NCBI GenBank assembly: GCA_937873495.1
Contig: CALMXZ010000003.1
Location: 124,001-188,000, forward strand
Reading direction: 5' to 3'
Length of the DNA: 64,000 nucleotides
Origin: an uncultured Trueperaceae bacterium
GTDB lineage: Bacteria > Deinococcota > Deinococci > Deinococcales > Trueperaceae
The notes under the pieces are model-generated. The model made no database searches and was not told the origin of the DNA. It worked only from the letters and a program-made list of their open reading frames with translations. This document shows positions 1 to 64,000 of the stretch, in pieces. Both the position numbers and the translations under genes were made by a program. Each line of letters starts with the position of its first letter. Position 1 is the first letter of the stretch.

Positions 1-1115
1 TGGCCGCCCACGCCCGGGCGGTGGCCGCGGACCTGACGGCGGCCGGCGCCGACCTCGACGCGCTCGCGCGGGTCGGGGCCGAAGCGCGCATGGGGCGGCT
101 GGAACGTGAGGTGTCCCAGCACCGGTCCCGGCTCGCCTCCGCCTCCGCCGCCCATGAGACGGCCGAACGCGAGGCCGCCGCCGCGGCCGGCGAGTTGGCG
201 ACGGCGGCGGACCGCGCGGCCGACGCGGAAGCGGCGAGCACCGCAGCCGGCGAGCGACTGCTCACCGCCGCGGCGGCGCGGGGGTTCGCCGACGTGGCGA
301 CCGTGCGCGGAGCCATGCGGGCTCCGGCAGCGGTGGAGGAGCTGGCGGCGGTCGTCGACGAGCACCGCCGGGAGCTGGGGAGCGTCGGAGCCCGGATCGC
401 CGAGGTGGAGACGGCGCTGCTCGGCCTCGCCGCGCTCGACGACCCGCGCGGCCTCGGGGCCGCGGGCGTGGCGGACGGGTTGCGGTCACGCCTAAAGGCC
501 TTGCGTGACGAGCGCACTGCCGTCGCCGCGGCGCTCGGCACGACGACGGGCGAGCTGGCGCGCGCCAAGGACGCGCTGGAGCGCAAGCGCGCCCTCACCT
601 CGCAACTGACCGAGGCCAACGCGCGCGCCGAGCTCCACAAGCAGCTGGCCACCGACCTGCGGAGCGACCGGTTCCAGGAGTACTTGATGACCCACGTCCA
701 GCAGCGCCTGGCGCGCCGGGCGTCTGCGACGCTGCGCAACGTCACCGACGGACGCTTCGACCTTCACCTGGTGGACGGCGACTACCTGGTTGCCGACCAG
801 TGGACGGGCGGCGAGCTCCGCAGCGCGCGTACGCTCTCGGGTGGCGAGAGCTTCGTGGCGAGCCTCGCGCTCGCACTGGCGCTCTCGGACACCCTGGCGG
901 GCAACGCGGCCCTCGGGGCGCTGTTCCTAGACGAGGGCTTCGGCACCCTCGACGCCGGGACCTTGGAGGCCGTCACCGCCGTGCTGGAGTCGTTGACGGA
1001 CGAGGGGCGCATGGTCGGGGTCATCACCCACGTCTCCGAGCTGAGCGAACGACTTCCGGCCAGGCTGCTGGTGACCAAGGGGCAGACGGGCTCCACCGTC
1101 GCGTGGGACACCTGA
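1..1115 (+). CDS. sbcC: Exonuclease subunit SbcC, C-terminal part (5' end outside window)
   Basis: This is the C-terminal part of a Rad50/SbcC-type SMC ATPase, the partner of the SbcD nuclease in processing DNA ends and hairpins. The frame is open from base 3, so the gene starts upstream of the window. The first ~215 visible residues are Ala/Arg/Glu-rich and heptad-like, as expected for the returning coiled-coil arm. The C-terminal ATPase lobe follows: an ABC signature LSGGES at 834-851, a Walker B strand LFLDEGFGTLD, and a switch-histidine segment VITHV. The extended Walker B reading DEGFGTLD is typical of SbcC rather than RecN or SMC. The gene converges on nrdR with only 12 bp between the stops. 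Confidence 0.9.
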   Translation, partial: AAHARAVAADLTAAGADLDALARVGAEARMGRLEREVSQHRSRLASASAAHETAEREAAAAAGELATAADRAADAEAASTAAGERLLTAAAARGFADVATVRGAMRAPAAVEELAAVVDEHRRELGSVGARIAEVETALLGLAALDDPRGLGAAGVADGLRSRLKALRDERTAVAAALGTTTGELARAKDALERKRALTSQLTEANARAELHKQLATDLRSDRFQEYLMTHVQQRLARRASATLRNVTDGRFDLHLVDGDYLVADQWTGGELRSARTLSGGESFVASLALALALSDTLAGNAALGALFLDEGFGTLDAGTLEAVTAVLESLTDEGRMVGVITHVSELSERLPARLLVTKGQTGSTVAWDT

Positions 1116-1127
1116 CGGGCTTGAACG

Positions 1128-1586
1128 TCAGCCCTTGGTCTCGCCCTTGTCCTCCAGCTGCTTGATCTCCTCGATGAAGCGCCCGACCGATTCGAAGTCG
1201 CCGTAGACGCTCAGGAACCGGATGTACGACACGCTGTCCGTGTCCTGCAGGAACTGGAGCACCCGCCTGCCGATCTCCTCGCTGGCTATCTCGGGCGTGC
1301 CCGTCTCGTCCTCGAACGAGTAGGCGAACTCCCGCAACTGCTTCTCGCCCACGGGGCGCTTGTTGCAGGCGATGCGCAGCTTGTCGAGCAGCTTGTCGGG
1401 GTTGAACGCTTCCAGGCGCCCGGAACGCTTGCGGACCAGTAGGGCCTCGAACTGGGCGCGCTCGTAGGTGGTGAAGCGCCGCGAGCACGCGACGCACTCG
1501 CGCCGGCGCCGGATGGCAGCGCCCTCGTCGGAAGGGCGCGAGTTGATCACGCGCGTGTCCTCAGCCGAGCAGTACGGGCACCTCAC
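1128..1586 (-). CDS. nrdR: Transcriptional repressor NrdR
   Basis: 152 residues, the normal length for NrdR, the nucleotide-sensing repressor of ribonucleotide reductase genes. The N-terminus is a zinc ribbon with Cys3/Cys6 and Cys31/Cys34. The segment after it matches the conserved NrdR run RRRREC...RRFTTYER. The rest is an ATP-cone domain that binds ATP/dATP (VRKRSGRLEAF, CNKRPV). The start is GTG. The gene lies 6 nt behind the SDR-like gene on the same strand, so the two are probably co-transcribed from the promoter in front of the SDR gene. No ribonucleotide reductase gene or NrdR box was recognised in the window. Confidence 0.95.
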   Translation of the reverse strand: MRCPYCSAEDTRVINSRPSDEGAAIRRRRECVACSRRFTTYERAQFEALLVRKRSGRLEAFNPDKLLDKLRIACNKRPVGEKQLREFAYSFEDETGTPEIASEEIGRRVLQFLQDTDSVSYIRFLSVYGDFESVGRFIEEIKQLEDKGETKG

Positions 1587-1592
1587 GGCCGC

Positions 1593-2750
1593 TCAGGAAC
1601 GCCGGCGCGCGAGCGGCCACGGCTCGCCAAGGTCGTCGTCATCGATCAGGTCGTCGTGACCCACCCCCTGGAGGTTGCGCAGGTCGCCGTAGAGGTCGTT
1701 AGCGGACTCGAGGCCCGACAACGTGGTGGTGCCGTCCTCCGCCACCAGGTGGCGCAGGGCCGGGCCGTCCGGCAACCCGAGATCGGCGGCCCAGTCGTCG
1801 AAGTAGTCGAGCGCGCCGTCTTCCAGGTCGTCCTCGGCGCCGGCGTCGTCCGCCTCGGCGCCCAGCCGCCTGAGGCCGGGGGCGGCCTGCAGCGTCTCGG
1901 CGTCCAGGTCGTCGGGCGCCAGCTCGTCCGACTCGAGGTCGTCCGACTCCAGGTCGGCGGACCCGAGGTCGTCCAGCCCGCCGTCGGCGGCAACGTGGCC
2001 GCCGGGCTCGACTGCCTCCTCCCACCCGGACCAGCGCTCCTCGTCGCTCTGGCGCACGGACGTGTCGAGCGCGGCGCGGACCTCGGGGAGCAGGTTCTCG
2101 GCGATGCGTGGGGGCTGCGGGAGTTCGACGGCCACGGACTGGCCGCTAACGCCGGCCGACTCCTGCGAGCCGAGGAAGCGCACGGCCCTCACCAGTGCCT
2201 GGTCGTGGCGCGGGTCGGAGGACGCGCGCGACGGCGTAACGAGGTTCACGCGCGGGTAGGCGAACCGCTGCCTGAACCCCTCGACCATCTCCCTCAGGGC
2301 GCCCTGGACCGTGCGCATCTGCACGGAGCCTTCGGCGGGCGGCGCGACGATCACGACCCAACCGCTGCCGAGGAGGCGGGAAGCGGCCTTGAGGATCAGG
2401 TAGCTCGAGCGGACGTCCTCGGCCATGAGCTCGAAGAACTCGCCCTCGGCGAGGTCCTCGAAGGGCGTGGTGCTCACCTGGGCGGCCAGGTGCACGACGC
2501 CGCCGATGGTGCCGAAGATCTCCATCACCTTGTGGTAGGCGGACAGCACGTCCATCTGCGTGGTCGTGTCCGTCTGGATGGGGATGGCCTGGCCGCCGAG
2601 TTCCTCGACCTCAGCTGCCGTCTTGGCGGCGAGATCGACGTCGCTGTCGGCACAAACGACGTGGTAGCCGGAGCGCCCGTACGCGAGGGCGACGGCCCGA
2701 CCGAAGCCGGTACCGACGTTTGTCACCAACACGACCCGGGTGCTCTCCAT
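1593..2750 (-). CDS. SDR-fold protein lacking the catalytic Tyr/Lys, with long acidic C-terminal tail
   Basis: The first ~230 residues have the short-chain dehydrogenase/reductase Rossmann pattern: a glycine-rich TNVGTGFG turn near residue 10, an acidic residue after beta-2, and an HLAAQ segment in place of NNAG. Where the family carries YxxxK this protein reads TVQGALREM, so the catalytic Tyr and Lys are missing and oxidoreductase activity is doubtful. From about residue 245 to 385 a low-complexity tail follows, rich in Asp and Glu with repeated ESDD/ESDEL/DDLDD units. The 385-residue length is well above the usual ~250. A TATCCT box at 2757-2762 lies 6 nt before the ATG, so translation is probably leaderless. 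Function unknown; it could be a scaffold or regulatory pseudoenzyme. Confidence 0.8.
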   Translation of the reverse strand: MESTRVVLVTNVGTGFGRAVALAYGRSGYHVVCADSDVDLAAKTAAEVEELGGQAIPIQTDTTTQMDVLSAYHKVMEIFGTIGGVVHLAAQVSTTPFEDLAEGEFFELMAEDVRSSYLILKAASRLLGSGWVVIVAPPAEGSVQMRTVQGALREMVEGFRQRFAYPRVNLVTPSRASSDPRHDQALVRAVRFLGSQESAGVSGQSVAVELPQPPRIAENLLPEVRAALDTSVRQSDEERWSGWEEAVEPGGHVAADGGLDDLGSADLESDDLESDELAPDDLDAETLQAAPGLRRLGAEADDAGAEDDLEDGALDYFDDWAADLGLPDGPALRHLVAEDGTTTLSGLESANDLYGDLRNLQGVGHDDLIDDDDLGEPWPLARRRS

Positions 2751-2844
2751 TCCCGTAGGATACGACGCACCAAGGGCACCCTCAACTAGCGCGCGCTACC
2801 CCATGGCTGCCGCTGCCCCTGGAGCTCGGCGCAAGGAGGTCCGG

Positions 2845-3402
2845 ATGTTCAGGCGACGCAAGGACGAAGCGGGGACCAAGCCTCCCCCCGAACCGTTCAC
2901 GTACATACACCGCGGCACAGTCCTGACGGGTGACGTCCAGGCGCAGGGCAGGGTGCGGGTCCACGGCACCGTGCGCGGGGACCTCAGGGTGGCCGGCGTG
3001 CTCGAGGTCGCGCAGTCGGGCCTGGTAGAGGCGCGTAACCTCGAGGCCGACGAGATCAAGGTCATCGGCAAGGTCGTGGCGAAGCAGGTCGTGGCGCGCG
3101 GCAAGGTCGAGGTATGGAAGGGCGGGGAGCTCGTCGGCGACGTCCGGGCGGTGGCCCTCGACATCGAGGACGGTGCCCGCTTCACGGGACGGAGCGAGAT
3201 GATCACGCCCGTCCCTGCCGCGGTTACCGAGGCGCCGGAAGACGCCGCCGAGACGCGAGCGGACCACGAGACCGCCGCCGCGGCGCCCGTCGCCGGCGAA
3301 GTGCGAACCGGCGGCGCCGGCCAGCCGACGCCCGTCGACCACGCGTCCGTCAGGGGCGTCGCGCCCGCGCCGGACCCCGTCACGGAGGCCGACCTGCTCT
3401 AG
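2845..3402 (+). CDS. Bactofilin family cytoskeletal protein
   Basis: 185 residues. Residues ~18-125 are a bactofilin (DUF583) domain: a right-handed beta-helix shown by regular short repeats with small and hydrophobic residues (GTVLTGDVQAQGRVRVHG, VIGKVVAKQVVARGKVEV). Bactofilins polymerise without nucleotide and scaffold cell-shape or envelope machinery. The start ATG at 2845 follows a strong ribosome-binding site, AAGGAGGT at 2833-2840. The frame is open upstream, but that part is low complexity and lacks such a site. The last ~60 residues are Ala/Pro/Glu-rich and look disordered. The gene is divergent from the SDR-like gene and followed by accD. Confidence 0.88.
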   Translation: MFRRRKDEAGTKPPPEPFTYIHRGTVLTGDVQAQGRVRVHGTVRGDLRVAGVLEVAQSGLVEARNLEADEIKVIGKVVAKQVVARGKVEVWKGGELVGDVRAVALDIEDGARFTGRSEMITPVPAAVTEAPEDAAETRADHETAAAAPVAGEVRTGGAGQPTPVDHASVRGVAPAPDPVTEADLL

Positions 3403-3451
3403 CTCGGACGTGCCCGCGCGGTGTCGCGCCCGGTCGGGGTGCGGCGGCTGC

Positions 3452-3528
3452 TATCATGCGGCGTGCCAAGACGTCCCAACACGCGCTTGGTGCTACGTGC
3501 GCTAGAGGTGAGCGGCCGTGGCGCTTGA
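3452..3528 (+). promoter_or_regulatory. accD promoter with possible leaderless mini-ORF
   Basis: A -10-like TATCAT at 3452-3457 is followed 5 nt later by GTG at 3463. That codon opens a 21-codon frame ending in TGA at 3526-3528, inside the first codons of accD (start 3518). The predicted peptide is Arg/Leu-rich. The arrangement resembles the leader frames before leuC and trpB, but this one lacks an obvious terminator, so it may be fortuitous. accD also has its own GAGGTGAG ribosome-binding site at 3505-3512. Confidence 0.4.
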
Positions 3529-4408
3529 GCGTTGGTTCCGCAGGAACCGCCCCAGCAAGAAGGAGGACGACAACAGTCCGGCCGGCCTGTGGCTCAAGTG
3601 CGATAGCTGCAACGCGCAGATCTACCGCAAGGACTTGGTCGCCAACTCCTACGTCTGCCCCGAATGCTCTCACCATCACCGCGTGCCGGCGGACGCGCGC
3701 GTCGCGATGCTGGCCGACGAGGGCACCTTCGAACGCTGGTCCGGCCTGATCGAGGCGCAGGACGCCCTCGAGTTCGTGGACACCCAGGCTTACCACGAGC
3801 GCTTGAAGAAGGCGCGCCAGAAGGTCGGACGGCCGGACGCCATCCTGACCGGCGGAGCGCTCCTCGACGGCCTGCCGGTCGCGCTGGTCGTCATGGACTT
3901 CTCCTTCCTCGGCGGTTCGATGGGCTCCGTCGTCGGCGAGGAGATCGCGTCGGCCACCGAGCGGGCTGCCGCGGAGGGCAGGACCCTCATCGCCGTCACG
4001 TCCTCCGGTGGGGCGCGCATGCAGGAGGGCGCCCTCTCGCTCATGCAGATGGCCAAGACGACCGTGGCGCTCGAGGCGCTCACGCGGGCGCGCCTGCCGT
4101 ACGTGAGCGTCCTGACCGACCCGACCACGGGCGGGGTGACGGCGTCCTTCGCCACCCTGGGCGACGTGATCTTCGCCGAGCCGGGCGCGCTCATCTCCTT
4201 CGCAGGACCGCGCGTCATCCAGCAGACCATCCGCCAGGACCTGCCTGCCGGCTTCCAACGTTCCGAGTTCCTGCTGCAGAAGGGCATGGTCGACGACGTC
4301 GTCGACCGGCGCGAACTGCGGGCGCGGATCGCGAGCGTCATCGCGCTGCTCCGCTCCGGCCTGCCGCAGCCGGAGGAGGAAGGGACCCTGCGTGTCGCTG
4401 CCCTTTGA
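3518..4408 (+). CDS. accD: Acetyl-CoA carboxylase carboxyltransferase subunit beta
   Basis: 296 residues. AccD with AccA forms the carboxyltransferase of bacterial acetyl-CoA carboxylase, moving CO2 from biotin on BCCP to acetyl-CoA in the first step of fatty-acid synthesis. An N-terminal zinc ribbon has Cys28, Cys31, Cys47 and Cys50. The crotonase-fold carboxyltransferase domain follows, with the conserved [10 protein letters not shown] segment that forms the oxyanion/biotin pocket and [12 protein letters not shown]. The start is GTG at 3518 behind GAGGTGAG. The 3' end overlaps accA by 17 nt, a tight coupling suited to an equimolar complex. accB and accC are not in the window. Confidence 0.96.
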
Positions 4409-5351
4409 GAAGCCCATCGAGGACCTCGAGGCCAAGATCCGCGATATGCGGGCCTACGCCGCCGAGCAGGAGATCGACCTGGCGAGCGAGGTCGAGGCCT
4501 TGCAGGACCGGCTCGACCGCCTCAAGCGCGATACCTACGAGCACCTGACGCGCTGGCAACGGGTGCAGGTCGCCCGCGCGGCGGGCAGACCCACCGGCCT
4601 CGACTACCTCCAGCGGACGTTCGACGACTTCACCGAGCTGCACGGCGACCGCACCCTGGGCGACGACCCGGCCGTGGTGACGGGCCTGGCACGCCTGGCA
4701 GGCACGAGCGTGATCGTGATAGCCCAACAGAAGGGGCGCGACACGAAGGAGAACATCCACCGCAACTTCGGCATGAGCCACCCGAGCGGCTACCGCAAGG
4801 CCATGCGCATGTTCGACCTGGCGGACAAGTTCAGGCTCCCCGTCATCGCCCTCATAGACACGCCGGGCGCCTACCCCGGCCTGGCGGCCGAGGAGCAGGG
4901 CCAGGCATGGGTCATCGCGGAGAGCATCAGGCGCATGAGCCAACTGACGGTGCCCGCCATCAGCGTCGTGATCGGCGAGGGCGGCTCCGGCGGCGCGTTG
5001 GCCATCGGCGTCGCCAACCGCGTGCTCATCCTCGAGAACGCCATCTACTCGGTCATCAGCCCGGAGTCGTGCGCCGCCATCCTGTGGCGCGACGCGGGCG
5101 AGGCGGAGAAGGCGGCGGAGGCGTTGCGCCTCACCGCCCGCGACCTCATCGCGCTCGAGGTCGTCGACCGCGTCATAGACGAGCCGCTCGGCGGCGCGCA
5201 CAACGACCCCGACGGCACCATGGCGCTCGTCAAGCAGGCGCTCGTCGAGGAGCTCGCCTTCCTCGCGTCGCTGTCGCCCGACCAGCTGCTCGAGTCACGC
5301 TACAAGCGCTTCCGCGTGCTCGGGCGTTTCCAGGCCATCGCCGCCGCCTGA
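4392..5351 (+). CDS. accA: Acetyl-CoA carboxylase carboxyltransferase subunit alpha
   Basis: 319 residues, normal for AccA, the partner of AccD. The N-terminal ~80 residues are the helical AccA extension ([16 protein letters not shown]). The catalytic crotonase-fold domain carries [22 protein letters not shown] and the glycine-rich [12 protein letters not shown] oxyanion segment. The start is GTG at 4392, inside the end of accD, so the two subunits are co-translated. A hairpin terminator follows at 5429-5447. The 3' flank also holds short GC-rich direct repeats. Confidence 0.96.
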
Positions 5352-5408
5352 GGCGCCGGTAAGCGCTCAAGCGCCGGTCACGGACTAGGCGCCGGTCACG
5401 GCTCAGGC
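5352..5408. repeat. Short GC-rich direct repeats downstream of accA
   Basis: The unit GGCGCCGGTCACGG occurs exactly at 5388-5401 and with one change at 5370-5383. A truncated copy, GGCGCCGGT, lies at 5352-5360. The spacers contain GCTCAA or CTAG. The repeats start right after the accA stop and precede the terminator hairpin. No coding frame or known element was recognised. Confidence 0.6.
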
Positions 5409-5428
5409 GCCAGACGCCGCCGCGGCAC

Positions 5429-5447
5429 CCGACCCCCGAGGGGTCGG
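5429..5447. terminator. Hairpin terminator between convergent accA and rpe
   Basis: A perfect 8-bp stem, CCGACCCC / GGGGTCGG, with a 3-nt loop. On the plus strand it is followed by a pyrimidine-containing ACGGCTTTC. It lies between the convergent accA and rpe stops and could serve both strands. Confidence 0.65.
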
Positions 5448-5454
5448 ACGGCTT

Positions 5455-6135
5455 TCACGCGCCCGTGTCGTTCGGTTGGCTCAGCGCCGCGCGCAGCGCG
5501 GCCAGGTTCTCGCTGACGGTGCCGTGGCCGTACACCGCGCTCCCCGCCACCAGCACGTCCGCGCCCGCCGCCGCGACGGCCGGCGCCGTCTTGGTGGTGA
5601 TGCCGCCGTCGACCTCGACCAGGCAGTTGGGGTTGACGCGGTCGCGCATGCGCCGCGCGGCCTCCACGCGCGCGACCGAGCCGGGGATGAACGGCTGACC
5701 GCCGAAGCCGGGGTTGACGCTCATGACCAGCACCAGGTCGAGGTAGGGGAGCGCGAGCTCGACCACGTCGAGCGGCGTGAGCGGGTTGACGGCCAGGCCC
5801 GCCTTGGCGCCGGCCTGGCGCACCTGCGTGAGTATGCCGTGGAGGTGGGGCGTCGCCTCGGCGTGCACCGTGACGTAGTCGGCTCCGGCGTCGACGAAGT
5901 CGGCCACGTAACGCTCGGGCCGCGAGATCATCAGGTGGACGTCGAGCGGCAGCTGGGTCGAGCGTTTGAGGGCCGCGACGACCGCGGGGCCGAAGGTGAT
6001 GTTCGGCACGAAGTGTCCGTCCATCACGTCGACGTGGATCAGGTCGGCGCCGGCGGCCTCGGCCGCGGCCGCCGCCTCGCCGAGGCGGGAGAAGTCGGCT
6101 GAGAGGATAGAGGGGGCGATGAGGACCTTCGCCAT
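5455..6135 (-). CDS. rpe: Ribulose-phosphate 3-epimerase
   Basis: 226 residues, a standard Rpe TIM barrel that interconverts ribulose-5-phosphate and xylulose-5-phosphate in the pentose phosphate pathway. It opens with the family N-terminus [13 protein letters not shown]. The metal and catalytic residues fall in [29 protein letters not shown] and VEVDGGI; the last two hold the catalytic Asp and the phosphate-binding glycines. The ATG at 6135 lies 8 nt downstream of a TATACT box (6144-6149) with no ribosome-binding site, so it is probably leaderless. An in-frame upstream extension to 6177 would lie before that promoter and is rejected. Confidence 0.95.
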
Positions 6136-6230
6136 CGCCAGCGAGTATAGCCCCCGGCCCCGGCCACCTTGCGCCACCTGGGAGCATGCCGGGCCGGCCC
6201 GGCGCAGTTAGCATGCGGCGGGAGGCACGC

Positions 6231-7106
6231 ATGAGCAACGACTCGCAAGGTTACGCGCACCCCGAGGTGCTGGTAGACACCGCCTGGCTGGACGTTCACA
6301 AACACGACGCAGGCGTACGCGTCTTCGAGGTCGACGAGGACGTCCTGCTCTACGAGCAGGGTCACGTGCCGGGCGCGCTCAAGCTCGACTGGCTTACCGA
6401 GCTGCAGCGGCCGGACGTCCGCGACTTCATCGGACCGGAGGGGTTCGCGGCCCTCATGGAGGCCAAGGGCGTGAGCAACGCCACCACGGTCGTCCTGTAC
6501 GGCGACAAGTCGAACTGGTGGGCGGCGTACGCTTTCTGGTTCTTCAAGTACAACGGCCACCAGGACGTGCGTCTGATGGACGGCGGGCGCCAGAAGTGGG
6601 TGGCGGAGGGCCGCGCCCTGACGACGGAACGCCCCGCCGTGCCGGCCGGCAAGTACCGGGTGGCGTACCGCGACGCCTCCATCCGCGCCTTCGCCGCGGA
6701 CGTCATCAAGCACCTGCTGGTCGTGGCCGAAGGCAAGGGCGCGTTGGTCGACGTTCGCAGCGAGGCCGAGTACACGGGCGAGAAGCTGCACATGCCCGAC
6801 TACCCGCAGGAGGGCGCGCTGCGGGGCGGCCACATCCCGGGGGCCGTGAACGTCCCGTGGGCGCGGGCCGCCAACCAGGACGGCACCTTCAAGAGCCCGA
6901 CCGAGCTGCGCTCGGTGTACGGCGAAGCGGGCGTGGCCGCGGGGACGCCCGTCGTCGCCTACTGCCGCATCGCCGAGCGCTCGAGCCACACCTGGTTCGT
7001 CCTCAAGTACCTGCTCGGGTACCCCGACGTGCGCAACTACGACGGCTCCTGGACCGAGTGGGGGAACATGGTCGGAGTGCCGATCAACCGCGGGCGCGAG
7101 CCGTAA
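6231..7106 (+). CDS. Thiosulfate sulfurtransferase (tandem rhodanese)
   Basis: 291 residues with two rhodanese domains: an inactive N-terminal one (~14-130) and a catalytic one (~155-285). The active-site cysteine is Cys245 in the loop [11 protein letters not shown], the CysA-type thiosulfate sulfurtransferase loop rather than a 3-mercaptopyruvate loop. The enzyme moves sulfane sulfur from thiosulfate to thiophilic acceptors. The start ATG 6231 has a GGGAGG ribosome-binding site ~7 nt upstream. A TAGCAT box at 6209-6214 suggests a very short leader. It is divergent from rpe. The gene is followed by three ~30-bp tandem repeats. Confidence 0.9.
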
Positions 7107-7130
7107 GGTCGGCTCCGGGCGTACGGGGTC

Positions 7131-7222
7131 GCGGACCCGCGCTCAGGCGGGCGCGGGTCCGTTGACCCCCGCTCAGGCGGGCATGGGTCCGCGGACCCGC
7201 GCTCAGGCGGGCACGGGTCCGC
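7131..7222. repeat. 30-bp tandem repeat, about three copies, over the 3' end of the aminotransferase gene
   Basis: The unit begins GCTCAGGCGGGC and ends near GCGGACCCGC, with period exactly 30: copies at 7141-7170, 7171-7200 and 7201-7222 (partial), plus a 10-bp leading fragment at 7131-7140. The third copy holds the stop codon and last codons of the minus-strand aminotransferase gene. The array therefore looks like duplication of that gene's 3' end. Units contain GGGTCCGCGGACCC-like palindromes that could fold as hairpins and may act as a terminator between the two convergent genes. Confidence 0.85.
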
Positions 7223-8516
7223 CGACGACCTTCGCCACGGCCGCCTCGATGACGCGCAGGCCTGCGTCGAGCTCCTCCTCGCTCATAGTGAGCGGCGGCA
7301 GGAGGCGGATGTTGTTGCCGTAGGTGCCGGTCGATAGGAGGATGAGGCCTTGTTCGCGGGCTTCCTCCACGATGGCGTCGACGGTCGGCGCGTCCGGGCT
7401 CCTGCCGTCCTGGCCGACGAACTCGAGGCCGAGCATGATGCCGAGGCCGCGCACCTCGCCGATGTTGGGGAAGCGGGCCTTGAGGGCCTCCAGGCGCGGG
7501 CGGGCGACCTCACCGAGCCGCGCGGCGTGGTCGGCGACGCGGTCCTGGGCGAACACGTCGAGGGTAGCTATGGCCGCGGCACAGGCCGTCGGGTTGCCGC
7601 CGAAGGTCGTGCCGAGCATGCCGGGGTCGAGGGCGTCCATGATGTGCGCCTTGCCGACTGCCGCGGCGATCGGGAAGCCGGAGCCGAGGCCCTTCGCCAC
7701 CGCTATCAGGTCCGGCTCGAGCCCATAGTGCTCGACCGCCCACATCTTGCCGGTGCGGCCGACGCCTGTCTGGACCTCGTCGTCGATCCACAGGGCGCCG
7801 ATCTCGTCCGCGTACTTGCGCAGGCCGGCGAGGAAGTTGGCCGGCGCCGGGATGAACCCGCCCTCGCCCGCCACGGGTTCGATGATGAAGGCCGCCACCT
7901 CGCTCTCCCCGATGGAGTACTTCACTTGGTTCTTCAAGGCCTTCAAGGCGGCCTCGCCGGTCTCTTCCGGCGTCTTGGCGCCCCACGGGTTGCGGAAGTG
8001 ATAAGGGTACTCGGCGCGGTAGACCTCGCCGGCGCGCATGACGAAGCCCGTCTTGTACGGTTTCGCCTTGTTCGTCAACGACATGGCCATGTAGGTCCGG
8101 CCATGGAACGCCTGGGTGAAGGCCACGATGCCCGCGCGCTTGGTGTAAGCGCGGGCGATCTTCACGGTGTTCTCGACGGCCTCCGCCCCCGAGTTGACGA
8201 GGAAGGACTTCTTGGGCGTCGGGCCCGGGGCGCTGGCGTTGAGCTTCTCGGCGAGCTCGACGTACGACGGGTGCATGCCGACCGCGAAGCACAGGTGTTG
8301 GAACTCGGCCGCGGCCTGCTGCACGGCCGCCACCACGCGCGGATGCGAGTGGCCAAGGTTCATGACCGCGATGCCGCTCGAGAAGTCGAGGTACTTCTTC
8401 CCGTCCGCGTCCCACACGTAACTACCCTTGGCACGCACCGGGTAGAAGGGGTGCACGCTCTGGGCGGCCGGTGTGACCGCCGCGCGGCGCCGCGCGGCCA
8501 ACTCCTTGTTGCTCAT
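7203..8516 (-). CDS. Class III PLP aminotransferase, 4-aminobutyrate aminotransferase family
   Basis: 437 residues, fold-type I class III aminotransferase. It shows the conserved LDFSSGIAVMNLGHSHP N-terminal substrate segment, NSGAEAVENTVKIAR (phosphate binding), FHGRT, an Asp-Glu-Val-Gln-Thr-Gly motif that binds the PLP ring nitrogen (here IDDEVQTG), and the Schiff-base lysine in AVAKGLGSGFP (~residue 285). Best fit is GabT (4-aminobutyrate to succinate semialdehyde); related omega-amino acid or ornithine transaminases cannot be excluded. The start ATG follows a GGGAGG ribosome-binding site. Its stop lies inside a tandem repeat. Upstream is a promoter with flanking inverted repeats (8604-8649). 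Confidence 0.88.
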   Translation of the reverse strand: MSNKELAARRRAAVTPAAQSVHPFYPVRAKGSYVWDADGKKYLDFSSGIAVMNLGHSHPRVVAAVQQAAAEFQHLCFAVGMHPSYVELAEKLNASAPGPTPKKSFLVNSGAEAVENTVKIARAYTKRAGIVAFTQAFHGRTYMAMSLTNKAKPYKTGFVMRAGEVYRAEYPYHFRNPWGAKTPEETGEAALKALKNQVKYSIGESEVAAFIIEPVAGEGGFIPAPANFLAGLRKYADEIGALWIDDEVQTGVGRTGKMWAVEHYGLEPDLIAVAKGLGSGFPIAAAVGKAHIMDALDPGMLGTTFGGNPTACAAAIATLDVFAQDRVADHAARLGEVARPRLEALKARFPNIGEVRGLGIMLGLEFVGQDGRSPDAPTVDAIVEEAREQGLILLSTGTYGNNIRLLPPLTMSEEELDAGLRVIEAAVAKVVGGPVPA

Positions 8517-8603
8517 CTTCGATCCTCCCTCTGCTCCGGCTTGCGATGCTTAGGTGGTTGGGCTGGCTCCCGAACGCATCTAAGGCGAGCAGCTCGCGAT
8601 TGC

Positions 8604-8649
8604 TTGGAATCGTAGCCATATCCGCCCGGATTCCAACGAATCGTAGCAT
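8604..8649 (-). promoter_or_regulatory. Aminotransferase promoter with flanking operator-like repeats
   Basis: On the minus strand a -35-like TTGGAA (8631-8636) is spaced 16 nt from a -10-like TACGAT (8609-8614). An exact 8-bp inverted repeat, TTGGAATC (8604-8611) and GATTCCAA (8629-8636), covers both elements. The string GAATCGTAGC is also directly repeated at 8607-8616 and 8638-8647. This suggests a dimeric regulator binding over the promoter. The regulator is not identifiable from the window. Confidence 0.5.
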
Positions 8650-8760
8650 GAGCGCCGAACAGGCGTGAGCAGCGCGCGCACGGTGTGGCGCCGCGCACAG
8701 GCGGACGGCAGGCGTAGCCGCCGGTCCGGTTCAGGGCGCGGCCGCTGTAGCATCGGGCCG

Positions 8761-9489
8761 ATGACTGAGCGGCCGATGCCGGACGTGAACGGCGGTGTCA
8801 CCCTTGAGACGCTGGCCGATGGCGTCACCCTTGAGTCGCTGCCGGACGGTCTCGCCCTGAGGACGCCGGCCGGGCTCGTCGTGCGCGCGGCGGCCGAGCG
8901 CCTGGCCGGGCCGCGGCTCAAGGGCCGCGACCTCCTCGGCAAGGCCACGTTCGCGCGCGAAGGCGGCGACCCGGTCAGCGTGGTGGACGCCACCGCCGGC
9001 TTGGGCGCCGACGGGTTCCACCTCGCGGCCTTGGGCCACGCCGTGACGCTCATCGAACGCGAGCCCCTCATCCACGCGCTGCTCGCCGACACGCTCGCGC
9101 GGGCGCTCGCGGGCGCGCTCGGGCCGCGTGCCGAGGCCGCCGCCCGGCGGGTGACTCTGCACCTGGTCGATGCGCGCGTCTACCTCGCGACCGCCGAGCG
9201 GGCCCAGGTCGTGTACCTCGACCCGATGTTCCCCGAGCGCGGTAAGACGGCGCTGCCAGGTAAGGCCATGGCGCTCTTCAGGGAGCAGCTGCATCCGCGG
9301 GAAGCGCGTGAGGCCGAGGAGGCCGGGCTCCTGCTCGCTGCCCGCCGGCACGCGGCGCGGCGCGTCGTCGTGAAGCGCCCACTGCGTGCTCCGCCGCTCG
9401 GCGGGGTAGCTCCGAGCGGAGCGCTGAGCGGCACCACCGTGCGTTTCGACCTTTACGCGGCGCTGGTCCAGGGCGCCGGCCGCGGGTGA
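8761..9489 (+). CDS. rsmJ: RsmJ-like class I SAM methyltransferase (16S rRNA guanine-N2 methyltransferase family)
   Basis: 242 residues. It matches the UPF0341/RsmJ pattern: SAM-binding motif I VDATAGLGADGFHLAALG, an acidic motif II (LIERE), motif IV YLDPMFPERGKTALPGKAM, and the distinctive C-terminal RRVVVKRP..APPLGG..PSGALSGTTVRFDLY. In E. coli RsmJ methylates G1516 of 16S rRNA; assignment here is by motif order, target unproven. The ATG at 8761 lies 7 nt after TAGCAT (8748-8753) with no ribosome-binding site, so translation is likely leaderless. The first ~25 residues contain two near-identical GVTLE(T/S)L(A/P)DG units. Confidence 0.85.
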   Translation: MTERPMPDVNGGVTLETLADGVTLESLPDGLALRTPAGLVVRAAAERLAGPRLKGRDLLGKATFAREGGDPVSVVDATAGLGADGFHLAALGHAVTLIEREPLIHALLADTLARALAGALGPRAEAAARRVTLHLVDARVYLATAERAQVVYLDPMFPERGKTALPGKAMALFREQLHPREAREAEEAGLLLAARRHAARRVVVKRPLRAPPLGGVAPSGALSGTTVRFDLYAALVQGAGRG

Positions 9490-9553
9490 AGATGGAGCAC
9501 TGAGTGCCGCCGCCGCAGCTGGGGCGGCGGCAACCGAGGGAGTTGAGGTCGCC

Positions 9554-10408
9554 ATGGGATCGGACAACGACGCGCGTCAGCCAGGATCGAGCGTCCCCAA
9601 GAAGGTCGCGGTGCTCGGAGCCGGCACGATGGGTGGCGGGATCGCCACCAGCCTGCTGGTCGGCGGTCACGCCGTCGGCCTCTTCGACACCAGGGCCGAG
9701 GCCCTGAGCGCCGCGGCCGGGCGGGCGGCCAAGCGGGCCGCCGAGGCCGTCGCCGCCGGGAAGCTGACGACCACCAGCGACCTCGCGGAGGCGGTGGCAG
9801 GCGCCGACTTCGTCATCGAGGCGGTCCCGGAGCTCCTCGAGCTGAAGCGCGACCTCTTCGCTACCGTCGACGCGCTCGTGCCTGACCACGCGGTACTTGC
9901 CACCAACACGAGCGAGCTGTCCGTCACCGCCATCGCCGCCGCCACGAGGCGCCCGGCGAGCGTCGTCGGTATGCACTGGTTCAACCCGCCGGAGCGCATG
10001 GCACTCGTGGAGGTCGTGCGCGCGGCGCAGACGTCGGAAGCGACCCTGGTCGCAACGCTCGCGTTGGCGGCGAGCTGCGGCAAGGAGACGGTCGTCGTCC
10101 AGGACCGCCAAGGGTTCGTGACCACCAGGGCCGTGGCGGCGCTCCTGCTCGAGGGCGTGCGGATGCTGGAGGAGGGCGTGGCCGCACCGGCTGACATCGA
10201 CAAGGCGGTCAAGCTGGGCCTCAACCATCCCATGGGCCCGCTCGAGCTCTCGGACCTCATCGGGCTCGATACCGTGCTGCTCATCGCGGACTCGCTCAAG
10301 GACGCGCTGGGTGAGCGCTTCCTCGCCCCACAGACGTTGCGCAAGCTCGTCGAGGCAGGCCACCTCGGTCGCAAGTCAGGACGCGGCTTTTACGAGTACG
10401 GCGGCTAG
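9554..10408 (+). CDS. 3-hydroxybutyryl-CoA dehydrogenase family protein
   Basis: 284 residues, the length of a stand-alone 3-hydroxyacyl-CoA dehydrogenase. An NAD-binding Rossmann motif GAGTMGGGIA sits near residues 21-30 after a short extension. VIEAVPELLELK and ATNTSELSVTAIAAATRRP follow. The catalytic dyad is His in GMHWFNPPERM and Glu in the acidic segment just after it. The C-terminal dimerisation domain carries NHPMGPLELSDLIGLD and ends in GRGFYEY. It oxidises (S)-3-hydroxyacyl-CoA in beta-oxidation or butanoate metabolism. Gene follows the methyltransferase on the same strand with a weak GAGGT site before ATG 9554. Confidence 0.92.
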   Translation: MGSDNDARQPGSSVPKKVAVLGAGTMGGGIATSLLVGGHAVGLFDTRAEALSAAAGRAAKRAAEAVAAGKLTTTSDLAEAVAGADFVIEAVPELLELKRDLFATVDALVPDHAVLATNTSELSVTAIAAATRRPASVVGMHWFNPPERMALVEVVRAAQTSEATLVATLALAASCGKETVVVQDRQGFVTTRAVAALLLEGVRMLEEGVAAPADIDKAVKLGLNHPMGPLELSDLIGLDTVLLIADSLKDALGERFLAPQTLRKLVEAGHLGRKSGRGFYEYGG

Positions 10409-10440
10409 CGCCGAGGCGTACCGCCGGCAGGGGAGAAGAG

Positions 10441-10464
10441 AACGCCTCCCGTGAGGGAGGCGTC
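10441..10464 (-). terminator. Hairpin terminator of the tRNA-Gln pair
   Basis: A perfect 8-bp stem CGCCTCCC / GGGAGGCG with a GTGA loop (10443-10462). Read on the minus strand it is followed by TTCTCTTCTCC, a pyrimidine tract, just past the 3' end of the first tRNA-Gln gene. Confidence 0.75.
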
Positions 10465-10465
10465 G

Positions 10466-10539
10466 TGGCTGGCCCACAGAGATTCGAACTCCGACCGACC
10501 GGACCAAAACCGGGTGTCCTGCCATTAGACGATGGGCCA
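10466..10539 (-). tRNA. tRNA-Gln (anticodon UUG)
   Basis: 74 nt with encoded CCA. The acceptor stem TGGCCCA pairs with TGGGCCA, discriminator G, then CCA. The anticodon loop TTTTGGT gives UUG. The T-arm has the usual GTTCGAAT loop. The top of the anticodon stem has a C-U mismatch. It is the distal member of a tandem Gln pair reading CAA/CAG. Confidence 0.95.
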
Positions 10540-10602
10540 TCGTCACCGTTGTCGTACGCGCATGGCTCGCGCTTTCGCAAGGATGCGGCCCCGGGCGGCG
10601 GT

Positions 10603-10676
10603 TGGCTGGCCCACTAGGATTCGAACCTAGACCGACGGAACCAGAATCCGTTGTCCTGCCATTAGACGATGGGCCA
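10603..10676 (-). tRNA. tRNA-Gln (anticodon CUG)
   Basis: 74 nt with encoded CCA and the same acceptor stem as its neighbour at 10466-10539. The anticodon stem ACGGA/TCCGT is perfect and the loop TTCTGGT gives CUG. It is transcribed first from the promoter at 10703-10731 on the minus strand. Confidence 0.95.
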
Positions 10677-10702
10677 ACATGGCGGCCCGAGGCGCATCTG
10701 GG

Positions 10703-10731
10703 AGTGTATGAGACGTGGCCTGACGCGTCAA
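10703..10731 (-). promoter_or_regulatory. Promoter of the tRNA-Gln pair
   Basis: Minus-strand TTGACG (10726-10731) and TACACT (10703-10708) are separated by exactly 17 nt, a near-consensus housekeeping promoter. It lies ~27 nt upstream of the tRNA-Gln(CUG) 5' end. Confidence 0.8.
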
Positions 10732-10780
10732 GGGAGGGCGGGCTAACGCTCGAGATGCCCCCGGCTTCGAGCGCTTACGG

Positions 10781-10786
10781 TATACT
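10781..10786 (+). promoter_or_regulatory. -10 box of the tRNA-Ser gene
   Basis: TATACT lies 45 nt upstream of the mature tRNA-Ser 5' end, so a short 5' leader would be removed by RNase P. No good -35 box was seen at 16-18 nt. Confidence 0.5.
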
Positions 10787-10831
10787 TCGCGAGCTTGGCA
10801 TGCCGGGCGCCGCGCCCGCATGCCGCACGTT

Positions 10832-10922
<91 letters not shown>

Positions 10923-10926
10923 CGTC

Positions 10927-10957
10927 ACGGCCGCCCTATAGGGCGGCCGTTCGCTTG
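10927..10957 (+). terminator. Terminator after tRNA-Ser
   Basis: A perfect 10-bp stem ACGGCCGCCC / GGGCGGCCGT around a TATA loop, followed by TCGCTT. It begins 5 nt after the tRNA-Ser CCA. Confidence 0.8.
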
Positions 10958-11015
10958 CGCCTCAGGGCCGGCCGCATGACTCGCTGACCGGGCCGCCACG
11001 AAAGGAACTACGAAG

Positions 11016-11642
11016 ATGGCCGTCACGGTAGTCGACCACCCGCTCGTGCAGCACAAGCTCTCCATCCTGCGCGACAAGGAGACGAGCGTCAGGGAGTTCA
11101 GGGCGCTCTGCCAGGAGCTCACGATGCTGATGGCCTTCGAGGCCATGCGCGACCTCGAGCTGGAGGACGCGACGGTCGAGACGCCGGTCGCCTTGGCCCA
11201 TGTCAAGCGCCTGGCGGGCAAGAAGCTCGCTCTCATCGGCATCCTGCGCGCCGGCCTCGTGATGGTGGACGGCATCCTCGCGCTCATGCCGACGGCGCGT
11301 GTCGGCCACATCGGCCTCTACCGCGATCCCGACACCCTCAAGCCGGTCCAGTACTACTCCAAGCTGCCGAGCGACGTGGGAGAGCGCGACGTCTTCCTCC
11401 TCGACCCCATGCTCGCCACCGGTGGCAGCGCCGCCGCCGCCATCCAGGTGCTAAAGGAGAAGGGCGCCACGCGCATCAGGCTCCTGTGCATCATCGCCGC
11501 GCCGGAGGGCATAAAGACCGTGGTCGACGCCCATCCCGACGTCGACATCATCGTGGCCGCGCGCGACGAGCGCCTCAACGACCACGGCTACATCGTCCCA
11601 GGACTCGGGGACGCCGGCGACCGTCTGTACGGCACCCGCTGA
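11016..11642 (+). CDS. upp: Uracil phosphoribosyltransferase
   Basis: 208 residues, the typical Upp length. It converts uracil and PRPP to UMP in pyrimidine salvage. Family marks are the N-terminal [22 protein letters not shown], the PRPP-binding loop [16 protein letters not shown], and the C-terminal uracil-binding [12 protein letters not shown](L)YGT. The start ATG has an AAAGGAAC ribosome-binding site. The gene follows tRNA-Ser and its terminator, so it should have its own promoter, which I could not place with confidence. Confidence 0.96.
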
Positions 11643-11735
11643 GCGCCAGCGGCGCGAGCCGCGTGGTGCGACCGGTGGCGCCCTCTGGACGGACACGGGC
11701 CGCCTGATGTCCGCTCGGCTCCGTTCAGCACACTC

Positions 11736-11757
11736 ATGAGGCCCTTACCGGCCTCAT
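11736..11757. repeat. Inverted repeat abutting the wecA -10 box
   Basis: ATGAGGCC and GGCCTCAT form a perfect 8-bp inverted repeat with a 6-nt loop. It ends immediately before TAGAAT (11758-11763), the probable -10 of the next gene. It could be the upp terminator or an operator in the promoter spacer. Confidence 0.55.
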
Positions 11758-11770
11758 TAGAATGGTTGGT

Positions 11771-12871
11771 GTGCGCGGTACCCTCCTCCTCTTCCTGCCC
11801 CTAGCCATCACGGCCTTCGTCGTCGCCTTCGGCGCCGTCCTCTGGCTCGTACCGCGCGTGCGAGCGTTCGCCTTGCGCATCGGCGCCGTCCAGATCGGCG
11901 GCAGCGCGCACGGCGGGGGAGTGCGCCAGCACGACGGACGTGTCCCCAACATCGGCGGTATCGCCATCCTCGCCGGCTTCCTCGTCGCCATGCTGGCCGG
12001 TAGCCTCGTCGCGCCCCAGCTCATAGACGACTTCCGCGTCGAACTCCTTGCCATCGCGCTAGGCGGCGCCCTCATGACGCTGGTCGGCTTCATCGACGAC
12101 ATGTGGGAGGTCCCGCCCCCGCTCCGACTCGCCACGCAGGTCGTCGCGGCGGGCATCCTGGTCGTCAACGGCGTGCGCATCCGCTTCGTAACGGACTACT
12201 TCGGGGCAAGCACGTTCCTGTTCATCCCGGAGACGCTCTCCGTGCTCGTCACGATCCTGTGGGTGGTCGGGTTCACCAACGCTTTCAATTTCATCGACGG
12301 CTTGGACGGGCTCTCCTCCGGCATCGCGGCCATCTCAAGCATGAGCCTGCTGGCCGTGGCGGTCCAGTTCGACGATCGGGGTGGGGCGGTCTTGCTCCTC
12401 GCCGCGCTCGCCGGGTCGGCCCTCGCGTTCCTGCGCTACAACTTCGGCCCGGCCACCATCACGATGGGTGACTCGGGCGCCTACCTGCTCGGCTACGTCC
12501 TCGCGGCCGTCAGCGTCCTCGGGGCGCTGAAGGTGACGGCGGCCATCTCCGTCGTCGCCCCGATCCTCGTACTCGCCCTGCCCGTCGTGAACATCACCCA
12601 GGTGACGCTCAGGCGGCTGCGCCGCGGCAGCTCACCCGCCCTGGCCAGCAACGACCACATCCACGACATCATCAGGGCGCGCTCCGGGTCGAAGCGCTTC
12701 ACGGTCGTGCTCCTTTGGACGGCGACCCTCATCCTCGGCGTGGTCGGCATGCTCCTCTCCAGCACGCCGCCCGTCCTGACCCTGCTCACCCTCATCGTCA
12801 CGGTCGTCGCCATCGCCGCCGTCTCGCTGCTGCGCCTGGCGGAGGTGCGTCGCGCCGGGTCGCACGCGTGA
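11771..12871 (+). CDS. wecA: Undecaprenyl-phosphate GlcNAc-1-phosphate transferase (WecA/TagO-type)
   Basis: 366 residues, a polytopic membrane protein of the MraY/WecA polyprenyl-phosphate hexose-1-phosphate transferase family with about ten hydrophobic segments. Diagnostic loops are VPNIGGIAI, the Asp-rich [36 protein letters not shown] and the late cytoplasmic HIHDIIR. It loads UndP with a sugar phosphate to start wall-polymer or surface-glycan synthesis. TAGAAT at 11758-11763 stands 7 nt before GTG 11771, which I take as a leaderless start; ATG 11762 overlaps the box. The last 4 nt overlap wecB, the enzyme acting on UDP-GlcNAc. Confidence 0.9.
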
Positions 12872-14055
12872 GCCGTGCCGGTGCAGGCGGCCCGTCCGAC
12901 AGCCTGATCACGCCCCAAGGGCGGACCCCACGCGTGGTCGCCGCCTTCGGCACCCGCCCGGAGGCCAACAAGATGGCCCCCGTCGTGGCCGCGCTGGCCC
13001 GCACGCCGGGTATCGAAGCCCTGACGCTCGTGACGGGCCAACACCGCGAGCAGCTGGCTAGCTCGCTCGCCGCCTTCGGCCTCACCCCGGACGCCGACCT
13101 CGACGTCATGACCGAACGCCAGACGTTGCCTGGGCTGTTCGCCCGCATCGTGCCGGCCGCGGCGGCCGAGCTGGAGCGCCTGCGCGCGGACTACGTGCTC
13201 GTGCACGGCGACACGACCACGACGTTCGCCGTGGCTCTTGCCGCGCACCTCGTCGGCGTGCCGGTCGCGCACGTCGAGGCCGGTCTGCGCTCGTTCGACC
13301 TGTCCCAGCCCTTCCCGGAGGAGGCGAACCGCCGCCTGACGGACGTCCTGACGGACCTCGACCTGCCCCCTACCGACCTCGCCAAGCGCAACCTGCTCGC
13401 CGAGGGCAAGAGCGAGCGGCGCATGGTGGTGACGGGCAACACGGCCGTCGACGCCGTGCAGCACATGCGCAGGACCGCCAAGCTCCCGGCGCACCTGGGA
13501 GCCGGCCCCTTCGTCGCCGTGACCATGCACAGGCGGGAGAACCTCCCGCAGATGAGGGAGCTGGCCGGCGCGATCGCCGCCGTCGCCAAGGCCAACCCGC
13601 AGCGCCTCTTCGTCTACCCGGTTCACCTCAACCCGGCCGTGAGGGAGGCCGTCACCCCGGCCCTCTCGGGCCTGCCCAACGTGGTGCTCGACGAGCCGTA
13701 CGACTACGAGTCCATGTTGGCCCTGTTGGCCGCCGCCGATCTCATCGTCACCGACTCGGGTGGCCTGCAGGAGGAGGGTGCGGCGCTCGGCGTGCCCGTA
13801 GCCGTGTTGCGCAACGTCACCGAACGCCCGGAAGGCGTCGAAGCCGGCGTCCTGCGGCTCCTTGGCAACGAGCCGACGGCCGTCAGGGCCGGCTTGGAGG
13901 AGCTGCTCGCCGACCAGCGCTCGCTCGCCGCCATGCGCGCGAAGCCGAACCCGTACGGCGACGGGCGGGCGGGGGAGCGGATCGCCAAGGCCGTGGCGTG
14001 GCGCTTCGGGCTCGGCCTGCGACCAGAGGACTGGGTCTACGCGGGCCGCCCATGA
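12868..14055 (+). CDS. wecB: UDP-N-acetylglucosamine 2-epimerase (non-hydrolysing)
   Basis: 395 residues. It interconverts UDP-GlcNAc and UDP-ManNAc for surface polysaccharides. Motifs in order: [38 protein letters not shown] with [15 protein letters not shown] and TDSGGLQEE near the UDP-binding site. The GTG at 12868 overlaps the wecA stop as GTGA; upstream in-frame sequence lies inside wecA and is ignored. The pairing with wecA suggests a ManNAc-containing glycan pathway. The 3' end overlaps folP as ATGA. Confidence 0.94.
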
Positions 14056-14912
14056 CCGGCGGCGCTCAGCATCGGTTGTCCTTCCGCCGCCCGCTGCCTG
14101 ACGGCTCCACCGTGCTCGAGTGGCGCGGCGCCGCCCTGGTCGGCATCGTCAACGTCACCCCCGACAGCTTCAGCGACGCCGGCGAGACCTTCGACGCCGA
14201 GGCGGCCGTCGCCGCCGGCCTGCGGCTGCGCGACGAGGGCGCCATGCTCCTTGACGTCGGCGGCGAGTCGACGCGCCCTGGCGCCCTGCCCGTCAGCCCG
14301 GAGGAGGAGGCGCGCCGGGTGCTGCCCGTGATCACCGGGCTCGTCGCGGCCGGCGCCGTCGTCAGCGTCGACACGCGCAAGGCCGAGGTCGCCGCCGCCG
14401 CGCTGGCGGCGGGCGCGGCCGTCGTCAACGACGTCGGCGGCCTGCGCGACCCCGCCATGCTGGCCGTCTGCGCCGCCGCCGGCGCGGCGGTCGTGATCAT
14501 GCACATGCAGGGCGAGCCTCGCACCATGCAGGCGGCGCCGGCGTACGCCGACGTCGTCGGTGAGGTCGAGCTGTTCTTGCTCCAGCGAGCCCGCCTGGCC
14601 GAGGCGGCCGGCCTGCCAGGCGTGGTGCTCGATCCCGGCATCGGCTTCGGCAAGGACCTGGAGCACAACCTGGCGCTGCTGCGCGCCACGGCACGCTTGG
14701 CGGACCACGGCTATCCGCTCATGGTCGGTGCGTCGCGCAAGGCCTTCATCGGACGCCTGGCGGGGGGAGCCGGCCCCGGGTCGCGCCTGCCGGGCACTCT
14801 CGCCGCGCACCTGGCCGCGGCGGCCGGCGGGGCGGCGCTGCTCCGCGTGCACGACGTCGCCGCGCACGCCCAGGCCCTCGCCGTCGCCGCGGCCGTGGCG
14901 GAGGAAGGGTGA
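14052..14912 (+). CDS. folP: Dihydropteroate synthase
   Basis: 286 residues, a TIM-barrel enzyme condensing 6-hydroxymethyl-dihydropterin diphosphate with p-aminobenzoate. It shows [65 protein letters not shown] and [11 protein letters not shown], which together bind pterin, diphosphate and pABA. The start ATG overlaps the wecB stop (ATGA). folK follows with a GTGA overlap, so consecutive folate-pathway enzymes are coupled. The first ~25 residues precede the core and are Arg-rich. Confidence 0.95.
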
Positions 14913-15484
14913 GCCCCGAGCGCGGCGCGGCGCCGGCGGGGGAGGCCGGAGCGGGCCACGGGCAGGCCCTGCCACGGTTGGGCGGTGGCAACGTGCGCGC
15001 CTACGTGGCGCTGGGGGCCAACCTCGGGGAACCCGCCGCGCAGTTCGGGCGCGCCGCGCGGGCGCTGGCCGCGCTCGCCCCGGTCCTGGGGCGTTCCAGG
15101 CTCTACTCCGGTCCGGCCGTCGGTGGCCCGAGCGGCCAACCGCCGTACCTCAACGCGGTCCTGGCGCTTGACGCGAGCGCGTTCGTCGGCAGGGAAGCCG
15201 ACCTCCTGGCCGTGCTCCTGGGCATCGAGCACGACTTGGGGCGCGTGCGGCGCGAACGGTGGGGCCCGCGCGTCATAGACCTCGACCTGCTGAGCGTCGG
15301 CGGGAGCGTCGTTCAGGGCCCGGTGCTGAGGCTGCCCCACCCCCGCCTCGAGGAGCGCGCGTTCGTGCTCGCGCCGCTCCTCGACCTGGACCCGGAGTGG
15401 CGGCACCCGCTGAGCGGCCGACGCGCTGCCGACGCGCTCGCCAAGCTGCCGATCACGCTTGCACCGAGCGCTGCGGCTTGGTGA
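14909..15484 (+). CDS. folK: 2-amino-4-hydroxy-6-hydroxymethyldihydropteridine diphosphokinase
   Basis: 191 residues. HPPK transfers pyrophosphate from ATP to 6-hydroxymethyl-dihydropterin, giving the FolP substrate. The core starts at ~residue 30 with YVALGANLGEP. It carries the YLNAVLALD strand, the ERWGPRVIDLDLL metal and ATP site, and LPHPRLEERAFVLAPL. An Ala/Gly-rich N-terminal extension of ~28 residues is unusual and may be a start-choice artefact, but the GTG at 14909 overlaps the folP stop as GTGA. folB was not found. Confidence 0.93.
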   Translation: MSPERGAAPAGEAGAGHGQALPRLGGGNVRAYVALGANLGEPAAQFGRAARALAALAPVLGRSRLYSGPAVGGPSGQPPYLNAVLALDASAFVGREADLLAVLLGIEHDLGRVRRERWGPRVIDLDLLSVGGSVVQGPVLRLPHPRLEERAFVLAPLLDLDPEWRHPLSGRRAADALAKLPITLAPSAAAW

Positions 15485-15634
15485 GGCGAGTTGCCCTGGC
15501 ACGTTTGGCGGCCCGAGCGACAGATGGCCGCGCGGAGCCGGACTCGGCCGCGTGAGCGCGGCGAGCCACCGCCCGGCCCTCCGACGCGCCCGCCCAGAGC
15601 CGGGGGTCGTGACGCTGGGTACACTGGGCGTTCG

Positions 15635-16369
15635 ATGCGACTGTTCGCCATCGCCGATCCCCACTTGTCGCGCGCGGCGCCCAAGCCGATGGACATCTTC
15701 GGTCCCGGTTGGCATGGGCACCCTACCGCCTTCTTCGACGGTTGGCGCAGGACGGTGGGGGAGGACGACCTCGTGCTCGTGCCCGGCGACATCTCCTGGG
15801 CCATGCGCTTCGAGGACGCCATGCTCGACCTGCAGGACCTCGCGGAGCTGCCTGGCAGGAAAGTGCTGCTGCGCGGCAACCACGACTACTGGTGGCCATC
15901 CATCAGCCGCCTCCGCCGGGAACTGCCCGAGGGGATGTGGGCGGTCCAGAACGACGCGCTGCAGGTCGGCGGGGTGGTCGTGTCAGGTACGCGCGGCTGG
16001 GTCTGCCCCGGCAGCCACGGCTTCACGGGGGAGGACCAACGCATCTACGACCGGGAGGTGGAACGCTTGCGGCTCTCGCTCGCCAACGCGGCCAGGCTCG
16101 AAGGCGCCTACCACGTCGTGATGCTCCACTTCCCGCCCACCAACGCGCGCCTCGAGCCGTCCGAACTGACCGACCTGATCATGGCGGCCAAGCCCGACGC
16201 GCTCGTGTTCGGACACGTGCACGGCGAGGAGCCGCAGGGCATCCTCGCTCGGCTGGGTGAGGTGCAGGTGCACTTCGTGGCGGCGGACGCGCTGCGTTTC
16301 CAGCCCAAGCTCATCGCGGAGCTGCCGGCGGGCGCCCCAGCAGCGCCCCACGCCGGGGGCGCCGCGTGA
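15635..16369 (+). CDS. Calcineurin-like metallophosphoesterase
   Basis: 244 residues with all metal-site motifs in order: ADPHL (D-x-H), PGDISWAM, RGNHDYWW, MLHFPP and GHVHGEE. The WW after GNHDY and the HFPPTN segment resemble a phosphohydrolase group common in Firmicutes and Deinococcota with unknown substrate. A TACACT box (15620-15625) lies 9 nt before the ATG, with no ribosome-binding site. It overlaps ackA by 4 nt (GTGA) and heads a four-gene cluster with ackA, a ROK kinase and a DUF2179 protein. Cytoplasmic; substrate cannot be inferred. Confidence 0.88.
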   Translation: MRLFAIADPHLSRAAPKPMDIFGPGWHGHPTAFFDGWRRTVGEDDLVLVPGDISWAMRFEDAMLDLQDLAELPGRKVLLRGNHDYWWPSISRLRRELPEGMWAVQNDALQVGGVVVSGTRGWVCPGSHGFTGEDQRIYDREVERLRLSLANAARLEGAYHVVMLHFPPTNARLEPSELTDLIMAAKPDALVFGHVHGEEPQGILARLGEVQVHFVAADALRFQPKLIAELPAGAPAAPHAGGAA

Positions 16370-17550
16370 GCGCCGCCGGCGCGGGTCCGACCGGGCAGCA
16401 GGTGCTCGTCGTCAACGCGGGCAGCTCGAGCCTGAAGATGAAGCTGTTCCCCCAGGGAGCGGCGCTGTTGGTGGAGCGCATCGGTGGCGCGACGGCCGCC
16501 AAGGCGACGTTCACGCTGCTGGAACCGCCGCGCCTCCAGGACCACGCCGCGGCCTTCGCCTTCGCCCTCGACGTCTACTCCCGGGGCGTGCCCGGGTTCG
16601 CGCCCGCCGCCGTCGGCCACCGCGTCGTCCACGGCGGCACGCGCTTCGTCGCCCCAACCCTCGTCACGCCCGAGGTGGAGGTCGAGATCGACCGGTTGAG
16701 CCGCCTCGCGCCGCTGCACAACCCCGGGAACCTCGCCGCCTTGCGCGCCGCGCTCGCCGCCCTGCCGGGCGTGCCGCAGGTCGCGGTGTTCGACACGGCC
16801 TTCCACGCCACCCTGCCACCGCGCGCCTACCTCTACGGGCTCCCGCTCTCCTACGCCGAAGACGGCGTGAGGCGCTACGGTTTCCACGGTCCGAGCCACG
16901 ACTTCGTGTCGCGCCGCGCCGGCGAGCTCCTCGGGTGTGATCGCTCCGAGCTGCGCATCGTCACGCTGCACCTCGGCAACGGCGCCAGCGCGGCGGCCGT
17001 TAACCGTGGCCGGTCGGTCGACACGAGCATGGGCTTCACGCCGATGGAGGGGCTGCTGATGGGCACAAGGAGCGGCGACATCGACCCTGGCGTGGTGCTC
17101 TACCTGCTGCGCGAGGGCGCGAGCGTCGCCGAGGTGGACGACCTGCTCAACAAGGGCTCCGGGCTCAAGGGCATGTCGGGGGTCTCGAACGACGTCAGGG
17201 ACGTGAGCGCCGCGGCCGCGGCCGGCGCCGCCGGCGCGCTGGCGGCGCTCGAGGTGTTCGCCTACCGCGTGCGCAAGGTGGTAGGCGCCTACGCGGCGGT
17301 GCTCGGCGGGCTGGACGCCGTCGTGTTCACCGGCGGCATCGGCGAGAACTCAGCGGCCCTTCGCGCGGCCGCGCTCGACGGGCTAGAGTTCCTCGGTGTC
17401 ACGGTAGACGAGGCCAGGAACGCGCGCGGCGAGACGACCATCAACGTCGAGGGCGCGAGCGTCGCCGTGCTGGTGGTACCGACCGACGAGGAACTGATGA
17501 TCGCGGACGCCGCGGCTACGGTCCTGCGCGGTTCGCACGAGGAGAGTTGA
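16366..17550 (+). CDS. ackA: Acetate kinase
   Basis: 394 residues, ASKHA-fold acetate kinase (acetate + ATP to acetyl phosphate). It has the N-terminal VNAGSSSLKM, GHRVVHGG, the substrate loop APLHNP, FDTAFHATLP, RYGFHGPSHDFV, LHLGNGASA, DTSMGFTPMEGLLMGTRSGDIDP and FTGGIGENSA. These include the catalytic Asp/Arg residues of the family. The start GTG overlaps the phosphoesterase stop. Butyrate kinases share the fold, but the FTPLEG-type loop favours acetate kinase. No phosphotransacetylase is visible here. Confidence 0.94.
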   Translation: MSAAGAGPTGQQVLVVNAGSSSLKMKLFPQGAALLVERIGGATAAKATFTLLEPPRLQDHAAAFAFALDVYSRGVPGFAPAAVGHRVVHGGTRFVAPTLVTPEVEVEIDRLSRLAPLHNPGNLAALRAALAALPGVPQVAVFDTAFHATLPPRAYLYGLPLSYAEDGVRRYGFHGPSHDFVSRRAGELLGCDRSELRIVTLHLGNGASAAAVNRGRSVDTSMGFTPMEGLLMGTRSGDIDPGVVLYLLREGASVAEVDDLLNKGSGLKGMSGVSNDVRDVSAAAAAGAAGALAALEVFAYRVRKVVGAYAAVLGGLDAVVFTGGIGENSAALRAAALDGLEFLGVTVDEARNARGETTINVEGASVAVLVVPTDEELMIADAAATVLRGSHEES

Positions 17551-18447
17551 ATGGTAACGCTAGGTCTCGACTTGGGAGGAACGAAGATCCTCGCCGCGAT
17601 CGTCGCCGACGGCAGGGTGATAGACCACGTGCGGGTCGACACGCCGCAGACGGGCTTCGCCGACGTCGTGGCCGCCCTCGCATGGAGCGCCCGTGAGCTC
17701 CTGAGCCACGGGCATGCCGTGGTCGGCGTAGGCATAGGCTCGCCTGGGCCGCTCGACAAGGCTAGGCGCAAGGTCCTCTTCGCCCCCAACATCGCCGGCA
17801 TGCAGGACGCGCCCCTGGTGGCCGAGCTCGAGCGGTCGCTCGACATGCGCGTGGTGCTCGAGAACGACGCGAACGCCGCCGGCTACGCCGAGCACCGCTA
17901 CGGCGCCGCCAAGGACCTCGAGTCGAGCGTCTACGTCACCGTCTCGACCGGCATAGGCGGCGGGCTGTTCATCGGCGACCGCGTGATACGGGGCGCCAAC
18001 GGCCTGGCCGGGGAGATCGGCCACATGACCATGATGGTTGGAGGTCCGATGGGCGGCGACGGTCATACGGGCAGCCTGGAAGCGCTGGCGGCCGGGCGCT
18101 CGATGGCCAGGGACGCCTCCTACGCCTACGGCGCGGAGATGGGCACGCGCGAGCTGTTCGACCGGGCGCGCGCCGGCGAGCCGAAGGCGCTCGGCATCGT
18201 CGACAACGCCGCCCTCTTCACGGGCATCGGGCTGGCCAACCTCGTCAAGGTCTTCGACCCGGAAGGCTTCGTGATAGGTGGTGGCCTCGCCGAGGTAGGG
18301 GAGTTCTACTTGAGCAGGATCGAGGCCGCCGCCGCGCGGTACCTGGCCGGCTACCCGTTGCCCGTCTTCCGGGCCGCGCTCCTCGGCGGCGAGGCCGGCG
18401 TGATCGGCGCCGCGGCCGTGGCGGCCGGAGAGCTTGGTGGGGCGTGA
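17551..18447 (+). CDS. ROK family sugar kinase (glucokinase-like), lacking the zinc-binding cysteines
   Basis: 298 residues. It has the ROK phosphate motif LGLDLGGTKI, GIGSPGPLD, the catalytic Asp in LENDANAAGYAE, and adenosine-side TGIGGGLF and GLAGEIGHM. The usual CxCGxxGCxE zinc motif is replaced by GPMGGDGHTGSLE, and the protein has no cysteine at all, so the structural zinc site is absent. Probable ATP-dependent glucose or other hexose phosphorylation. The ATG immediately follows the ackA stop; the 3' end overlaps the DUF2179 gene. No DNA-binding domain is present, so it is a kinase rather than a ROK repressor. Confidence 0.9.
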   Translation: MVTLGLDLGGTKILAAIVADGRVIDHVRVDTPQTGFADVVAALAWSARELLSHGHAVVGVGIGSPGPLDKARRKVLFAPNIAGMQDAPLVAELERSLDMRVVLENDANAAGYAEHRYGAAKDLESSVYVTVSTGIGGGLFIGDRVIRGANGLAGEIGHMTMMVGGPMGGDGHTGSLEALAAGRSMARDASYAYGAEMGTRELFDRARAGEPKALGIVDNAALFTGIGLANLVKVFDPEGFVIGGGLAEVGEFYLSRIEAAAARYLAGYPLPVFRAALLGGEAGVIGAAAVAAGELGGA

Positions 18448-18971
18448 GCGAGCTCGTCACCCTGCTCCTGCCCGCGCTGCTGATCTTCTGCCTGCGCATC
18501 GTCGACGTCTCGCTAGGCACGCTGCGGATCGGCTTCCTGGTGCGGGGGCAGAGGCGCCTCGCCGGGCTCTTCGGTTTCTTCGAGTCGCTCGTGTGGCTCG
18601 TCGCGGCCGCTCAGGTGCTCTCCAACCTCGACTCGCCCGTGAAGTTCGTCGCCTACGCCGCCGGTTACGCGACCGGCACCATGCTGGGCGTGAGCATCGA
18701 GCGGTGGTTGGCCATCGGTGAGTCGATCATGCGCGTCGTCACCCCCGTCGACAGCCCGGCCCTAGAGGACCAGCTGCGCCAAGCCGGCTACTACGTGACC
18801 GTGCTCAACGCGCGAGGCCGCGACGGCGACGTCCGCGTGTCGTTCTCCGTGATCCCGCGCCGCAAGATCCCTGAGATGCTCAAGCTGCTCAACTCCGTCA
18901 ACCCGTCCGCGTTCGTAACGTTCGAGAACACGACGCCGGTACGCCTGGCCGCCGGGGGGCTGCGCAAGTAG
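18444..18971 (+). CDS. DUF2179/DUF5698 (UPF0316) membrane protein
   Basis: 175 residues. Residues ~5-100 hold three hydrophobic segments with RIVDVSLGTLRIGFLVRG, the conserved UPF0316 loop. Residues ~100-165 form the soluble DUF2179 domain (GYYVTVLNARGRDGDVRVSFSVIPRRKIPEM) seen also in YitT-type proteins. Inner-membrane location predicted; biochemical role unknown. The GTG start overlaps the ROK kinase stop. The gene ends 4 nt from a convergent gene. Confidence 0.85.
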   Translation: MSELVTLLLPALLIFCLRIVDVSLGTLRIGFLVRGQRRLAGLFGFFESLVWLVAAAQVLSNLDSPVKFVAYAAGYATGTMLGVSIERWLAIGESIMRVVTPVDSPALEDQLRQAGYYVTVLNARGRDGDVRVSFSVIPRRKIPEMLKLLNSVNPSAFVTFENTTPVRLAAGGLRK

Positions 18972-18975
18972 GCGC

Positions 18976-19602
18976 TCAGGCGGGCAGCAGGCGCGTCAGC
19001 CGGCCGTTCGCGTCGGACCACGCCGCCACGGCCTCACCGAGGACCACCGACGCGCGTCGCGCCAGGTCGGCGGCGGGCAGCTCCGGACCGGGGGTGAGCA
19101 GGACAGGGCGCGCCTCGATGCCGTGGGTGCCGGTCTCCCTCAGCCTGGTAAGGACAGTGCCGGCGCGCCAATCGTCCTGGAAGGCGGCCTTGACGGCGAG
19201 CAAGGCCCCGCGGCGGCTTGCCGCTTCCCGTCCGCCCGCCGCGCCCGGCCGTCGCACGACCGTCGGGCCCGTCCATGCCAAGGAGTCGTAGACGAGGTCG
19301 ACCCATTCGTCGAGCAGGTAGTGCTGCGCTATCAGCGGCACCGCCTCCTCCTCGGCCTCCTCCAGGACGTCCTCGTCCGGGTCGAGCGGGTCCAACCCCC
19401 GGAACAAGGGCGACAGCCGCGCCGGAAGGTTGTTCAGGCTGTAAAACCGTTCCTCGAAGGTCGCCGGCAAGGCGACACCGTGCCAGGCGATGCCGGCCCC
19501 GGCGAGCTTGGCGATGCTCGCCAGCTCCCACTCCGCCGCGAGCTCGGCCTCCGAGAGGTGAGCCAAGGAACCCGTGCCAAGGTACGCGTGTGCGCCGTGC
19601 AT
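18976..19602 (-). CDS. Hypothetical protein
   Basis: 208 residues, not recognised. It is soluble-looking, with an acidic stretch DPDEDVLEEAEEEA near the middle, Trp/Leu-rich helices around it (HYLLDEWVDLVYDSLAW) and a polar C-terminal half. No signal peptide, membrane segment or known motif was seen. A TAACAT box (19608-19613) lies 5 nt before the ATG, so it may be leaderless. Its base composition matches its neighbours. Coding status rests on the long open frame in a gap that would otherwise be empty. Confidence 0.65.
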   Translation of the reverse strand: MHGAHAYLGTGSLAHLSEAELAAEWELASIAKLAGAGIAWHGVALPATFEERFYSLNNLPARLSPLFRGLDPLDPDEDVLEEAEEEAVPLIAQHYLLDEWVDLVYDSLAWTGPTVVRRPGAAGGREAASRRGALLAVKAAFQDDWRAGTVLTRLRETGTHGIEARPVLLTPGPELPAADLARRASVVLGEAVAAWSDANGRLTRLLPA

Positions 19603-19675
19603 GCCTCATGTTAGCGCCGTGCGCGACGCATCGCGGGGTCCTAACCCGCCTCCGGGCCCGTGGTAGAGTCCGCGA

Positions 19676-20953
19676 GTGAGCCGCACCATCGCGAAGGGGA
19701 GCAGCATCGGCGGCCGCGGGTCGGTCGTGCGGTTGGTGCTGGCCGGCGCCGTCTTCCTCCTCGTCATCGTGGCGGTCGTCCTCGACGCCGGGCGCTACTT
19801 CGCCGTCGAGGAGCAGGTCCTACCCGACCTCATCGGCATGCCTTTCGACCAGGCTGCGCGCCTGCTCCGCAGCCAGGGGTTCGATCCCGTCACGTTCGTC
19901 GAGCACGTCGAAGGCGCGCCGGCCGAGACCGTCACCTCGCAGTCGCCGGAGCCTGGCACGGTGGTGAAGCGCCTGCGCTCGATCCATCTGGGTATCAACA
20001 CGCCGCCCGCCGCCGCGGTCCTCCCCGACATGCTCGGCATGCTCGAGTCGGCGGCCAAGGGGCGTGCGGCGGAGCTCAACCTGCCCCTCGGCCTCATCCA
20101 GTACCAGCCGAGCGGTAAGCCGGCCGGCACAGTCATCGCCCAGGAGCCTCCCGGCGGCGTGCGCCTCGCCGAAGGGGCGTCGATCGCGCTCGTCGTGAGC
20201 AGCGGCCCGGAGCGGCAGGCCGTCGCCCTCCCCGACCTCGTCGGCACGGACGTCGACGATGCCGTGCAGCAGTTGGCCCGGTTGGGTTTCGGCAGGGTGG
20301 AGGCGGTGCCGTCCGGGATCTCCTTCTCGCAGCCGCGCGCAGTCGTCGCGATGCAACCGGCGGCCGGCGAGGTCGTGCCGCCCGGCACGCCCGTGCTGCT
20401 CAGCTACTCGTTGTCGACCGCCAACGTCGTGCAGGTGCCCGACGTGATCGGCCAGCCGCAGTGGCAGGCGCAGCTCGCCATCGGGGCGGCGCAGTTGCGC
20501 GTCGGTCAGGTCACCTTCGTCCAGGACCCGGAGCGGCCCGAGGGCGTCGTGGACGTGCGCCCCACCGGCTACACGGCCCTCGGCACCCCAGTCTTCCTGA
20601 CCGTCAACGGCACGCCGACCGGCGGCCTCGTGCCGGACTTCACGGTGCCAGACGTCATCGGTCCGACCGACCTCGGTGGCGGTGCGGCGCCGCCCACCGG
20701 TGGGGAGACGGTCGGCGACGGCAGTCGCCTGGTCCCGTTCACGTTCGACCCGACCAACATGGGCGTGAAGCGGCTCCTTGAGCAGCCTTACGACCTGAAA
20801 CTGGTGGTGAGCGACGACAGGGGCGAACGGGTGGTCTTCGATCGCCGCGTAGGTGCGGGGCAGAGCGTGATCACGTCGGTGGCCATCTACGGTCAGGAAG
20901 CCATGCTCCAGACGTACGTCGACGATGTCTTCTTCCAGGCGTGGCGCCCGTGA
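19676..20953 (+). CDS. Membrane-anchored PASTA-domain protein without a kinase domain
   Basis: 425 residues. A single hydrophobic segment at ~16-38 (LVLAGAVFLLVIVAVVL) follows a basic N-terminus and should anchor the protein with its bulk outside. Four PASTA-like repeats of ~65-70 residues follow, each starting at a P-D-(L/M/V)-(I/L/V)-G turn: LPDLIGMP, LPDMLGML, LPDLVGTD, VPDVIGQP. The last ~100 residues are a different, probably beta-rich domain. PASTA domains bind peptidoglycan and normally sit on Ser/Thr kinases or PBPs; neither is fused here. TAGAGT (19664-19669) is 6 nt before GTG 19676, indicating leaderless translation. Confidence 0.87.
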   Translation: MSRTIAKGSSIGGRGSVVRLVLAGAVFLLVIVAVVLDAGRYFAVEEQVLPDLIGMPFDQAARLLRSQGFDPVTFVEHVEGAPAETVTSQSPEPGTVVKRLRSIHLGINTPPAAAVLPDMLGMLESAAKGRAAELNLPLGLIQYQPSGKPAGTVIAQEPPGGVRLAEGASIALVVSSGPERQAVALPDLVGTDVDDAVQQLARLGFGRVEAVPSGISFSQPRAVVAMQPAAGEVVPPGTPVLLSYSLSTANVVQVPDVIGQPQWQAQLAIGAAQLRVGQVTFVQDPERPEGVVDVRPTGYTALGTPVFLTVNGTPTGGLVPDFTVPDVIGPTDLGGGAAPPTGGETVGDGSRLVPFTFDPTNMGVKRLLEQPYDLKLVVSDDRGERVVFDRRVGAGQSVITSVAIYGQEAMLQTYVDDVFFQAWRP

Positions 20954-21050
20954 GCGACATCGGCGGAGGCGCAGCCGACCGCGTAGCCGACTGCGCGCGG
21001 TGGAGCGCGAGAGTGGCAAATTGCCGGAACGGTCGGGGAGGGCGGCACGC

Positions 21051-21158
21051 TATACTCGGAGCCACCTTCGTGCCCCTCAGGTGACCAGCATGCGCTCACA
21101 CACGCGCAGGTCGCCTGCCGCAGTCACCGGTGACACCGCCCAGGAGGAACGCTCGTGA
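21051..21158 (+). promoter_or_regulatory. Promoter and mini-ORF upstream of the E2-like gene
   Basis: TATACT at 21051-21056 is a good -10 box. An AGGTGA site at 21080-21085 precedes ATG 21090, which opens a 22-codon Arg/Ser/Thr-rich frame. Its TGA (21156-21158) overlaps the GTG start of the next gene as GTGA, and it also contains that gene's AGGAGG ribosome-binding site. The mini-ORF may be a translated leader or fortuitous. Confidence 0.35.
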
Positions 21159-22903
21159 GCGAACCTGAGATCGCAAGACTCGCCAGGAACCTGGCGGAGC
21201 AGAACAACGTTGACTGGCGTCGCCTGAGCGGCACGGGCCCGGGAGGGCTCATCCTCGAGCGCGACGTGCTCGACTACCTCGCCCGCGTCATGGCCGGCGA
21301 GGAGGCGCTCGACCCCACGCCCGAGCCGCTGCCAGATGGCATGGACGAGTGGCCCGAGGTTCACGCCGACTCCGTCGGCAACTACTCCCGCTCGGCCACC
21401 GCGCAACCGTCCTACGCCACCCCGCTCCAGCCGGCGGCCGAAGAGCCCGCCCTGGCTGACGAGCCGGACGGCCTTGCCGAACCGCTGGACGATGGGGTCG
21501 ACGAGTCGGACGAACCGGCTGACGAGTCGGACGAACCGGCTTACCAGCCGGACGACCTGGCCGAGCTGGGTGAGGACGTCTTCCTGTTCGATGACGACGA
21601 GGAGATCGCGCCCGTCGCGGCGATGGCGGCTGCCCAGCCCGACGACCTGATCGCCGACGACCCCATGGCCGACTCGTACGCCTACGGGACCGCGGCCGCG
21701 ACGGACGACCCGCTCGGGGTCGACGACGGCTTCCCGGCAGGCGCGGACGACGACCTGCTGTTGGTGTCGGACGAGCCCGTGTCTGCGCCGGAGGAGGCGG
21801 TCGGCGGCGGATGGAGCGAGCGGCCGGACGGCGACTACGGCTCGGATACGTTCGACGCCCCGGTCGGTTCGGCCAAGGCCGACGACTATCTCGGCACGAC
21901 CGGAACCGGTTGGCAGGAGGACGCGCTGAGCTTCGACACCGCCCCGATCGAGCGACCAGAGGAAGACCTGAGCGACCTGTGGGACACGAGCGTCGCAGAT
22001 GAAGGCGGCGAGCTTGCTGCGGAGTTCGGCGCGGAGTCGATCTTGGAGTCGACCGTCGAGTCCGTGGCCGAGTTCGCCGTGGAGCCGGCCGCCGAGCCGG
22101 AGGAGTTCGAGCCCGTCGGGTTCGTGCCGACGCCCGTACCGGTGGACGACCCGACCGAATACGCTGCTGAGCTCTCCGCCGAGACGACCGGTTGGGAAGC
22201 AGCGGAGGTCGTCGAGGACGAGTTCGTGACGCTCAAGGCCTTGGACACTGTCTCCGAGGACGACGCGGAGGCGGTCGACTCGTCGCCCACCTTCGAACTG
22301 GACGAGCAGGAGCCCGCCGCCCGACCCGTCGACGCCCCGGCCTTCGCGCCGGCCGGCGAACTCGGCGCGGCTCTGCGTCACGGTGAGCTGCCGCTCGTTC
22401 GCACTCCGAGCCTCCTGCGCCGCAACGTCGACGTCAGCGCTCTGGCGGCCGCTCAGCTCGCCGCCGGTCTGGAGCTCGGCGGCGACGAACCGCTGAGTGC
22501 CGTCCCCTTCCTCCTGCGCGCCGTCGCCAAGGCCGCCCAGGACGCCGGCTTGGTCACCGGCCAGGTCGCACTGGCGGAGGTCGCCGGCGCCGTGCGCCTC
22601 AGGCGCGTCGACGACGCGGCCACGCGCCCGTTCGTCGACCTGGTCGCGGAGCTGGCTGGCTCGGGGGTGGAGGAGGACGAGGTCGCGCTGGCGGTCGTCG
22701 ACCTCAGCGGTCTCGACGTGGACGAGGCGGTCCTCGACCTCAACGTGCCGGCCGTCACCCTTGGGCGCTTCCTGTACGACAGCGACAGCGGCGACTACCG
22801 AAGCACCCTGGCGCTCACCGGCGCTCTGCCCATCGCTCAAGGTGCGCGTCTACTAGCGCGGGTCGACGAACTCCTAGCGTCGCCCGTCAGGCTGCTCGTC
22901 TAG
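21155..22903 (+). CDS. E2-like protein: E3-binding domain, acidic linker, degenerate acyltransferase domain
   Basis: 582 residues. Residues ~5-45 are a peripheral subunit-binding (E3-binding) domain: ARLARNLAEQNNVDWRRLSGTGPGGLILERDVLDYL. Residues ~50-400 are a low-complexity Asp/Glu/Pro linker with tandem ESDEPAD-type units. Residues ~410-582 resemble a 2-oxoacid dehydrogenase E2 catalytic domain, ending in a TLALTGALPIAQGARLL segment in place of the active-site DHRxxDG. The catalytic His and Asp are absent and no lipoyl domain is present. It is thus probably not an acyltransferase; a structural or regulatory role is possible. AGGAGG precedes GTG 21155. The stop is 4 nt from convergent pspC. 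Confidence 0.85.
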   Translation: MSEPEIARLARNLAEQNNVDWRRLSGTGPGGLILERDVLDYLARVMAGEEALDPTPEPLPDGMDEWPEVHADSVGNYSRSATAQPSYATPLQPAAEEPALADEPDGLAEPLDDGVDESDEPADESDEPAYQPDDLAELGEDVFLFDDDEEIAPVAAMAAAQPDDLIADDPMADSYAYGTAAATDDPLGVDDGFPAGADDDLLLVSDEPVSAPEEAVGGGWSERPDGDYGSDTFDAPVGSAKADDYLGTTGTGWQEDALSFDTAPIERPEEDLSDLWDTSVADEGGELAAEFGAESILESTVESVAEFAVEPAAEPEEFEPVGFVPTPVPVDDPTEYAAELSAETTGWEAAEVVEDEFVTLKALDTVSEDDAEAVDSSPTFELDEQEPAARPVDAPAFAPAGELGAALRHGELPLVRTPSLLRRNVDVSALAAAQLAAGLELGGDEPLSAVPFLLRAVAKAAQDAGLVTGQVALAEVAGAVRLRRVDDAATRPFVDLVAELAGSGVEEDEVALAVVDLSGLDVDEAVLDLNVPAVTLGRFLYDSDSGDYRSTLALTGALPIAQGARLLARVDELLASPVRLLV

Positions 22904-22907
22904 CCGT

Positions 22908-23189
22908 TCACTTCCTGGCCGGGATCAGCCACCAGAGCAGCAGGTAGCCGACGGCGGTCATCCCCAGCGACGGGATGGCGCTGACGGCGTAGACGATGCG
23001 GACCGTCCGGGGAGGCACGCCGACGAACTCGGCTATGCCGCCGCAGACGCCGCCAAGCACGCGCTGCGTGCGGCTGCGCCGCAGGGCCCGGTCCGTGGCC
23101 GGGCGTCGCCCCCTGCGCTCGTCGTGTAGGAGGGCGTCAGGCCGCGCCTGCGCCGCTGTGCTCTCGAGTCGACCGCCTGACGTCGTCAT
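22908..23189 (-). CDS. PspC domain protein
   Basis: 93 residues. The C-terminal half is a PspC domain: RVLGGVCGGIAEFVGV followed by one long hydrophobic helix (~65-88) ending LLWWLIPARK. The N-terminal 35 residues are Arg-rich and polar. PspC proteins sit in the inner membrane and take part in phage-shock or envelope-stress signalling; no pspA or pspB is nearby. TATACT (23196-23201) lies 6 nt before the ATG, so it is leaderless and divergent from ubiX. Confidence 0.9.
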   Translation of the reverse strand: MTTSGGRLESTAAQARPDALLHDERRGRRPATDRALRRSRTQRVLGGVCGGIAEFVGVPPRTVRIVYAVSAIPSLGMTAVGYLLLWWLIPARK

Positions 23190-23195
23190 TGCGCG

Positions 23196-23220
23196 AGTAT
23201 AAGCGCGCGCGGGGTAGCCT
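23196..23220. promoter_or_regulatory. Divergent leaderless promoters of pspC and ubiX
   Basis: Two -10 boxes lie 13 bp apart: TATACT on the minus strand (23196-23201) for pspC and TAGCCT on the plus strand (23215-23220) for ubiX. The two start codons are only 38 bp apart, so the polymerase footprints must overlap. Confidence 0.6.
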
Positions 23221-23227
23221 GATGGGC

Positions 23228-23839
23228 GTGACGGACGACCTGTTAGCCAGCAGTGGTAGGACCCGGCCGCCCAAGCGCGAGGTGGTGGTGGGCGTGAGCG
23301 GCGCCAGCGGCCTGATCTATGCCGTCGACCTCCTCGCCGCCCTCAAGCGCGCCGACGTGCGGAGCTCCCTCGTCGTCAGCGCGGGCGCCAAGCTCGTCGC
23401 GCCGACCGAGCTGCCGGAAGGTTTGAAGCAGTTGAAGGCGTTGGCGGACGTCGACTACAAGGACTCCGACCTGGGTGCCCCGATCGCCTCCGGGAGCCAC
23501 CTCACGGCCGGCATGGTCATCGCGCCGTGCAGCGCGAGCACGCTGGCCAAGGTCGCCCAAGGCCACGCCGACACGCTGATCACGCGCGCCGCCCACGTGA
23601 CGCTCAAGGAGCGTAGGCCGCTCGTGCTCGTCCTGCGCGAGGCGCCGTACTCGCGGCCGATGCTCGTGAACATGCTGGCCGCCCACGACGCCGGCGCGAC
23701 CGTCCTCCCCGCCGCGCCGGGTTTCTACCACAACCCGACCGACATCGGCGAACTGGTGGCCGGTGTGACGAGCCGTGCCCTCGACCTCCTCGGCGTGGCC
23801 AACGATCACGCGCCGCGGTGGCGCGCGGGGGAGGAGTGA
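23228..23839 (+). CDS. ubiX: Flavin prenyltransferase UbiX
   Basis: 203 residues. UbiX joins dimethylallyl phosphate to FMN to make the prenyl-FMN cofactor of UbiD decarboxylases. Marks are the FMN-binding GVSGASGLIYAVDLL, SGSHLTAGMVIAPCSASTLAKVA, RPLVLVLREAPYS and MLAAHDAGATVLPAAPGFY. GTG 23228 lies 7 nt after TAGCCT (23215-23220). An upstream in-frame ATG at 23222 falls too close to the box. The 3' end overlaps ispD by GTGA. Linking a DMAP-using enzyme to two MEP-pathway genes makes metabolic sense. No ubiD in the window. Confidence 0.92.
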   Translation: MTDDLLASSGRTRPPKREVVVGVSGASGLIYAVDLLAALKRADVRSSLVVSAGAKLVAPTELPEGLKQLKALADVDYKDSDLGAPIASGSHLTAGMVIAPCSASTLAKVAQGHADTLITRAAHVTLKERRPLVLVLREAPYSRPMLVNMLAAHDAGATVLPAAPGFYHNPTDIGELVAGVTSRALDLLGVANDHAPRWRAGEE

Positions 23840-24516
23840 CCAGCACGCTGCCCCGCACTGTCGGGCTCGTCGCCGCCGCCGGCGGCGGCACGCGCCTTGG
23901 CCTCGGGCCTAAGGCGTTCGTCAGGCTGGGCGACGTCACCCTCCTCGAACTGGCCGTGGCCAACGTGCGCGCCGTCGTCGACGACGTCGTGGTGGCCGTG
24001 CCGGAGGCGCACCTCCGCGAGGCCGCTGCGCTCCTAGGACCGTCCGTGAGGCTGATGGCCGGCGGCGCGTCCCGCCAGTCAACCGTGCGTGCCATGGTCG
24101 GCGCGGTCGCCGCCGAGGTAGTGCTCGTCCACGACGCGGCCCGGCCGTTCCTGCCGCGCGCAGTGGGCGAGCGCGTGCTGGCCGCTGCCCGCACGCGCGG
24201 CGCCGCCAGCGCCTGCTTGCGCGTCACGGACACCGTCGTCGACGTGGCGGACGGTCGGGCGCTGCCGCGCGACGAGCTGCGGCGCGTCCAGACGCCCCAA
24301 GCGTTCGCGCACGAGCTCCTCGCGCGCGCGCATGCCGCGGCGCTCGCCGACGGGGTCGAGGCGACCGACGACGCGGCCCTCGTGAGGCGGCTCGGGGTCG
24401 ACGTCGCGTGGGTGGAGGGGAGCCAGCTCCTCCACAAACTGACGACCCCCGAAGACCTAGAGCTCGGCCTGGCACTGCTGGCGCTGTGGCGCTCGCGGCG
24501 CGCGGAGGGCTCGTGA
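23836..24516 (+). CDS. ispD: 2-C-methyl-D-erythritol 4-phosphate cytidylyltransferase
   Basis: 226 residues. It makes CDP-methylerythritol from MEP and CTP. The nucleotide-binding signature is AAAGGGTRLGLGPKAF. Further motifs are GGASRQSTVRA, VLVHDAARPF, VTDTV, QTPQAF, TDDAALV and the late KLTTPEDLELG that contacts substrate. GTG 23836 overlaps the ubiX stop as GTGA; a longer frame within ubiX is ignored. It is followed by ispE, also with a 4-nt overlap, so MEP steps 3 and 4 are co-translated. Confidence 0.94.
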   Translation: MTSTLPRTVGLVAAAGGGTRLGLGPKAFVRLGDVTLLELAVANVRAVVDDVVVAVPEAHLREAAALLGPSVRLMAGGASRQSTVRAMVGAVAAEVVLVHDAARPFLPRAVGERVLAAARTRGAASACLRVTDTVVDVADGRALPRDELRRVQTPQAFAHELLARAHAAALADGVEATDDAALVRRLGVDVAWVEGSQLLHKLTTPEDLELGLALLALWRSRRAEGS

Positions 24517-25415
24517 CCCGCGCGGACGCCGGGCCGAACACGTACCTGGCTCACGCCAAGGTCAACCTCGGGTTGGCCGTCATCGCGCTGCGGGGCGACG
24601 GGTACCACGAGCTGGAGACGGTGATGGCCAGGGTGGGGCTGGCCGACGAGCTGCGCATCCGGGTCGCGGAGACGGGCGGCGCGGGCAGCGACGCGGTACG
24701 CCTCACCGTCGACGTCGCGCCAGGGCTGCCCGGCGCCGGCGCGCTCGGACCCGCTGAGGACAACCTGGCCTCCCGGGCGGCCGAGACCTACCTTCGCGAG
24801 CGGCGGGCGGCCGACGCGGGCGCGCCGCGCGTGGGCGTCGACCTCCACCTCGCGAAGCGCATCCCGGTGGCGGCCGGTCTCGGCGGCGGCTCGGCGGACG
24901 CCGGCGCCGTGCTGCTGGCGCTCGCCGAGCTGCTGCCCGCCGGTGTCGACGTGGCGGCCGTCGCCCGCTCGCTCGGCTCCGATGTCCCGTTCCTGACCAC
25001 CACCGCCCCGGCCGCCCTCGCGCGGGGCAGGGGGGAACGGTTGGCGGCGGTGGAGGTCCCGCGCCTCCACCTGGTGCTGGCCAACCCTGGCGGTCAGGTC
25101 AGCGCGGCCGAGGCGTACGCCAACCTCGTCGGCTTCACGCCCCGCCTGCGGTTCGACAAGGCCGTGGCCAACCTGGCGGCGGGCGCGGAGCCGGGGTGGC
25201 CGAACGGACTGCAGCCGGGCGTGCTGCGCCTCCTACCGGGCGTGAGGGCGGTCCTGGGGGCGCTGAGGGAGGCCGGCCTGAAGGGGGCGCTGCTCTCCGG
25301 CAGCGGCCCGACCTGCTTCGGTGTGGCGCGCGACGCGGAGCACGCCGGGAGCGTGGCCGCGGCCCTGGCGGCGGCGCGGCCCGACTGGTGGGTGATGGCG
25401 GACCGCACGGCCTAG
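24513..25415 (+). CDS. ispE: 4-diphosphocytidyl-2-C-methyl-D-erythritol kinase
   Basis: 300 residues, a GHMP kinase phosphorylating CDP-ME at O2. It shows the N-terminal AHAKVNLGLAV, RGDGYHELETVM, the ATP-loop IPVAAGLGGGSADAGAVL, SDVPF and the GHMP C-terminal SGSGPTCFGV. GTG 24513 overlaps the ispD stop as GTGA. It is the last gene of the ubiX-ispD-ispE set and converges on the zincin gene at 25475. Confidence 0.94.
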   Translation: MTRADAGPNTYLAHAKVNLGLAVIALRGDGYHELETVMARVGLADELRIRVAETGGAGSDAVRLTVDVAPGLPGAGALGPAEDNLASRAAETYLRERRAADAGAPRVGVDLHLAKRIPVAAGLGGGSADAGAVLLALAELLPAGVDVAAVARSLGSDVPFLTTTAPAALARGRGERLAAVEVPRLHLVLANPGGQVSAAEAYANLVGFTPRLRFDKAVANLAAGAEPGWPNGLQPGVLRLLPGVRAVLGALREAGLKGALLSGSGPTCFGVARDAEHAGSVAAALAAARPDWWVMADRTA

Positions 25416-25474
25416 GAACGAGCTACGGTCCGGCGCGGTCCGGGCACTGGCCGAACGCCGGGCACCGCCGCGCC

Positions 25475-25858
25475 CTAGCGCTTGCGCGGGAAGTCGCGGG
25501 CGTCATCGACGTCCTCCTGGACCAGCCGGTCCTCGCCGGCGAGCGACTCGACGTGATGCCGGAGCTCGTGCGTCACCGTTTCCCACGCCTCGTCCTCCCA
25601 GTCGAAGTCGGGGTCGTCCTCCGCGATGGCCACGAACGAGCCGTAGTAGATGACGACCTGACGGCCGAGCCCCTCGCCGGCTCCGAGGAAGTCGGGCGAA
25701 CCGGGGTCGAGGTACTCACCCATGCGGTAGACGTCCTCGAACTCCGGTTCCAACCGGGCCTCGGGCAGGACGTGAACGCCCCCGAGGCCCCGCATGAACT
25801 CCTCGGGTATCTCGTCGACCAGCTCGGCGATGAGGGACCTGAACCGCTCGAACGTCAC
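25475..25858 (-). CDS. Small zincin-like metallopeptidase domain protein
   Basis: 127 residues resembling the minimal zincin family PF06262 (DUF1025). Its metal motif is THELRHHVE (HExxH) near residue 98, after IYYGSFVAIAEDDPDF and ETV. The following acidic segment (EDRLVQED) may supply the third ligand, as the DER of the family does. The start is placed at GTG 25858 because AGGAGG (25866-25871) lies a normal distance upstream; GTG 25864 would almost touch it. Family members are often unassigned peptidases. It lies 18 nt behind the Gfo/Idh gene on the same strand. Confidence 0.82.
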   Translation of the reverse strand: MTFERFRSLIAELVDEIPEEFMRGLGGVHVLPEARLEPEFEDVYRMGEYLDPGSPDFLGAGEGLGRQVVIYYGSFVAIAEDDPDFDWEDEAWETVTHELRHHVESLAGEDRLVQEDVDDARDFPRKR

Positions 25859-25876
25859 GCGCACCCTCCTACGGGC

Positions 25877-26884
25877 CTACAGCGTTACGGGGGCGTTGGT
25901 GGCGGCGCTCTCGTAGGCCGTCAGGATGATCCTGACTGCCTCGCGGCCGTCGACGCCGCTGCAGACCACCGGTCCCTCGCCGCGCACGGCGTCGATGAAC
26001 GCCATGACGTGCCTGGTGTGCGACGAGGCGCCGGTGAACTCGTAGGTCGTGACGTCGGTCTCGTCCCAGTTCGTGCCCGGCGAGGCGCGGTAGGCGTGCC
26101 TCAGGTTCTGGGGCCCGTAGCGGTTCGTGCACTCCAGCGCGCCGTGCGTGCCGTAGACCCAGAACCCTTCCTCCCAGCCCGTGGCCGTCCAGGCCGCCTC
26201 TATGACGCCGAGCGAGCCGTCGGCGTAGCGCATGCTCACGTGCGCCGTGTCCTCGACCTCCACGGGGTACTGGAGGGTCCCTAGCCGGGCGTACACCTCG
26301 CTCACGGAGCCGCCGAAGAACCTGGCCAGGTCGGCGAGGTGGCACCCGTTGTCGAGGAGCGTGCCGCCGCCCGCCGAGGCGCGGGTCCTGAACGAGGGGC
26401 GCACGCCTTGGCCGCCCCAGTCGTGGGCCTGCCGCAGGCGGACGTGCGTGACCTTGCCGATCGCGCCGGCCTTGATGAGATCGCTGGCCTTGCGGCCCGG
26501 ACCGCTCGAGCGGAGTTGGTGCCCGACCATGAGCACGACCCCGGCCGCGTCGCAAGCGGCGATCATCTCGTCGGCCAACCGCAGGTCGAGGGCCATGGGC
26601 TTCTCGACGAGCACGTGCACGCCCGCCTCGGCCGCGAGCAGGGTCGCTGGATGATGCACGGCCGTCGGCGCCGCGATGCTGACGACGTCGAAGCCACCCG
26701 CCGCGAAGAGCGCCGCGGCGTCGAGGTAGGTGCGCTCGACGCCCCAGGCGCGCGCCTTGGCGGCCAGCGCCTCCGGCACCGCGTCGCAGAGGGCGACGAC
26801 CTCGACGCCGGCCGCCTGGTAGCCCGCGAAGTGGTTGGTCGAGATGCCGCCCGTGCCGAGGATGGCGGCCCGCAGCTTCCTCAC
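25877..26884 (-). CDS. Gfo/Idh/MocA family oxidoreductase
   Basis: 335 residues. The N-terminal Rossmann domain begins [19 protein letters not shown] and includes [32 protein letters not shown], whose EKP holds the catalytic-site lysine. The C-terminal alpha/beta domain carries [13 protein letters not shown], with conserved Asp/His near the active site. It is an NAD(P)-dependent sugar or cyclitol dehydrogenase of unknown substrate. GTG 26884 overlaps the ThuA stop as GTGA; the frame stays open upstream through the ThuA gene but in shadow. Pairing with ThuA is common in sugar-use clusters. Confidence 0.9.
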
Positions 26885-27654
26885 TTGTCGGTCGCGGTGG
26901 CGGTGAGGCCGAGGATGTGCTCCTTGCCGGGGTTGGGCACCGGCTCGATGGCCGGCGTCTCCGGGCTGCCCCGATCGGGCCGCCTCACCTTGGCGGCGGC
27001 GTAGGCCGCCGCGTTGGCGAGGACGCGCTGCACGTTCGCGTCGTAGTAGGTGGGGTAGGTCTCGTGGCCCGGCCGGAAGTAGACGACCGTGCCGTGACCG
27101 CGCCGCCACGCCGCGAGGCTCCTGAACACCTCGCCCCCCTGGAACCAGGAGATCATCAGGAGCTCGTCGGGGTCGGGGACGTCGAAGCGCTCGCCGTACA
27201 TCTCCTCGCGGGGGAGTTCGAAGTAGTCGGGCACGCCATGCAGCAGCGGGTGGCCGGGCTGCAGGTTCCAGAGGCGCTCCTTCTCGTCGGCCTCCCGCCA
27301 CTTCAGCGACGCGGTGGTGCCGAGCATGCGCCTGAACGGCTTCGAGTAGTGGCCCGAGTGCAGGACGACGAGCCCCATGCCTGCCAGCACGGCGCTTTGA
27401 ACCCTGTCGACGACGGCGTCGTCGACCTGGTCGTGCGCCTTGTGGCCCCACCAGAACAGGACGTCGGTGCCGTCGATGACCTCCTGCGTCAGCCCGTGCT
27501 CCGGCTCGCGCAGCGTGGCGTAGCCGACCACGGCGTCCGGATGGGAGCGCTGCACCGCCGCGCCGATGGCCGCGTGGATCCCGTCCGGGTAGATCTCGCG
27601 CACGACGTCGCTCTCGCGCTCGTGCAAGAACTCGTTGAAGACCGTTACCCGCAT
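26881..27654 (-). CDS. ThuA domain protein (trehalose-utilisation type)
   Basis: 257 residues with a class I glutamine-amidotransferase-like ThuA fold: an N-terminal [10 protein letters not shown] strand, [27 protein letters not shown], and a C-terminal [20 protein letters not shown] that is highly conserved in ThuA proteins. Rhizobial ThuA acts in trehalose catabolism with the oxidoreductase ThuB; here the Gfo/Idh gene follows with a 4-nt overlap, matching that pairing. Sugar specificity is inferred only. No sugar transporter is adjacent. Confidence 0.9.
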
Positions 27655-27685
27655 GCTTGCCTTCCCTCCCGGGGGCGCCGCCCGT

Positions 27686-29377
<1,692 letters not shown>

Positions 29378-29459
29378 GGTGGGCTCCTTACGCTCGGCGC
29401 ATCATATAACCGTCGCGCCCGGCGGGCTTATCTGTGAGGGACGGGTGTAGCATGCCCGG

Positions 29460-29897
29460 ATGGGGAGCACCAACTACTTCGAGACGTTCATAACGGTAGC
29501 CGACGACTGCCCGGCGCAAGTCGGCACGGTGCCGCCCGAGCGCGGTGAGCAGCCGTCTGTCGCGCTGCGCAGCTACCGCATGATCGCCGGCGCCCCGTAC
29601 CGCCACACCTCCGACGACGTCATCTTCGGGGTGACCGCCGACAGGCAGGGCATCCCGAAGGCCGAGCGGCCCGCCGCCAGAGCCGCCTTCTTCGCCAAGC
29701 CCCAGGCCTGCTTGCGGGCCTCGGACCTGGGCAGGCGCTACGGCTGGGGGATCCACTCCGATGCGCACGGGCGCGTCGCCCTCTACGGCGTCGAGACCGA
29801 GGAGTACCGCAGGTTGGCCGCCGGCGAGTCTTTGGCGGGCGAAGCGGGCGCGGTGACCGTGATCACCAGGGCTATGCGGTCCAAGCGCGCCCGCTAG
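29460..29897 (+). CDS. DUF6157 family protein
   Basis: 145 residues matching the DUF6157 pattern: NYFETFITVADDCPAQVGTVPP at the start, YRHTSDDVIFGV in the middle, and SDLGRRYGWGIHSDAHGRVALYGVETEEY near residue 95. Members are small soluble proteins of unknown function. TAGCAT (29448-29453) lies 6 nt before ATG 29460, so translation is probably leaderless. It is divergent from ilvD and convergent with leuB, 16 bp apart, so it does not belong to the branched-chain operon. Confidence 0.87.
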   Translation: MGSTNYFETFITVADDCPAQVGTVPPERGEQPSVALRSYRMIAGAPYRHTSDDVIFGVTADRQGIPKAERPAARAAFFAKPQACLRASDLGRRYGWGIHSDAHGRVALYGVETEEYRRLAAGESLAGEAGAVTVITRAMRSKRAR

Positions 29898-29913
29898 GCG
29901 CACGCGAGCGGGG

Positions 29914-30968
<1,055 letters not shown>

Positions 30969-30972
<4 letters not shown>

Positions 30973-31589
30973 GCCCGTTCTTCCGTCCCTCTCCTCGGGT
31001 GGCCGCGCTCGGCGGCCAACGCCTTCACGCGTTCGACGCCCTCGAGGAGCTCGCCGATCGGGTCCCAGTAACCGGTCAGGAGCGCCTCGCGGGCCGTGTC
31101 GCGGACGCTGGCCGGGTAGGTCTTGCCGCCGGCCCGCACTTCCTGCGCCGCGACGTCGATGACGACCTCGACGCTCGGGTCACGCTCGCTGAGCTCGGCC
31201 AGCTCCTGGCGGCCGGCCTCGTCGACGACCGCGCATACGAGGCCAAGCGTCGTGCAGTTGCCGAAGAAGATCTCGGCGAACGAGCCGGCGACGATCCCCC
31301 TGAATCCGGCGCGCATGATCGACTGCGGGGCGTGCTCGCGGCTCGAGCCGCAACCGAAGTTGTCGCCCGTCACGATGATGCCCGCGCCCGCTCTGCGCGG
31401 GTCGTCGAGAGGGTGGCTCTTGCTGTTGCCGTCCTGGTCGAAGCGCTCGTCGAAGAAGAGCCCCTCGCCCATGGTCTCGAACGTCACGGCCTTGAGGTAA
31501 CGCGCCGGGATGATGCGGTCGGTGTCGATGTCGTTGGCCATGATGGGCACGGCGGTGCCGCGGGCCTCGGTAACGGGGGTGAGCGCCAT
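30969..31589 (-). CDS. leuD: 3-isopropylmalate dehydratase small subunit
   Basis: 206 residues, full-length LeuD of the enterobacterial/IPMI-small type. It has NDIDTDRIIPARYLK, the conserved GDNFGCGSSREHAPQ loop that completes the active site of LeuC, and IVAGSFAEIFFGNC. The complex isomerises 2- to 3-isopropylmalate. The ATG is 1 nt beyond the leuC stop and the end overlaps leuB, so expression is tightly coupled. Confidence 0.95.
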
Positions 31590-31590
31590 G

Positions 31591-33018
<1,428 letters not shown>

Positions 33019-33050
33019 GCTTCCCGTTCCTTCTCTAGGCCCGCTCACGT

Positions 33051-33084
33051 GAGAAGACCCCCGGCCGCGGGTGGGCCGGGGGTC
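33051..33084 (-). terminator. Attenuator-like terminator in the leuC leader
   Basis: An 11-bp perfect stem, GACCCCCGGCC / GGCCGGGGGTC, with a 7-nt loop is followed by TTCTC on the minus strand. It ends ~32 nt before the leuC start. The segment GGGCCG (33118-33123) upstream can pair either with 33108-33113 to make its own hairpin (33107-33124) or with 33073-33078 in the 5' arm of the terminator, so mutually exclusive folds are possible. Confidence 0.7.
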
Positions 33085-33138
33085 GTGATGCGCTCGTGTT
33101 CTTGCGAGGGCCGGGTTCGGCCCTTACGAAGCTGCGGC

Positions 33139-33240
33139 TCACGCCTCCCGCTCGGCTAGCCATACGACCGACCGCCACTGGACGAATGCCAAGCGCCGTC
33201 TGGTGCGGGAGACCCTGCCGCCGGTCGTGCTAGCCGTCAT
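33139..33240 (-). CDS. Predicted leader peptide of the leuCDB operon
   Basis: A 33-codon frame begins with ATG 33240, 7 nt after the TATACT box, so it would be translated as a leaderless ORF. The peptide is Arg-rich in its first half (RTRRR) and ends VVWLAEREA. Branched-chain codons include GTC, GTA and the rare CTA close together (codons 25-28). The stop lies 15 nt before the first of two hairpins. Position, promoter and downstream terminator suggest a transcription-attenuation leader. The codon bias toward leucine is modest, so the sensed signal is uncertain. Confidence 0.6.
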   Translation of the reverse strand: MTASTTGGRVSRTRRRLAFVQWRSVVWLAEREA

Positions 33241-33247
33241 GCGGCGA

Positions 33248-33276
33248 AGTATAAGAGCGGCGGCGGTGGGCGTCAA
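33248..33276 (-). promoter_or_regulatory. Promoter of the leuCDB leader
   Basis: TTGACG (33271-33276) and TATACT (33248-33253) on the minus strand are separated by exactly 17 nt, close to the housekeeping consensus. The -35 box overlaps the pilT stop codon. Confidence 0.82.
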
Positions 33277-34463
33277 CGCGTCGACCGCCCCAACGGCGGC
33301 GTGCCGCGCCGGGGCGGGGTGGGGGCCTGGGCCGGCCGCGCCTGCTCGGGGACCGTCGCCCCCTGCGCCTGCCCGCCCGTGTCGACGAGGCGCTCGAACT
33401 CCTTGGCGTCCACCGCGCGCGAGGAGCCGATCTCGAAGGAGATGGCCTTGCGCAAGTGGAGCTCGGCGAGGCTGGCGTCCATCGTGATCATGCCGAGAGC
33501 GCCGCCCATCTGGATCTGGGCGGGGATCTGGTGCGTCTTGCCCTCGCGGATGAGGTTGCGCACGCCCGGCGTGGCGATGAGCAGCTCGTAGGCGAGCACG
33601 CGCCCGTCGCCGCTGGCGCGCGGGATGAGCTGTTGCGTGAGGATGGCCTGCAGGTTGTTGGCGAGCTGCACGCGCACCTGCGCCTGCTGGGCGTCGGGGA
33701 AGACGTCGATGATGCGGTCGATGGCCTCGGCGGCCGTGTTCGTGTGCAGCGTGCCGAGCACGAGGTGGCCGGTCTCGGCGGCCGTCACGGCGGCGCCGAT
33801 CGTCTCGAAGTCGCGCATCTCGCCGACCAGGATGACGTCGGGCGCCTGCCTCAGCACGCTGCGCAGCGCCGCCTGGAAGTTCGCGGTGTCTTCACCCACC
33901 TCGCGCTGGTTGACGATGGACGTCTTGTGCCGGTGGAAGAACTCGATCGGGTCCTCGATGGTGACGATGTGCTTCGAGTACTCGTCGTTGACCAGGTCGA
34001 GCATGGTGGCGAGCGTCGTCGACTTGCCCGAGCCGGTGGGGCCGGTGACGAGCACGAGGCCGCGCGGCAAGCGGGCGATGTCGGCGGCCTCCTGCGGCAG
34101 GCCGAGGTCGGCGAACGTGAGGACCTCTTCCGAGATCGTGCGCATGACGCCGCCGACGGAACCGCGCTGCATGAAGACGTTGACGCGGAAGCGCCCGTGG
34201 CCCGTCAGGCTGAACGAGAAGTCGAGGTCCTTGCGCTCTTCGAAGTTGCGCTGCTTCTTCTCGTCCATCAGCGCGTACATGAGGCGCCGCGTCATCGTGC
34301 CATTCAGGACCTCGTACTCCGTAGGCCGCCACTCACCGTCCAGCCTGAGCATGGGCGGGAGGCCGACGGTGAGGAGCAGGTCGGACGCTCGCCTCTCGAT
34401 GGCGAGCTTGAGCAGGTCGACTATGTCTGCTTGGATCTGGGTCGAACGGATCTGGTCTGCCAT
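33273..34463 (-). CDS. pilT: Type IV pilus retraction ATPase PilT
   Basis: 396 residues. The PilT/VirB11 secretion ATPase has Walker A GPTGSGKSTT near residue 140, an Asp box TIEDPIEFFH, Walker B LVGEMRDFETIGAAVTAAETGHLVLGTLHTNTA, and the PilT C-terminal AIRNLIREGK-type helix (here GVRNLIREGKTHQIP). It powers pilus retraction for twitching and DNA uptake. ATG 34463 has a GAGAGGA site. It lies 23 nt downstream of pilF. The last ~40 residues are a Pro/Gln/Arg-rich tail. Confidence 0.94.
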   Translation of the reverse strand: MADQIRSTQIQADIVDLLKLAIERRASDLLLTVGLPPMLRLDGEWRPTEYEVLNGTMTRRLMYALMDEKKQRNFEERKDLDFSFSLTGHGRFRVNVFMQRGSVGGVMRTISEEVLTFADLGLPQEAADIARLPRGLVLVTGPTGSGKSTTLATMLDLVNDEYSKHIVTIEDPIEFFHRHKTSIVNQREVGEDTANFQAALRSVLRQAPDVILVGEMRDFETIGAAVTAAETGHLVLGTLHTNTAAEAIDRIIDVFPDAQQAQVRVQLANNLQAILTQQLIPRASGDGRVLAYELLIATPGVRNLIREGKTHQIPAQIQMGGALGMITMDASLAELHLRKAISFEIGSSRAVDAKEFERLVDTGGQAQGATVPEQARPAQAPTPPRRGTPPLGRSTR

Positions 34464-34486
34464 GCCTGGTCCTCTCGCGTCGCGCG

Positions 34487-37150
34487 CTACTCGGCCGTGC
34501 GCGCGAGCACCTCTTCCAGGGTCGTGATGCCCTGGAAGGCCTTGTTGATGCCGTCGTCGCGCAGCGTCTTCATGCCGCGCTTCACGGCCAGGTCGCGCAG
34601 CTCGATGGAGGAGGCCTCCTGGACGATGGCCTTCTCGAGCTCCTCGTCCACGACGAGCAACTCGTGGATGGCGTAGCGACCGTTGTAGCCGCTGCCGCCG
34701 CACTTCTCGCAGCCGACGCCGCGGTAGAGCGACTTGCCCGCCATGTCCTTCTCGGAGATGCCGAGGCGGCGCAGCACGTCGGCGTCAGGGCTCGACGCGA
34801 CCTTGCACTCCCGGCATACGCGCCGCACGAGCCGCTGGGCGAGCACGCCGATAAGGGACGCCGAGACGTTGAACGGCTCGATGCCCATCTCCTGCAAGCG
34901 CGTGATGGCGCCGGCCGAGTCGTTCGTGTGCAAGGTGGCGATCAGGAGGTGGCCGGTGAGGGCGGCTTCCATGGAGATCTTGGCGGTCTCGTGGTCTCGG
35001 ATCTCGCCGACCATGATGATGTCGGGGTCTTGCCGGAGGAACGAGCGGAGCGCCCGCGCGAAGTCGAGGCCCGCCTTGGCGTTCACCTGCGTCTGGTTGA
35101 TGCCGGGGATCTCGTACTCGACCGGGTCCTCGATGGTCGTGACGTTGACCTCGGGGGTGGCGAGCCGCTTGAGGATCGAGAAGGTGGTGAACGACTTACC
35201 CGAGCCGGTCGGACCCGTGATCAGGAACATGCCGTACGGCTTCTGGATCACGTCCGTGAAGCGCTGGTAGTTGTAGTCGGCGAAGCCGAGCTGCTCGATC
35301 TCGGGGATGTCCGACGCCTTGCGCAGGATGCGCATCACCGACTTCTCGCCGTACACGGTCGGAAGGGTGGAGAGGCGGAGGTCGACCTCGAGGTTGCGGT
35401 CCTTGAAGCGCACGCGGCCGTCCTGCGGGAGGCGCCGCTCGGCGATGTTGAGGCCGCCCATGATCTTGATGCGCGAGGCCAGCGCGGGGGCCGTCACCTT
35501 GGGCATCGTCATGTACTCGCGCAGCGTGCCGTCCTTGCGGACGCGCACGATGACCTTGTCGGGGCGCGGCTCGATGTGGATGTCGGAGATGTCGTTGAGG
35601 ACGGACTCGCGGATGATGTTGTTGACGACCTTGACGAGCGCGTTGTCGTCGATGGCGCTCGTGTCGTCCTCTTCGGAGGCGGAGGAGACCCCGACCTCCT
35701 CGACGACCGCCTTCGCGAGTTCCTCCATGTCGGCGCCCTCGCGGTAGAAGCGGTTGAGCATGCGCGTGAGCGACTCTTCCGTCGCCACGGCCGGGCGGAT
35801 CTCGCGGCCCGTAATCAGGTGGATGTCGTCGAGCGCGAAGACGTGGCGCGGGTCCTTCATGGCGACGACGAGGACGTCGCCCTCGAGGCGCACGGGCATG
35901 GCGGCGTAGCGCCTGGCCGTCGGTTCCGGCACCAGGCTCACGGCGTACGGGTCGATGCGCGCGTTGTCCTCGATGAACTCGAAGCCGAGCTGCATGGCGA
36001 GGCTGCGCGCCAGCATGTCCGGGCTGATCTTGCCGGACTGCACGAGCGTGTCCTCGAGCCGACCGCCGCCGGAGCGCTGCTTGTTGAGCGCCTCCTCGAC
36101 GTCTGACTGCGTGACGTAGCCGAGGTCGACGAGGATCTCGCCCAAGGGCTTGATCCGGCCGAGCTTCGCCTGCTCCTCCAAGGCCCGGCGGAGCTGCTCG
36201 CGCTTGAGGCGCTTGCTCTGCAGCAGCGTCTCGCCGAGCCGGCCCTGGTCCTGGGCGTACATCTCGTCGATGCGCGCCGCGACGGCGGGTCCGGTGGCGG
36301 CCACGAAGGTGACGTCGCCGGAGACGATCGACTCGATGTCAGCCATGCGCCGGGGGTCGGAGAGGGCGACGACGAGCGTGCCGCCGTCGAACTTGTACGG
36401 CACGGCGGAGAACTGGACGGCGTCGAGGCGCAGGAGCTTGGTGGCCAGGCGCTCGTCCGGCGGCTCGCCCGCGAGGTCCGTCACGAACGGGATGCCGTGC
36501 TGCTCGGCCAACAGCGCGGTGAGGTGCTCTTCGCTCAGGTGCCCGCGGCTCACCAGGATGCGCCCGAGGAGGCCGCCGGTCCGCTGTTGCTCCTCGATGG
36601 CCTCGGCGAGCTGGGCGGCGGTCAGGAAGCCGCCGTTGACGGCCAGGTTGCCGAGCCGCATGGCGGGGTCGACCTCGATGTCGACCGGCGGCTCGAGCCC
36701 GAGTTCCGGGTAGTAGGTCGCCAGCGCCCAGAGCATCTCTTTCTGCAGCGCGAGGTAGGGCTCCACCAGGCAGCCGGAGGCGTCCTCGACCTCCTCGATG
36801 GCAAGGGCGTCGAGGGGGTCGACGAACGCGACCCGCAGGCGGTCCTGATCGACGGCGAACGGGATGGCGCGCAGGTCGTTGGCGAGGTCGGCAGGGACCT
36901 TGGCCAGCGCGTCCGCCATGACGTCGACGCGCGGCAGGTGCACGAGGGGGATGCCGATCGACTCCTCGACGGCGCGCGCTATGCGCTGCTCGGACAGTAC
37001 CCCGAGGTTGACCAGGATGTCGGCCAGCCGGCCGCCCACTTCGCCGTGCCGGCCGATGGCTTGCTGCAATGCGTCGTCGGTGACGTAACCGCGCTCGAGG
37101 AGCACGGCCCCGAGCCTCTTGTCACCGATCGAGAGTACTGCCACGCTCAT
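34487..37150 (-). CDS. pilF: Type IV pilus assembly ATPase PilF/PilB with three MshEN domains
   Basis: 887 residues. The N-terminal ~460 residues contain three copies of an MshEN/GspE-N module (LGAVLLERGYVTDDAL, LGRILVSRGHLSEEHL, LGETLLQSKRLKREQL / LGEILVDLGYVTQSDV), as described for Thermus PilF. The ATPase core follows: GPTGSGKSFTTFS near residue 645, TIEDPVEYEIPG, LRQDPDIIMVGEIRDHETA, then a four-cysteine zinc site (CRECK...CEKC, ~780-820). It drives pilus extension; MshEN modules bind c-di-GMP in relatives. ATG 37150 overlaps the upstream phosphatase stop as ATGA and has GGGAGAG. Confidence 0.95.
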   Translation of the reverse strand: MSVAVLSIGDKRLGAVLLERGYVTDDALQQAIGRHGEVGGRLADILVNLGVLSEQRIARAVEESIGIPLVHLPRVDVMADALAKVPADLANDLRAIPFAVDQDRLRVAFVDPLDALAIEEVEDASGCLVEPYLALQKEMLWALATYYPELGLEPPVDIEVDPAMRLGNLAVNGGFLTAAQLAEAIEEQQRTGGLLGRILVSRGHLSEEHLTALLAEQHGIPFVTDLAGEPPDERLATKLLRLDAVQFSAVPYKFDGGTLVVALSDPRRMADIESIVSGDVTFVAATGPAVAARIDEMYAQDQGRLGETLLQSKRLKREQLRRALEEQAKLGRIKPLGEILVDLGYVTQSDVEEALNKQRSGGGRLEDTLVQSGKISPDMLARSLAMQLGFEFIEDNARIDPYAVSLVPEPTARRYAAMPVRLEGDVLVVAMKDPRHVFALDDIHLITGREIRPAVATEESLTRMLNRFYREGADMEELAKAVVEEVGVSSASEEDDTSAIDDNALVKVVNNIIRESVLNDISDIHIEPRPDKVIVRVRKDGTLREYMTMPKVTAPALASRIKIMGGLNIAERRLPQDGRVRFKDRNLEVDLRLSTLPTVYGEKSVMRILRKASDIPEIEQLGFADYNYQRFTDVIQKPYGMFLITGPTGSGKSFTTFSILKRLATPEVNVTTIEDPVEYEIPGINQTQVNAKAGLDFARALRSFLRQDPDIIMVGEIRDHETAKISMEAALTGHLLIATLHTNDSAGAITRLQEMGIEPFNVSASLIGVLAQRLVRRVCRECKVASSPDADVLRRLGISEKDMAGKSLYRGVGCEKCGGSGYNGRYAIHELLVVDEELEKAIVQEASSIELRDLAVKRGMKTLRDDGINKAFQGITTLEEVLARTAE

Positions 37151-37626
37151 CTCTCCCTAAGCACCCATCTTTCCAGTAACCGCGCCAGGCGCGTATGAGG
37201 AAGCTTACCCGGCGACAACGGGGTGACGAGGACCGCGGTGAGACCGGCGCGTTTGGCACCGAGGACGTCGGTGAACAGCTGGTCGCCGAGCATCGCCACG
37301 CGCTCGCGCGGTACCCCGCCGAGGAGGCCAAGGCCCCGCCTGAACGCGTGGGCGAAGGGTTTACCCGCCATGGCCACCGCCGGCACGCCGGCCTGGGCCG
37401 CGACGGAGGCCACCCTGTCCTTTTCGCCGTTCGAGAGGATAGCCACTCTCACCCCTGCCGCTCGCAGGCTGCCGAACCAGGCGTAGACCTCTTCGTCGAC
37501 CCGTTCGGCACGCGCAGCGAGCAAGGTATCGTCCAAGTCGACCAGCAGTCCTTGTAGGCCGCGCGCTGCCAGCCACTGCGGCGTCACCTCGTGGACCGAG
37601 GCGACACGGGCGTCCGGTTGGAGCAC
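37147..37626 (-). CDS. YqeG-family HAD phosphatase
   Basis: 159 residues. HAD motif I is VDLDDTLL, motif II LSNGEKDR, motif III a Lys in AGKPFAHAFRRG and motif IV GDQLFTDVLGAKRAGL. This order and size match the YqeG/HAD-IIIA group of small phosphatases related to PGP phosphatase GEP4, so phosphatidylglycerophosphate is a possible substrate. TAGGCT (37633-37638) lies 6 nt before GTG 37626, pointing to leaderless translation. It heads the pilF-pilT operon through an ATGA overlap, an unusual partner for pilus ATPases. Confidence 0.88.
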   Translation of the reverse strand: MLQPDARVASVHEVTPQWLAARGLQGLLVDLDDTLLAARAERVDEEVYAWFGSLRAAGVRVAILSNGEKDRVASVAAQAGVPAVAMAGKPFAHAFRRGLGLLGGVPRERVAMLGDQLFTDVLGAKRAGLTAVLVTPLSPGKLPHTRLARLLERWVLRER

Positions 37627-37713
37627 TCGCGGAGCCTAGCACGCTGACGGTGAGGCGGCGAGAGTAAGAACTCACGCGCCGAGCGCGACTGGGCCTCGGC
37701 CCACCGCCGAGCG

Positions 37714-38643
37714 TCAGGAGACCGCGACGTACTCCAGCGCCGCCTCGAGCGTGGCCATGAACGCCTCGGGGTCGTCCAACCACGGGTAGTGGCCCGTGCC
37801 GAGCCCGCTGTACAGCGCGCCGGGCAGGCCTTCGAGCGCGGCCTCGACCTGCTCGGGGTAGGACGTGCCGTCGAGCTCCCCGGCGATGACGACGACGCGC
37901 TTGCCGCCGGCCGCCAGCTCCCGCAAGGACGAGAGCGCCTCGCGCTCCCAGACGGTGTCTGCCTCGTCGTGCTCCTGGGGCCCCGAGAGCGCCTCCGCGT
38001 CGACGTGCTCGAGGTGGAGGCGCGCGGCCTGGTTCGGGAATTGCAGCGTGTCGAAGAGGACCTTCGGGTTCATCAACCGGAAGGCCGCGTCGGCGGCGCC
38101 TGCGCCGCTCGCGAACGGTTCGGCGGGAGCGTCCTCCGCGATCGGGTCGCCGGCGCCGTGACCGGCGTCGTGGGGGTCGACGACGGCTTCCGCCGTGCGA
38201 AGGAGGCGTTGCGCCAGCATGGGCAGCGAGAGCCAAGGGTTGACGAGCACGAGTCCGGTGACGCGCTCCGGTGCGGCCAACGCGGCGCGGACCGCCACGA
38301 GCGCACCGAAGCCGTGCGCCAGTAGGACGGCGCTGCCGAGGCCGAGGGCGTCGAGCACCACCGGCACGTCGTCGGCCAGCGTGTCGGGGTCGGTGCCGCG
38401 GCCGTCGTCGGAGAACGACCGCCCGCCGCCCCGCATGTCGGCGTACACGACCAGCCAGCGTGCGAGGTCGTCACCGACGAGCTCGCGGAACGAGTGCGCG
38501 CCGTAGCCCGGCCCGCCGTGCAGGTAGTAGACGGTCGGCGCCGAGGTCGGTCCGACGAGCTCGACGTAGAGCTCGGCCCCTGGCGCCGCCACGCGCTCGC
38601 TCAGGTCCTGGTAGTCGGCCGGATCGGTGGGGTTGTCGCTCAC
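37714..38643 (-). CDS. Alpha/beta hydrolase, proline iminopeptidase-like, nucleophile Ser replaced by Gly
   Basis: 309 residues. It has the oxyanion turn YYLHGGPGYG near residue 43 and the family flow of a prolyl aminopeptidase, ADMRGGGRS, LLAHGFGALVAVRAALAAPERVTGLVLVNP, a later Asp in GELDGTSYPEQ and His in GTGHYPWLDDPEAF. The nucleophile elbow, normally GxSxG (GHSWGG), reads AHGFG; Gly111 (GGC) replaces Ser (AGC) by one base change. Asp and His are kept. The protein may be inactive, use another mechanism or bind ligands. GTG 38643 overlaps the tatD stop. Confidence 0.85.
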   Translation of the reverse strand: MSDNPTDPADYQDLSERVAAPGAELYVELVGPTSAPTVYYLHGGPGYGAHSFRELVGDDLARWLVVYADMRGGGRSFSDDGRGTDPDTLADDVPVVLDALGLGSAVLLAHGFGALVAVRAALAAPERVTGLVLVNPWLSLPMLAQRLLRTAEAVVDPHDAGHGAGDPIAEDAPAEPFASGAGAADAAFRLMNPKVLFDTLQFPNQAARLHLEHVDAEALSGPQEHDEADTVWEREALSSLRELAAGGKRVVVIAGELDGTSYPEQVEAALEGLPGALYSGLGTGHYPWLDDPEAFMATLEAALEYVAVS

Positions 38644-39470
38644 GCTTGCGTCCTGCGCGGGTCGGCGGTCGGCGTCGCCGGCCCGACGCCACGCCCGAAG
38701 GCGGCACGCGCCGCGGCGAAGCCGAAGCAGCGCTCTGCGTTGGCGTCGAGTTGGCGCTCCAGCTCGTCCGGGTCCGCACCGAGCACGTCCGCGAGCGCGG
38801 CCGCCGTGAGGCGGACGTTGGTGGGGGAGTTCGGCTTGCCCCGCAGCGGCATGGGGGAGAGGTAGGGGCTGTCGGTCTCGACGAGCAGACGCTCTGCCGG
38901 CACCAGCGCGGCCGCGGCGCGTATGTCGGAGGCGCTCTTGTAGGTCAGGTTGCCCGCGAACGACACGTACCAGCCCGCCGCCAGCCCTGCCGCGAGCAGC
39001 AGCGGATGCCCGGAGAAGCAGTGCAGGACGCCGTTGCCGTAGCCGCCGTCCGCGATGGCCGCTGCGGCCGCCAGGCTCGCCTCCTCCCGGCCCTGCTTGT
39101 CGCGCACGTGCAGGACCAGGGGCTTGCCAAGGGACCTGGCGAGGTCCAGCTGCCAGTCGAAGGCGAACTGCTGCGCCTCGGGCGACTCATCGTCCCAGTA
39201 TCGATCGAAGCCGGTCTCGCCGATGGCCACGACGAGGGGGTCGCCGGCGAGTTCCGCTATCGCGGCCCTGGTGGCGGCATCGGCGGCGCGGCTCGCGTCG
39301 TTGGGGTGCACGCCGACGGCGGCGTAGACGTTCGGGTGCGTGCGCGCCGCGGCGATGGCCAGCCGGCTGCGCTCCACGTCCGTGCCAACGGTCACCATGG
39401 CGGCGAGACCCGGGTCAATGGCGGCTTCCGGGTCGGCGCAGCGGTCGAGATGGCAATGGCTGTCGGTCAC
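38640..39470 (-). CDS. tatD: TatD family metal-dependent hydrolase
   Basis: 276 residues, TIM-barrel amidohydrolase relative with DNase activity in studied members. Metal ligands appear in MTDSHCHLD at the start, AIGETGFDRYW, VLHVRDK, HCFSGHP and ETDSPYLSPMPLRGKPNSPTNV. TAGAGT (39477-39482) lies 6 nt before GTG 39470, so it is a leaderless start. The last 4 nt overlap the alpha/beta hydrolase gene (GTGA). Possible roles are DNA repair, protein quality control or D-amino-acyl deacylation. Confidence 0.93.
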   Translation of the reverse strand: MTDSHCHLDRCADPEAAIDPGLAAMVTVGTDVERSRLAIAAARTHPNVYAAVGVHPNDASRAADAATRAAIAELAGDPLVVAIGETGFDRYWDDESPEAQQFAFDWQLDLARSLGKPLVLHVRDKQGREEASLAAAAAIADGGYGNGVLHCFSGHPLLLAAGLAAGWYVSFAGNLTYKSASDIRAAAALVPAERLLVETDSPYLSPMPLRGKPNSPTNVRLTAAALADVLGADPDELERQLDANAERCFGFAAARAAFGRGVGPATPTADPRRTQA

Positions 39471-39628
39471 GCGCTCACTCTACCGCCGGCCCCGGTTAGC
39501 GGGACGCCGTCGCGCAACCGCGTTCAGCGCCCGTCACTAGCGACGTGCCACACGCTGCTGGCGCGTCTCGAACGTGTGAGACTTCTGTAATAGGACCGTT
39601 GCTACCTTCTCCTCACTTGACCGGGGAG

Positions 39629-39663
39629 GGTCTCGGCGAGACCGGGGGTCTCCGCCAGACCCG
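39629..39663 (+). repeat. Two tandem hairpins in the leader of the 57-residue gene
   Basis: GGTCTC-GGC-GAGACC and GGGTCT-CCGCC-AGACCC are adjacent perfect 6-bp stems with related sequence. They lie 45-80 nt before the small gene at 39708 in an otherwise empty 237-bp gap after tatD. Confidence 0.55.
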
Positions 39664-39707
39664 GCGAGCACAGAATCGGTAGGCTCGAGGAAGGCAGGTA
39701 AGTCAAG

Positions 39708-39881
39708 ATGGTTCACCAGTTCGCTCGCGGGAACGACGACGTGCGGTACCTCAGCAACGAGGAGTTGAGCGAGATCATCTCCAAGTGCGAGGACGCGATC
39801 CAGGACGGCAGCGCCGAGGTCGAGGACTACGAGGCGTTCGTCGTGTGCCAGAAGGAGCTCGCCCGCCGCACCTGGGCGTGA
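39708..39881 (+). CDS. Small hypothetical protein (57 residues)
   Basis: A 57-codon frame, ATG 39708 to TGA 39881, with a GAGGAAGGCAGG purine-rich site upstream. The product is acidic and helix-like, with YLSNEELSEIISKCEDAI then a short linker and EDYEAFVVCQKELARR. Codon use is typical of the window, with GC-rich third positions and no rare codons. Two cysteines are present. It looks like a genuine small soluble protein, but I recognise no family. A structured leader with two hairpins precedes it. Confidence 0.7.
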   Translation: MVHQFARGNDDVRYLSNEELSEIISKCEDAIQDGSAEVEDYEAFVVCQKELARRTWA

Positions 39882-39956
39882 GTCGTACCACGCCTTCGGC
39901 GGGCGGCCGCCGGGTTCCTCACATCACAACGACATGAAGCGCGCGTAGCATGACCT

Positions 39957-40766
39957 ATGCTCACGCGCGCTTCTACGTGTGGCCACGGCCCCGCCGTGGC
40001 TCGTGCCTCGGCCTGTGCCGCTAGCGGCGCCGCGACCGGCGCTCAGCCCCCGCTGAGCGCGCGCACCGGGGTTCGCGCCCCGACGCGCTCAGAGCGCCGC
40101 GGGCGCGCCGTCGGCCGGTACCTACCCCTGGTCGCCATGGCGCTCCTGTTCGCCGGCTGCACGCCGGCCGTGATGCGCTCGGAGTCGCGGGCGCCGGCCG
40201 CCACGGCCACCACGGCGCGCGTCGCCACGAGCGCAGCCACGGCGGGCGCGCAGACGGGCGTCGCCTCCTGGTACGGACCGGGCTTCGCCGGCCGCCGCAC
40301 GGCCAACGGCGAGGTGTTCGACCCGAGCCAACTCACCGCGGCGCACCGCGAGCTCCCCTTCAACACGCTCGTCAGGGTCGTCAACGAGACGAACGGCAAG
40401 AGCGTCGTCGTGCGCATCAACGACAGAGGACCCTTCAAGGGCGGGCGCGTGATCGACCTCTCGCGCGCTGGCGCGGAAGCGATAGACATGATCGGCTCCG
40501 GAGTGGCGCGGGTGCGGCTCGAGATCTTGAGCCTGCCGGCGGGCGTCGTCAGGGTGGGCACCCTGAGCAGCCTCCGGGGCTTCGAGGTCGCCTCGCGCGA
40601 CCACGCGGCCGGCACGCTGCTCGCGCTCACGCCGGTCCAGGGGGGCGAGCCCGTAGTCGTCAGGGTGGTGGTCGCCGACTTCCCCACCGATAGCCCCGCC
40701 GACCTCCTCGTCGGCTTCGAGCTGTACGCGAGCGTCGGCTCCGAAGCGCGCGTGGTGGGCGACTGA
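39957..40766 (+). CDS. rlpA: RlpA-like lipoprotein (septal ring lytic transglycosylase family)
   Basis: 269 residues. A hydrophobic segment with lipobox LLFAGC ends near residue 68 and indicates lipid attachment. Residues ~98-185 are a double-psi beta-barrel RlpA domain: [58 protein letters not shown], including the Asp in NDRGPF. RlpA cleaves glycan strands lacking peptides in some bacteria. No SPOR domain. The N-terminal 50 residues before the signal are unusually long. TAGCAT (39946-39951) lies 5 nt before ATG 39957, supporting that start despite the long n-region. Confidence 0.86.
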
Positions 40767-40782
40767 ACCGACCGAGCCAAGC

Positions 40783-41568
40783 CTAGGCCGTACGCGCGCA
40801 GCCGGCCGCGAGGTCGGCGGCGAGCGCCCCCAGGTCCTCGCCGCGCCCTAGGGCGCTGACGATGGCCGAACCGACCACGACCCCATCCGCCACCTGCGCT
40901 ACGCGCGCGGCGCTCGCCCGGTTCCCGACACCGAACCCGACCGCCACGGGCAGGTCCGTGACGGCCTTGGTGGCGTTCACCAGGTCGGCGACCTCCGCCG
41001 GCACGTCCGCGCGCGCTCCAGTGACGCCCGTGACGGACACCGCGTAGACGAAGCCGCGACAGGCCGCCGTCACGAGCCGCAGGCGCTCGGGCGTCGAGGT
41101 CGGGGCCACGAGGAAGACCGTGTCGAGGTCGACGGCCCGGGCCGCGGCTATCAGCTCCGCCCCCTCGTCCGGCGGCAGGTCGGGCAGGATGAGCCCGTCG
41201 GCCCCGGCAGCCTTGGCCGCGCGGACGAACGCCCGCTCGCCACCCGGGTAGCAGTAGATGGGGTTGTAGTAGCTCATGATCAGGACGGGTTTGCTCGTCC
41301 GCGCGCGCAGGCGCCTCACCAGGTCGAGCGTCCGCTCGCTGCCGGCGCCGGCAGCGAGGGCGGCCTCGCTGGCCCGTTGGATCACGGGGCCGTCCCCGAG
41401 CGGGTCGGAGAACGGCAGGCCGAGCTCGAGGACGTCGGCATGCCGCAGCACGGCTTCAGCCGCCGCCAGGCAGCGTTCGTCGTCCGGGTACGAGGCGGTC
41501 AAGTACGCCACGAAGGCGGCGCGCCCGTCGGCGCGCGCTCGCGCGAACGCGTCGGCGATGCGGCTCAT
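40783..41568 (-). CDS. trpA: Tryptophan synthase alpha subunit
   Basis: 261 residues, TIM barrel that cleaves indole-3-glycerol phosphate to indole. Catalytic Glu in [19 protein letters not shown] and Asp in the same loop, phosphate-site GFGVG and GSAIV, and [10 protein letters not shown] are present. [11 protein letters not shown] forms the loop over the active site. ATG 41568 overlaps the trpB stop by 4 nt, so subunits are co-translated. It converges on rlpA. Confidence 0.96.
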
Positions 41569-42893
41569 GCCGCCGCCCCCTTCCCGCCGTCGACCCTTGA
41601 GCCCGTCGGTTCGCCCGCGGCGGCCGTGCCCGTCGGCTCGAGGGGCGCTCCGGAGCGGAGCCTGAGGACCTCGGCGACGTCCTTGTCGCCCCGGCCGGAC
41701 AGGCTCACGACCAGGACCTGGTCCTTGCCCATCGTCGGCGCCAGCCTGATCGCGTGGGCCACGGCGTGCGCGCTCTCGAGCGCGGGGACGATCCCTTCCG
41801 TGCGGGAGAGGAGTTCGAACGCGTCCAGCGCCTCGGCGTCCGTGACGGGCACGTACTCGGCGATGCCGTGCTCGGCGTAGTAGCTGTGCTCAGGGCCGAC
41901 GCCAGGGTAATCCAGGCCGGCCGACACGGAGTGGGGCGGGGAGATCTGCCCGCCGGCGTCCGACAGCAGGTACATGAGGGAGCCGTGCAGCACCCCCGTC
42001 TTGCCACCTGATATCGAGGCGGCGTGCATACCGCTCGCGACGCCGTGCCCACCCGCCTCGACGCCGACCAGCCGCGGCCGCCGCTCGCCCAGGTACGCGA
42101 ACGGGGCGAAGATCCCGATGGCGTTGCTCCCGCCGCCGACGCAGGCGACGATCGCGTCAGGCACGGCGCGGCCCTCCGCGGCCTCCAGTTGCGCCGCCAC
42201 CTCGCGGCCGATCACGCTCTGGAAGTCGCGCACGAGCATCGGGTACGGGTGCGGGCCGACGACGGAGCCGAGGATGTAAAACGTGTCCCTCACGTTGGTC
42301 ACCCAGTCTCGGATGGCTTCGTTCGTGGCGTCCTTGAGGGTCTTGGTGCCGCTCCCCACCGGCACGACCTCGGCGCCGAGGAGCCGCATGCGGTAGACGT
42401 TCAGCGCTTGGCGGCGCACGTCCTCCTCGCCCATGTACACGTGGCACTCGAGGCCGTAGAGGGCCGCGGCCGTGGCGGTGGCCACCCCGTGCTGACCCGC
42501 GCCGGTCTCGGCGATGACCCGGCGCTTGCCCATGCGGCGCGCGAGGAGCGCCTGCCCGAGCGTGTTGTTGATCTTGTGCGCGCCCGTGTGGTTGAGGTCC
42601 TCGCGCTTGAGGTAGACGCGCGCGCCGCCCAGCCGTTCGGTGAGGTTCCGCGCCAGGTACAGCAGGCTCGGCCTACCGACCTTGTCGCGTAGGGCGGCAG
42701 CGTACTCGGTCATGAACCCGGTGTCCTGGCGGGCGGCCAGGTACGCGGACTCCAAGGTGTCGAGCGCGGGGATCAGGGTCTCGGGTACGTAGCGGCCGCC
42801 GAAGCGTCCGAAGCGCCCGCGGGCGTCCGGGAGCGGGAAGCGGACGGTTGCCCCCGCCTCCCTGGGCGAGCCTTGGATGGTCGGTACCTGCAT
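41565..42893 (-). CDS. trpB: Tryptophan synthase beta subunit
   Basis: 442 residues, PLP enzyme joining indole and serine. Schiff-base lysine in [10 protein letters not shown], phosphate loop [22 protein letters not shown] and [14 protein letters not shown] are all present, so this is TrpB1-type. GGAGG precedes ATG 42893 at short spacing. The C-terminal ~40 residues (Ala/Gly/Thr-rich) exceed the usual length. The operon trpBA has a 250-nt leader with a predicted mini-ORF and large hairpin. Confidence 0.96.
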
Positions 42894-42994
42894 GTGACCT
42901 CCGGTACGAGCGCGCGCCGTTGCCGGGCGCCGGCTCGGTTGTGTTGGACTGGGTTGCGGTGGACTCGGTCACCGCCCACCGGGCCGCCCTGAAC

Positions 42995-43036
42995 GTGGAC
43001 ATCGCCCGGCGCTCGCGACGACCGGGGCGTGTCCAC
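42995..43036 (-). promoter_or_regulatory. Long hairpin in the trpB leader
   Basis: GTGGACA (42995-43001) pairs perfectly with TGTCCAC (43030-43036). Inside, CGCCCGG (43003-43009) pairs with CCGGGGCG (43022-43029) with one bulge. It lies 39 nt after the mini-ORF stop. No T-tract follows, so it is more likely a pause or antiterminator-type element than a terminator. Confidence 0.5.
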
Positions 43037-43074
43037 TCGCTCGGCCGCGAGGGGTGGGACCGTCGACGAAGCTT

Positions 43075-43143
43075 CTAGGGGCGCCAGCGTTGATGGCGAC
43101 GCTTGAAAGCGCGGGGGGTGCGCACACGCTGCCGGGGTCGCAT
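43075..43143 (-). CDS. Predicted leader peptide of the trpBA operon
   Basis: A 22-codon frame from ATG 43143 to TAG 43077-43075, starting 5 nt after TACACT. The peptide is strongly basic (9 Arg, 1 Lys) and ends with QRWRP, a single Trp codon two residues before a Pro-stop end. A Trp and terminal Pro recall the TnaC arrest peptide of tna operons, but similarity is only superficial. The frame could act as a ribosome-dependent leader for trpBA. Supported by promoter geometry; translation is unproven. Confidence 0.5.
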   Translation of the reverse strand: MRPRQRVRTPRAFKRRHQRWRP

Positions 43144-43148
43144 GAGGC

Positions 43149-43177
43149 AGTGTACGTGTGAGGGTGCGTGAGGACAA
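43149..43177 (-). promoter_or_regulatory. Promoter of the trpBA leader
   Basis: TTGTCC (43172-43177) and TACACT (43149-43154) on the minus strand are spaced 17 nt. The transcript would begin about at the mini-ORF start. Confidence 0.7.
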
Positions 43178-43232
43178 GGGCGGCCGACCGGTAGTGCGGG
43201 CGAAGCGGCGGTGCGCCGTCAGCGGGTTCGGA

Positions 43233-43859
43233 TCAGTCGTCGTGCGTCGCGCCGAGGCGCGGCAGCACCCGGTAGCGCAAGTGCAGCGCTTCCGCGCCCT
43301 GGAGCGCGTGGACCGGCTCCAACTCGACCTGCTCGGGCGGCAACTCGTCGAACAGGCGCCGGCCTTGCCCAAGCAGCACCGGCACGAGATGCAGCTGGAT
43401 CTCGTCCAACAGCCCCGCGCGCAGCAGGCGTTGGGCCACGCCCGCGCCGTGTACCAGTACGTTGCGCTCCCCGGCGGCGGCTTTGGCCGCGGCGACCGCC
43501 GCCTGCAGGTCACTCACGTAGCTGACCAGCGGGTAGTCGGCGAACTCCGCTGGAGCGGGATGCCGACTCAGGATGAAGATCGGGACGCCGTTATGATGAT
43601 CGCCGCCCCAGCCGTTGGCGGTCTCGAAGGTGCCGCGTCCGGCGAGCACGGCTCCGGTCGCCATGACCTCGTCCCACATCCGCCTGTCGGGGCCGCTCAG
43701 GTCAGGCACGGTGCGGACGTCGGCCTCGCCATCCGTGCCGAAGATCCATTCGTGCAGCCGCTCGCCGCCGTCCCCGAGCCCGTTACTGCGGGTCTCGTTG
43801 GAGCCGGCGATGAAGCCGTCCACCGACATCGACATGTAGAGCACGGTCGCCGCCATCAT
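43233..43859 (-). CDS. Dihydrofolate reductase family protein (RibD C-terminal-like)
   Basis: 208 residues. The fold marks are VLYMSMSVDGFIAGSNE at the N-terminus, VLAGRGTFETANGWGG, PIFILSRHPAP, and VLVHGAGVAQRLLRAGLLDEIQLHLVPVLLGQGRRLFDEL, the RibD C-terminal domain pattern of DHFR-like reductases. It probably uses NADPH; the substrate is not folate with any certainty. AGGAGAGG precedes the ATGATG at 43859/43856, favouring that start. A TAGCAT box (43904-43909) lies upstream, 5 nt before another in-frame ATG (43898), which is an alternative leaderless start. Confidence 0.87.
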   Translation of the reverse strand: MMAATVLYMSMSVDGFIAGSNETRSNGLGDGGERLHEWIFGTDGEADVRTVPDLSGPDRRMWDEVMATGAVLAGRGTFETANGWGGDHHNGVPIFILSRHPAPAEFADYPLVSYVSDLQAAVAAAKAAAGERNVLVHGAGVAQRLLRAGLLDEIQLHLVPVLLGQGRRLFDELPPEQVELEPVHALQGAEALHLRYRVLPRLGATHDD

Positions 43860-44010
43860 CCCTCTCCTACCCGCGGCCCGTGGCCGCTCGGTCGACATGG
43901 CGCATGCTACGCGCTCCACCGTTCAGCCTGAGGGTGGCGCCGCGTTCGGCACCCTGCGGCGAGGAGGGGCGGAGGCTTCCCGGTACGCCGCGAGGTACGG
44001 CGTGCGGCGG

Positions 44011-45120
44011 TCACATACCTTGGTGCCGCCCCGAACGCTCGAGGAGCCAAGCCAGCCAGAGGGGCGAGAGCCTCGTTCCGGCACATCCGTGGCGTTCCGG
44101 TTCGAACGAGGCGCGCAGTTCACCGATGCCCAGCTCCGCGGGCGCGGGGAGGAGCCCGATGGTGGCGGCAAGCAGCCCGAGCACGCGCTCCGGGCGCACA
44201 CCGGCGAGCTCGAGCTCGTGAAGGGTCATGGAGCCGCGACGCTTGGCCAGCCGTTCGCCCCCTTCGTCGGCCAGCAACCCGACGTGGGCGAAGGTGGGCG
44301 GTCGCAGGCCAAGCGCGCCGTAGAGCGCGAGTTGGGCGCCCGTGCTTGCGAGCAGGTCCGCCCCTCGAACGACCTCTGTGATGCCCATGGCGGCGTCGTC
44401 AACGACGACCGCGAGCTGGTACGCCCACAGTCCGTCCGAGCGGCGCACCACGAAGTGGCCGACATCGCGCCGCGAAGCGAGGCGCACCGGGCCGGCGCAG
44501 GCATCGAGGAACTCGACTTCCTCGTCGGTAACGGCGAAGCGCCAGCTGGACGCCGCGCCCGCCGCCGCTTTCGCCTGCGCCACGGCGGCGCTCATCGCCC
44601 GCTCCGCATCGCCGTAGACGTTCTCGTCGGCAGGACCATGCCCGCCGCCGCCCTGTGCGACGCGACCCGGCCCGACGGAGTGTCGAGCCTGGAACGGCGT
44701 GCCGCTCGGCGCGCCGTGCGGGGCGCTCGCAGCCTCCGCGAGGTCCTTGCGCGATAGGTAACAGGGGAAGAGCCGGCCGGCGGCACGCAGTCGCTCGAAC
44801 GCCGCTGCGTAGGCGCTCCCGCGCGCGCTCTGGAGGTAGGGGGCGTGCTTCCCGCCGATGTCTGGCCCCTCGTCCCAGTCGAGACCGAGCCAGCGCAGTT
44901 CGGCGAGGTTGCCGAGCACGGCCTCCCGGCGGGTCCGAGGTCCGTCCAGGTCTTCGACGCGCATCACGAACTCGCCGCCGAAAGAGCGCGCCCGCAACCA
45001 CGCCAGGAGCGCGGTGCGGGCGTTGCCCAGGTGGAGGTAGCCGGTCGGGGAGGGGGCGAACCGGCCGCGGTAGCGAGCGGCGACCGCCCGGTCGCCGCCG
45101 GTGGAGACGCCTTCGCTCAG
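44011..45120 (-). CDS. gluQ: Glutamyl-Q tRNA(Asp) synthetase-like protein with probable CTG start
   Basis: 369 residues. It has the class I synthetase HIGH-type motif [71 protein letters not shown] and a KMSKS-like ERLAKRRGS. It lacks the anticodon-binding domain, as expected for GluQ, which glutamylates queuosine on tRNA-Asp. The four-cysteine zinc site of E. coli GluQ is not present (only PCYLSRKDL remains). No ATG, GTG or TTG occurs between the sucD end and the HIGH motif. CTG at 45118-45120 overlaps the sucD TGA as CTGA and is taken as the start. Confidence 0.82.
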
Positions 45121-46051
45121 GCCTTGCCCGCCTTGCGCATCGCGCTCAACATGGCGCTGCCCATGTCGGACGGGGTGGTGGCGACGACGACGCCCGCGGC
45201 CTCCAGCGCCGCGATCTTCTCGCCGGCCGTGCCCTTGCCGCCCGAGATGATCGCCCCGGCGTGGCCCATGCGCTTGCCGGGAGGGGCGGTCGTGCCGGCG
45301 ATGAACGAGGCGACCGGCTTGCGCATGTTCGCGCTGATCCAGGCGGCGGCGTCCTCCTCGGCGCTCCCGCCGATCTCGCCGATCATGATGACGCCCTCGG
45401 TGTCCGGGTCGGCGTTGAACAGCTCGAGCACGTCGATGAAGTTGGTGCCGTTCACGGGGTCGCCGCCGATACCGACGGCCGTCGTCTGGCCGAGGCCGTT
45501 GTCGGTGAGCTGCTTGACGGCCTCGTATGTGAGGGTGCCGGAGCGGCTCACGACTCCGATCCTGCCGCGCTGGTGGATGTAGCCGGGCATGATGCCGATC
45601 TTGCACTGATGGGGCGTGATCACCCCCGGGCAGTTCGGGCCGACCAGGCGTACGCCCTTGCCGCGCACGTACTCCTTGACCCGCACCATGTCGGCGATGG
45701 GGATGCCCTCGGTGATGGTCACGATGAGGGCGATGCCGGCCTCGGCCGCCTCCATGATGGCGTCGGCCGCGAACGGCGGCGGCACGAAGATGACCGTGGC
45801 GTTGGCGCCCGTCGCGAGGACCGCGTCCTTGACGGTGTCGAAGCTCGGGACGTCCACCTCGTAGCGGTCGGGCCTGCCCGGCACGCCCGAGTGGTCGGTG
45901 TCGCCGGTGAAGCGCACGGACTGACCGCCCTTGCCCGGCCGCACGGCGCCGACGACGTTCGTGCCGTACGCGATCGCCTTGTCCGTGTGGAACGTGCCGG
46001 CCTCGCCGAGGCCCTGTACGAGTAGACGGGTGTCGGTACCGACCAGGACGC

Positions 46052-46055
<4 letters not shown>
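45117..46055 (-). CDS. sucD: Succinate-CoA ligase (ADP-forming) alpha subunit
   Basis: 312 residues. It binds CoA at the N-terminal Rossmann fold ([18 protein letters not shown]) and carries the phospho-histidine in [35 protein letters not shown] and [13 protein letters not shown] are typical. Compared with usual SucD (~290) there is a ~20-residue insertion after PGKGG, containing [22 protein letters not shown] 46055 overlaps the sucC stop. The stop overlaps the gluQ CTG start. Confidence 0.95.
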
Positions 46056-47284
<1,229 letters not shown>

Positions 47285-47418
47285 GAACATCCCTCCATGG
47301 CTCCGGCCGAACGGACGAAGCGCCGCACCAGGCTACCGCGCGAGGCACGAGCAGGCGGCGAGCGGCGATGACCATAAACGTACACCGTGAGGCGCGGCGC
47401 CCACGCTAGAGTCGTGGC

Positions 47419-47973
47419 ATGGTCCGCACCGCCATCCTGAGCGTCAAGCCCTCGCCGCCCCACGACCCGACGGCCGCGGGCGAGCACGACGGCGTCGTCC
47501 AGGCGCTGCGGCAGGTCCTCAAAGGCGGCCCGTTCGTCGAGGTGGACTACCAGCAGGTGCCGGACGAGCAGGCCCTGATCCGCGCGAAGCTCCGCGTGTG
47601 GTGCGACCAAGGGAACATCGACCTCGTGCTCACCACGGGCGGCATCGGCCTAGGGCAACGCGACCGCACCCCCGAAGCGACGGCCGAGGTGATCGAGCGG
47701 CACGTCCCGGGCGTGCCCGAGGCGCTGCGGGCCGCTCTCAGGGACGACCAGCCGCTGGCCGCCCTCTACCGCTCGCTCGCGGGCGTGAGGCGCGGCACGC
47801 TGATCGTGAACCTGCCTGGCACGCCGGGGTCCGCCGCCAAGGGGTTGGCCGCCGTCGTCACCGCGCTCGCGTTCGCCGTAGAGGAGATCAGGGGCGATGC
47901 GCTCGCCGAGGGCTCCAAGCCGTCCGCCGTGGGCCTCGAACCGTCGGGTAACGGCCTCCGGCCCCCTACCTGA
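47419..47973 (+). CDS. MogA/MoaB family molybdopterin adenylyltransferase-like protein
   Basis: 184 residues. The MoCF-binding pattern is IDLVLTTGGIGLGQRDRTPEAT, with TGGxGxxxRDxTPEA, then HVPGVPEALRA and RRGTLIVNLPGTPGSAAKGLAAV. Members adenylate molybdopterin or help insert Mo. No other Mo-cofactor gene is nearby. TAGAGT (47407-47412) lies 6 nt before ATG 47419, so it is leaderless and divergent from sucC. The C-terminal ~20 residues are Pro/Ser-rich and non-conserved. Confidence 0.88.
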   Translation: MVRTAILSVKPSPPHDPTAAGEHDGVVQALRQVLKGGPFVEVDYQQVPDEQALIRAKLRVWCDQGNIDLVLTTGGIGLGQRDRTPEATAEVIERHVPGVPEALRAALRDDQPLAALYRSLAGVRRGTLIVNLPGTPGSAAKGLAAVVTALAFAVEEIRGDALAEGSKPSAVGLEPSGNGLRPPT

Positions 47974-47986
47974 GCCGCCCCCAACC

Positions 47987-48472
47987 GTGACCGTACTGGC
48001 CTTCGTCATCTTCCTCGTCACCTACGTCGTGGCCGCGCTCGGCGTCGTGCTGCCCGTGCTGCCCGGCGTGCCGATCGCCGCGGTCGGGGCGCTCGCGGCG
48101 GCGGCCATCGTCGGCTTCGACCGGTTCGGCATCGATGTCCTGATCCACGTCGGGCTGCTCGCCGTGCTTTCCCAGGTCGTCGACCTGGCAGGCACGTGGC
48201 TCGGCTCGAAGTACTACGGGGCCGGCAGGGCCGGCACCTGGGGCGGCATCATCGGCTCCTTCGTAGGTCTGTTCGCGTTCCCGCCCTGGGGGTTCCTGTT
48301 CGGCGCGTTGGTCGGCGCGGTCGTCGCGGAGCTGCTGATCGGGCGGGAGCTGTACCCGGCCATCCGCTCCGGCATCGGGGCGTTCGTCGGCACCCTGGGC
48401 GGCACGGTAGCGAAGCTCGTAATAATGGTGGTCATCGGCGTGATCGTGTTCCCGAGGTTCTTCTCGGGCTGA
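47987..48472 (+). CDS. DUF456 family membrane protein
   Basis: 161 residues, mostly hydrophobic, with four or five membrane spans and glycine-zipper stretches. The DUF456 marks are VLPVLPGVPIAAVGALAAAA, DLAGTWLGSKYYGAGRAGTWGGIIGSFVGLFAFPPWG and GALVGAVVAELLIGR. Function unknown. GTG 47987 is used since it follows closely after the mog gene (13 nt) and gives a compact protein. Confidence 0.88.
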   Translation: MTVLAFVIFLVTYVVAALGVVLPVLPGVPIAAVGALAAAAIVGFDRFGIDVLIHVGLLAVLSQVVDLAGTWLGSKYYGAGRAGTWGGIIGSFVGLFAFPPWGFLFGALVGAVVAELLIGRELYPAIRSGIGAFVGTLGGTVAKLVIMVVIGVIVFPRFFSG

Positions 48473-48532
48473 CGCGCCTCGAGGGTAAGCGCCGCCGCGA
48501 GAGCCGCTTCAGCCCGCGGCGTTAGGAGTCGC

Positions 48533-49540
48533 ATGGATCCGATCCTCATCCAGTTAGGCCCGCTCGCCATCAGATGGTACGGGCTGCTCATCGCCCTAGG
48601 CGTGCTCGTCGGCTCCGGCCTAGCGCTGCGCCATGCCCAACGCCGCGGTCTCGACCCGGAGAGGTTGCTGGACATGGCCGTCTGGCTCGTCATCGCCGGC
48701 ATAGTCGGCGCGCGCCTCGTCTACGTGCTCACGAGCCCCTCGGCGTTCTTCGGGCCCGCCGGCCGGCCGCTCGACGCCTTCAAGGTCTGGGAGGGCGGGA
48801 TAAGCATCCACGGCGGCATCCTCGGCATCGTCCTCGCCACCTGGTGGTACTGCCGCGCCCACAAGCTCGACATGTGGGCGTACCTCGACGTCATGTCGCC
48901 CATCGCCGGGCTCGGCATCATCGGCGGCCGCATCGGGAACTTCATGAACGGCACCGACACGGGCGGGCGCCTGACGAACTGGCCCATCGGCTTCACGTGG
49001 CCGGAGCCGGGCACCGAGACCCTCGGGGCGTTCGGACGCCTCGTGTTCGGCCGCGACCTGTGGAGCGCCTTCCCGGGCGTCTGCTCCGACGGCTCGTACA
49101 TCCCGCTGTGGCAGTGCACGGGCGAGATCGTGCGCGGCCCCGTCCACCTCACGCAGCTCTACGGCGTGGTCATCGGGGTGATCGTCCTCCTCGTCACCCT
49201 GTGGGCCCTGCGCAGGCCGCGCCCGTCAGGGTTCGTGTTCTGGCAGATGGTCCTCTGGTACTCGGTGCTGCGCGCCGTGCTCGAGGAGACCTTCCGCGAC
49301 AACCCCCTCACCCTCGACGTCGTGCTCGCGGACGGGCTCGACAAGGCCGGGGTCGGGCTCTTCACGATGACCCAGTTGGCGAGCGTGCTCTTCGTCGCCC
49401 TGGCGGCCTACATGCTGCTCAGGCTCCGCAACGCGCCGCCGCCGGCCCCGGTCGGCCCGACCCCCAAGGGTACGGGTGCTCAGGCGGCCGCCAAGACCCC
49501 CGTGAAGCGGGCGAACGCGCGGAAGGGCGGGGCGAGATGA
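48533..49540 (+). CDS. lgt: Prolipoprotein diacylglyceryl transferase
   Basis: 335 residues with seven or so membrane spans. It transfers diacylglycerol to the lipobox cysteine of prolipoproteins such as RlpA. Marks are IRWYGLLIALGVLVG, GGISIHGGILG (the HGG segment), the signature GGRIGNFMNGTDTG with catalytic-region Arg/Asn, RGPVHLTQLY and a late PxxxR-type segment. TAGGAG lies before ATG 48533. The soluble C-terminal tail is Pro/Lys/Arg-rich. It overlaps the GlmU-like gene as ATGA. Confidence 0.94.
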   Translation: MDPILIQLGPLAIRWYGLLIALGVLVGSGLALRHAQRRGLDPERLLDMAVWLVIAGIVGARLVYVLTSPSAFFGPAGRPLDAFKVWEGGISIHGGILGIVLATWWYCRAHKLDMWAYLDVMSPIAGLGIIGGRIGNFMNGTDTGGRLTNWPIGFTWPEPGTETLGAFGRLVFGRDLWSAFPGVCSDGSYIPLWQCTGEIVRGPVHLTQLYGVVIGVIVLLVTLWALRRPRPSGFVFWQMVLWYSVLRAVLEETFRDNPLTLDVVLADGLDKAGVGLFTMTQLASVLFVALAAYMLLRLRNAPPPAPVGPTPKGTGAQAAAKTPVKRANARKGGAR

Positions 49541-50526
49541 CCGACGCCGGTACCTCCGGTGGGCCACCGCTGGCCGTCGTCGTGCTCGCCGCGGGCGAGG
49601 GGAAGCGGATGCGCTCCAAGCTCCACAAGGTCCTGCACGAGGCGGCCGGGGCGCCGCTCCTCCACCACATCCTCGCCGCGGTAGCTCCGCTGCGCCCGGA
49701 GCGCACCGTCGTCGTGGTCGGCTTCTCCGGCGAGACGGTCCGCGAACGCTTCGAGGACGCCGGGGTGACGTTCGTGACGCAAGACTTCTCCACGGGCTAC
49801 GGAACGGGCCACGCCCTGCGCGAGAGCGGCAAGGGGTTGGAGGGCTTCAGCGGCAACGTGCTCGTCCTCAACGGTGACGGTCCGCTCCTGCGGAGCGAGA
49901 CGTTGACCGCCCTAGTCGCCCTCCTCGGCGACGAACGCGGCATGGCCCTCCTGACGTGCATGACCGACGATCCGACGGGGCTCGGGCGCATCGTGCGCGG
50001 CCCGGACGGCGAGCTTGACGCGATCGTCGAGGAGAAGGACGCCACGCCTGAGCAGCGCGGCATCCGCGAGATCAACCCCGGCGTCTACCTGTTCGACCGG
50101 GACGTGTTCAGGCGCGCCGCAGGCTTGAGCAACGACAACGCGGCCGGCGAGTACTACATCACCGACCTCCCGCGCGGCTACCTGCGCGATGGCCTGAGGG
50201 TGCGCACGCTGCTCGCGGACGAGCGCGAGCTGCTCGGCGTCAACGACAGGCGCCAGCTGGCCGCCGCGGAGCGGATCCTCAGGGAACGTTACGTCGACGC
50301 GTGGCTGAAGGCCGGCGTGACCATGCTCGACCCGGCGTCCACCTACCTAGACGGCACGGTCGAGCTCGCCACCGACGTCGTGCTGGAGCAGGGCGTTGCG
50401 CTGCGCGGCGCCACGCGGGTCGGCGAAGGCGCCAGGATCGGTGCCTACTCGGTGCTCACCGACGCCCGGGTGCCCGCGGGCGCCGTCGTCCCGCCACACA
50501 CCGTGAGGACGGGCCAGGACTGGTAG
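49537..50526 (+). CDS. Short GlmU-like nucleotidyltransferase lacking the acetyltransferase domain
   Basis: 329 residues. The N-terminal ~230 residues are a GlmU pyrophosphorylase: VVVLAAGEGKRMRSKLHKVLHEAAGAPLL, GTGHAL, VLNGDGPLL, IVEEKDATPEQRGIREINPGVY and AAGEYYITDLP, then NDRRQLAAAE. Residues ~265-329 hold only two or three left-handed beta-helix turns (DGTVELATDVVLEQG, GEGARIGAYSVLTDA). Full GlmU is ~450 residues with a long beta-helix bearing the acetyltransferase His and Lys; these are absent. It should make UDP-GlcNAc from GlcNAc-1-P but not acetylate. ATG overlaps lgt. UTP/GlcNAc-1-P specificity inferred. Confidence 0.85.
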   Translation: MTDAGTSGGPPLAVVVLAAGEGKRMRSKLHKVLHEAAGAPLLHHILAAVAPLRPERTVVVVGFSGETVRERFEDAGVTFVTQDFSTGYGTGHALRESGKGLEGFSGNVLVLNGDGPLLRSETLTALVALLGDERGMALLTCMTDDPTGLGRIVRGPDGELDAIVEEKDATPEQRGIREINPGVYLFDRDVFRRAAGLSNDNAAGEYYITDLPRGYLRDGLRVRTLLADERELLGVNDRRQLAAAERILRERYVDAWLKAGVTMLDPASTYLDGTVELATDVVLEQGVALRGATRVGEGARIGAYSVLTDARVPAGAVVPPHTVRTGQDW

Positions 50527-50538
50527 GGTAGGCGCGCG

Positions 50539-51696
<1,158 letters not shown>

Positions 51697-51718
51697 CGCA
51701 CGACCCGCTCGCTCCAGG

Positions 51719-52180
51719 TCACGCCTTGCCGGAGTAGAGCTCGTCGCTGTCGAGCCAGATGGTCGTCGGGCCGGAGTTGACGAGCTCGACCTCCATCATG
51801 GCCCCGAACTCGCCCGTCGCCACCCTGACGCCCGCCTGGCGGAGCGCCGCCACGAACTCGAGGTAGAGCGGCTCGGCCACTTCCGGCCTGGCGGCCGCGC
51901 TGAAGCCGGGGCGGTTGCCGCCGCGGCTGTCGCCGTATAGCGTGAACTGGCTGATCACGAGGCAGGCGCCGCCAACGGCCGCGAGGTCGAGGTTCATCTT
52001 GCCGGACCCGTCCTCGAACACGCGCAGCTTCCTGACCTTCTCGGCCAGCCGTCTGGCCAACTCGGCGTCGTCGGAGTGGGTCACGCCGAGCAGTACGAGG
52101 AAACCGTGGTCGATCTCGCCGACCAGGCGCCCCGCCACGCTGACGTGCGCGCGGGAGACGCGCTGCACAAAGGCCCTCAC
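51719..52180 (-). CDS. dtd: D-aminoacyl-tRNA deacylase
   Basis: 153 residues. DTD removes D-amino acids (and Gly) from tRNA. It starts VRAFVQRVSRAHVSV, the family's RAVVQRVxxAxV. It also has GFLVLLGVTHSDD, LRVFEDGSGKMNLDL, the active-site SQFTLYGDSRGGNRPGF and the C-terminal NSGPTTIWLDS (GPVT-like GP motif). GTG 52180 overlaps the DUF1844 stop as GTGA; the longer open frame upstream is ignored. Confidence 0.95.
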   Translation of the reverse strand: MRAFVQRVSRAHVSVAGRLVGEIDHGFLVLLGVTHSDDAELARRLAEKVRKLRVFEDGSGKMNLDLAAVGGACLVISQFTLYGDSRGGNRPGFSAAARPEVAEPLYLEFVAALRQAGVRVATGEFGAMMEVELVNSGPTTIWLDSDELYSGKA

Positions 52181-52548
52181 GCCGGTTCGTCGAGTGTAAG
52201 CAGTCCGGTCGCGGTGGCGTCCAGGACGGGCAGCTCGCTCTTGCCGACCTCCTGGAGGCGTTGGCGCAACGCCCGCAACGCCGACCACAACGCGTCGCGC
52301 TCCGAGGCGTCCAGGTTGCCGAGCGTCTTGACCTGCAACATCTCCAGCAGGTCGAGGCTGCGGCGTGCCGCCTTGCGACCGGCCACCCCGTCCTTGCCGG
52401 CCAGGCGCAGCGGGCTGCTGTCGTCGCCCATGGCCGCCTCGGCCGACGAGAGCAGCGCATGCACCAGGCCCATGAACCTGGTGCTGGCGGCGGCGTGCGC
52501 CTCAGTGTCGAGCTGGTCTCGCTCCTGGGCCGGGTCCGGGGTGCTCAG
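52177..52548 (-). CDS. DUF1844 family protein with probable CTG start
   Basis: 123 residues from CTG 52548. It matches DUF1844: FMGLVHALLSSAEAAMGD, then ARRSLDLLEMLQVKTLGNLDASERDALWSALRALRQ, the family's IDLLEMLxxKTxGNL signature. Function unknown. No ATG, GTG or TTG occurs before an internal ATG (52473) that would cut off the N-terminal segment. CTG at 52546-52548 overlaps the udg TGA as CTGA, like gluQ and dusA, and so is preferred. The stop overlaps dtd. Confidence 0.8.
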   Translation of the reverse strand: MSTPDPAQERDQLDTEAHAAASTRFMGLVHALLSSAEAAMGDDSSPLRLAGKDGVAGRKAARRSLDLLEMLQVKTLGNLDASERDALWSALRALRQRLQEVGKSELPVLDATATGLLTLDEPA

Positions 52549-53159
52549 AACAGCCCGCCCTGCTCGGCGGTATCGAGGTTGAAGGCAGGCTCTTTCGGAG
52601 GAAGGGCGTCCAGGACGCGCTTGAGCTCTTTCATGTCGTTCCAGGTTACCCACTTGGGAGCGCCGCGCTCGCGGCTGGCGTTACGCAGTAGATAGGCGGG
52701 GTGGAAGAGAGGGAAGACCTTGAGCCCATGCCAGTCGTGCCACTTCCCGCGCGTCCTCGTTATCCCCTCGGTCGTGCGGAGGAAGTACTGGGTGGGCACG
52801 TTGCCGAGCGTCACGATGACCTGCGGCCTGATGAGCTTGATCTGCTCGATGATCACCCATTCACTGGCGGCGACCTCGTCCGGCCGCGGGTTGCGGTTGC
52901 CGGGCGGGCGGAACTTGACGATGTTCGTGATGTAGACGGAACTCCGCTCGATGCCGACGGAGGCGAGCACCTTGTCGAGCAACTGGCCGGCGCGACCTAC
53001 GAACGGTCGCCCCTCCAGGTCCTCGTCCTCCCCGGGCGCCTCGCCGACGAACATGGCTTGCGCCTCCGGGTCGCCTTCGCCGAACACGAGGTTGTTCGAC
53101 AGGTCTGAGAGCGCGGGAGGCTTCTTCGCGGCCTCGCGCTCGAGCTCGGCAAGCGTCAC
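52545..53159 (-). CDS. Uracil-DNA glycosylase, family 4 type, without Fe-S cysteines
   Basis: 204 residues. It matches family 4 UDG: VFGEGDPEAQAMFVGEAPGEDED with motif A GEAPG at residues 39-43, PFVGRAGQLLDKVL, NIVKFRPPGNRNPRPDE, VTLGNVPTQYFL and motif B FHPAYLLRN. Family 4 enzymes carry four cysteines for a [4Fe-4S] cluster; this protein has none, for example KFRPPGNR where KCRPPxNR is usual. It probably excises uracil from deaminated DNA. A TATGAC -10-like box lies 6 nt before GTG 53159. First gene of udg-DUF1844-dtd. Confidence 0.92.
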   Translation of the reverse strand: MTLAELEREAAKKPPALSDLSNNLVFGEGDPEAQAMFVGEAPGEDEDLEGRPFVGRAGQLLDKVLASVGIERSSVYITNIVKFRPPGNRNPRPDEVAASEWVIIEQIKLIRPQVIVTLGNVPTQYFLRTTEGITRTRGKWHDWHGLKVFPLFHPAYLLRNASRERGAPKWVTWNDMKELKRVLDALPPKEPAFNLDTAEQGGLF

Positions 53160-53206
53160 GTGCCCGTCATACCATGCGTGCCCTGGCCGCCGGCCGGCGT
53201 TTCGGG

Positions 53207-53644
53207 TCAGCCGGCCTCGGTGCTGGGCGCGAGCCCGTCGGCGTCATCGACCTGGGCGCCGGCCAGGCCGGCCGCGCCCGTGAGGCTCGGGCGCATGCTC
53301 CGCGCCTCGCGCCTGACCCGCGGCTCGAGCCCGATCATCAGGAAGAAGTTCTCGAGCGCGTTCTCGCGCCCCTTGATCTCGGTGTGCTCGGGTCGCTCCG
53401 AACCGGTGACGAACGGCAGGTCCTTGTAGACGCGCAGCGCTTCCTCGGCCACCTCGTCGGGGCTCTTGGCCTCGGCGAGCTGGCTGAGCTCCGCGTAGAC
53501 GCCGCGCCGCGCCTCGGCGTGCTGGCGGAAAGCTTCCGGGTCGTCCGTCTCGGGCGCCCGCAACAGGTCCTGCTTCGCGATGCGGCGGTAATGCTTGAGA
53601 CCGCGGATGATCTCCTCCGAGCTGAGCACGACCTTCACGTCCAT
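53207..53644 (-). CDS. Hypothetical protein
   Basis: 145 residues, not recognised. It is charged and helix-rich, beginning MDVKVVLSSEEIIRGLKHYRRIAKQDLLRAPETDD and continuing with AELSQLAEAKSPDEVAEEALRVYKDLPFVTG and an Arg-rich region (GLEPRVRREARSMRPSL). No signal or membrane segment. ATG 53644 has GGAGAG 5 nt upstream. It lies behind the zinc-ribbon gene on the same strand with a 138-nt gap and may have its own promoter. Confidence 0.78.
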   Translation of the reverse strand: MDVKVVLSSEEIIRGLKHYRRIAKQDLLRAPETDDPEAFRQHAEARRGVYAELSQLAEAKSPDEVAEEALRVYKDLPFVTGSERPEHTEIKGRENALENFFLMIGLEPRVRREARSMRPSLTGAAGLAGAQVDDADGLAPSTEAG

Positions 53645-53782
53645 GTTCTCTCCTTCCGGGTCCGCTCGCCCGCGCGTACGCGGCGTGACCCTGGTGTCCC
53701 CGGGTTGCTTGTGGATGCCAGACCCCGACCGCACCGCTTGCCGCATGACATTCGCGGGGCGGTCGGTCGGTCCGGTCACGGT

Positions 53783-54058
53783 TCAGGCCTCTAGGCTGCG
53801 CCGTGGGATCGGCGGCAGGTCGCTTGGCGTCGGGTCGTCTTCCGGGAGCCGGTGGCGCGCCCGACCATCCCGTCCTTCTCGGCCTTCGAGCAGTCGACCG
53901 TCGTAGCGCGTGAGGAGGTCGAGCTCCTCCGCGTCCGACCGGTAGCCGCACGCCGGGCATTCGAGCTCCTCGAAGCCCTCGCTGTAGACGTAGGTGATCG
54001 TGTCCAGTGCGCCGCAACTCGGGCACGGGACGCCTTCGTGATGACCTTCGGCGTCCAT
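53783..54058 (-). CDS. Small zinc-ribbon protein
   Basis: 91 residues. The N-terminal half is a zinc ribbon with Cys12-x2-Cys15 and Cys34-x2-Cys37 (CPSC, CPAC) around TITYVYSEGFEELE. The C-terminal half is Arg/Asp/Glu/Pro-rich and probably disordered. Function unknown; such ribbons bind nucleic acid or protein. ATG 54058 has no clear ribosome-binding site, but a leaderless 11-codon mini-ORF ends 2 nt upstream (see 54061-54108), so start by coupling is possible. TTG 54064 is an alternative. Confidence 0.8.
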   Translation of the reverse strand: MDAEGHHEGVPCPSCGALDTITYVYSEGFEELECPACGYRSDAEELDLLTRYDGRLLEGREGRDGRARHRLPEDDPTPSDLPPIPRRSLEA

Positions 54059-54060
54059 CC

Positions 54061-54108
54061 TCAACCCCGGGCCTGGACGGGTCGGCTAGGTCTCATGGCG
54101 TCAGCATA
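54061..54108 (-). promoter_or_regulatory. Leaderless mini-ORF ahead of the zinc-ribbon gene
   Basis: TATGCT (54103-54108) lies 6 nt before ATG 54096, which opens an 11-codon Arg/Pro-rich frame. Its TGA (54061-54063) is 2 nt before ATG 54058 of the zinc-ribbon gene. A leaderless mini-ORF could deliver ribosomes to a gene lacking a ribosome-binding site. Confidence 0.45.
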
Positions 54109-54144
54109 TCCCAGCGGCTCGGGGGCGCTCGTCGCACCGGGCGC

Positions 54145-55800
54145 TCACGCGACCCGCCCGCGCCGTCCGCTCCGTCCGTCGGCCCGGGTGGCCGCCGCCG
54201 CCAGCGCGCGCAGCTCGAGCGCATGCTTCAGCGACGTGTCCGTCAGCGTCCCCGAGAGGAGGCGCGCGAGCTCGACCGTGCGCTCCTCGTCGCCCAGACG
54301 CGCTACGCGCGCCACCGTCCGGTCGTCGAGCGCGTGCTTCTCGACCTTGAAGTGCGCGTCGGCGAAGGCCGCCACCTGGGCCAGGTGGGTGACCACGATC
54401 ACCTGCCTGGCGCCGGCCAGGCGGGCCAGCAGCGCCCCGACCCTGTTGGCCGTCTCGCCGCCCACGCCGGCGTCCACCTCGTCGAAGACCAGCGTCGGCA
54501 GGTCGGAGCCGGTGACGAGGTGCAGGGCGAGCATGATGCGGGAGAGCTCGCCGCCGGAAGCGACCTCGTGCACGGCCCGGGCGGGTTCGCCCGGGTTGGC
54601 GCCGAACTCGAACGTCACGTCGTCCGACCCCGTGCGCGTGCGTTTCGCGGCTCGGGCGAGCACCACCTCGAAGCGCGCCTGCGGCAGGCCGAGTTGGTGC
54701 AGCAGCGGCAGCAGCTGCTCAGTGAGGGTGCGCGCGGCGGCACGCCTAGCCGCCGTGAGGCGCGCGCCGATGGCGTCCAGCTCCGTCGCCAGGCCCGCCA
54801 GGCGCTCGGTGAGGAGCCCGATCTCGTCGTCGGCGCCTGCCAGCCCGGTCGCCTCGGCCGCGGCGGAGGCGCGGTAGGCGATGACGTCGCTCAGGCTCGG
54901 GCCGTACTTGCGCTTGAGGGCGTCGAGGGCGGCAAGGCGGGCCTGCACTAGGTCGAGGCGGTTGGGGTCGGCCTGGAAGTCGGTGAGGAAGCCCTCCACC
55001 TCGCCGCTCACGGCGCCGAGGCCGGAGACGAGCTCCCTGAGGTCGTCTGCCAGGGCGGCGAGCGGAGGAGAGAAGCGACCGGCGCCCTCCAGCTCGCGCA
55101 GCGCCTCCGCGGCGAACGTGAGGGCGCCGCCGTCGTCCGCCGCCAGCGCCTGGAAGGCCCTCCCGCCGCCGGCGACGATCCGTTCGGCGTGGCGCAGCGC
55201 GGTGAGCTCGGCTTCCAACTCCTCGTCCTCGCCGCCACGCGGCTTGGTCGTGTCGATCTCGTTCAACTCGAAGCGCAGGCCGTCGAGCCGTCGCGACCGT
55301 TCGCGTTCCGAGTCGCGCAGCGCACTCAGCCGCGCCGCGACGGCTTGCGACTCCGCGAAGAGCTCCTTGTGACGAGCCAGGTCGGCGGACGCCTCCGGCG
55401 CCAGGAGCCGATCGAGCTGGCTCAGCTGAGCCGCCGGTGCGAGGAGCTGGTGAGCCGAGTGCTGCCCGTACACCCGCAGGGCGCCGCCGACCGCTTCGCT
55501 TAGCTCCGTTACGGTCACGAGCTCGCCGTCCAACCGCGCGGCGTGCCGCCCGTTGAGGGCCACGCGCCGACCGGCCGACTCGAAGCTGGCGCCCGTGAAC
55601 GTGCCCTGCACCAGCGCGCTCTGCGCGCCCGCCCTGACCATGGCGAGGTCGGGGCGGCCGCCGCCGAGGAGCTCGAGCGCGTCGACCACGATCGACTTGC
55701 CCGCGCCCGTCTCGCCCGTGAGCACGTTGAGGCCGGCGTGAAGCTCCATGGCCAGCTCGTCGACTATCGCGAAGTCACGCAGTTCCAGCGTGCGAAGCAC
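54145..55800 (-). CDS. recN: DNA repair protein RecN
   Basis: 551 residues. An SMC-like ATPase aiding double-strand break repair. N-terminal LELRDFAIVDELAMELHAGLNVLTGETGAGKSIVVDAL with Walker A GETGAGKS at ~30-37. A coiled-coil-rich middle follows (~150-340). The C-terminal lobe has ASGGELSRIMLALHL, LVFDEVDAGVGGETA and VTHLAQVAAFAD. TATACT (55808-55813) lies 7 nt before GTG 55800, so it is leaderless. Relevant for radiation-resistant lineages, as in Deinococcus. Confidence 0.95.
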   Translation of the reverse strand: MLRTLELRDFAIVDELAMELHAGLNVLTGETGAGKSIVVDALELLGGGRPDLAMVRAGAQSALVQGTFTGASFESAGRRVALNGRHAARLDGELVTVTELSEAVGGALRVYGQHSAHQLLAPAAQLSQLDRLLAPEASADLARHKELFAESQAVAARLSALRDSERERSRRLDGLRFELNEIDTTKPRGGEDEELEAELTALRHAERIVAGGGRAFQALAADDGGALTFAAEALRELEGAGRFSPPLAALADDLRELVSGLGAVSGEVEGFLTDFQADPNRLDLVQARLAALDALKRKYGPSLSDVIAYRASAAAEATGLAGADDEIGLLTERLAGLATELDAIGARLTAARRAAARTLTEQLLPLLHQLGLPQARFEVVLARAAKRTRTGSDDVTFEFGANPGEPARAVHEVASGGELSRIMLALHLVTGSDLPTLVFDEVDAGVGGETANRVGALLARLAGARQVIVVTHLAQVAAFADAHFKVEKHALDDRTVARVARLGDEERTVELARLLSGTLTDTSLKHALELRALAAAATRADGRSGRRGRVA

Positions 55801-55936
55801 GTCACCAAGTATAGAGAACGGTAAGGGCCGAGCCGGGCGCGCCCCGGCGGCGGCCTAGGCGCACGCGGTCGACTGCCGCTCACCCCAGGCCGGGCGGTGC
55901 ACGTTCCTGCGCCCCTGCCCTCGGTAGACTCGTATC

Positions 55937-56824
55937 GTGCCAGCGGGATCGGATCGTGCCGGCGGCTTCCGCGAGCGCGTCACCTGGGTCGAGTGCCCGC
56001 GCGACGCCTGGCAGGGCCTGCGCGTCGCGCCGCGGACACCCGACAAGGTGAGGCACCTGCGCGACCTTCTGGCGGCGGGGTTCGACCACCTCGACCTGGG
56101 CTCGTTCGTCTCGCCGAAGGCGGTACCCCAGATGGCGGACACGGAGGCGGTGCTCGCCGCCCTCGACGCTCCAGCCGCGGCCGACCTACTATGCATCGTG
56201 GGGAACGCGAGGGGCTTGGAGCGAGCGACGCGGGCCGTGGGGGTCACGAGCATCGGCTACCCGCTGGCGGTCAGCGACACGTTCCAGCGACGCAACGTCG
56301 GGACGTCCGTGACCGAGGCCTGGGGTGTCGTCGGCGAGCTGCTCGCCGGGGCCGCCGAGGCCGGCATGGGCGTGGTCGTCTACGTCTCGATGGCCTTCGG
56401 CAACCCCTACGGTGACCCGTGGGATCCAGAGATCACGGCGGCGGCCGTCGCGCGGGCCTGGGCCATGGGGGCCACGCGCGTGGCGTTGGCGGACACCCTG
56501 GGCGGCGCGGACGCCGGGTCGATCGCCGCGGTCCTGAAGGCCGTCGACCGGCCGCATCACCTCGGACTGCACCTGCATGCGCGACCGGGCGCCTGGGCCG
56601 ACAAGGTCGAGGCCGCCTTGGCGCAGGGCGTCAGGTGGTTCGAGGGCGCGCTGGCCGGGGTGGGCGGCTGTCCGTTCGCGGCGGACGAACTCGTGGGCAA
56701 CCTCCCGACCGAGCAGGTCTTGCCGTGGCTCGTCGACCGTGGGTTCGCGGTGGCCCCAGACCTCGGCGCCTTGTCGGGCCTGGCGCGCGACGCCGCCCGC
56801 CTCGCCGGTCTCACGGTTCCGTAA
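55937..56824 (+). CDS. Hydroxymethylglutaryl-CoA lyase-like protein
   Basis: 295 residues, DRE-TIM barrel. The N-terminal ECPRDAWQGL replaces the usual VGPRDGLQ but keeps Arg-Asp. LDLGSFVSPKAVPQMADTEAV is a good match to the family EVTSFVSPKxVPQMAD. SMAFGNPYGDPW, LADTLGGADAGSI, HLHARPGAWA and the catalytic-Cys loop GVGGCPFA follow. Probable role in leucine degradation or related aldol cleavage. TAGACT (55925-55930) lies 6 nt before GTG 55937. It is divergent from recN. Confidence 0.88.
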   Translation: MPAGSDRAGGFRERVTWVECPRDAWQGLRVAPRTPDKVRHLRDLLAAGFDHLDLGSFVSPKAVPQMADTEAVLAALDAPAAADLLCIVGNARGLERATRAVGVTSIGYPLAVSDTFQRRNVGTSVTEAWGVVGELLAGAAEAGMGVVVYVSMAFGNPYGDPWDPEITAAAVARAWAMGATRVALADTLGGADAGSIAAVLKAVDRPHHLGLHLHARPGAWADKVEAALAQGVRWFEGALAGVGGCPFAADELVGNLPTEQVLPWLVDRGFAVAPDLGALSGLARDAARLAGLTVP

Positions 56825-56864
56825 CGCGGTCGCGAGCCCGGTCGCCCGGCCGCCGGGTCGGGGC

Positions 56865-57860
56865 CTAACGCAGCCGGCCGAGCTCCTCGCCGACGGCCTG
56901 CAGGACGCGCGCCTTCACCTGTTCGACCGTGCCGGGCATCGTCGCGCCCGCTGCTGCCACGTGCCCGCCGCCGCCCAGCGCGAGGCAGATGCGCTGCGCC
57001 GAGGCGCCGGCGCGGGTACGGACGCTCACCTTGACGACCTCGCCCCGTTCCTTGAGGAGCGCGGCGACCTTGGTGCCCTCCGCGTACCTGATGACGCCAA
57101 CGAAGTCGTCCGAGTCGTCGTCGGCCTCGCCGCTGCCGCGCCGCATCGCGCTCGTCAGCTCGGCGTAGACGAACTCGCCGCCGAAATCGAACGTGACGGT
57201 CGACATCACGCGCCCGAGGAGCGCGAAGTAGCCGGGGGTGCGCCACTGCAGCCGGTCCGTGAGCGCGGGGTAGTCGACCCCGGCCTCGATGAGCTGCCCA
57301 GCGGTCGTGAGCGCTTCGCGATCCGTGTTGCCGAAGCGGAAGTTGCCGGTGTCCGTGAGGATGCCGGCCAGGCACGAAGTGGCCAGAGCGCTCGTCCATG
57401 GCACGCCGAGCGCGTCTACGAGCTCCTTGATGATGATCGCCGTCGCCGCCTTGCCCGGCTCGACGACCGCCAGGTCGCCGAAGCGGGAGTTCGTGCCGTG
57501 ATGGTCGATGTTGAACACGGCGGCCGCGCCTTGCGCCGGCGCGCCGGCCATGCGCCCGATCTCGCCGGCGTCAAGGACGAACAGGAGCGTGTCGGGCGCG
57601 AAGGAGTCGAGGGGGGCGGCCAGCTCGCCGGGCTCGGCGAGGAAGGTCAGGTACGAGGGGGGCGCCATGGGAAGGCTAACGCGCTTGCCGAGCGCGCGAA
57701 GCGCACGCGCGAGCGTCAGGCTGCTGCCGAGCGCGTCCCCATCGGGATCCACGTGGGCGGTCACTACGATGGGGCCGCTCCAGGTGCGTGTACGCTCGGC
57801 CATCTCCGCGAGGACGTGGCGGTACGCCGGGTCGCCGCGGTTGTCAGGAAGGTGCGACAT
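56865..57860 (-). CDS. DHH family phosphoesterase (oligoribonuclease NrnA-like)
   Basis: 331 residues. DHH/DHHA1 protein: HVDPDGDALGSSL, LFVLDAGEIGRM, NIDHHGTNSRFGDL with the DHH triad, and GILTDTGNFRFGNTD. C-terminal DHHA1 ends LGGGGHVAAAG. NrnA members degrade nanoRNA and pAp. TATCAT (57868-57873) lies 7 nt before ATG 57860; the in-frame ATG 57869 overlaps the box. It is divergent from the HtrA-like gene. Confidence 0.92.
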   Translation of the reverse strand: MSHLPDNRGDPAYRHVLAEMAERTRTWSGPIVVTAHVDPDGDALGSSLTLARALRALGKRVSLPMAPPSYLTFLAEPGELAAPLDSFAPDTLLFVLDAGEIGRMAGAPAQGAAAVFNIDHHGTNSRFGDLAVVEPGKAATAIIIKELVDALGVPWTSALATSCLAGILTDTGNFRFGNTDREALTTAGQLIEAGVDYPALTDRLQWRTPGYFALLGRVMSTVTFDFGGEFVYAELTSAMRRGSGEADDDSDDFVGVIRYAEGTKVAALLKERGEVVKVSVRTRAGASAQRICLALGGGGHVAAAGATMPGTVEQVKARVLQAVGEELGRLR

Positions 57861-57907
57861 GCGAGCCATGATACGCAGGTGGGCCTTCCGGCCCGCATAA
57901 TGGGCAC

Positions 57908-59206
57908 ATGCCGCCAGACGAGGACCGCGAGGTCATGGAGCAGTCGGTCGATCAAGGTAGCGCGCCGGACAGCGGGCCTGCGCTCGTCCTACAGCACGAC
58001 CAACCGAACGCGGCCACCGGCCTGCGGCGGGTAAGGGCGTTCACGTGGCTGCTGCTGGCGTTGCTGGCGCTCACGGCAGTCCTTGGCAGCCAGCTGCGGC
58101 CGGAACCGCGCCTCACGCACGTCGCCGGTACCCCACCCGCCATCGAGGCCCCGACGGGCGCCCTGCTCACCGCCTACGAGAACACCCGCGACGCCACGGT
58201 GCGGCTCGAGGCCCGCTGCATCGCGAACCCCCGCGCCGTCCTCGGGGTCGGTACCGGCTTCTTCGTGACGGAGGGCGGCATCCTCCTCACTGCCAACCAC
58301 GTCGTCTCGGCGGCGTCCGAAGGGTCGTGCCGCGCCAAGCTCGTCGCGATAACCACGGACAGGTTCGAGTTCGACGTTCACCTCATCGGGTTCGACGCCT
58401 ACATGGACCTAGCGGCGCTGCAAGCCGACGTCACCACCCTCGTCCCCTACATCCCCCTCGCCACGCGGCTGCCGAGCCCCGGCACCGGCGTGGTGGCCAT
58501 CGGCAACAGTCGTAACGACTTCATGGGCGCCAGGTCGGGCCGTGTGACGCGGCTCGGTGTCAGGGCGGGTCGCGCCGACTTCGCCGACGACACCATCGAG
58601 CTCACCAACTCGCTGGCGCCGGGCGATTCGGGTGGCCCGGTCGTCAACGCGCGCGGCGAGGCGGTCGGCGTCGTGAGCTACATCAGCTTCAACCCGAGCG
58701 CCATGAGCTCGCAAGGCTTCGTTCCACCGTTCCTCCAGGGCCTCGCCATCAACCGGGATTTCGCCGGCTACGCCATCCCGCTGACGCGCACGAGCGAGCT
58801 CGTCGAGGGGGTGCTCGCGGGCGGCAAGCGCGACGTGCCTGTCATCGGGTTCTCTTGGGCGCAGGGCCTCGATTACGACCCGCGCACCAGCCCGCACTAC
58901 CTGGGCTCGCGGCCCGGGCCCATCGTCAGCGAGGTGGCCCCTGGCGGACCGGCCGCCAAGGCCGGCCTGAGGTCGCTGAGCCAGGAGAGCGTCGTGGCCG
59001 CCGACGGCACGGTCAGCGTCACGCCGGTCGCGGACGTGATCGTGGCAGTCGACGGCACCCCGACCCCGACGTTCGCAGACCTGCTGGCGGTCGTGCGCGG
59101 CAAGAGCATAGGCGATGTCGTGACCTTGACCGTGCAGCGCGGCAACGCGACGTTCAGGGTCGAGCTGACGCTCGGCGCGCGCACGTCGGTGTTCGCGGGC
59201 AACTGA
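57908..59206 (+). CDS. HtrA-like membrane serine protease with PDZ domain
   Basis: 432 residues. One membrane anchor at ~37-57 (FTWLLLALLALTAVLG) places the rest outside. The trypsin-like domain has catalytic His131 (LTANHVV), Asp167 (YMDLAAL) and Ser241 (APGDSGGPVVN). A C-terminal PDZ domain follows (~330-425: SEVAPGGPAAKAGL, DVIVAVDGTPTPTFADLLAVV). It is a DegP/DegS-type protease for envelope quality control. A CATAAT box (57896-57901) lies 6 nt before the ATG, so it is leaderless. A long insert precedes the PDZ domain. Confidence 0.92.
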   Translation: MPPDEDREVMEQSVDQGSAPDSGPALVLQHDQPNAATGLRRVRAFTWLLLALLALTAVLGSQLRPEPRLTHVAGTPPAIEAPTGALLTAYENTRDATVRLEARCIANPRAVLGVGTGFFVTEGGILLTANHVVSAASEGSCRAKLVAITTDRFEFDVHLIGFDAYMDLAALQADVTTLVPYIPLATRLPSPGTGVVAIGNSRNDFMGARSGRVTRLGVRAGRADFADDTIELTNSLAPGDSGGPVVNARGEAVGVVSYISFNPSAMSSQGFVPPFLQGLAINRDFAGYAIPLTRTSELVEGVLAGGKRDVPVIGFSWAQGLDYDPRTSPHYLGSRPGPIVSEVAPGGPAAKAGLRSLSQESVVAADGTVSVTPVADVIVAVDGTPTPTFADLLAVVRGKSIGDVVTLTVQRGNATFRVELTLGARTSVFAGN

Positions 59207-59311
59207 CCCGCCGCTAGGGGTGGGTGCCGGGAAGCCTCGCAGAGCAGCACGCGTGCGGGAGAAGTACGACTGTGGGAGAAGTTAGTGGGAGAAGCGAGTG
59301 TGAGAACCGAA

Positions 59312-59388
59312 TGGTGGGCGATAGTGGACTCGAACCACTGACCTCGTCGTTATCAGCGACGCGCTCTAACCAGCTGAGCTAATCGCCC
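59312..59388 (-). tRNA. tRNA-Ile (anticodon GAU)
   Basis: 77 nt with encoded CCA. Acceptor GGGCGAT/ATCGCCC, discriminator A. Anticodon stem CGTCG/CGACG with loop CTGATAA giving GAU. D-arm TAGCTCAGCTGGTTAGAGC and T-loop GTTCGAGT are canonical. A possible promoter on the minus strand has TTGACC at 59461-59466 with a TAGACT/TGATAG box around 59436-59444. It is outside an rRNA operon. Confidence 0.96.
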
Positions 59389-59541
59389 ACGGACCGCTTC
59401 GGCACGGCATGTTCGCCCGCGCCCGAGCGAAACGGAGTCTATCACGTCACCGTGTAACACGGTCAAGCATCGCGAAAACCCGGCGCCGCCTGCGCTCCTG
59501 GGAGGCATGGCCGCGCGCCGGCGGCCGGTAGAATGCCCACC

Positions 59542-60600
59542 GTGAGCGCGCCTGGGCCGGTCGACACCCTCTACCTCGCCAAGCCGCGCGGCTTCTGCGC
59601 CGGGGTCGTCATGGCCATCGAGGCGGTCAAGGAGGCCGCGGTCGAGGCCGAGCGCGCCGGCGAGGGCGGCATAGCCGTCTACCACGACATCGTTCACAAC
59701 CGGACCGTCGTCGATCGGCTCGAGGACGAGCACGGCGTCACGTTCGTCGAGCGTCTCGACGACCTGGAGGGCGTGCGGGAGCGGGCCGCCGGGGCCGGAC
59801 GGTCCGTCGGGCACACCGTCGTGTTCAGCGCGCACGGGGTGAGCCCGGTCGTGCGCCTGCGCGCGGCCCAGCTGGGGCTTGCCACGATCGACGCCACCTG
59901 TCCGCTCGTCACCAAGGTGCACAACGAGGCCAAGAAGTACGCCGCCCTCGGTTACCACGTCCTGTTGGTCGGCGACTCTACCAAGCACCAGGAGGTCGTC
60001 GGCACGTACGGCGAGGCGCCGGAGGCCACCACGGTCGTGGCCGTGCTCGGCAACCGCAAGCACGACCCCGGCCTGGCCGACCCGCGCACGGTCACCGTGC
60101 CCGACTCGGCGAGGGTGGTCGTCCTCACGCAGACGACGTTGTCGGTCGACGACACCATGCGCACCGTAGCGCTCCTGAAGGAGCGCTTCCCGCAGCTCGT
60201 CGTGCCCCCCTCCGACGACCTGTGCTTCGCCACGAAGAACAGGCAGGACGCGGTGAGGGCCATCGCCCCGCACGTCGGCGGCTTCCTCGTCGTGACGAGC
60301 GAGGCGAGCTCCAACGGCATGCGCCTGCTAGAACTGGCCGCCGACCTGACCGGCAACGCCCACCGCATCGAGTCGGTCGCGGACATCCGGCCCGAGTGGT
60401 TCGTCGGCGTCGGTGCCGTCGGCCTGACCTCCGCCGCCAGCACCCCGGACGACCTCGTCCAGGCCGTCGTCGAGCACTTCAGGCTGGCCAACCCGCGCTT
60501 GCGTGTGGTTGAGGAGGGCGAGTGGGAGAACATCACCTTCCGCAAGCCGCGCAAGGTGACGCCGGACGCGGCCCGGACCCCGGCCCGGAGCGAAGCCTGA
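59542..60600 (+). CDS. ispH: 4-hydroxy-3-methylbut-2-enyl diphosphate reductase
   Basis: 352 residues. The last MEP-pathway enzyme, an Fe-S protein reducing HMBPP to IPP and DMAPP. Cluster cysteines are Cys19 (KPRGFCAGV), Cys120 (DATCPLV) and Cys228 ([11 protein letters not shown]). SAHGVSP and TLSVDDT are conserved. The usual GHPEHPE and NSSNS segments are changed here to GDSTKHQE and EASSNG. TAGAAT (59529-59534) lies 7 nt before GTG 59542; ATG 59533 overlaps the box. The stop overlaps the dusA CTG start. Confidence 0.94.
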
Positions 60601-61709
60601 ACCGCTCGGCCGCGCGACCGCTCTCCGTGGCGCCGATGCTGGACCTGACGGACCGGCACTTCCGGTACCTGCTGAGGCAGATAACGCGGCGCACGCTCCT
60701 GTACAGCGAGATGGTGACGGCCGCCGCGGTGGTGCATGGCGACACCGAGCGGTTGCTCGCCAAGAGCCCGGTCGAGGACCCGGTGGTGTTGCAACTGGGC
60801 GGCGACGACCCCGACCTCCTCGCCCGCGCCGCCGCCGCGGGCCGTGCCTACGGTTACACCGAGATAGACCTGAACGTCGGCTGTCCGTCGGAGCGCGTCA
60901 CGAGCGGCAACTTCGGCGCCTGCCTCATGAAGGACCCCGCCCTGGTGGCGGAGTGCGTCGCGGCGCTCCGGGCGGCCGTGCCCGTCCCGGTGACGGTCAA
61001 GCACCGCATCGGGGTCGACGACCGCGACTCCTTCCACGAGCTCCTCGAGTTCGTCGACACCGTGGCGGCGGCGGGCGCGGATCGCTTCGTCGTGCACGCC
61101 CGGAAGGCATGGCTCAAGGGGTTGAGCCCGAAGGAGAACCGCACCGTACCGCCCCTGCGTTACGACGTCGTGCACCGCCTCAAGGCCGAGCGGCCGGGGC
61201 TGCTCATCGAGGTGAACGGCGGTGTGACCGACCTGGAGGCCGCGCGCGCCCACCTGACGCGCGTCGACGGCGTGATGCTCGGCCGCGCGGTCTACGAGGA
61301 CCCGTTCGTGCTCGCCGGCGCAGACGCGTTCCTGGCGGAGCAGGGGGGGCCGCGCCAGGACGGACCGGCCGCCGCCGGCGAGCGCGCGGCGCGCGGTGGG
61401 CCGCTCACGCGGCGGGCCGTGGTGGAAGCTATGTACCCGTACGTCGAGGAGCGGCTGCTCGCCGGCGCGCCCCTGGCCGCCATGTCACGCCACCTGCTGG
61501 CGCTCTTCCGCTCTCAGCCAGGAGGGAGGACGTGGCGCCGCGTGATCTCTGAGCGCTCGCACCACCGTGGCGCAGGCATCGAGGTACTCCAAGCGGCCCT
61601 GGCCGCGCTGCCCGACGGCGTGGCCGACGCTCCCGTCACGGCGTCGACGACGAGCGCGTCGGATCGCGAACCCGCCGTGGCCGGCCGCCCGGCACCGGGT
61701 GCGGGCTAG
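60597..61709 (+). CDS. dusA: tRNA-dihydrouridine synthase (DusA-type) with probable CTG start
   Basis: 370 residues. FMN enzyme reducing uridines in the tRNA D-loop. It has [94 protein letters not shown] and EVNGGV, with Cys in NVGCPS as the catalytic acid. CTG at 60597-60599 overlaps the ispH stop as CTGA and gives a normal N-terminus; the only alternative, GTG 60627, starts inside the conserved first strand. The C-terminal ~50 residues are extra and low-complexity. Confidence 0.9.
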
Positions 61710-61736
61710 TCGACGGGGGAGCGGTCGGCGGCGGCC

Positions 61737-62915
61737 CTACTCGAGTTGCCGCAGGTACTCCCGCGCGATGATCAGATGCTGGATCTCGTCCGTGCCCTCG
61801 CCGATGCGGGTGAGCCGGGCGTCGCGCCAGTAGCGCTCCACCTCGTAGTCGCGCAGGTAACCGTAGCCGCCGAGGACCTGGATGGCCGCGTCGCACGCGT
61901 TCACCCCGGCGACGCTCCCCTTCAACTTCGCCATGGCCGCCGCGAGGGTGTGATCGCGGCCCGCGTCGCGCAAGGCGGCGGCCTTCATGACGAGCAGCCT
62001 GGCGGCCTCCAACTCCGTGGCCATCTCGGCCAGCTTGAACGCGACCGCCTGGTGCCTGGCGAGCGCCTGCCCGAACTGGCGGCGTTCGAGGGCGTAGCGG
62101 CCCGCCTTCTCCAGGGCGGCGCGCCCAAGGCCGATGCCCATGGCGCCGATGCCGATGCGACCGCCGGACAGCACGCGCGCGACGTCGGCGAACGCTTCGC
62201 CTGTCCGGCCGAGCAGCGCGCCGTCACCCACCTTCACGCCATCGAACGCCAAGGGCGTCGTGTCCGAGCTGCGTAGGCCGAGCTTCTTCTCGGGCTTGCC
62301 GCGCACCAGGCCCGGGGCGGTGCCGGGGAGCACGAAGGCGCTGATGCCGTCCGAGCGCGCGGCCCGGGGCGCCGCTTCCGCCGTCCTGGCCATCACGACG
62401 TAGGTGCCCCCGACCGTGCCCTGCGTTATGAACTGTTTGTTGCCAGTGATCGCGTAGCCGTCGGCCGTGCGCGTCGCCTTCGTCGTCAGCGCCGCGGCGT
62501 CCGACCCGGCCCCCGGCTCGGTGAGGGCCCACGCACCGAGCCGCTCGGCCGTCGCGAGCGGCGGCAGCCATTCGCGGCGCTGTGCCGCGTCGGCCGCCAC
62601 GAGCAGGTGCCCGACGCAGAGTGAGTTGTGGGACGCGACCGTCAGCGCGAGCGAGCCGTCGACGGCGGCGACCTCCTCCACGACGAGGGCAGCGGTCGCC
62701 GTGTCGAGCCCGGCCCCGCCATACTCCTCGGGGACCTGGAGGCCGAAGACGCCCATGGCGCCGAGCGACTCGACTATGGCCGCGGGGAACTCCCCGGTCT
62801 CGTCGCGCTGCACGGCGCCCGGGGCGACCTCGGCCTGGAGGTACTCGCGTAGCGGACCCAGTAGGGCGCGCTGGTCTGCCGTGAGCTCGAACCACGGCGT
62901 GACGGTCTGGTCCAT
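61737..62915 (-). CDS. Acyl-CoA dehydrogenase
   Basis: 392 residues, FAD-dependent. The N-terminal helical domain is followed by WALTEPGAGSDAAALTTKA and YAITGNKQFITQGTVGG of the FAD site, then GIGIGAMGIGLGRAALE, RRQFGQALARHQAVAFKLAEMA and IQVLGGYGYLRDYEVERYWRDARLTRIGEGTDEIQ with the catalytic Glu. Chain-length specificity is unknown; with the hydroxyacyl-CoA dehydrogenase and HMG-CoA-lyase-like genes it points to fatty-acid or branched-chain degradation. ATG 62915 is 5 nt after TACGGT (62921-62926). Confidence 0.94.
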   Translation of the reverse strand: MDQTVTPWFELTADQRALLGPLREYLQAEVAPGAVQRDETGEFPAAIVESLGAMGVFGLQVPEEYGGAGLDTATAALVVEEVAAVDGSLALTVASHNSLCVGHLLVAADAAQRREWLPPLATAERLGAWALTEPGAGSDAAALTTKATRTADGYAITGNKQFITQGTVGGTYVVMARTAEAAPRAARSDGISAFVLPGTAPGLVRGKPEKKLGLRSSDTTPLAFDGVKVGDGALLGRTGEAFADVARVLSGGRIGIGAMGIGLGRAALEKAGRYALERRQFGQALARHQAVAFKLAEMATELEAARLLVMKAAALRDAGRDHTLAAAMAKLKGSVAGVNACDAAIQVLGGYGYLRDYEVERYWRDARLTRIGEGTDEIQHLIIAREYLRQLE

Positions 62916-62983
62916 GCCGCACCGTACGGCACGGGGAGGGAACGCCGCCGCCCGCAGGTCACGAGCCTGGTACACTCCCCGCC

Positions 62984-63376
62984 ATGGACGGACGGGACGG
63001 GCTGAACCGCGTGCGGGGCATCCGGGGAGCGACCACGGTGGAGGCCGACGAGCCGGAGCTGATCCTCTCGGCCACCGCCGAGCTCCTCCAGGCGATGTTG
63101 GAGCAGAACGCCATCTCCGACTACGGGGAGATCTCCTCAGTGTTCTTCACGACCACGCAGGACCTCTCGTCGACCTTCCCCGCCGAGGGGGCTCGCGCCA
63201 TCGGCATGACGATGGTGCCGCTGCTCTGCTTCCAGGAGATACCGGTTCCCAACCGGCTGGCCCGCTGCATCCGGGTCATGCTCCTCCTGAACACCGCCAA
63301 GGGTCAGGACGAGATGCGGCACGTCTACCTGAGGGAAGCGCGGAGCCTGCGGCCGGACCTCGTCAGCGCGCAGTAA
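62984..63376 (+). CDS. aroH: Chorismate mutase, AroH type
   Basis: 130 residues. The trimeric AroH fold is shown by VRGIRGATTVEADEPELILSATAELL with the active-site Arg near the start, SVFFTTTQDLSSTFPAEGAR, PLLCFQEIPV with the key Glu, CIRVMLLLNT and HVYLREARSLRPDL with Tyr/Arg near the end. It converts chorismate to prephenate for Phe and Tyr. TACACT (62971-62976) lies 7 nt before ATG 62984, so it is leaderless. Divergent from the acyl-CoA dehydrogenase gene. Confidence 0.95.
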   Translation: MDGRDGLNRVRGIRGATTVEADEPELILSATAELLQAMLEQNAISDYGEISSVFFTTTQDLSSTFPAEGARAIGMTMVPLLCFQEIPVPNRLARCIRVMLLLNTAKGQDEMRHVYLREARSLRPDLVSAQ

Positions 63377-63386
63377 GGCGCGAGCA

Positions 63387-63414
63387 GGCCGTGCCGTGGC
63401 GCCATGGCACGGCC
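63387..63414. terminator. Bidirectional hairpin between aroH and the ArsR gene
   Basis: A 28-nt near-perfect inverted repeat, GGCCGTGCC ... GGCACGGCC with TGGCGCCA at the centre. It lies between the convergent stops of aroH and the regulator gene. Confidence 0.65.
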
Positions 63415-63416
63415 GC

Positions 63417-64000
63417 CTAGCGCCGGCGGTCCGCCGTAGGCGGCAGCAGGGTCCGCTCCAGTTCGTCGAGCAGCGGACGCACCGCTTCGCGTTCCAGGCG
63501 GTAGTAAGAGCGGTTGCCGCGCCTCACGACCGTGACGAGCCCGAGCTCGCGCAGCAGCCTGAGGTGGCCGCTGGCCGTTGGCTGGCTCACCCCGAGCTGC
63601 TTGGCAAGGTCGCCGACGGTCAGGGGGAAGCGGGAGAGCCTGCTGACGTGGAAGAGGAGCAGGAGCCGCGTGGGGTCCGAGAACGCCTTTAGGCGGCCGG
63701 CCAGCGCGACCACCTCCTCGCGCTGCTGCTCGTAGACGTCCTCGGTGCGCGCGCCGTAGCCGATCACGAGCTGGTCGCGCACCCTGAACCGGAAGCCGCC
63801 ACGTAAGGCGAAGTAGAGCGGCACGACGAGCGTGTGACCGCGCCCGGCCTGCGCGCGGATGGCGTTGACGCTGTCTTCGAGCTGCACGAAGTGGTGGACG
63901 GGGAGCGAGGCGAGGAGGTCGCCGCCGGAACCGGTTGCTGTCTGCAGCGCGCGCGCCGCCGCCTCCGTCGCGCTGCGTCCACCGCCTTCCCAGGCCGGGC
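63417..64000 (-). CDS. ArsR-family regulator with N-terminal domain (5' end outside window)
   Basis: At least 193 residues. The C-terminal winged helix (~visible residues 105-185) is ArsR-type: LKAFSDPTRLLLLFHVSR, TVGDLAKQLGVSQPTASGHLRLLRELGLVTVVRRGNRSYYRL. An unusual ~100-residue N-terminal part precedes it (SLPVHHFVQLEDSVNAIRAQ, VPLYFALRGGFRFRVRDQLVIGY), long for ArsR proteins. The frame remains open to the window edge, so the start lies outside; an internal GTG at 63887 is not favoured. No metal-binding Cys pair is visible, so the effector is unknown. Confidence 0.85.
   Translation of the reverse strand, partial: PAWEGGGRSATEAAARALQTATGSGGDLLASLPVHHFVQLEDSVNAIRAQAGRGHTLVVPLYFALRGGFRFRVRDQLVIGYGARTEDVYEQQREEVVALAGRLKAFSDPTRLLLLFHVSRLSRFPLTVGDLAKQLGVSQPTASGHLRLLRELGLVTVVRRGNRSYYRLEREAVRPLLDELERTLLPPTADRRR

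Follow-up and report, generated by a model that had tools for sequence, protein, structure and literature searches.

The window, i.e., the whole stretch of 64,000 nucleotides analysed here from an uncultured Trueperaceae bacterium, carries the leucine operon leuCDB on its minus strand. Direct reading of that strand gives, in order, a promoter, an apparently leaderless ORF of 33 codons, a hairpin, an 11-bp terminator, a Shine-Dalgarno-like sequence and leuC (Table 1). The earlier note on this DNA had listed the promoter, the ATG 7 nt past the -10 box, the 33 codons, the hairpin, the terminator, TTCTC and leuC, all of which are present on the minus strand. Its remark that leucine is sparse in the leader was likewise borne out by direct reading: the peptide MTASTTGGRVSRTRRRLAFVQWRSVVWLAEREA, which ends at a stop codon at 33141-33139, holds one TTG (codon 17) and one CTA (codon 28) and no other Leu codon. 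The promoter-like site is the single one in a 2-kb scan, where shuffles expect 0.1, and because the leader ATG follows the -10 box by 7 nt, it is predicted to lie at or very near position +1.

Table 1. Features of the leuCDB leader locus (window positions) and of further leaderless leaders of the genome (genome coordinates)
Feature	Position	Strand	Basis or remark
Sigma-70-type promoter, TTGACG-17-TATACT	33248..33276	-	Promoter scan and reading; same layout in 61 leader-bearing loci
Promoter boxes	TTGACG 33276-33271, TATACT 33253-33248	-	17 nt between boxes
Leader ORF, putatively leaderless, 33 codons + TGA	33139..33240	-	ATG at 33240, 7 nt past -10
Conserved peptide core RRRLAFVQWRSVVW-L	33157..33201	-	RRRL is codons 14-17, control CTA is codon 28
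Control codon CTA (Leu)	33157..33159	-	Rare codon; invariant in aligned leaders
Antiterminator 5' strand CGGGAGGCGTGA	33139..33150	-	Last three codons + stop; predicted pairing
Antiterminator 3' strand TCACGACCCCCG	33077..33088	-	Overlaps terminator 5' arm; predicted pairing
Interposed 7-bp hairpin AGGGCCG/AACC/CGGCCCT	33107..33124	-	Enclosed by antiterminator
Terminator hairpin, 11 bp, GACCCCCGGCC/CACCCGC/GGCCGGGGGTC	33056..33084	-	-25.6 kcal/mol
leuC Shine-Dalgarno-like AGAAGGAA	33027..33034	-	Direct reading
leuC, first gene of leuCDB	31591..33018	-	NCBIfam TIGR00170 above cut-off; ATG at 33018
leuD	30969..31589	-	NCBIfam
leuB	29914..30972	-	NCBIfam
ilvB leader, CTA CTA ATT + terminator	G000:C2:161285-161325 (L161)		Genus loci L225, L235, L238, L244, L250
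leuS leader, CTA x CTA (here CTA TCC CTA) + terminator	G000:C11:254196-254233 (L169)		Genus loci L226, L240, L252
Aspartate--tRNA(Asn) ligase (non-discriminating aspS) leader, GAT/AAT (here GAT AAT .. GAT) + terminator	G000:C7:42211-42249 (L165)		Genus loci L227, L234, L236, L242, L253
pheS leader, 12 codons, MRSPxASxxFT(R/C), invariant TTT	G000:C9:61338-61377 (L167)		Genus loci L228, L233, L237, L243, L251
DAHP synthase leader, clustered Tyr codons (here TAT..TAT..TAC..TAT)	G000:C11:411154-411191 (L170)		Genus loci L229, L232, L239, L249

The T tract behind the terminator (TTCTC, 33055-33051) is weak in this genus and stronger in many relatives, and because of this weakness the automatic terminator scan missed the leuC terminator. 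Searching the window and this region against Rfam returned only a chance match (E=4.2), with no T-box, riboswitch or other Rfam leader. The leader ORF itself (33235-33152, minus strand) holds a strong potential stem in the ribosome-free fold, CGGCTAGCACGACCG with CGGTCGTATGGCTAGCCG, of which the sequence match is poorer in locus L003 of the closest relative.

The leader ORF and its CTA codon among relatives

We compared the DNA upstream of leuC in Trueperaceae and in related Thermus/Meiothermus-type families; a phylum-wide search for relatives gave genomes of this order only. Regions with at least 250 nt upstream of leuC were taken as readable, which left 65 once three from a family whose LeuC is distant had been set aside, and a leader was scored where an ATG or GTG lay 5-10 nt past a promoter and opened an ORF of 12-42 codons with at least one CTA. 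Such a putatively leaderless ORF is found in 61 of the 65 regions, relatives which are not independent of each other, and CTA is present in 61 of 61; in dinucleotide shuffles, the mean is 0.25 regions out of 65. Of the 30 Trueperaceae leaders, 26 have exactly 7 nt between the -10 box and the start codon. Leaders outside Trueperaceae, of which MRRGFLLDLGRAGPA and MPTRVKQPLLSPASGV are examples, have 12-20 codons and frequently contain two CTAs. The four regions without a scored leader differ in kind: a contig end truncates L011; L073 does have an ORF that contains CTA, but its promoter is not clear; L031 has no such ORF; and L025, where ACG replaces ATG and the CTA position reads CTG, resembles a decayed copy.

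CTA makes up 2.2% of Leu codons in 40 long ORFs of the window (14,775 codons), and one gene for tRNA-Leu(UAG) was found among 45 tRNA hits. The earlier note had proposed attenuation with leaderless initiation, with the rare CTA as a possible gate, and had set beforehand a lack of conservation of the frame and hairpins in relatives as grounds for giving the proposal up. On examination no such lack was seen, and conservation over about 20 genera argues strongly for both the attenuation and the gate and speaks for the putative leaderless initiation. Its further thought that the sensed residue may not be leucine is not supported, CTA being the sole invariant codon. As candidates for the sensed amino acid we rejected arginine, of which the codons vary among all six synonyms, and tryptophan, which occurs in only a few leaders.

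The predicted RNA switch and the peptide core

Sequence features of a classical attenuator are found at this locus, namely a short ORF between promoter and leuC, a Leu control codon, an intrinsic terminator and a predicted antiterminator exclusive with it. We located the terminator in 55 leaders and sought the best 12-nt partner of its 5' arm anywhere upstream in the transcript. Counted from the first base of the last CTA, this partner starts 3-18 nt downstream in 50 of the 55 leaders, a few automatically picked terminators being doubtful, and at +4 to +20 in 45 of 55 vs. 12.9 expected, while in five of 55 the best pairing is not at the expected place; the pairing z-score averaged over all leaders has its minimum at +9. 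When arms were swapped between genera, the own-genus arm paired better in 18 of 21 genera (mean -3.0 kcal/mol, p=0.0005), and two control segments upstream of CTA gave no significant effect in the same test (p=0.11 and 0.29). The segment just past CTA and the terminator 5' arm therefore covary between genera, and it follows from the segment being the conserved, covarying partner of this arm that leucine would be sensed at CTA.

In the window, the pair consists of CGGGAGGCGTGA and TCACGACCCCCG. Within the genus the 5' strand reads CGGG(A/C)GGCGTGA, and the 3' strand has the same sequence in five of the five members read. A ribosome with CTA in the A site would leave AGGCGTGA free, and the predicted fold of the partial transcript is then the antiterminator enclosing the interposed hairpin; once the ribosome has moved on to the stop codon, the antiterminator helix cannot form and the terminator is predicted instead, so that in these folds the two structures exclude each other according to the position of the ribosome. 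If the 3' edge of the ribosome is taken to lie about 12 nt past the start of the A-site codon, only about eight bases of the 12-nt antiterminator strand stay free, a point against the proposed switch, as is the poor T tract of this genus. At the position of the interposed hairpin, five genus members have a hairpin of differing sequence, and it is possible that it serves as a pause hairpin or a spacer. Conservation of a mid-region hairpin across Trueperaceae was considered and rejected, as the signal is no more than suggestive among genus members (mean z -1.2) and disappears outside the genus (-0.07).

Ahead of CTA, what is conserved is a peptide. We aligned 26 Trueperaceae leaders of 11 genera on their last CTA; four others from this family, which lack the core (L007, L013, L018 and L044), were set apart. 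Position 0 is CTA in all 26, with no other codon. The core RRRLxxIxxR begins exactly 14 codons ahead of it at a fixed spacing: Arg at -14 occurs in 26 of 26 with all six Arg codons, every codon difference between genera being synonymous; Leu at -11 also occurs in 26 of 26, with five codons and never CTA; and Arg at -12 (25 of 26), Ile or Val at -8 (23 of 26) and Arg at -5 (19 of 26) follow. Upstream of the core there are 3 to 14 codons, and downstream of CTA 5 to 17. Because these flanks vary and the core is fixed, amino-acid conservation covers the part of the peptide that would occupy the exit tunnel during CTA decoding and ends at CTA, beyond which the constraint is one of RNA pairing. An RNA-level explanation of RRRL was rejected, third positions being free with all six Arg codons in use. 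It is also because of this conservation at the amino-acid level that translation of the leader can be inferred. In Trueperaceae only, the core has what is expected of an arrest peptide, i.e., conservation of amino acids at a fixed distance from the putative stall site, and since it is conserved as amino acids rather than as RNA, help of the nascent chain in stalling is suggested.

A candidate mechanism and its rivals

We consider it very likely that the leuCDB leader is a leaderless, CTA-gated, ribosome-mediated leucine attenuator. The sequence comparison shows the leader ORF and its CTA, how the two are spaced, and pairings that exclude each other and covary; from these we infer where transcription of the leuC leader starts, the stalling and termination, and how it responds to leucine, as follows. 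Transcription would begin with the leader AUG or very close to it, and the leaderless end would be where ribosomes load. The attenuator would sense charged tRNA-Leu(UAG): when leucine is short, the ribosome would stall at the single CTA, held in the A site; the last leader codons and the stop codon, which lie just in front of it, could then pair with the terminator 5' arm while the 3' arm has yet to be transcribed, and RNA polymerase would read into leuC. When leucine is plentiful, the ribosome would reach the stop codon 18 nt downstream of CTA and cover the antiterminator segment, the terminator would form, and transcription would end. In Trueperaceae, with less certainty, RRRLxxIxxR in the exit tunnel during CTA decoding may strengthen the pause, so that one CTA suffices. 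Such a hybrid, which joins sensing at the hungry CTA codon to a nascent-chain element and would make a sharp leucine switch of one rare codon, is a tentative proposal that we place a little short of an even chance.

The alternative nearest to this hybrid is a plain codon-sensing attenuator, where RRRLxxIxxR is a basic stretch that sets speed or has some other role and makes no specific tunnel contact. It agrees with the Thermus/Meiothermus-type and f4 leaders, which have no core and still show CTA and the antiterminator, these lineages appearing to have working attenuators. Against it speak the invariant Arg at -14 and Leu at -11, encoded by all or most of their synonyms at a fixed distance from CTA in a peptide of which both ends vary, as well as the tendency of leaders without the core to carry more than one CTA (Fisher test at the level of genera, p=0.03), which agrees with a nascent-chain contribution and is no proof of it; we give this plain reading, too, slightly less than half of our belief. 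If the nascent chain were everything, the leader would be an arrest peptide like TnaC that senses free leucine, with CTA merely a slow codon. The conserved residues of the core do sit about 13-10, 7 and 4 back from the P-site residue, near TnaC Trp12, Asp16 and Ile19, which lie 12, 8 and 5 back from Pro24 (PMC8429421), a likeness in spacing that is analogy and not homology. That said, TnaC responds to high free Trp, whereas stalling at low charged tRNA is expected for a biosynthetic operon of this architecture, and the strict identity of CTA together with several CTAs in other leaders points to tRNA charging, which makes a TnaC-like sensor quite improbable.

The remaining two readings concern the RNA and the frame. 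The earlier note had seen that GGGCCG (33118-33123) can pair either within its own hairpin or with the terminator 5' arm. This pairing can indeed form, and it is seen in the fold predicted for the partial transcript when a ribosome occupies the stop codon; however, GGGCCG is not kept in the closest relative, L003, which has an AAGGGC/GCCCTT hairpin, nor in L004-L006, which have only a hairpin of other sequence. It is thus very unlikely to be the switch, and the conserved one is instead the pairing of 33150-33139 with 33088-33077, which encloses the GGGCCG hairpin. The leader ORF might also be a chance frame on a longer transcript that is regulated by something else, the transcription start at the leader being a predicted one, but its frequency compared to shuffles, the conserved distance from -10 to ATG and the conservation of amino acids leave this reading next to no probability.

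Related leaders and known systems

Throughout the whole genome, a strict leaderless-promoter pattern has 11 matches vs. 1 in the reversed control, six of which open short leader ORFs, upstream of leuC, ilvB, leuS, pheS, non-discriminating aspS and DAHP synthase; the last five recur in the genus (Table 1). Some of their control codons are very rare, ATT, AAT, TTT and TAT occurring 2, 2, 5 and 6 times in the 14,775 window codons. As at leuC, an antiterminator segment follows the control codons in most cases at ilvB, leuS and aspS, the pairing result for pheS leaders is mixed, and no clear terminator was seen at the DAHP synthase leader. Asp and Asn codons in the aspS leader would fit the two tRNA substrates of a non-discriminating enzyme. 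In one genus member, hisG is preceded by a leaderless leader with seven His residues, MLVGLTAQRHHRHHHHPHGSWWSRRSGIG (L231, G018:C119:13000-13600), likely a His attenuator. A related family has a leaderless ORF with three Trp codons, MRPRVRTPRSYKWHHQRWWCG (L300, G047:C1:1185335-1185373).

The leu leader of Salmonella has an ordinary ribosome-binding site. Like the present locus, leuL of Salmonella and E. coli combines a leader with rare CUA Leu codons, a terminator and an antiterminator upstream of a leucine operon, and changing CUA to CUG in Salmonella lowered sensitivity, according to work cited in PMC1183508. The Salmonella leader has three CUA codons, while here there is usually one CTA in a leaderless ORF of unrelated peptide with leuC as the first gene, and unlike in leuL the antiterminator arm includes the leader's own stop codon. 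Mycobacterial polycysteine attenuators share the leaderless short ORF and differ in using cysteine and contiguous codons; we know of no rare-codon gate or fixed peptide core among them. Their amino-acid-dependent elongation speed controls downstream genes, as cited in PMC9031893 and PMC13236596. In Sinorhizobium meliloti, the RNA 5' end is the ATG of the trpL leader ORF and attenuation takes place (PMC7298713), though for tryptophan, with a 14-residue peptide and in a different phylum. The actinobacterial LEU element upstream of leuA also puts a leader ORF that contains Leu codons ahead of a gene for leucine synthesis, yet it has a run of Leu codons and a pseudoknot with the leuA Shine-Dalgarno region, no terminator is described, and mutation data misfit classical attenuation (PMC1262725); we rejected membership of our leader in this element, as it has one CTA and a terminator instead and the gene is leuC.

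In Deinococcus deserti, mRNAs without a leader are common (PMC9031893), and a 2010 survey found leader-peptide systems only in Proteobacteria, Actinobacteria and, newly, Firmicutes (PMC2965389). Our literature search, beyond the reach of which lay older subscription papers, found no leu attenuation in Thermus, Deinococcus or this lineage. An older paper on the Thermus leu operon may mention a leader. Attenuation of leu operons through CUA codons is known, and so are leaderless leader ORFs; their combination and the peptide core appear to be new. To our knowledge, tuning of a starvation stall by the nascent chain has not been reported for amino-acid attenuators, and the fixed core offers a natural case where it may occur. 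Leader-peptide attenuation would hereby extend, in leaderless form, to the Trueperaceae/Thermus lineage, with a candidate set of switches that covers Leu, Ile/Leu, Phe, Tyr, Asp/Asn and, in one relative, His, and with these leaders one could test cleanly if a leaderless start aids the coupling of translation to transcription.
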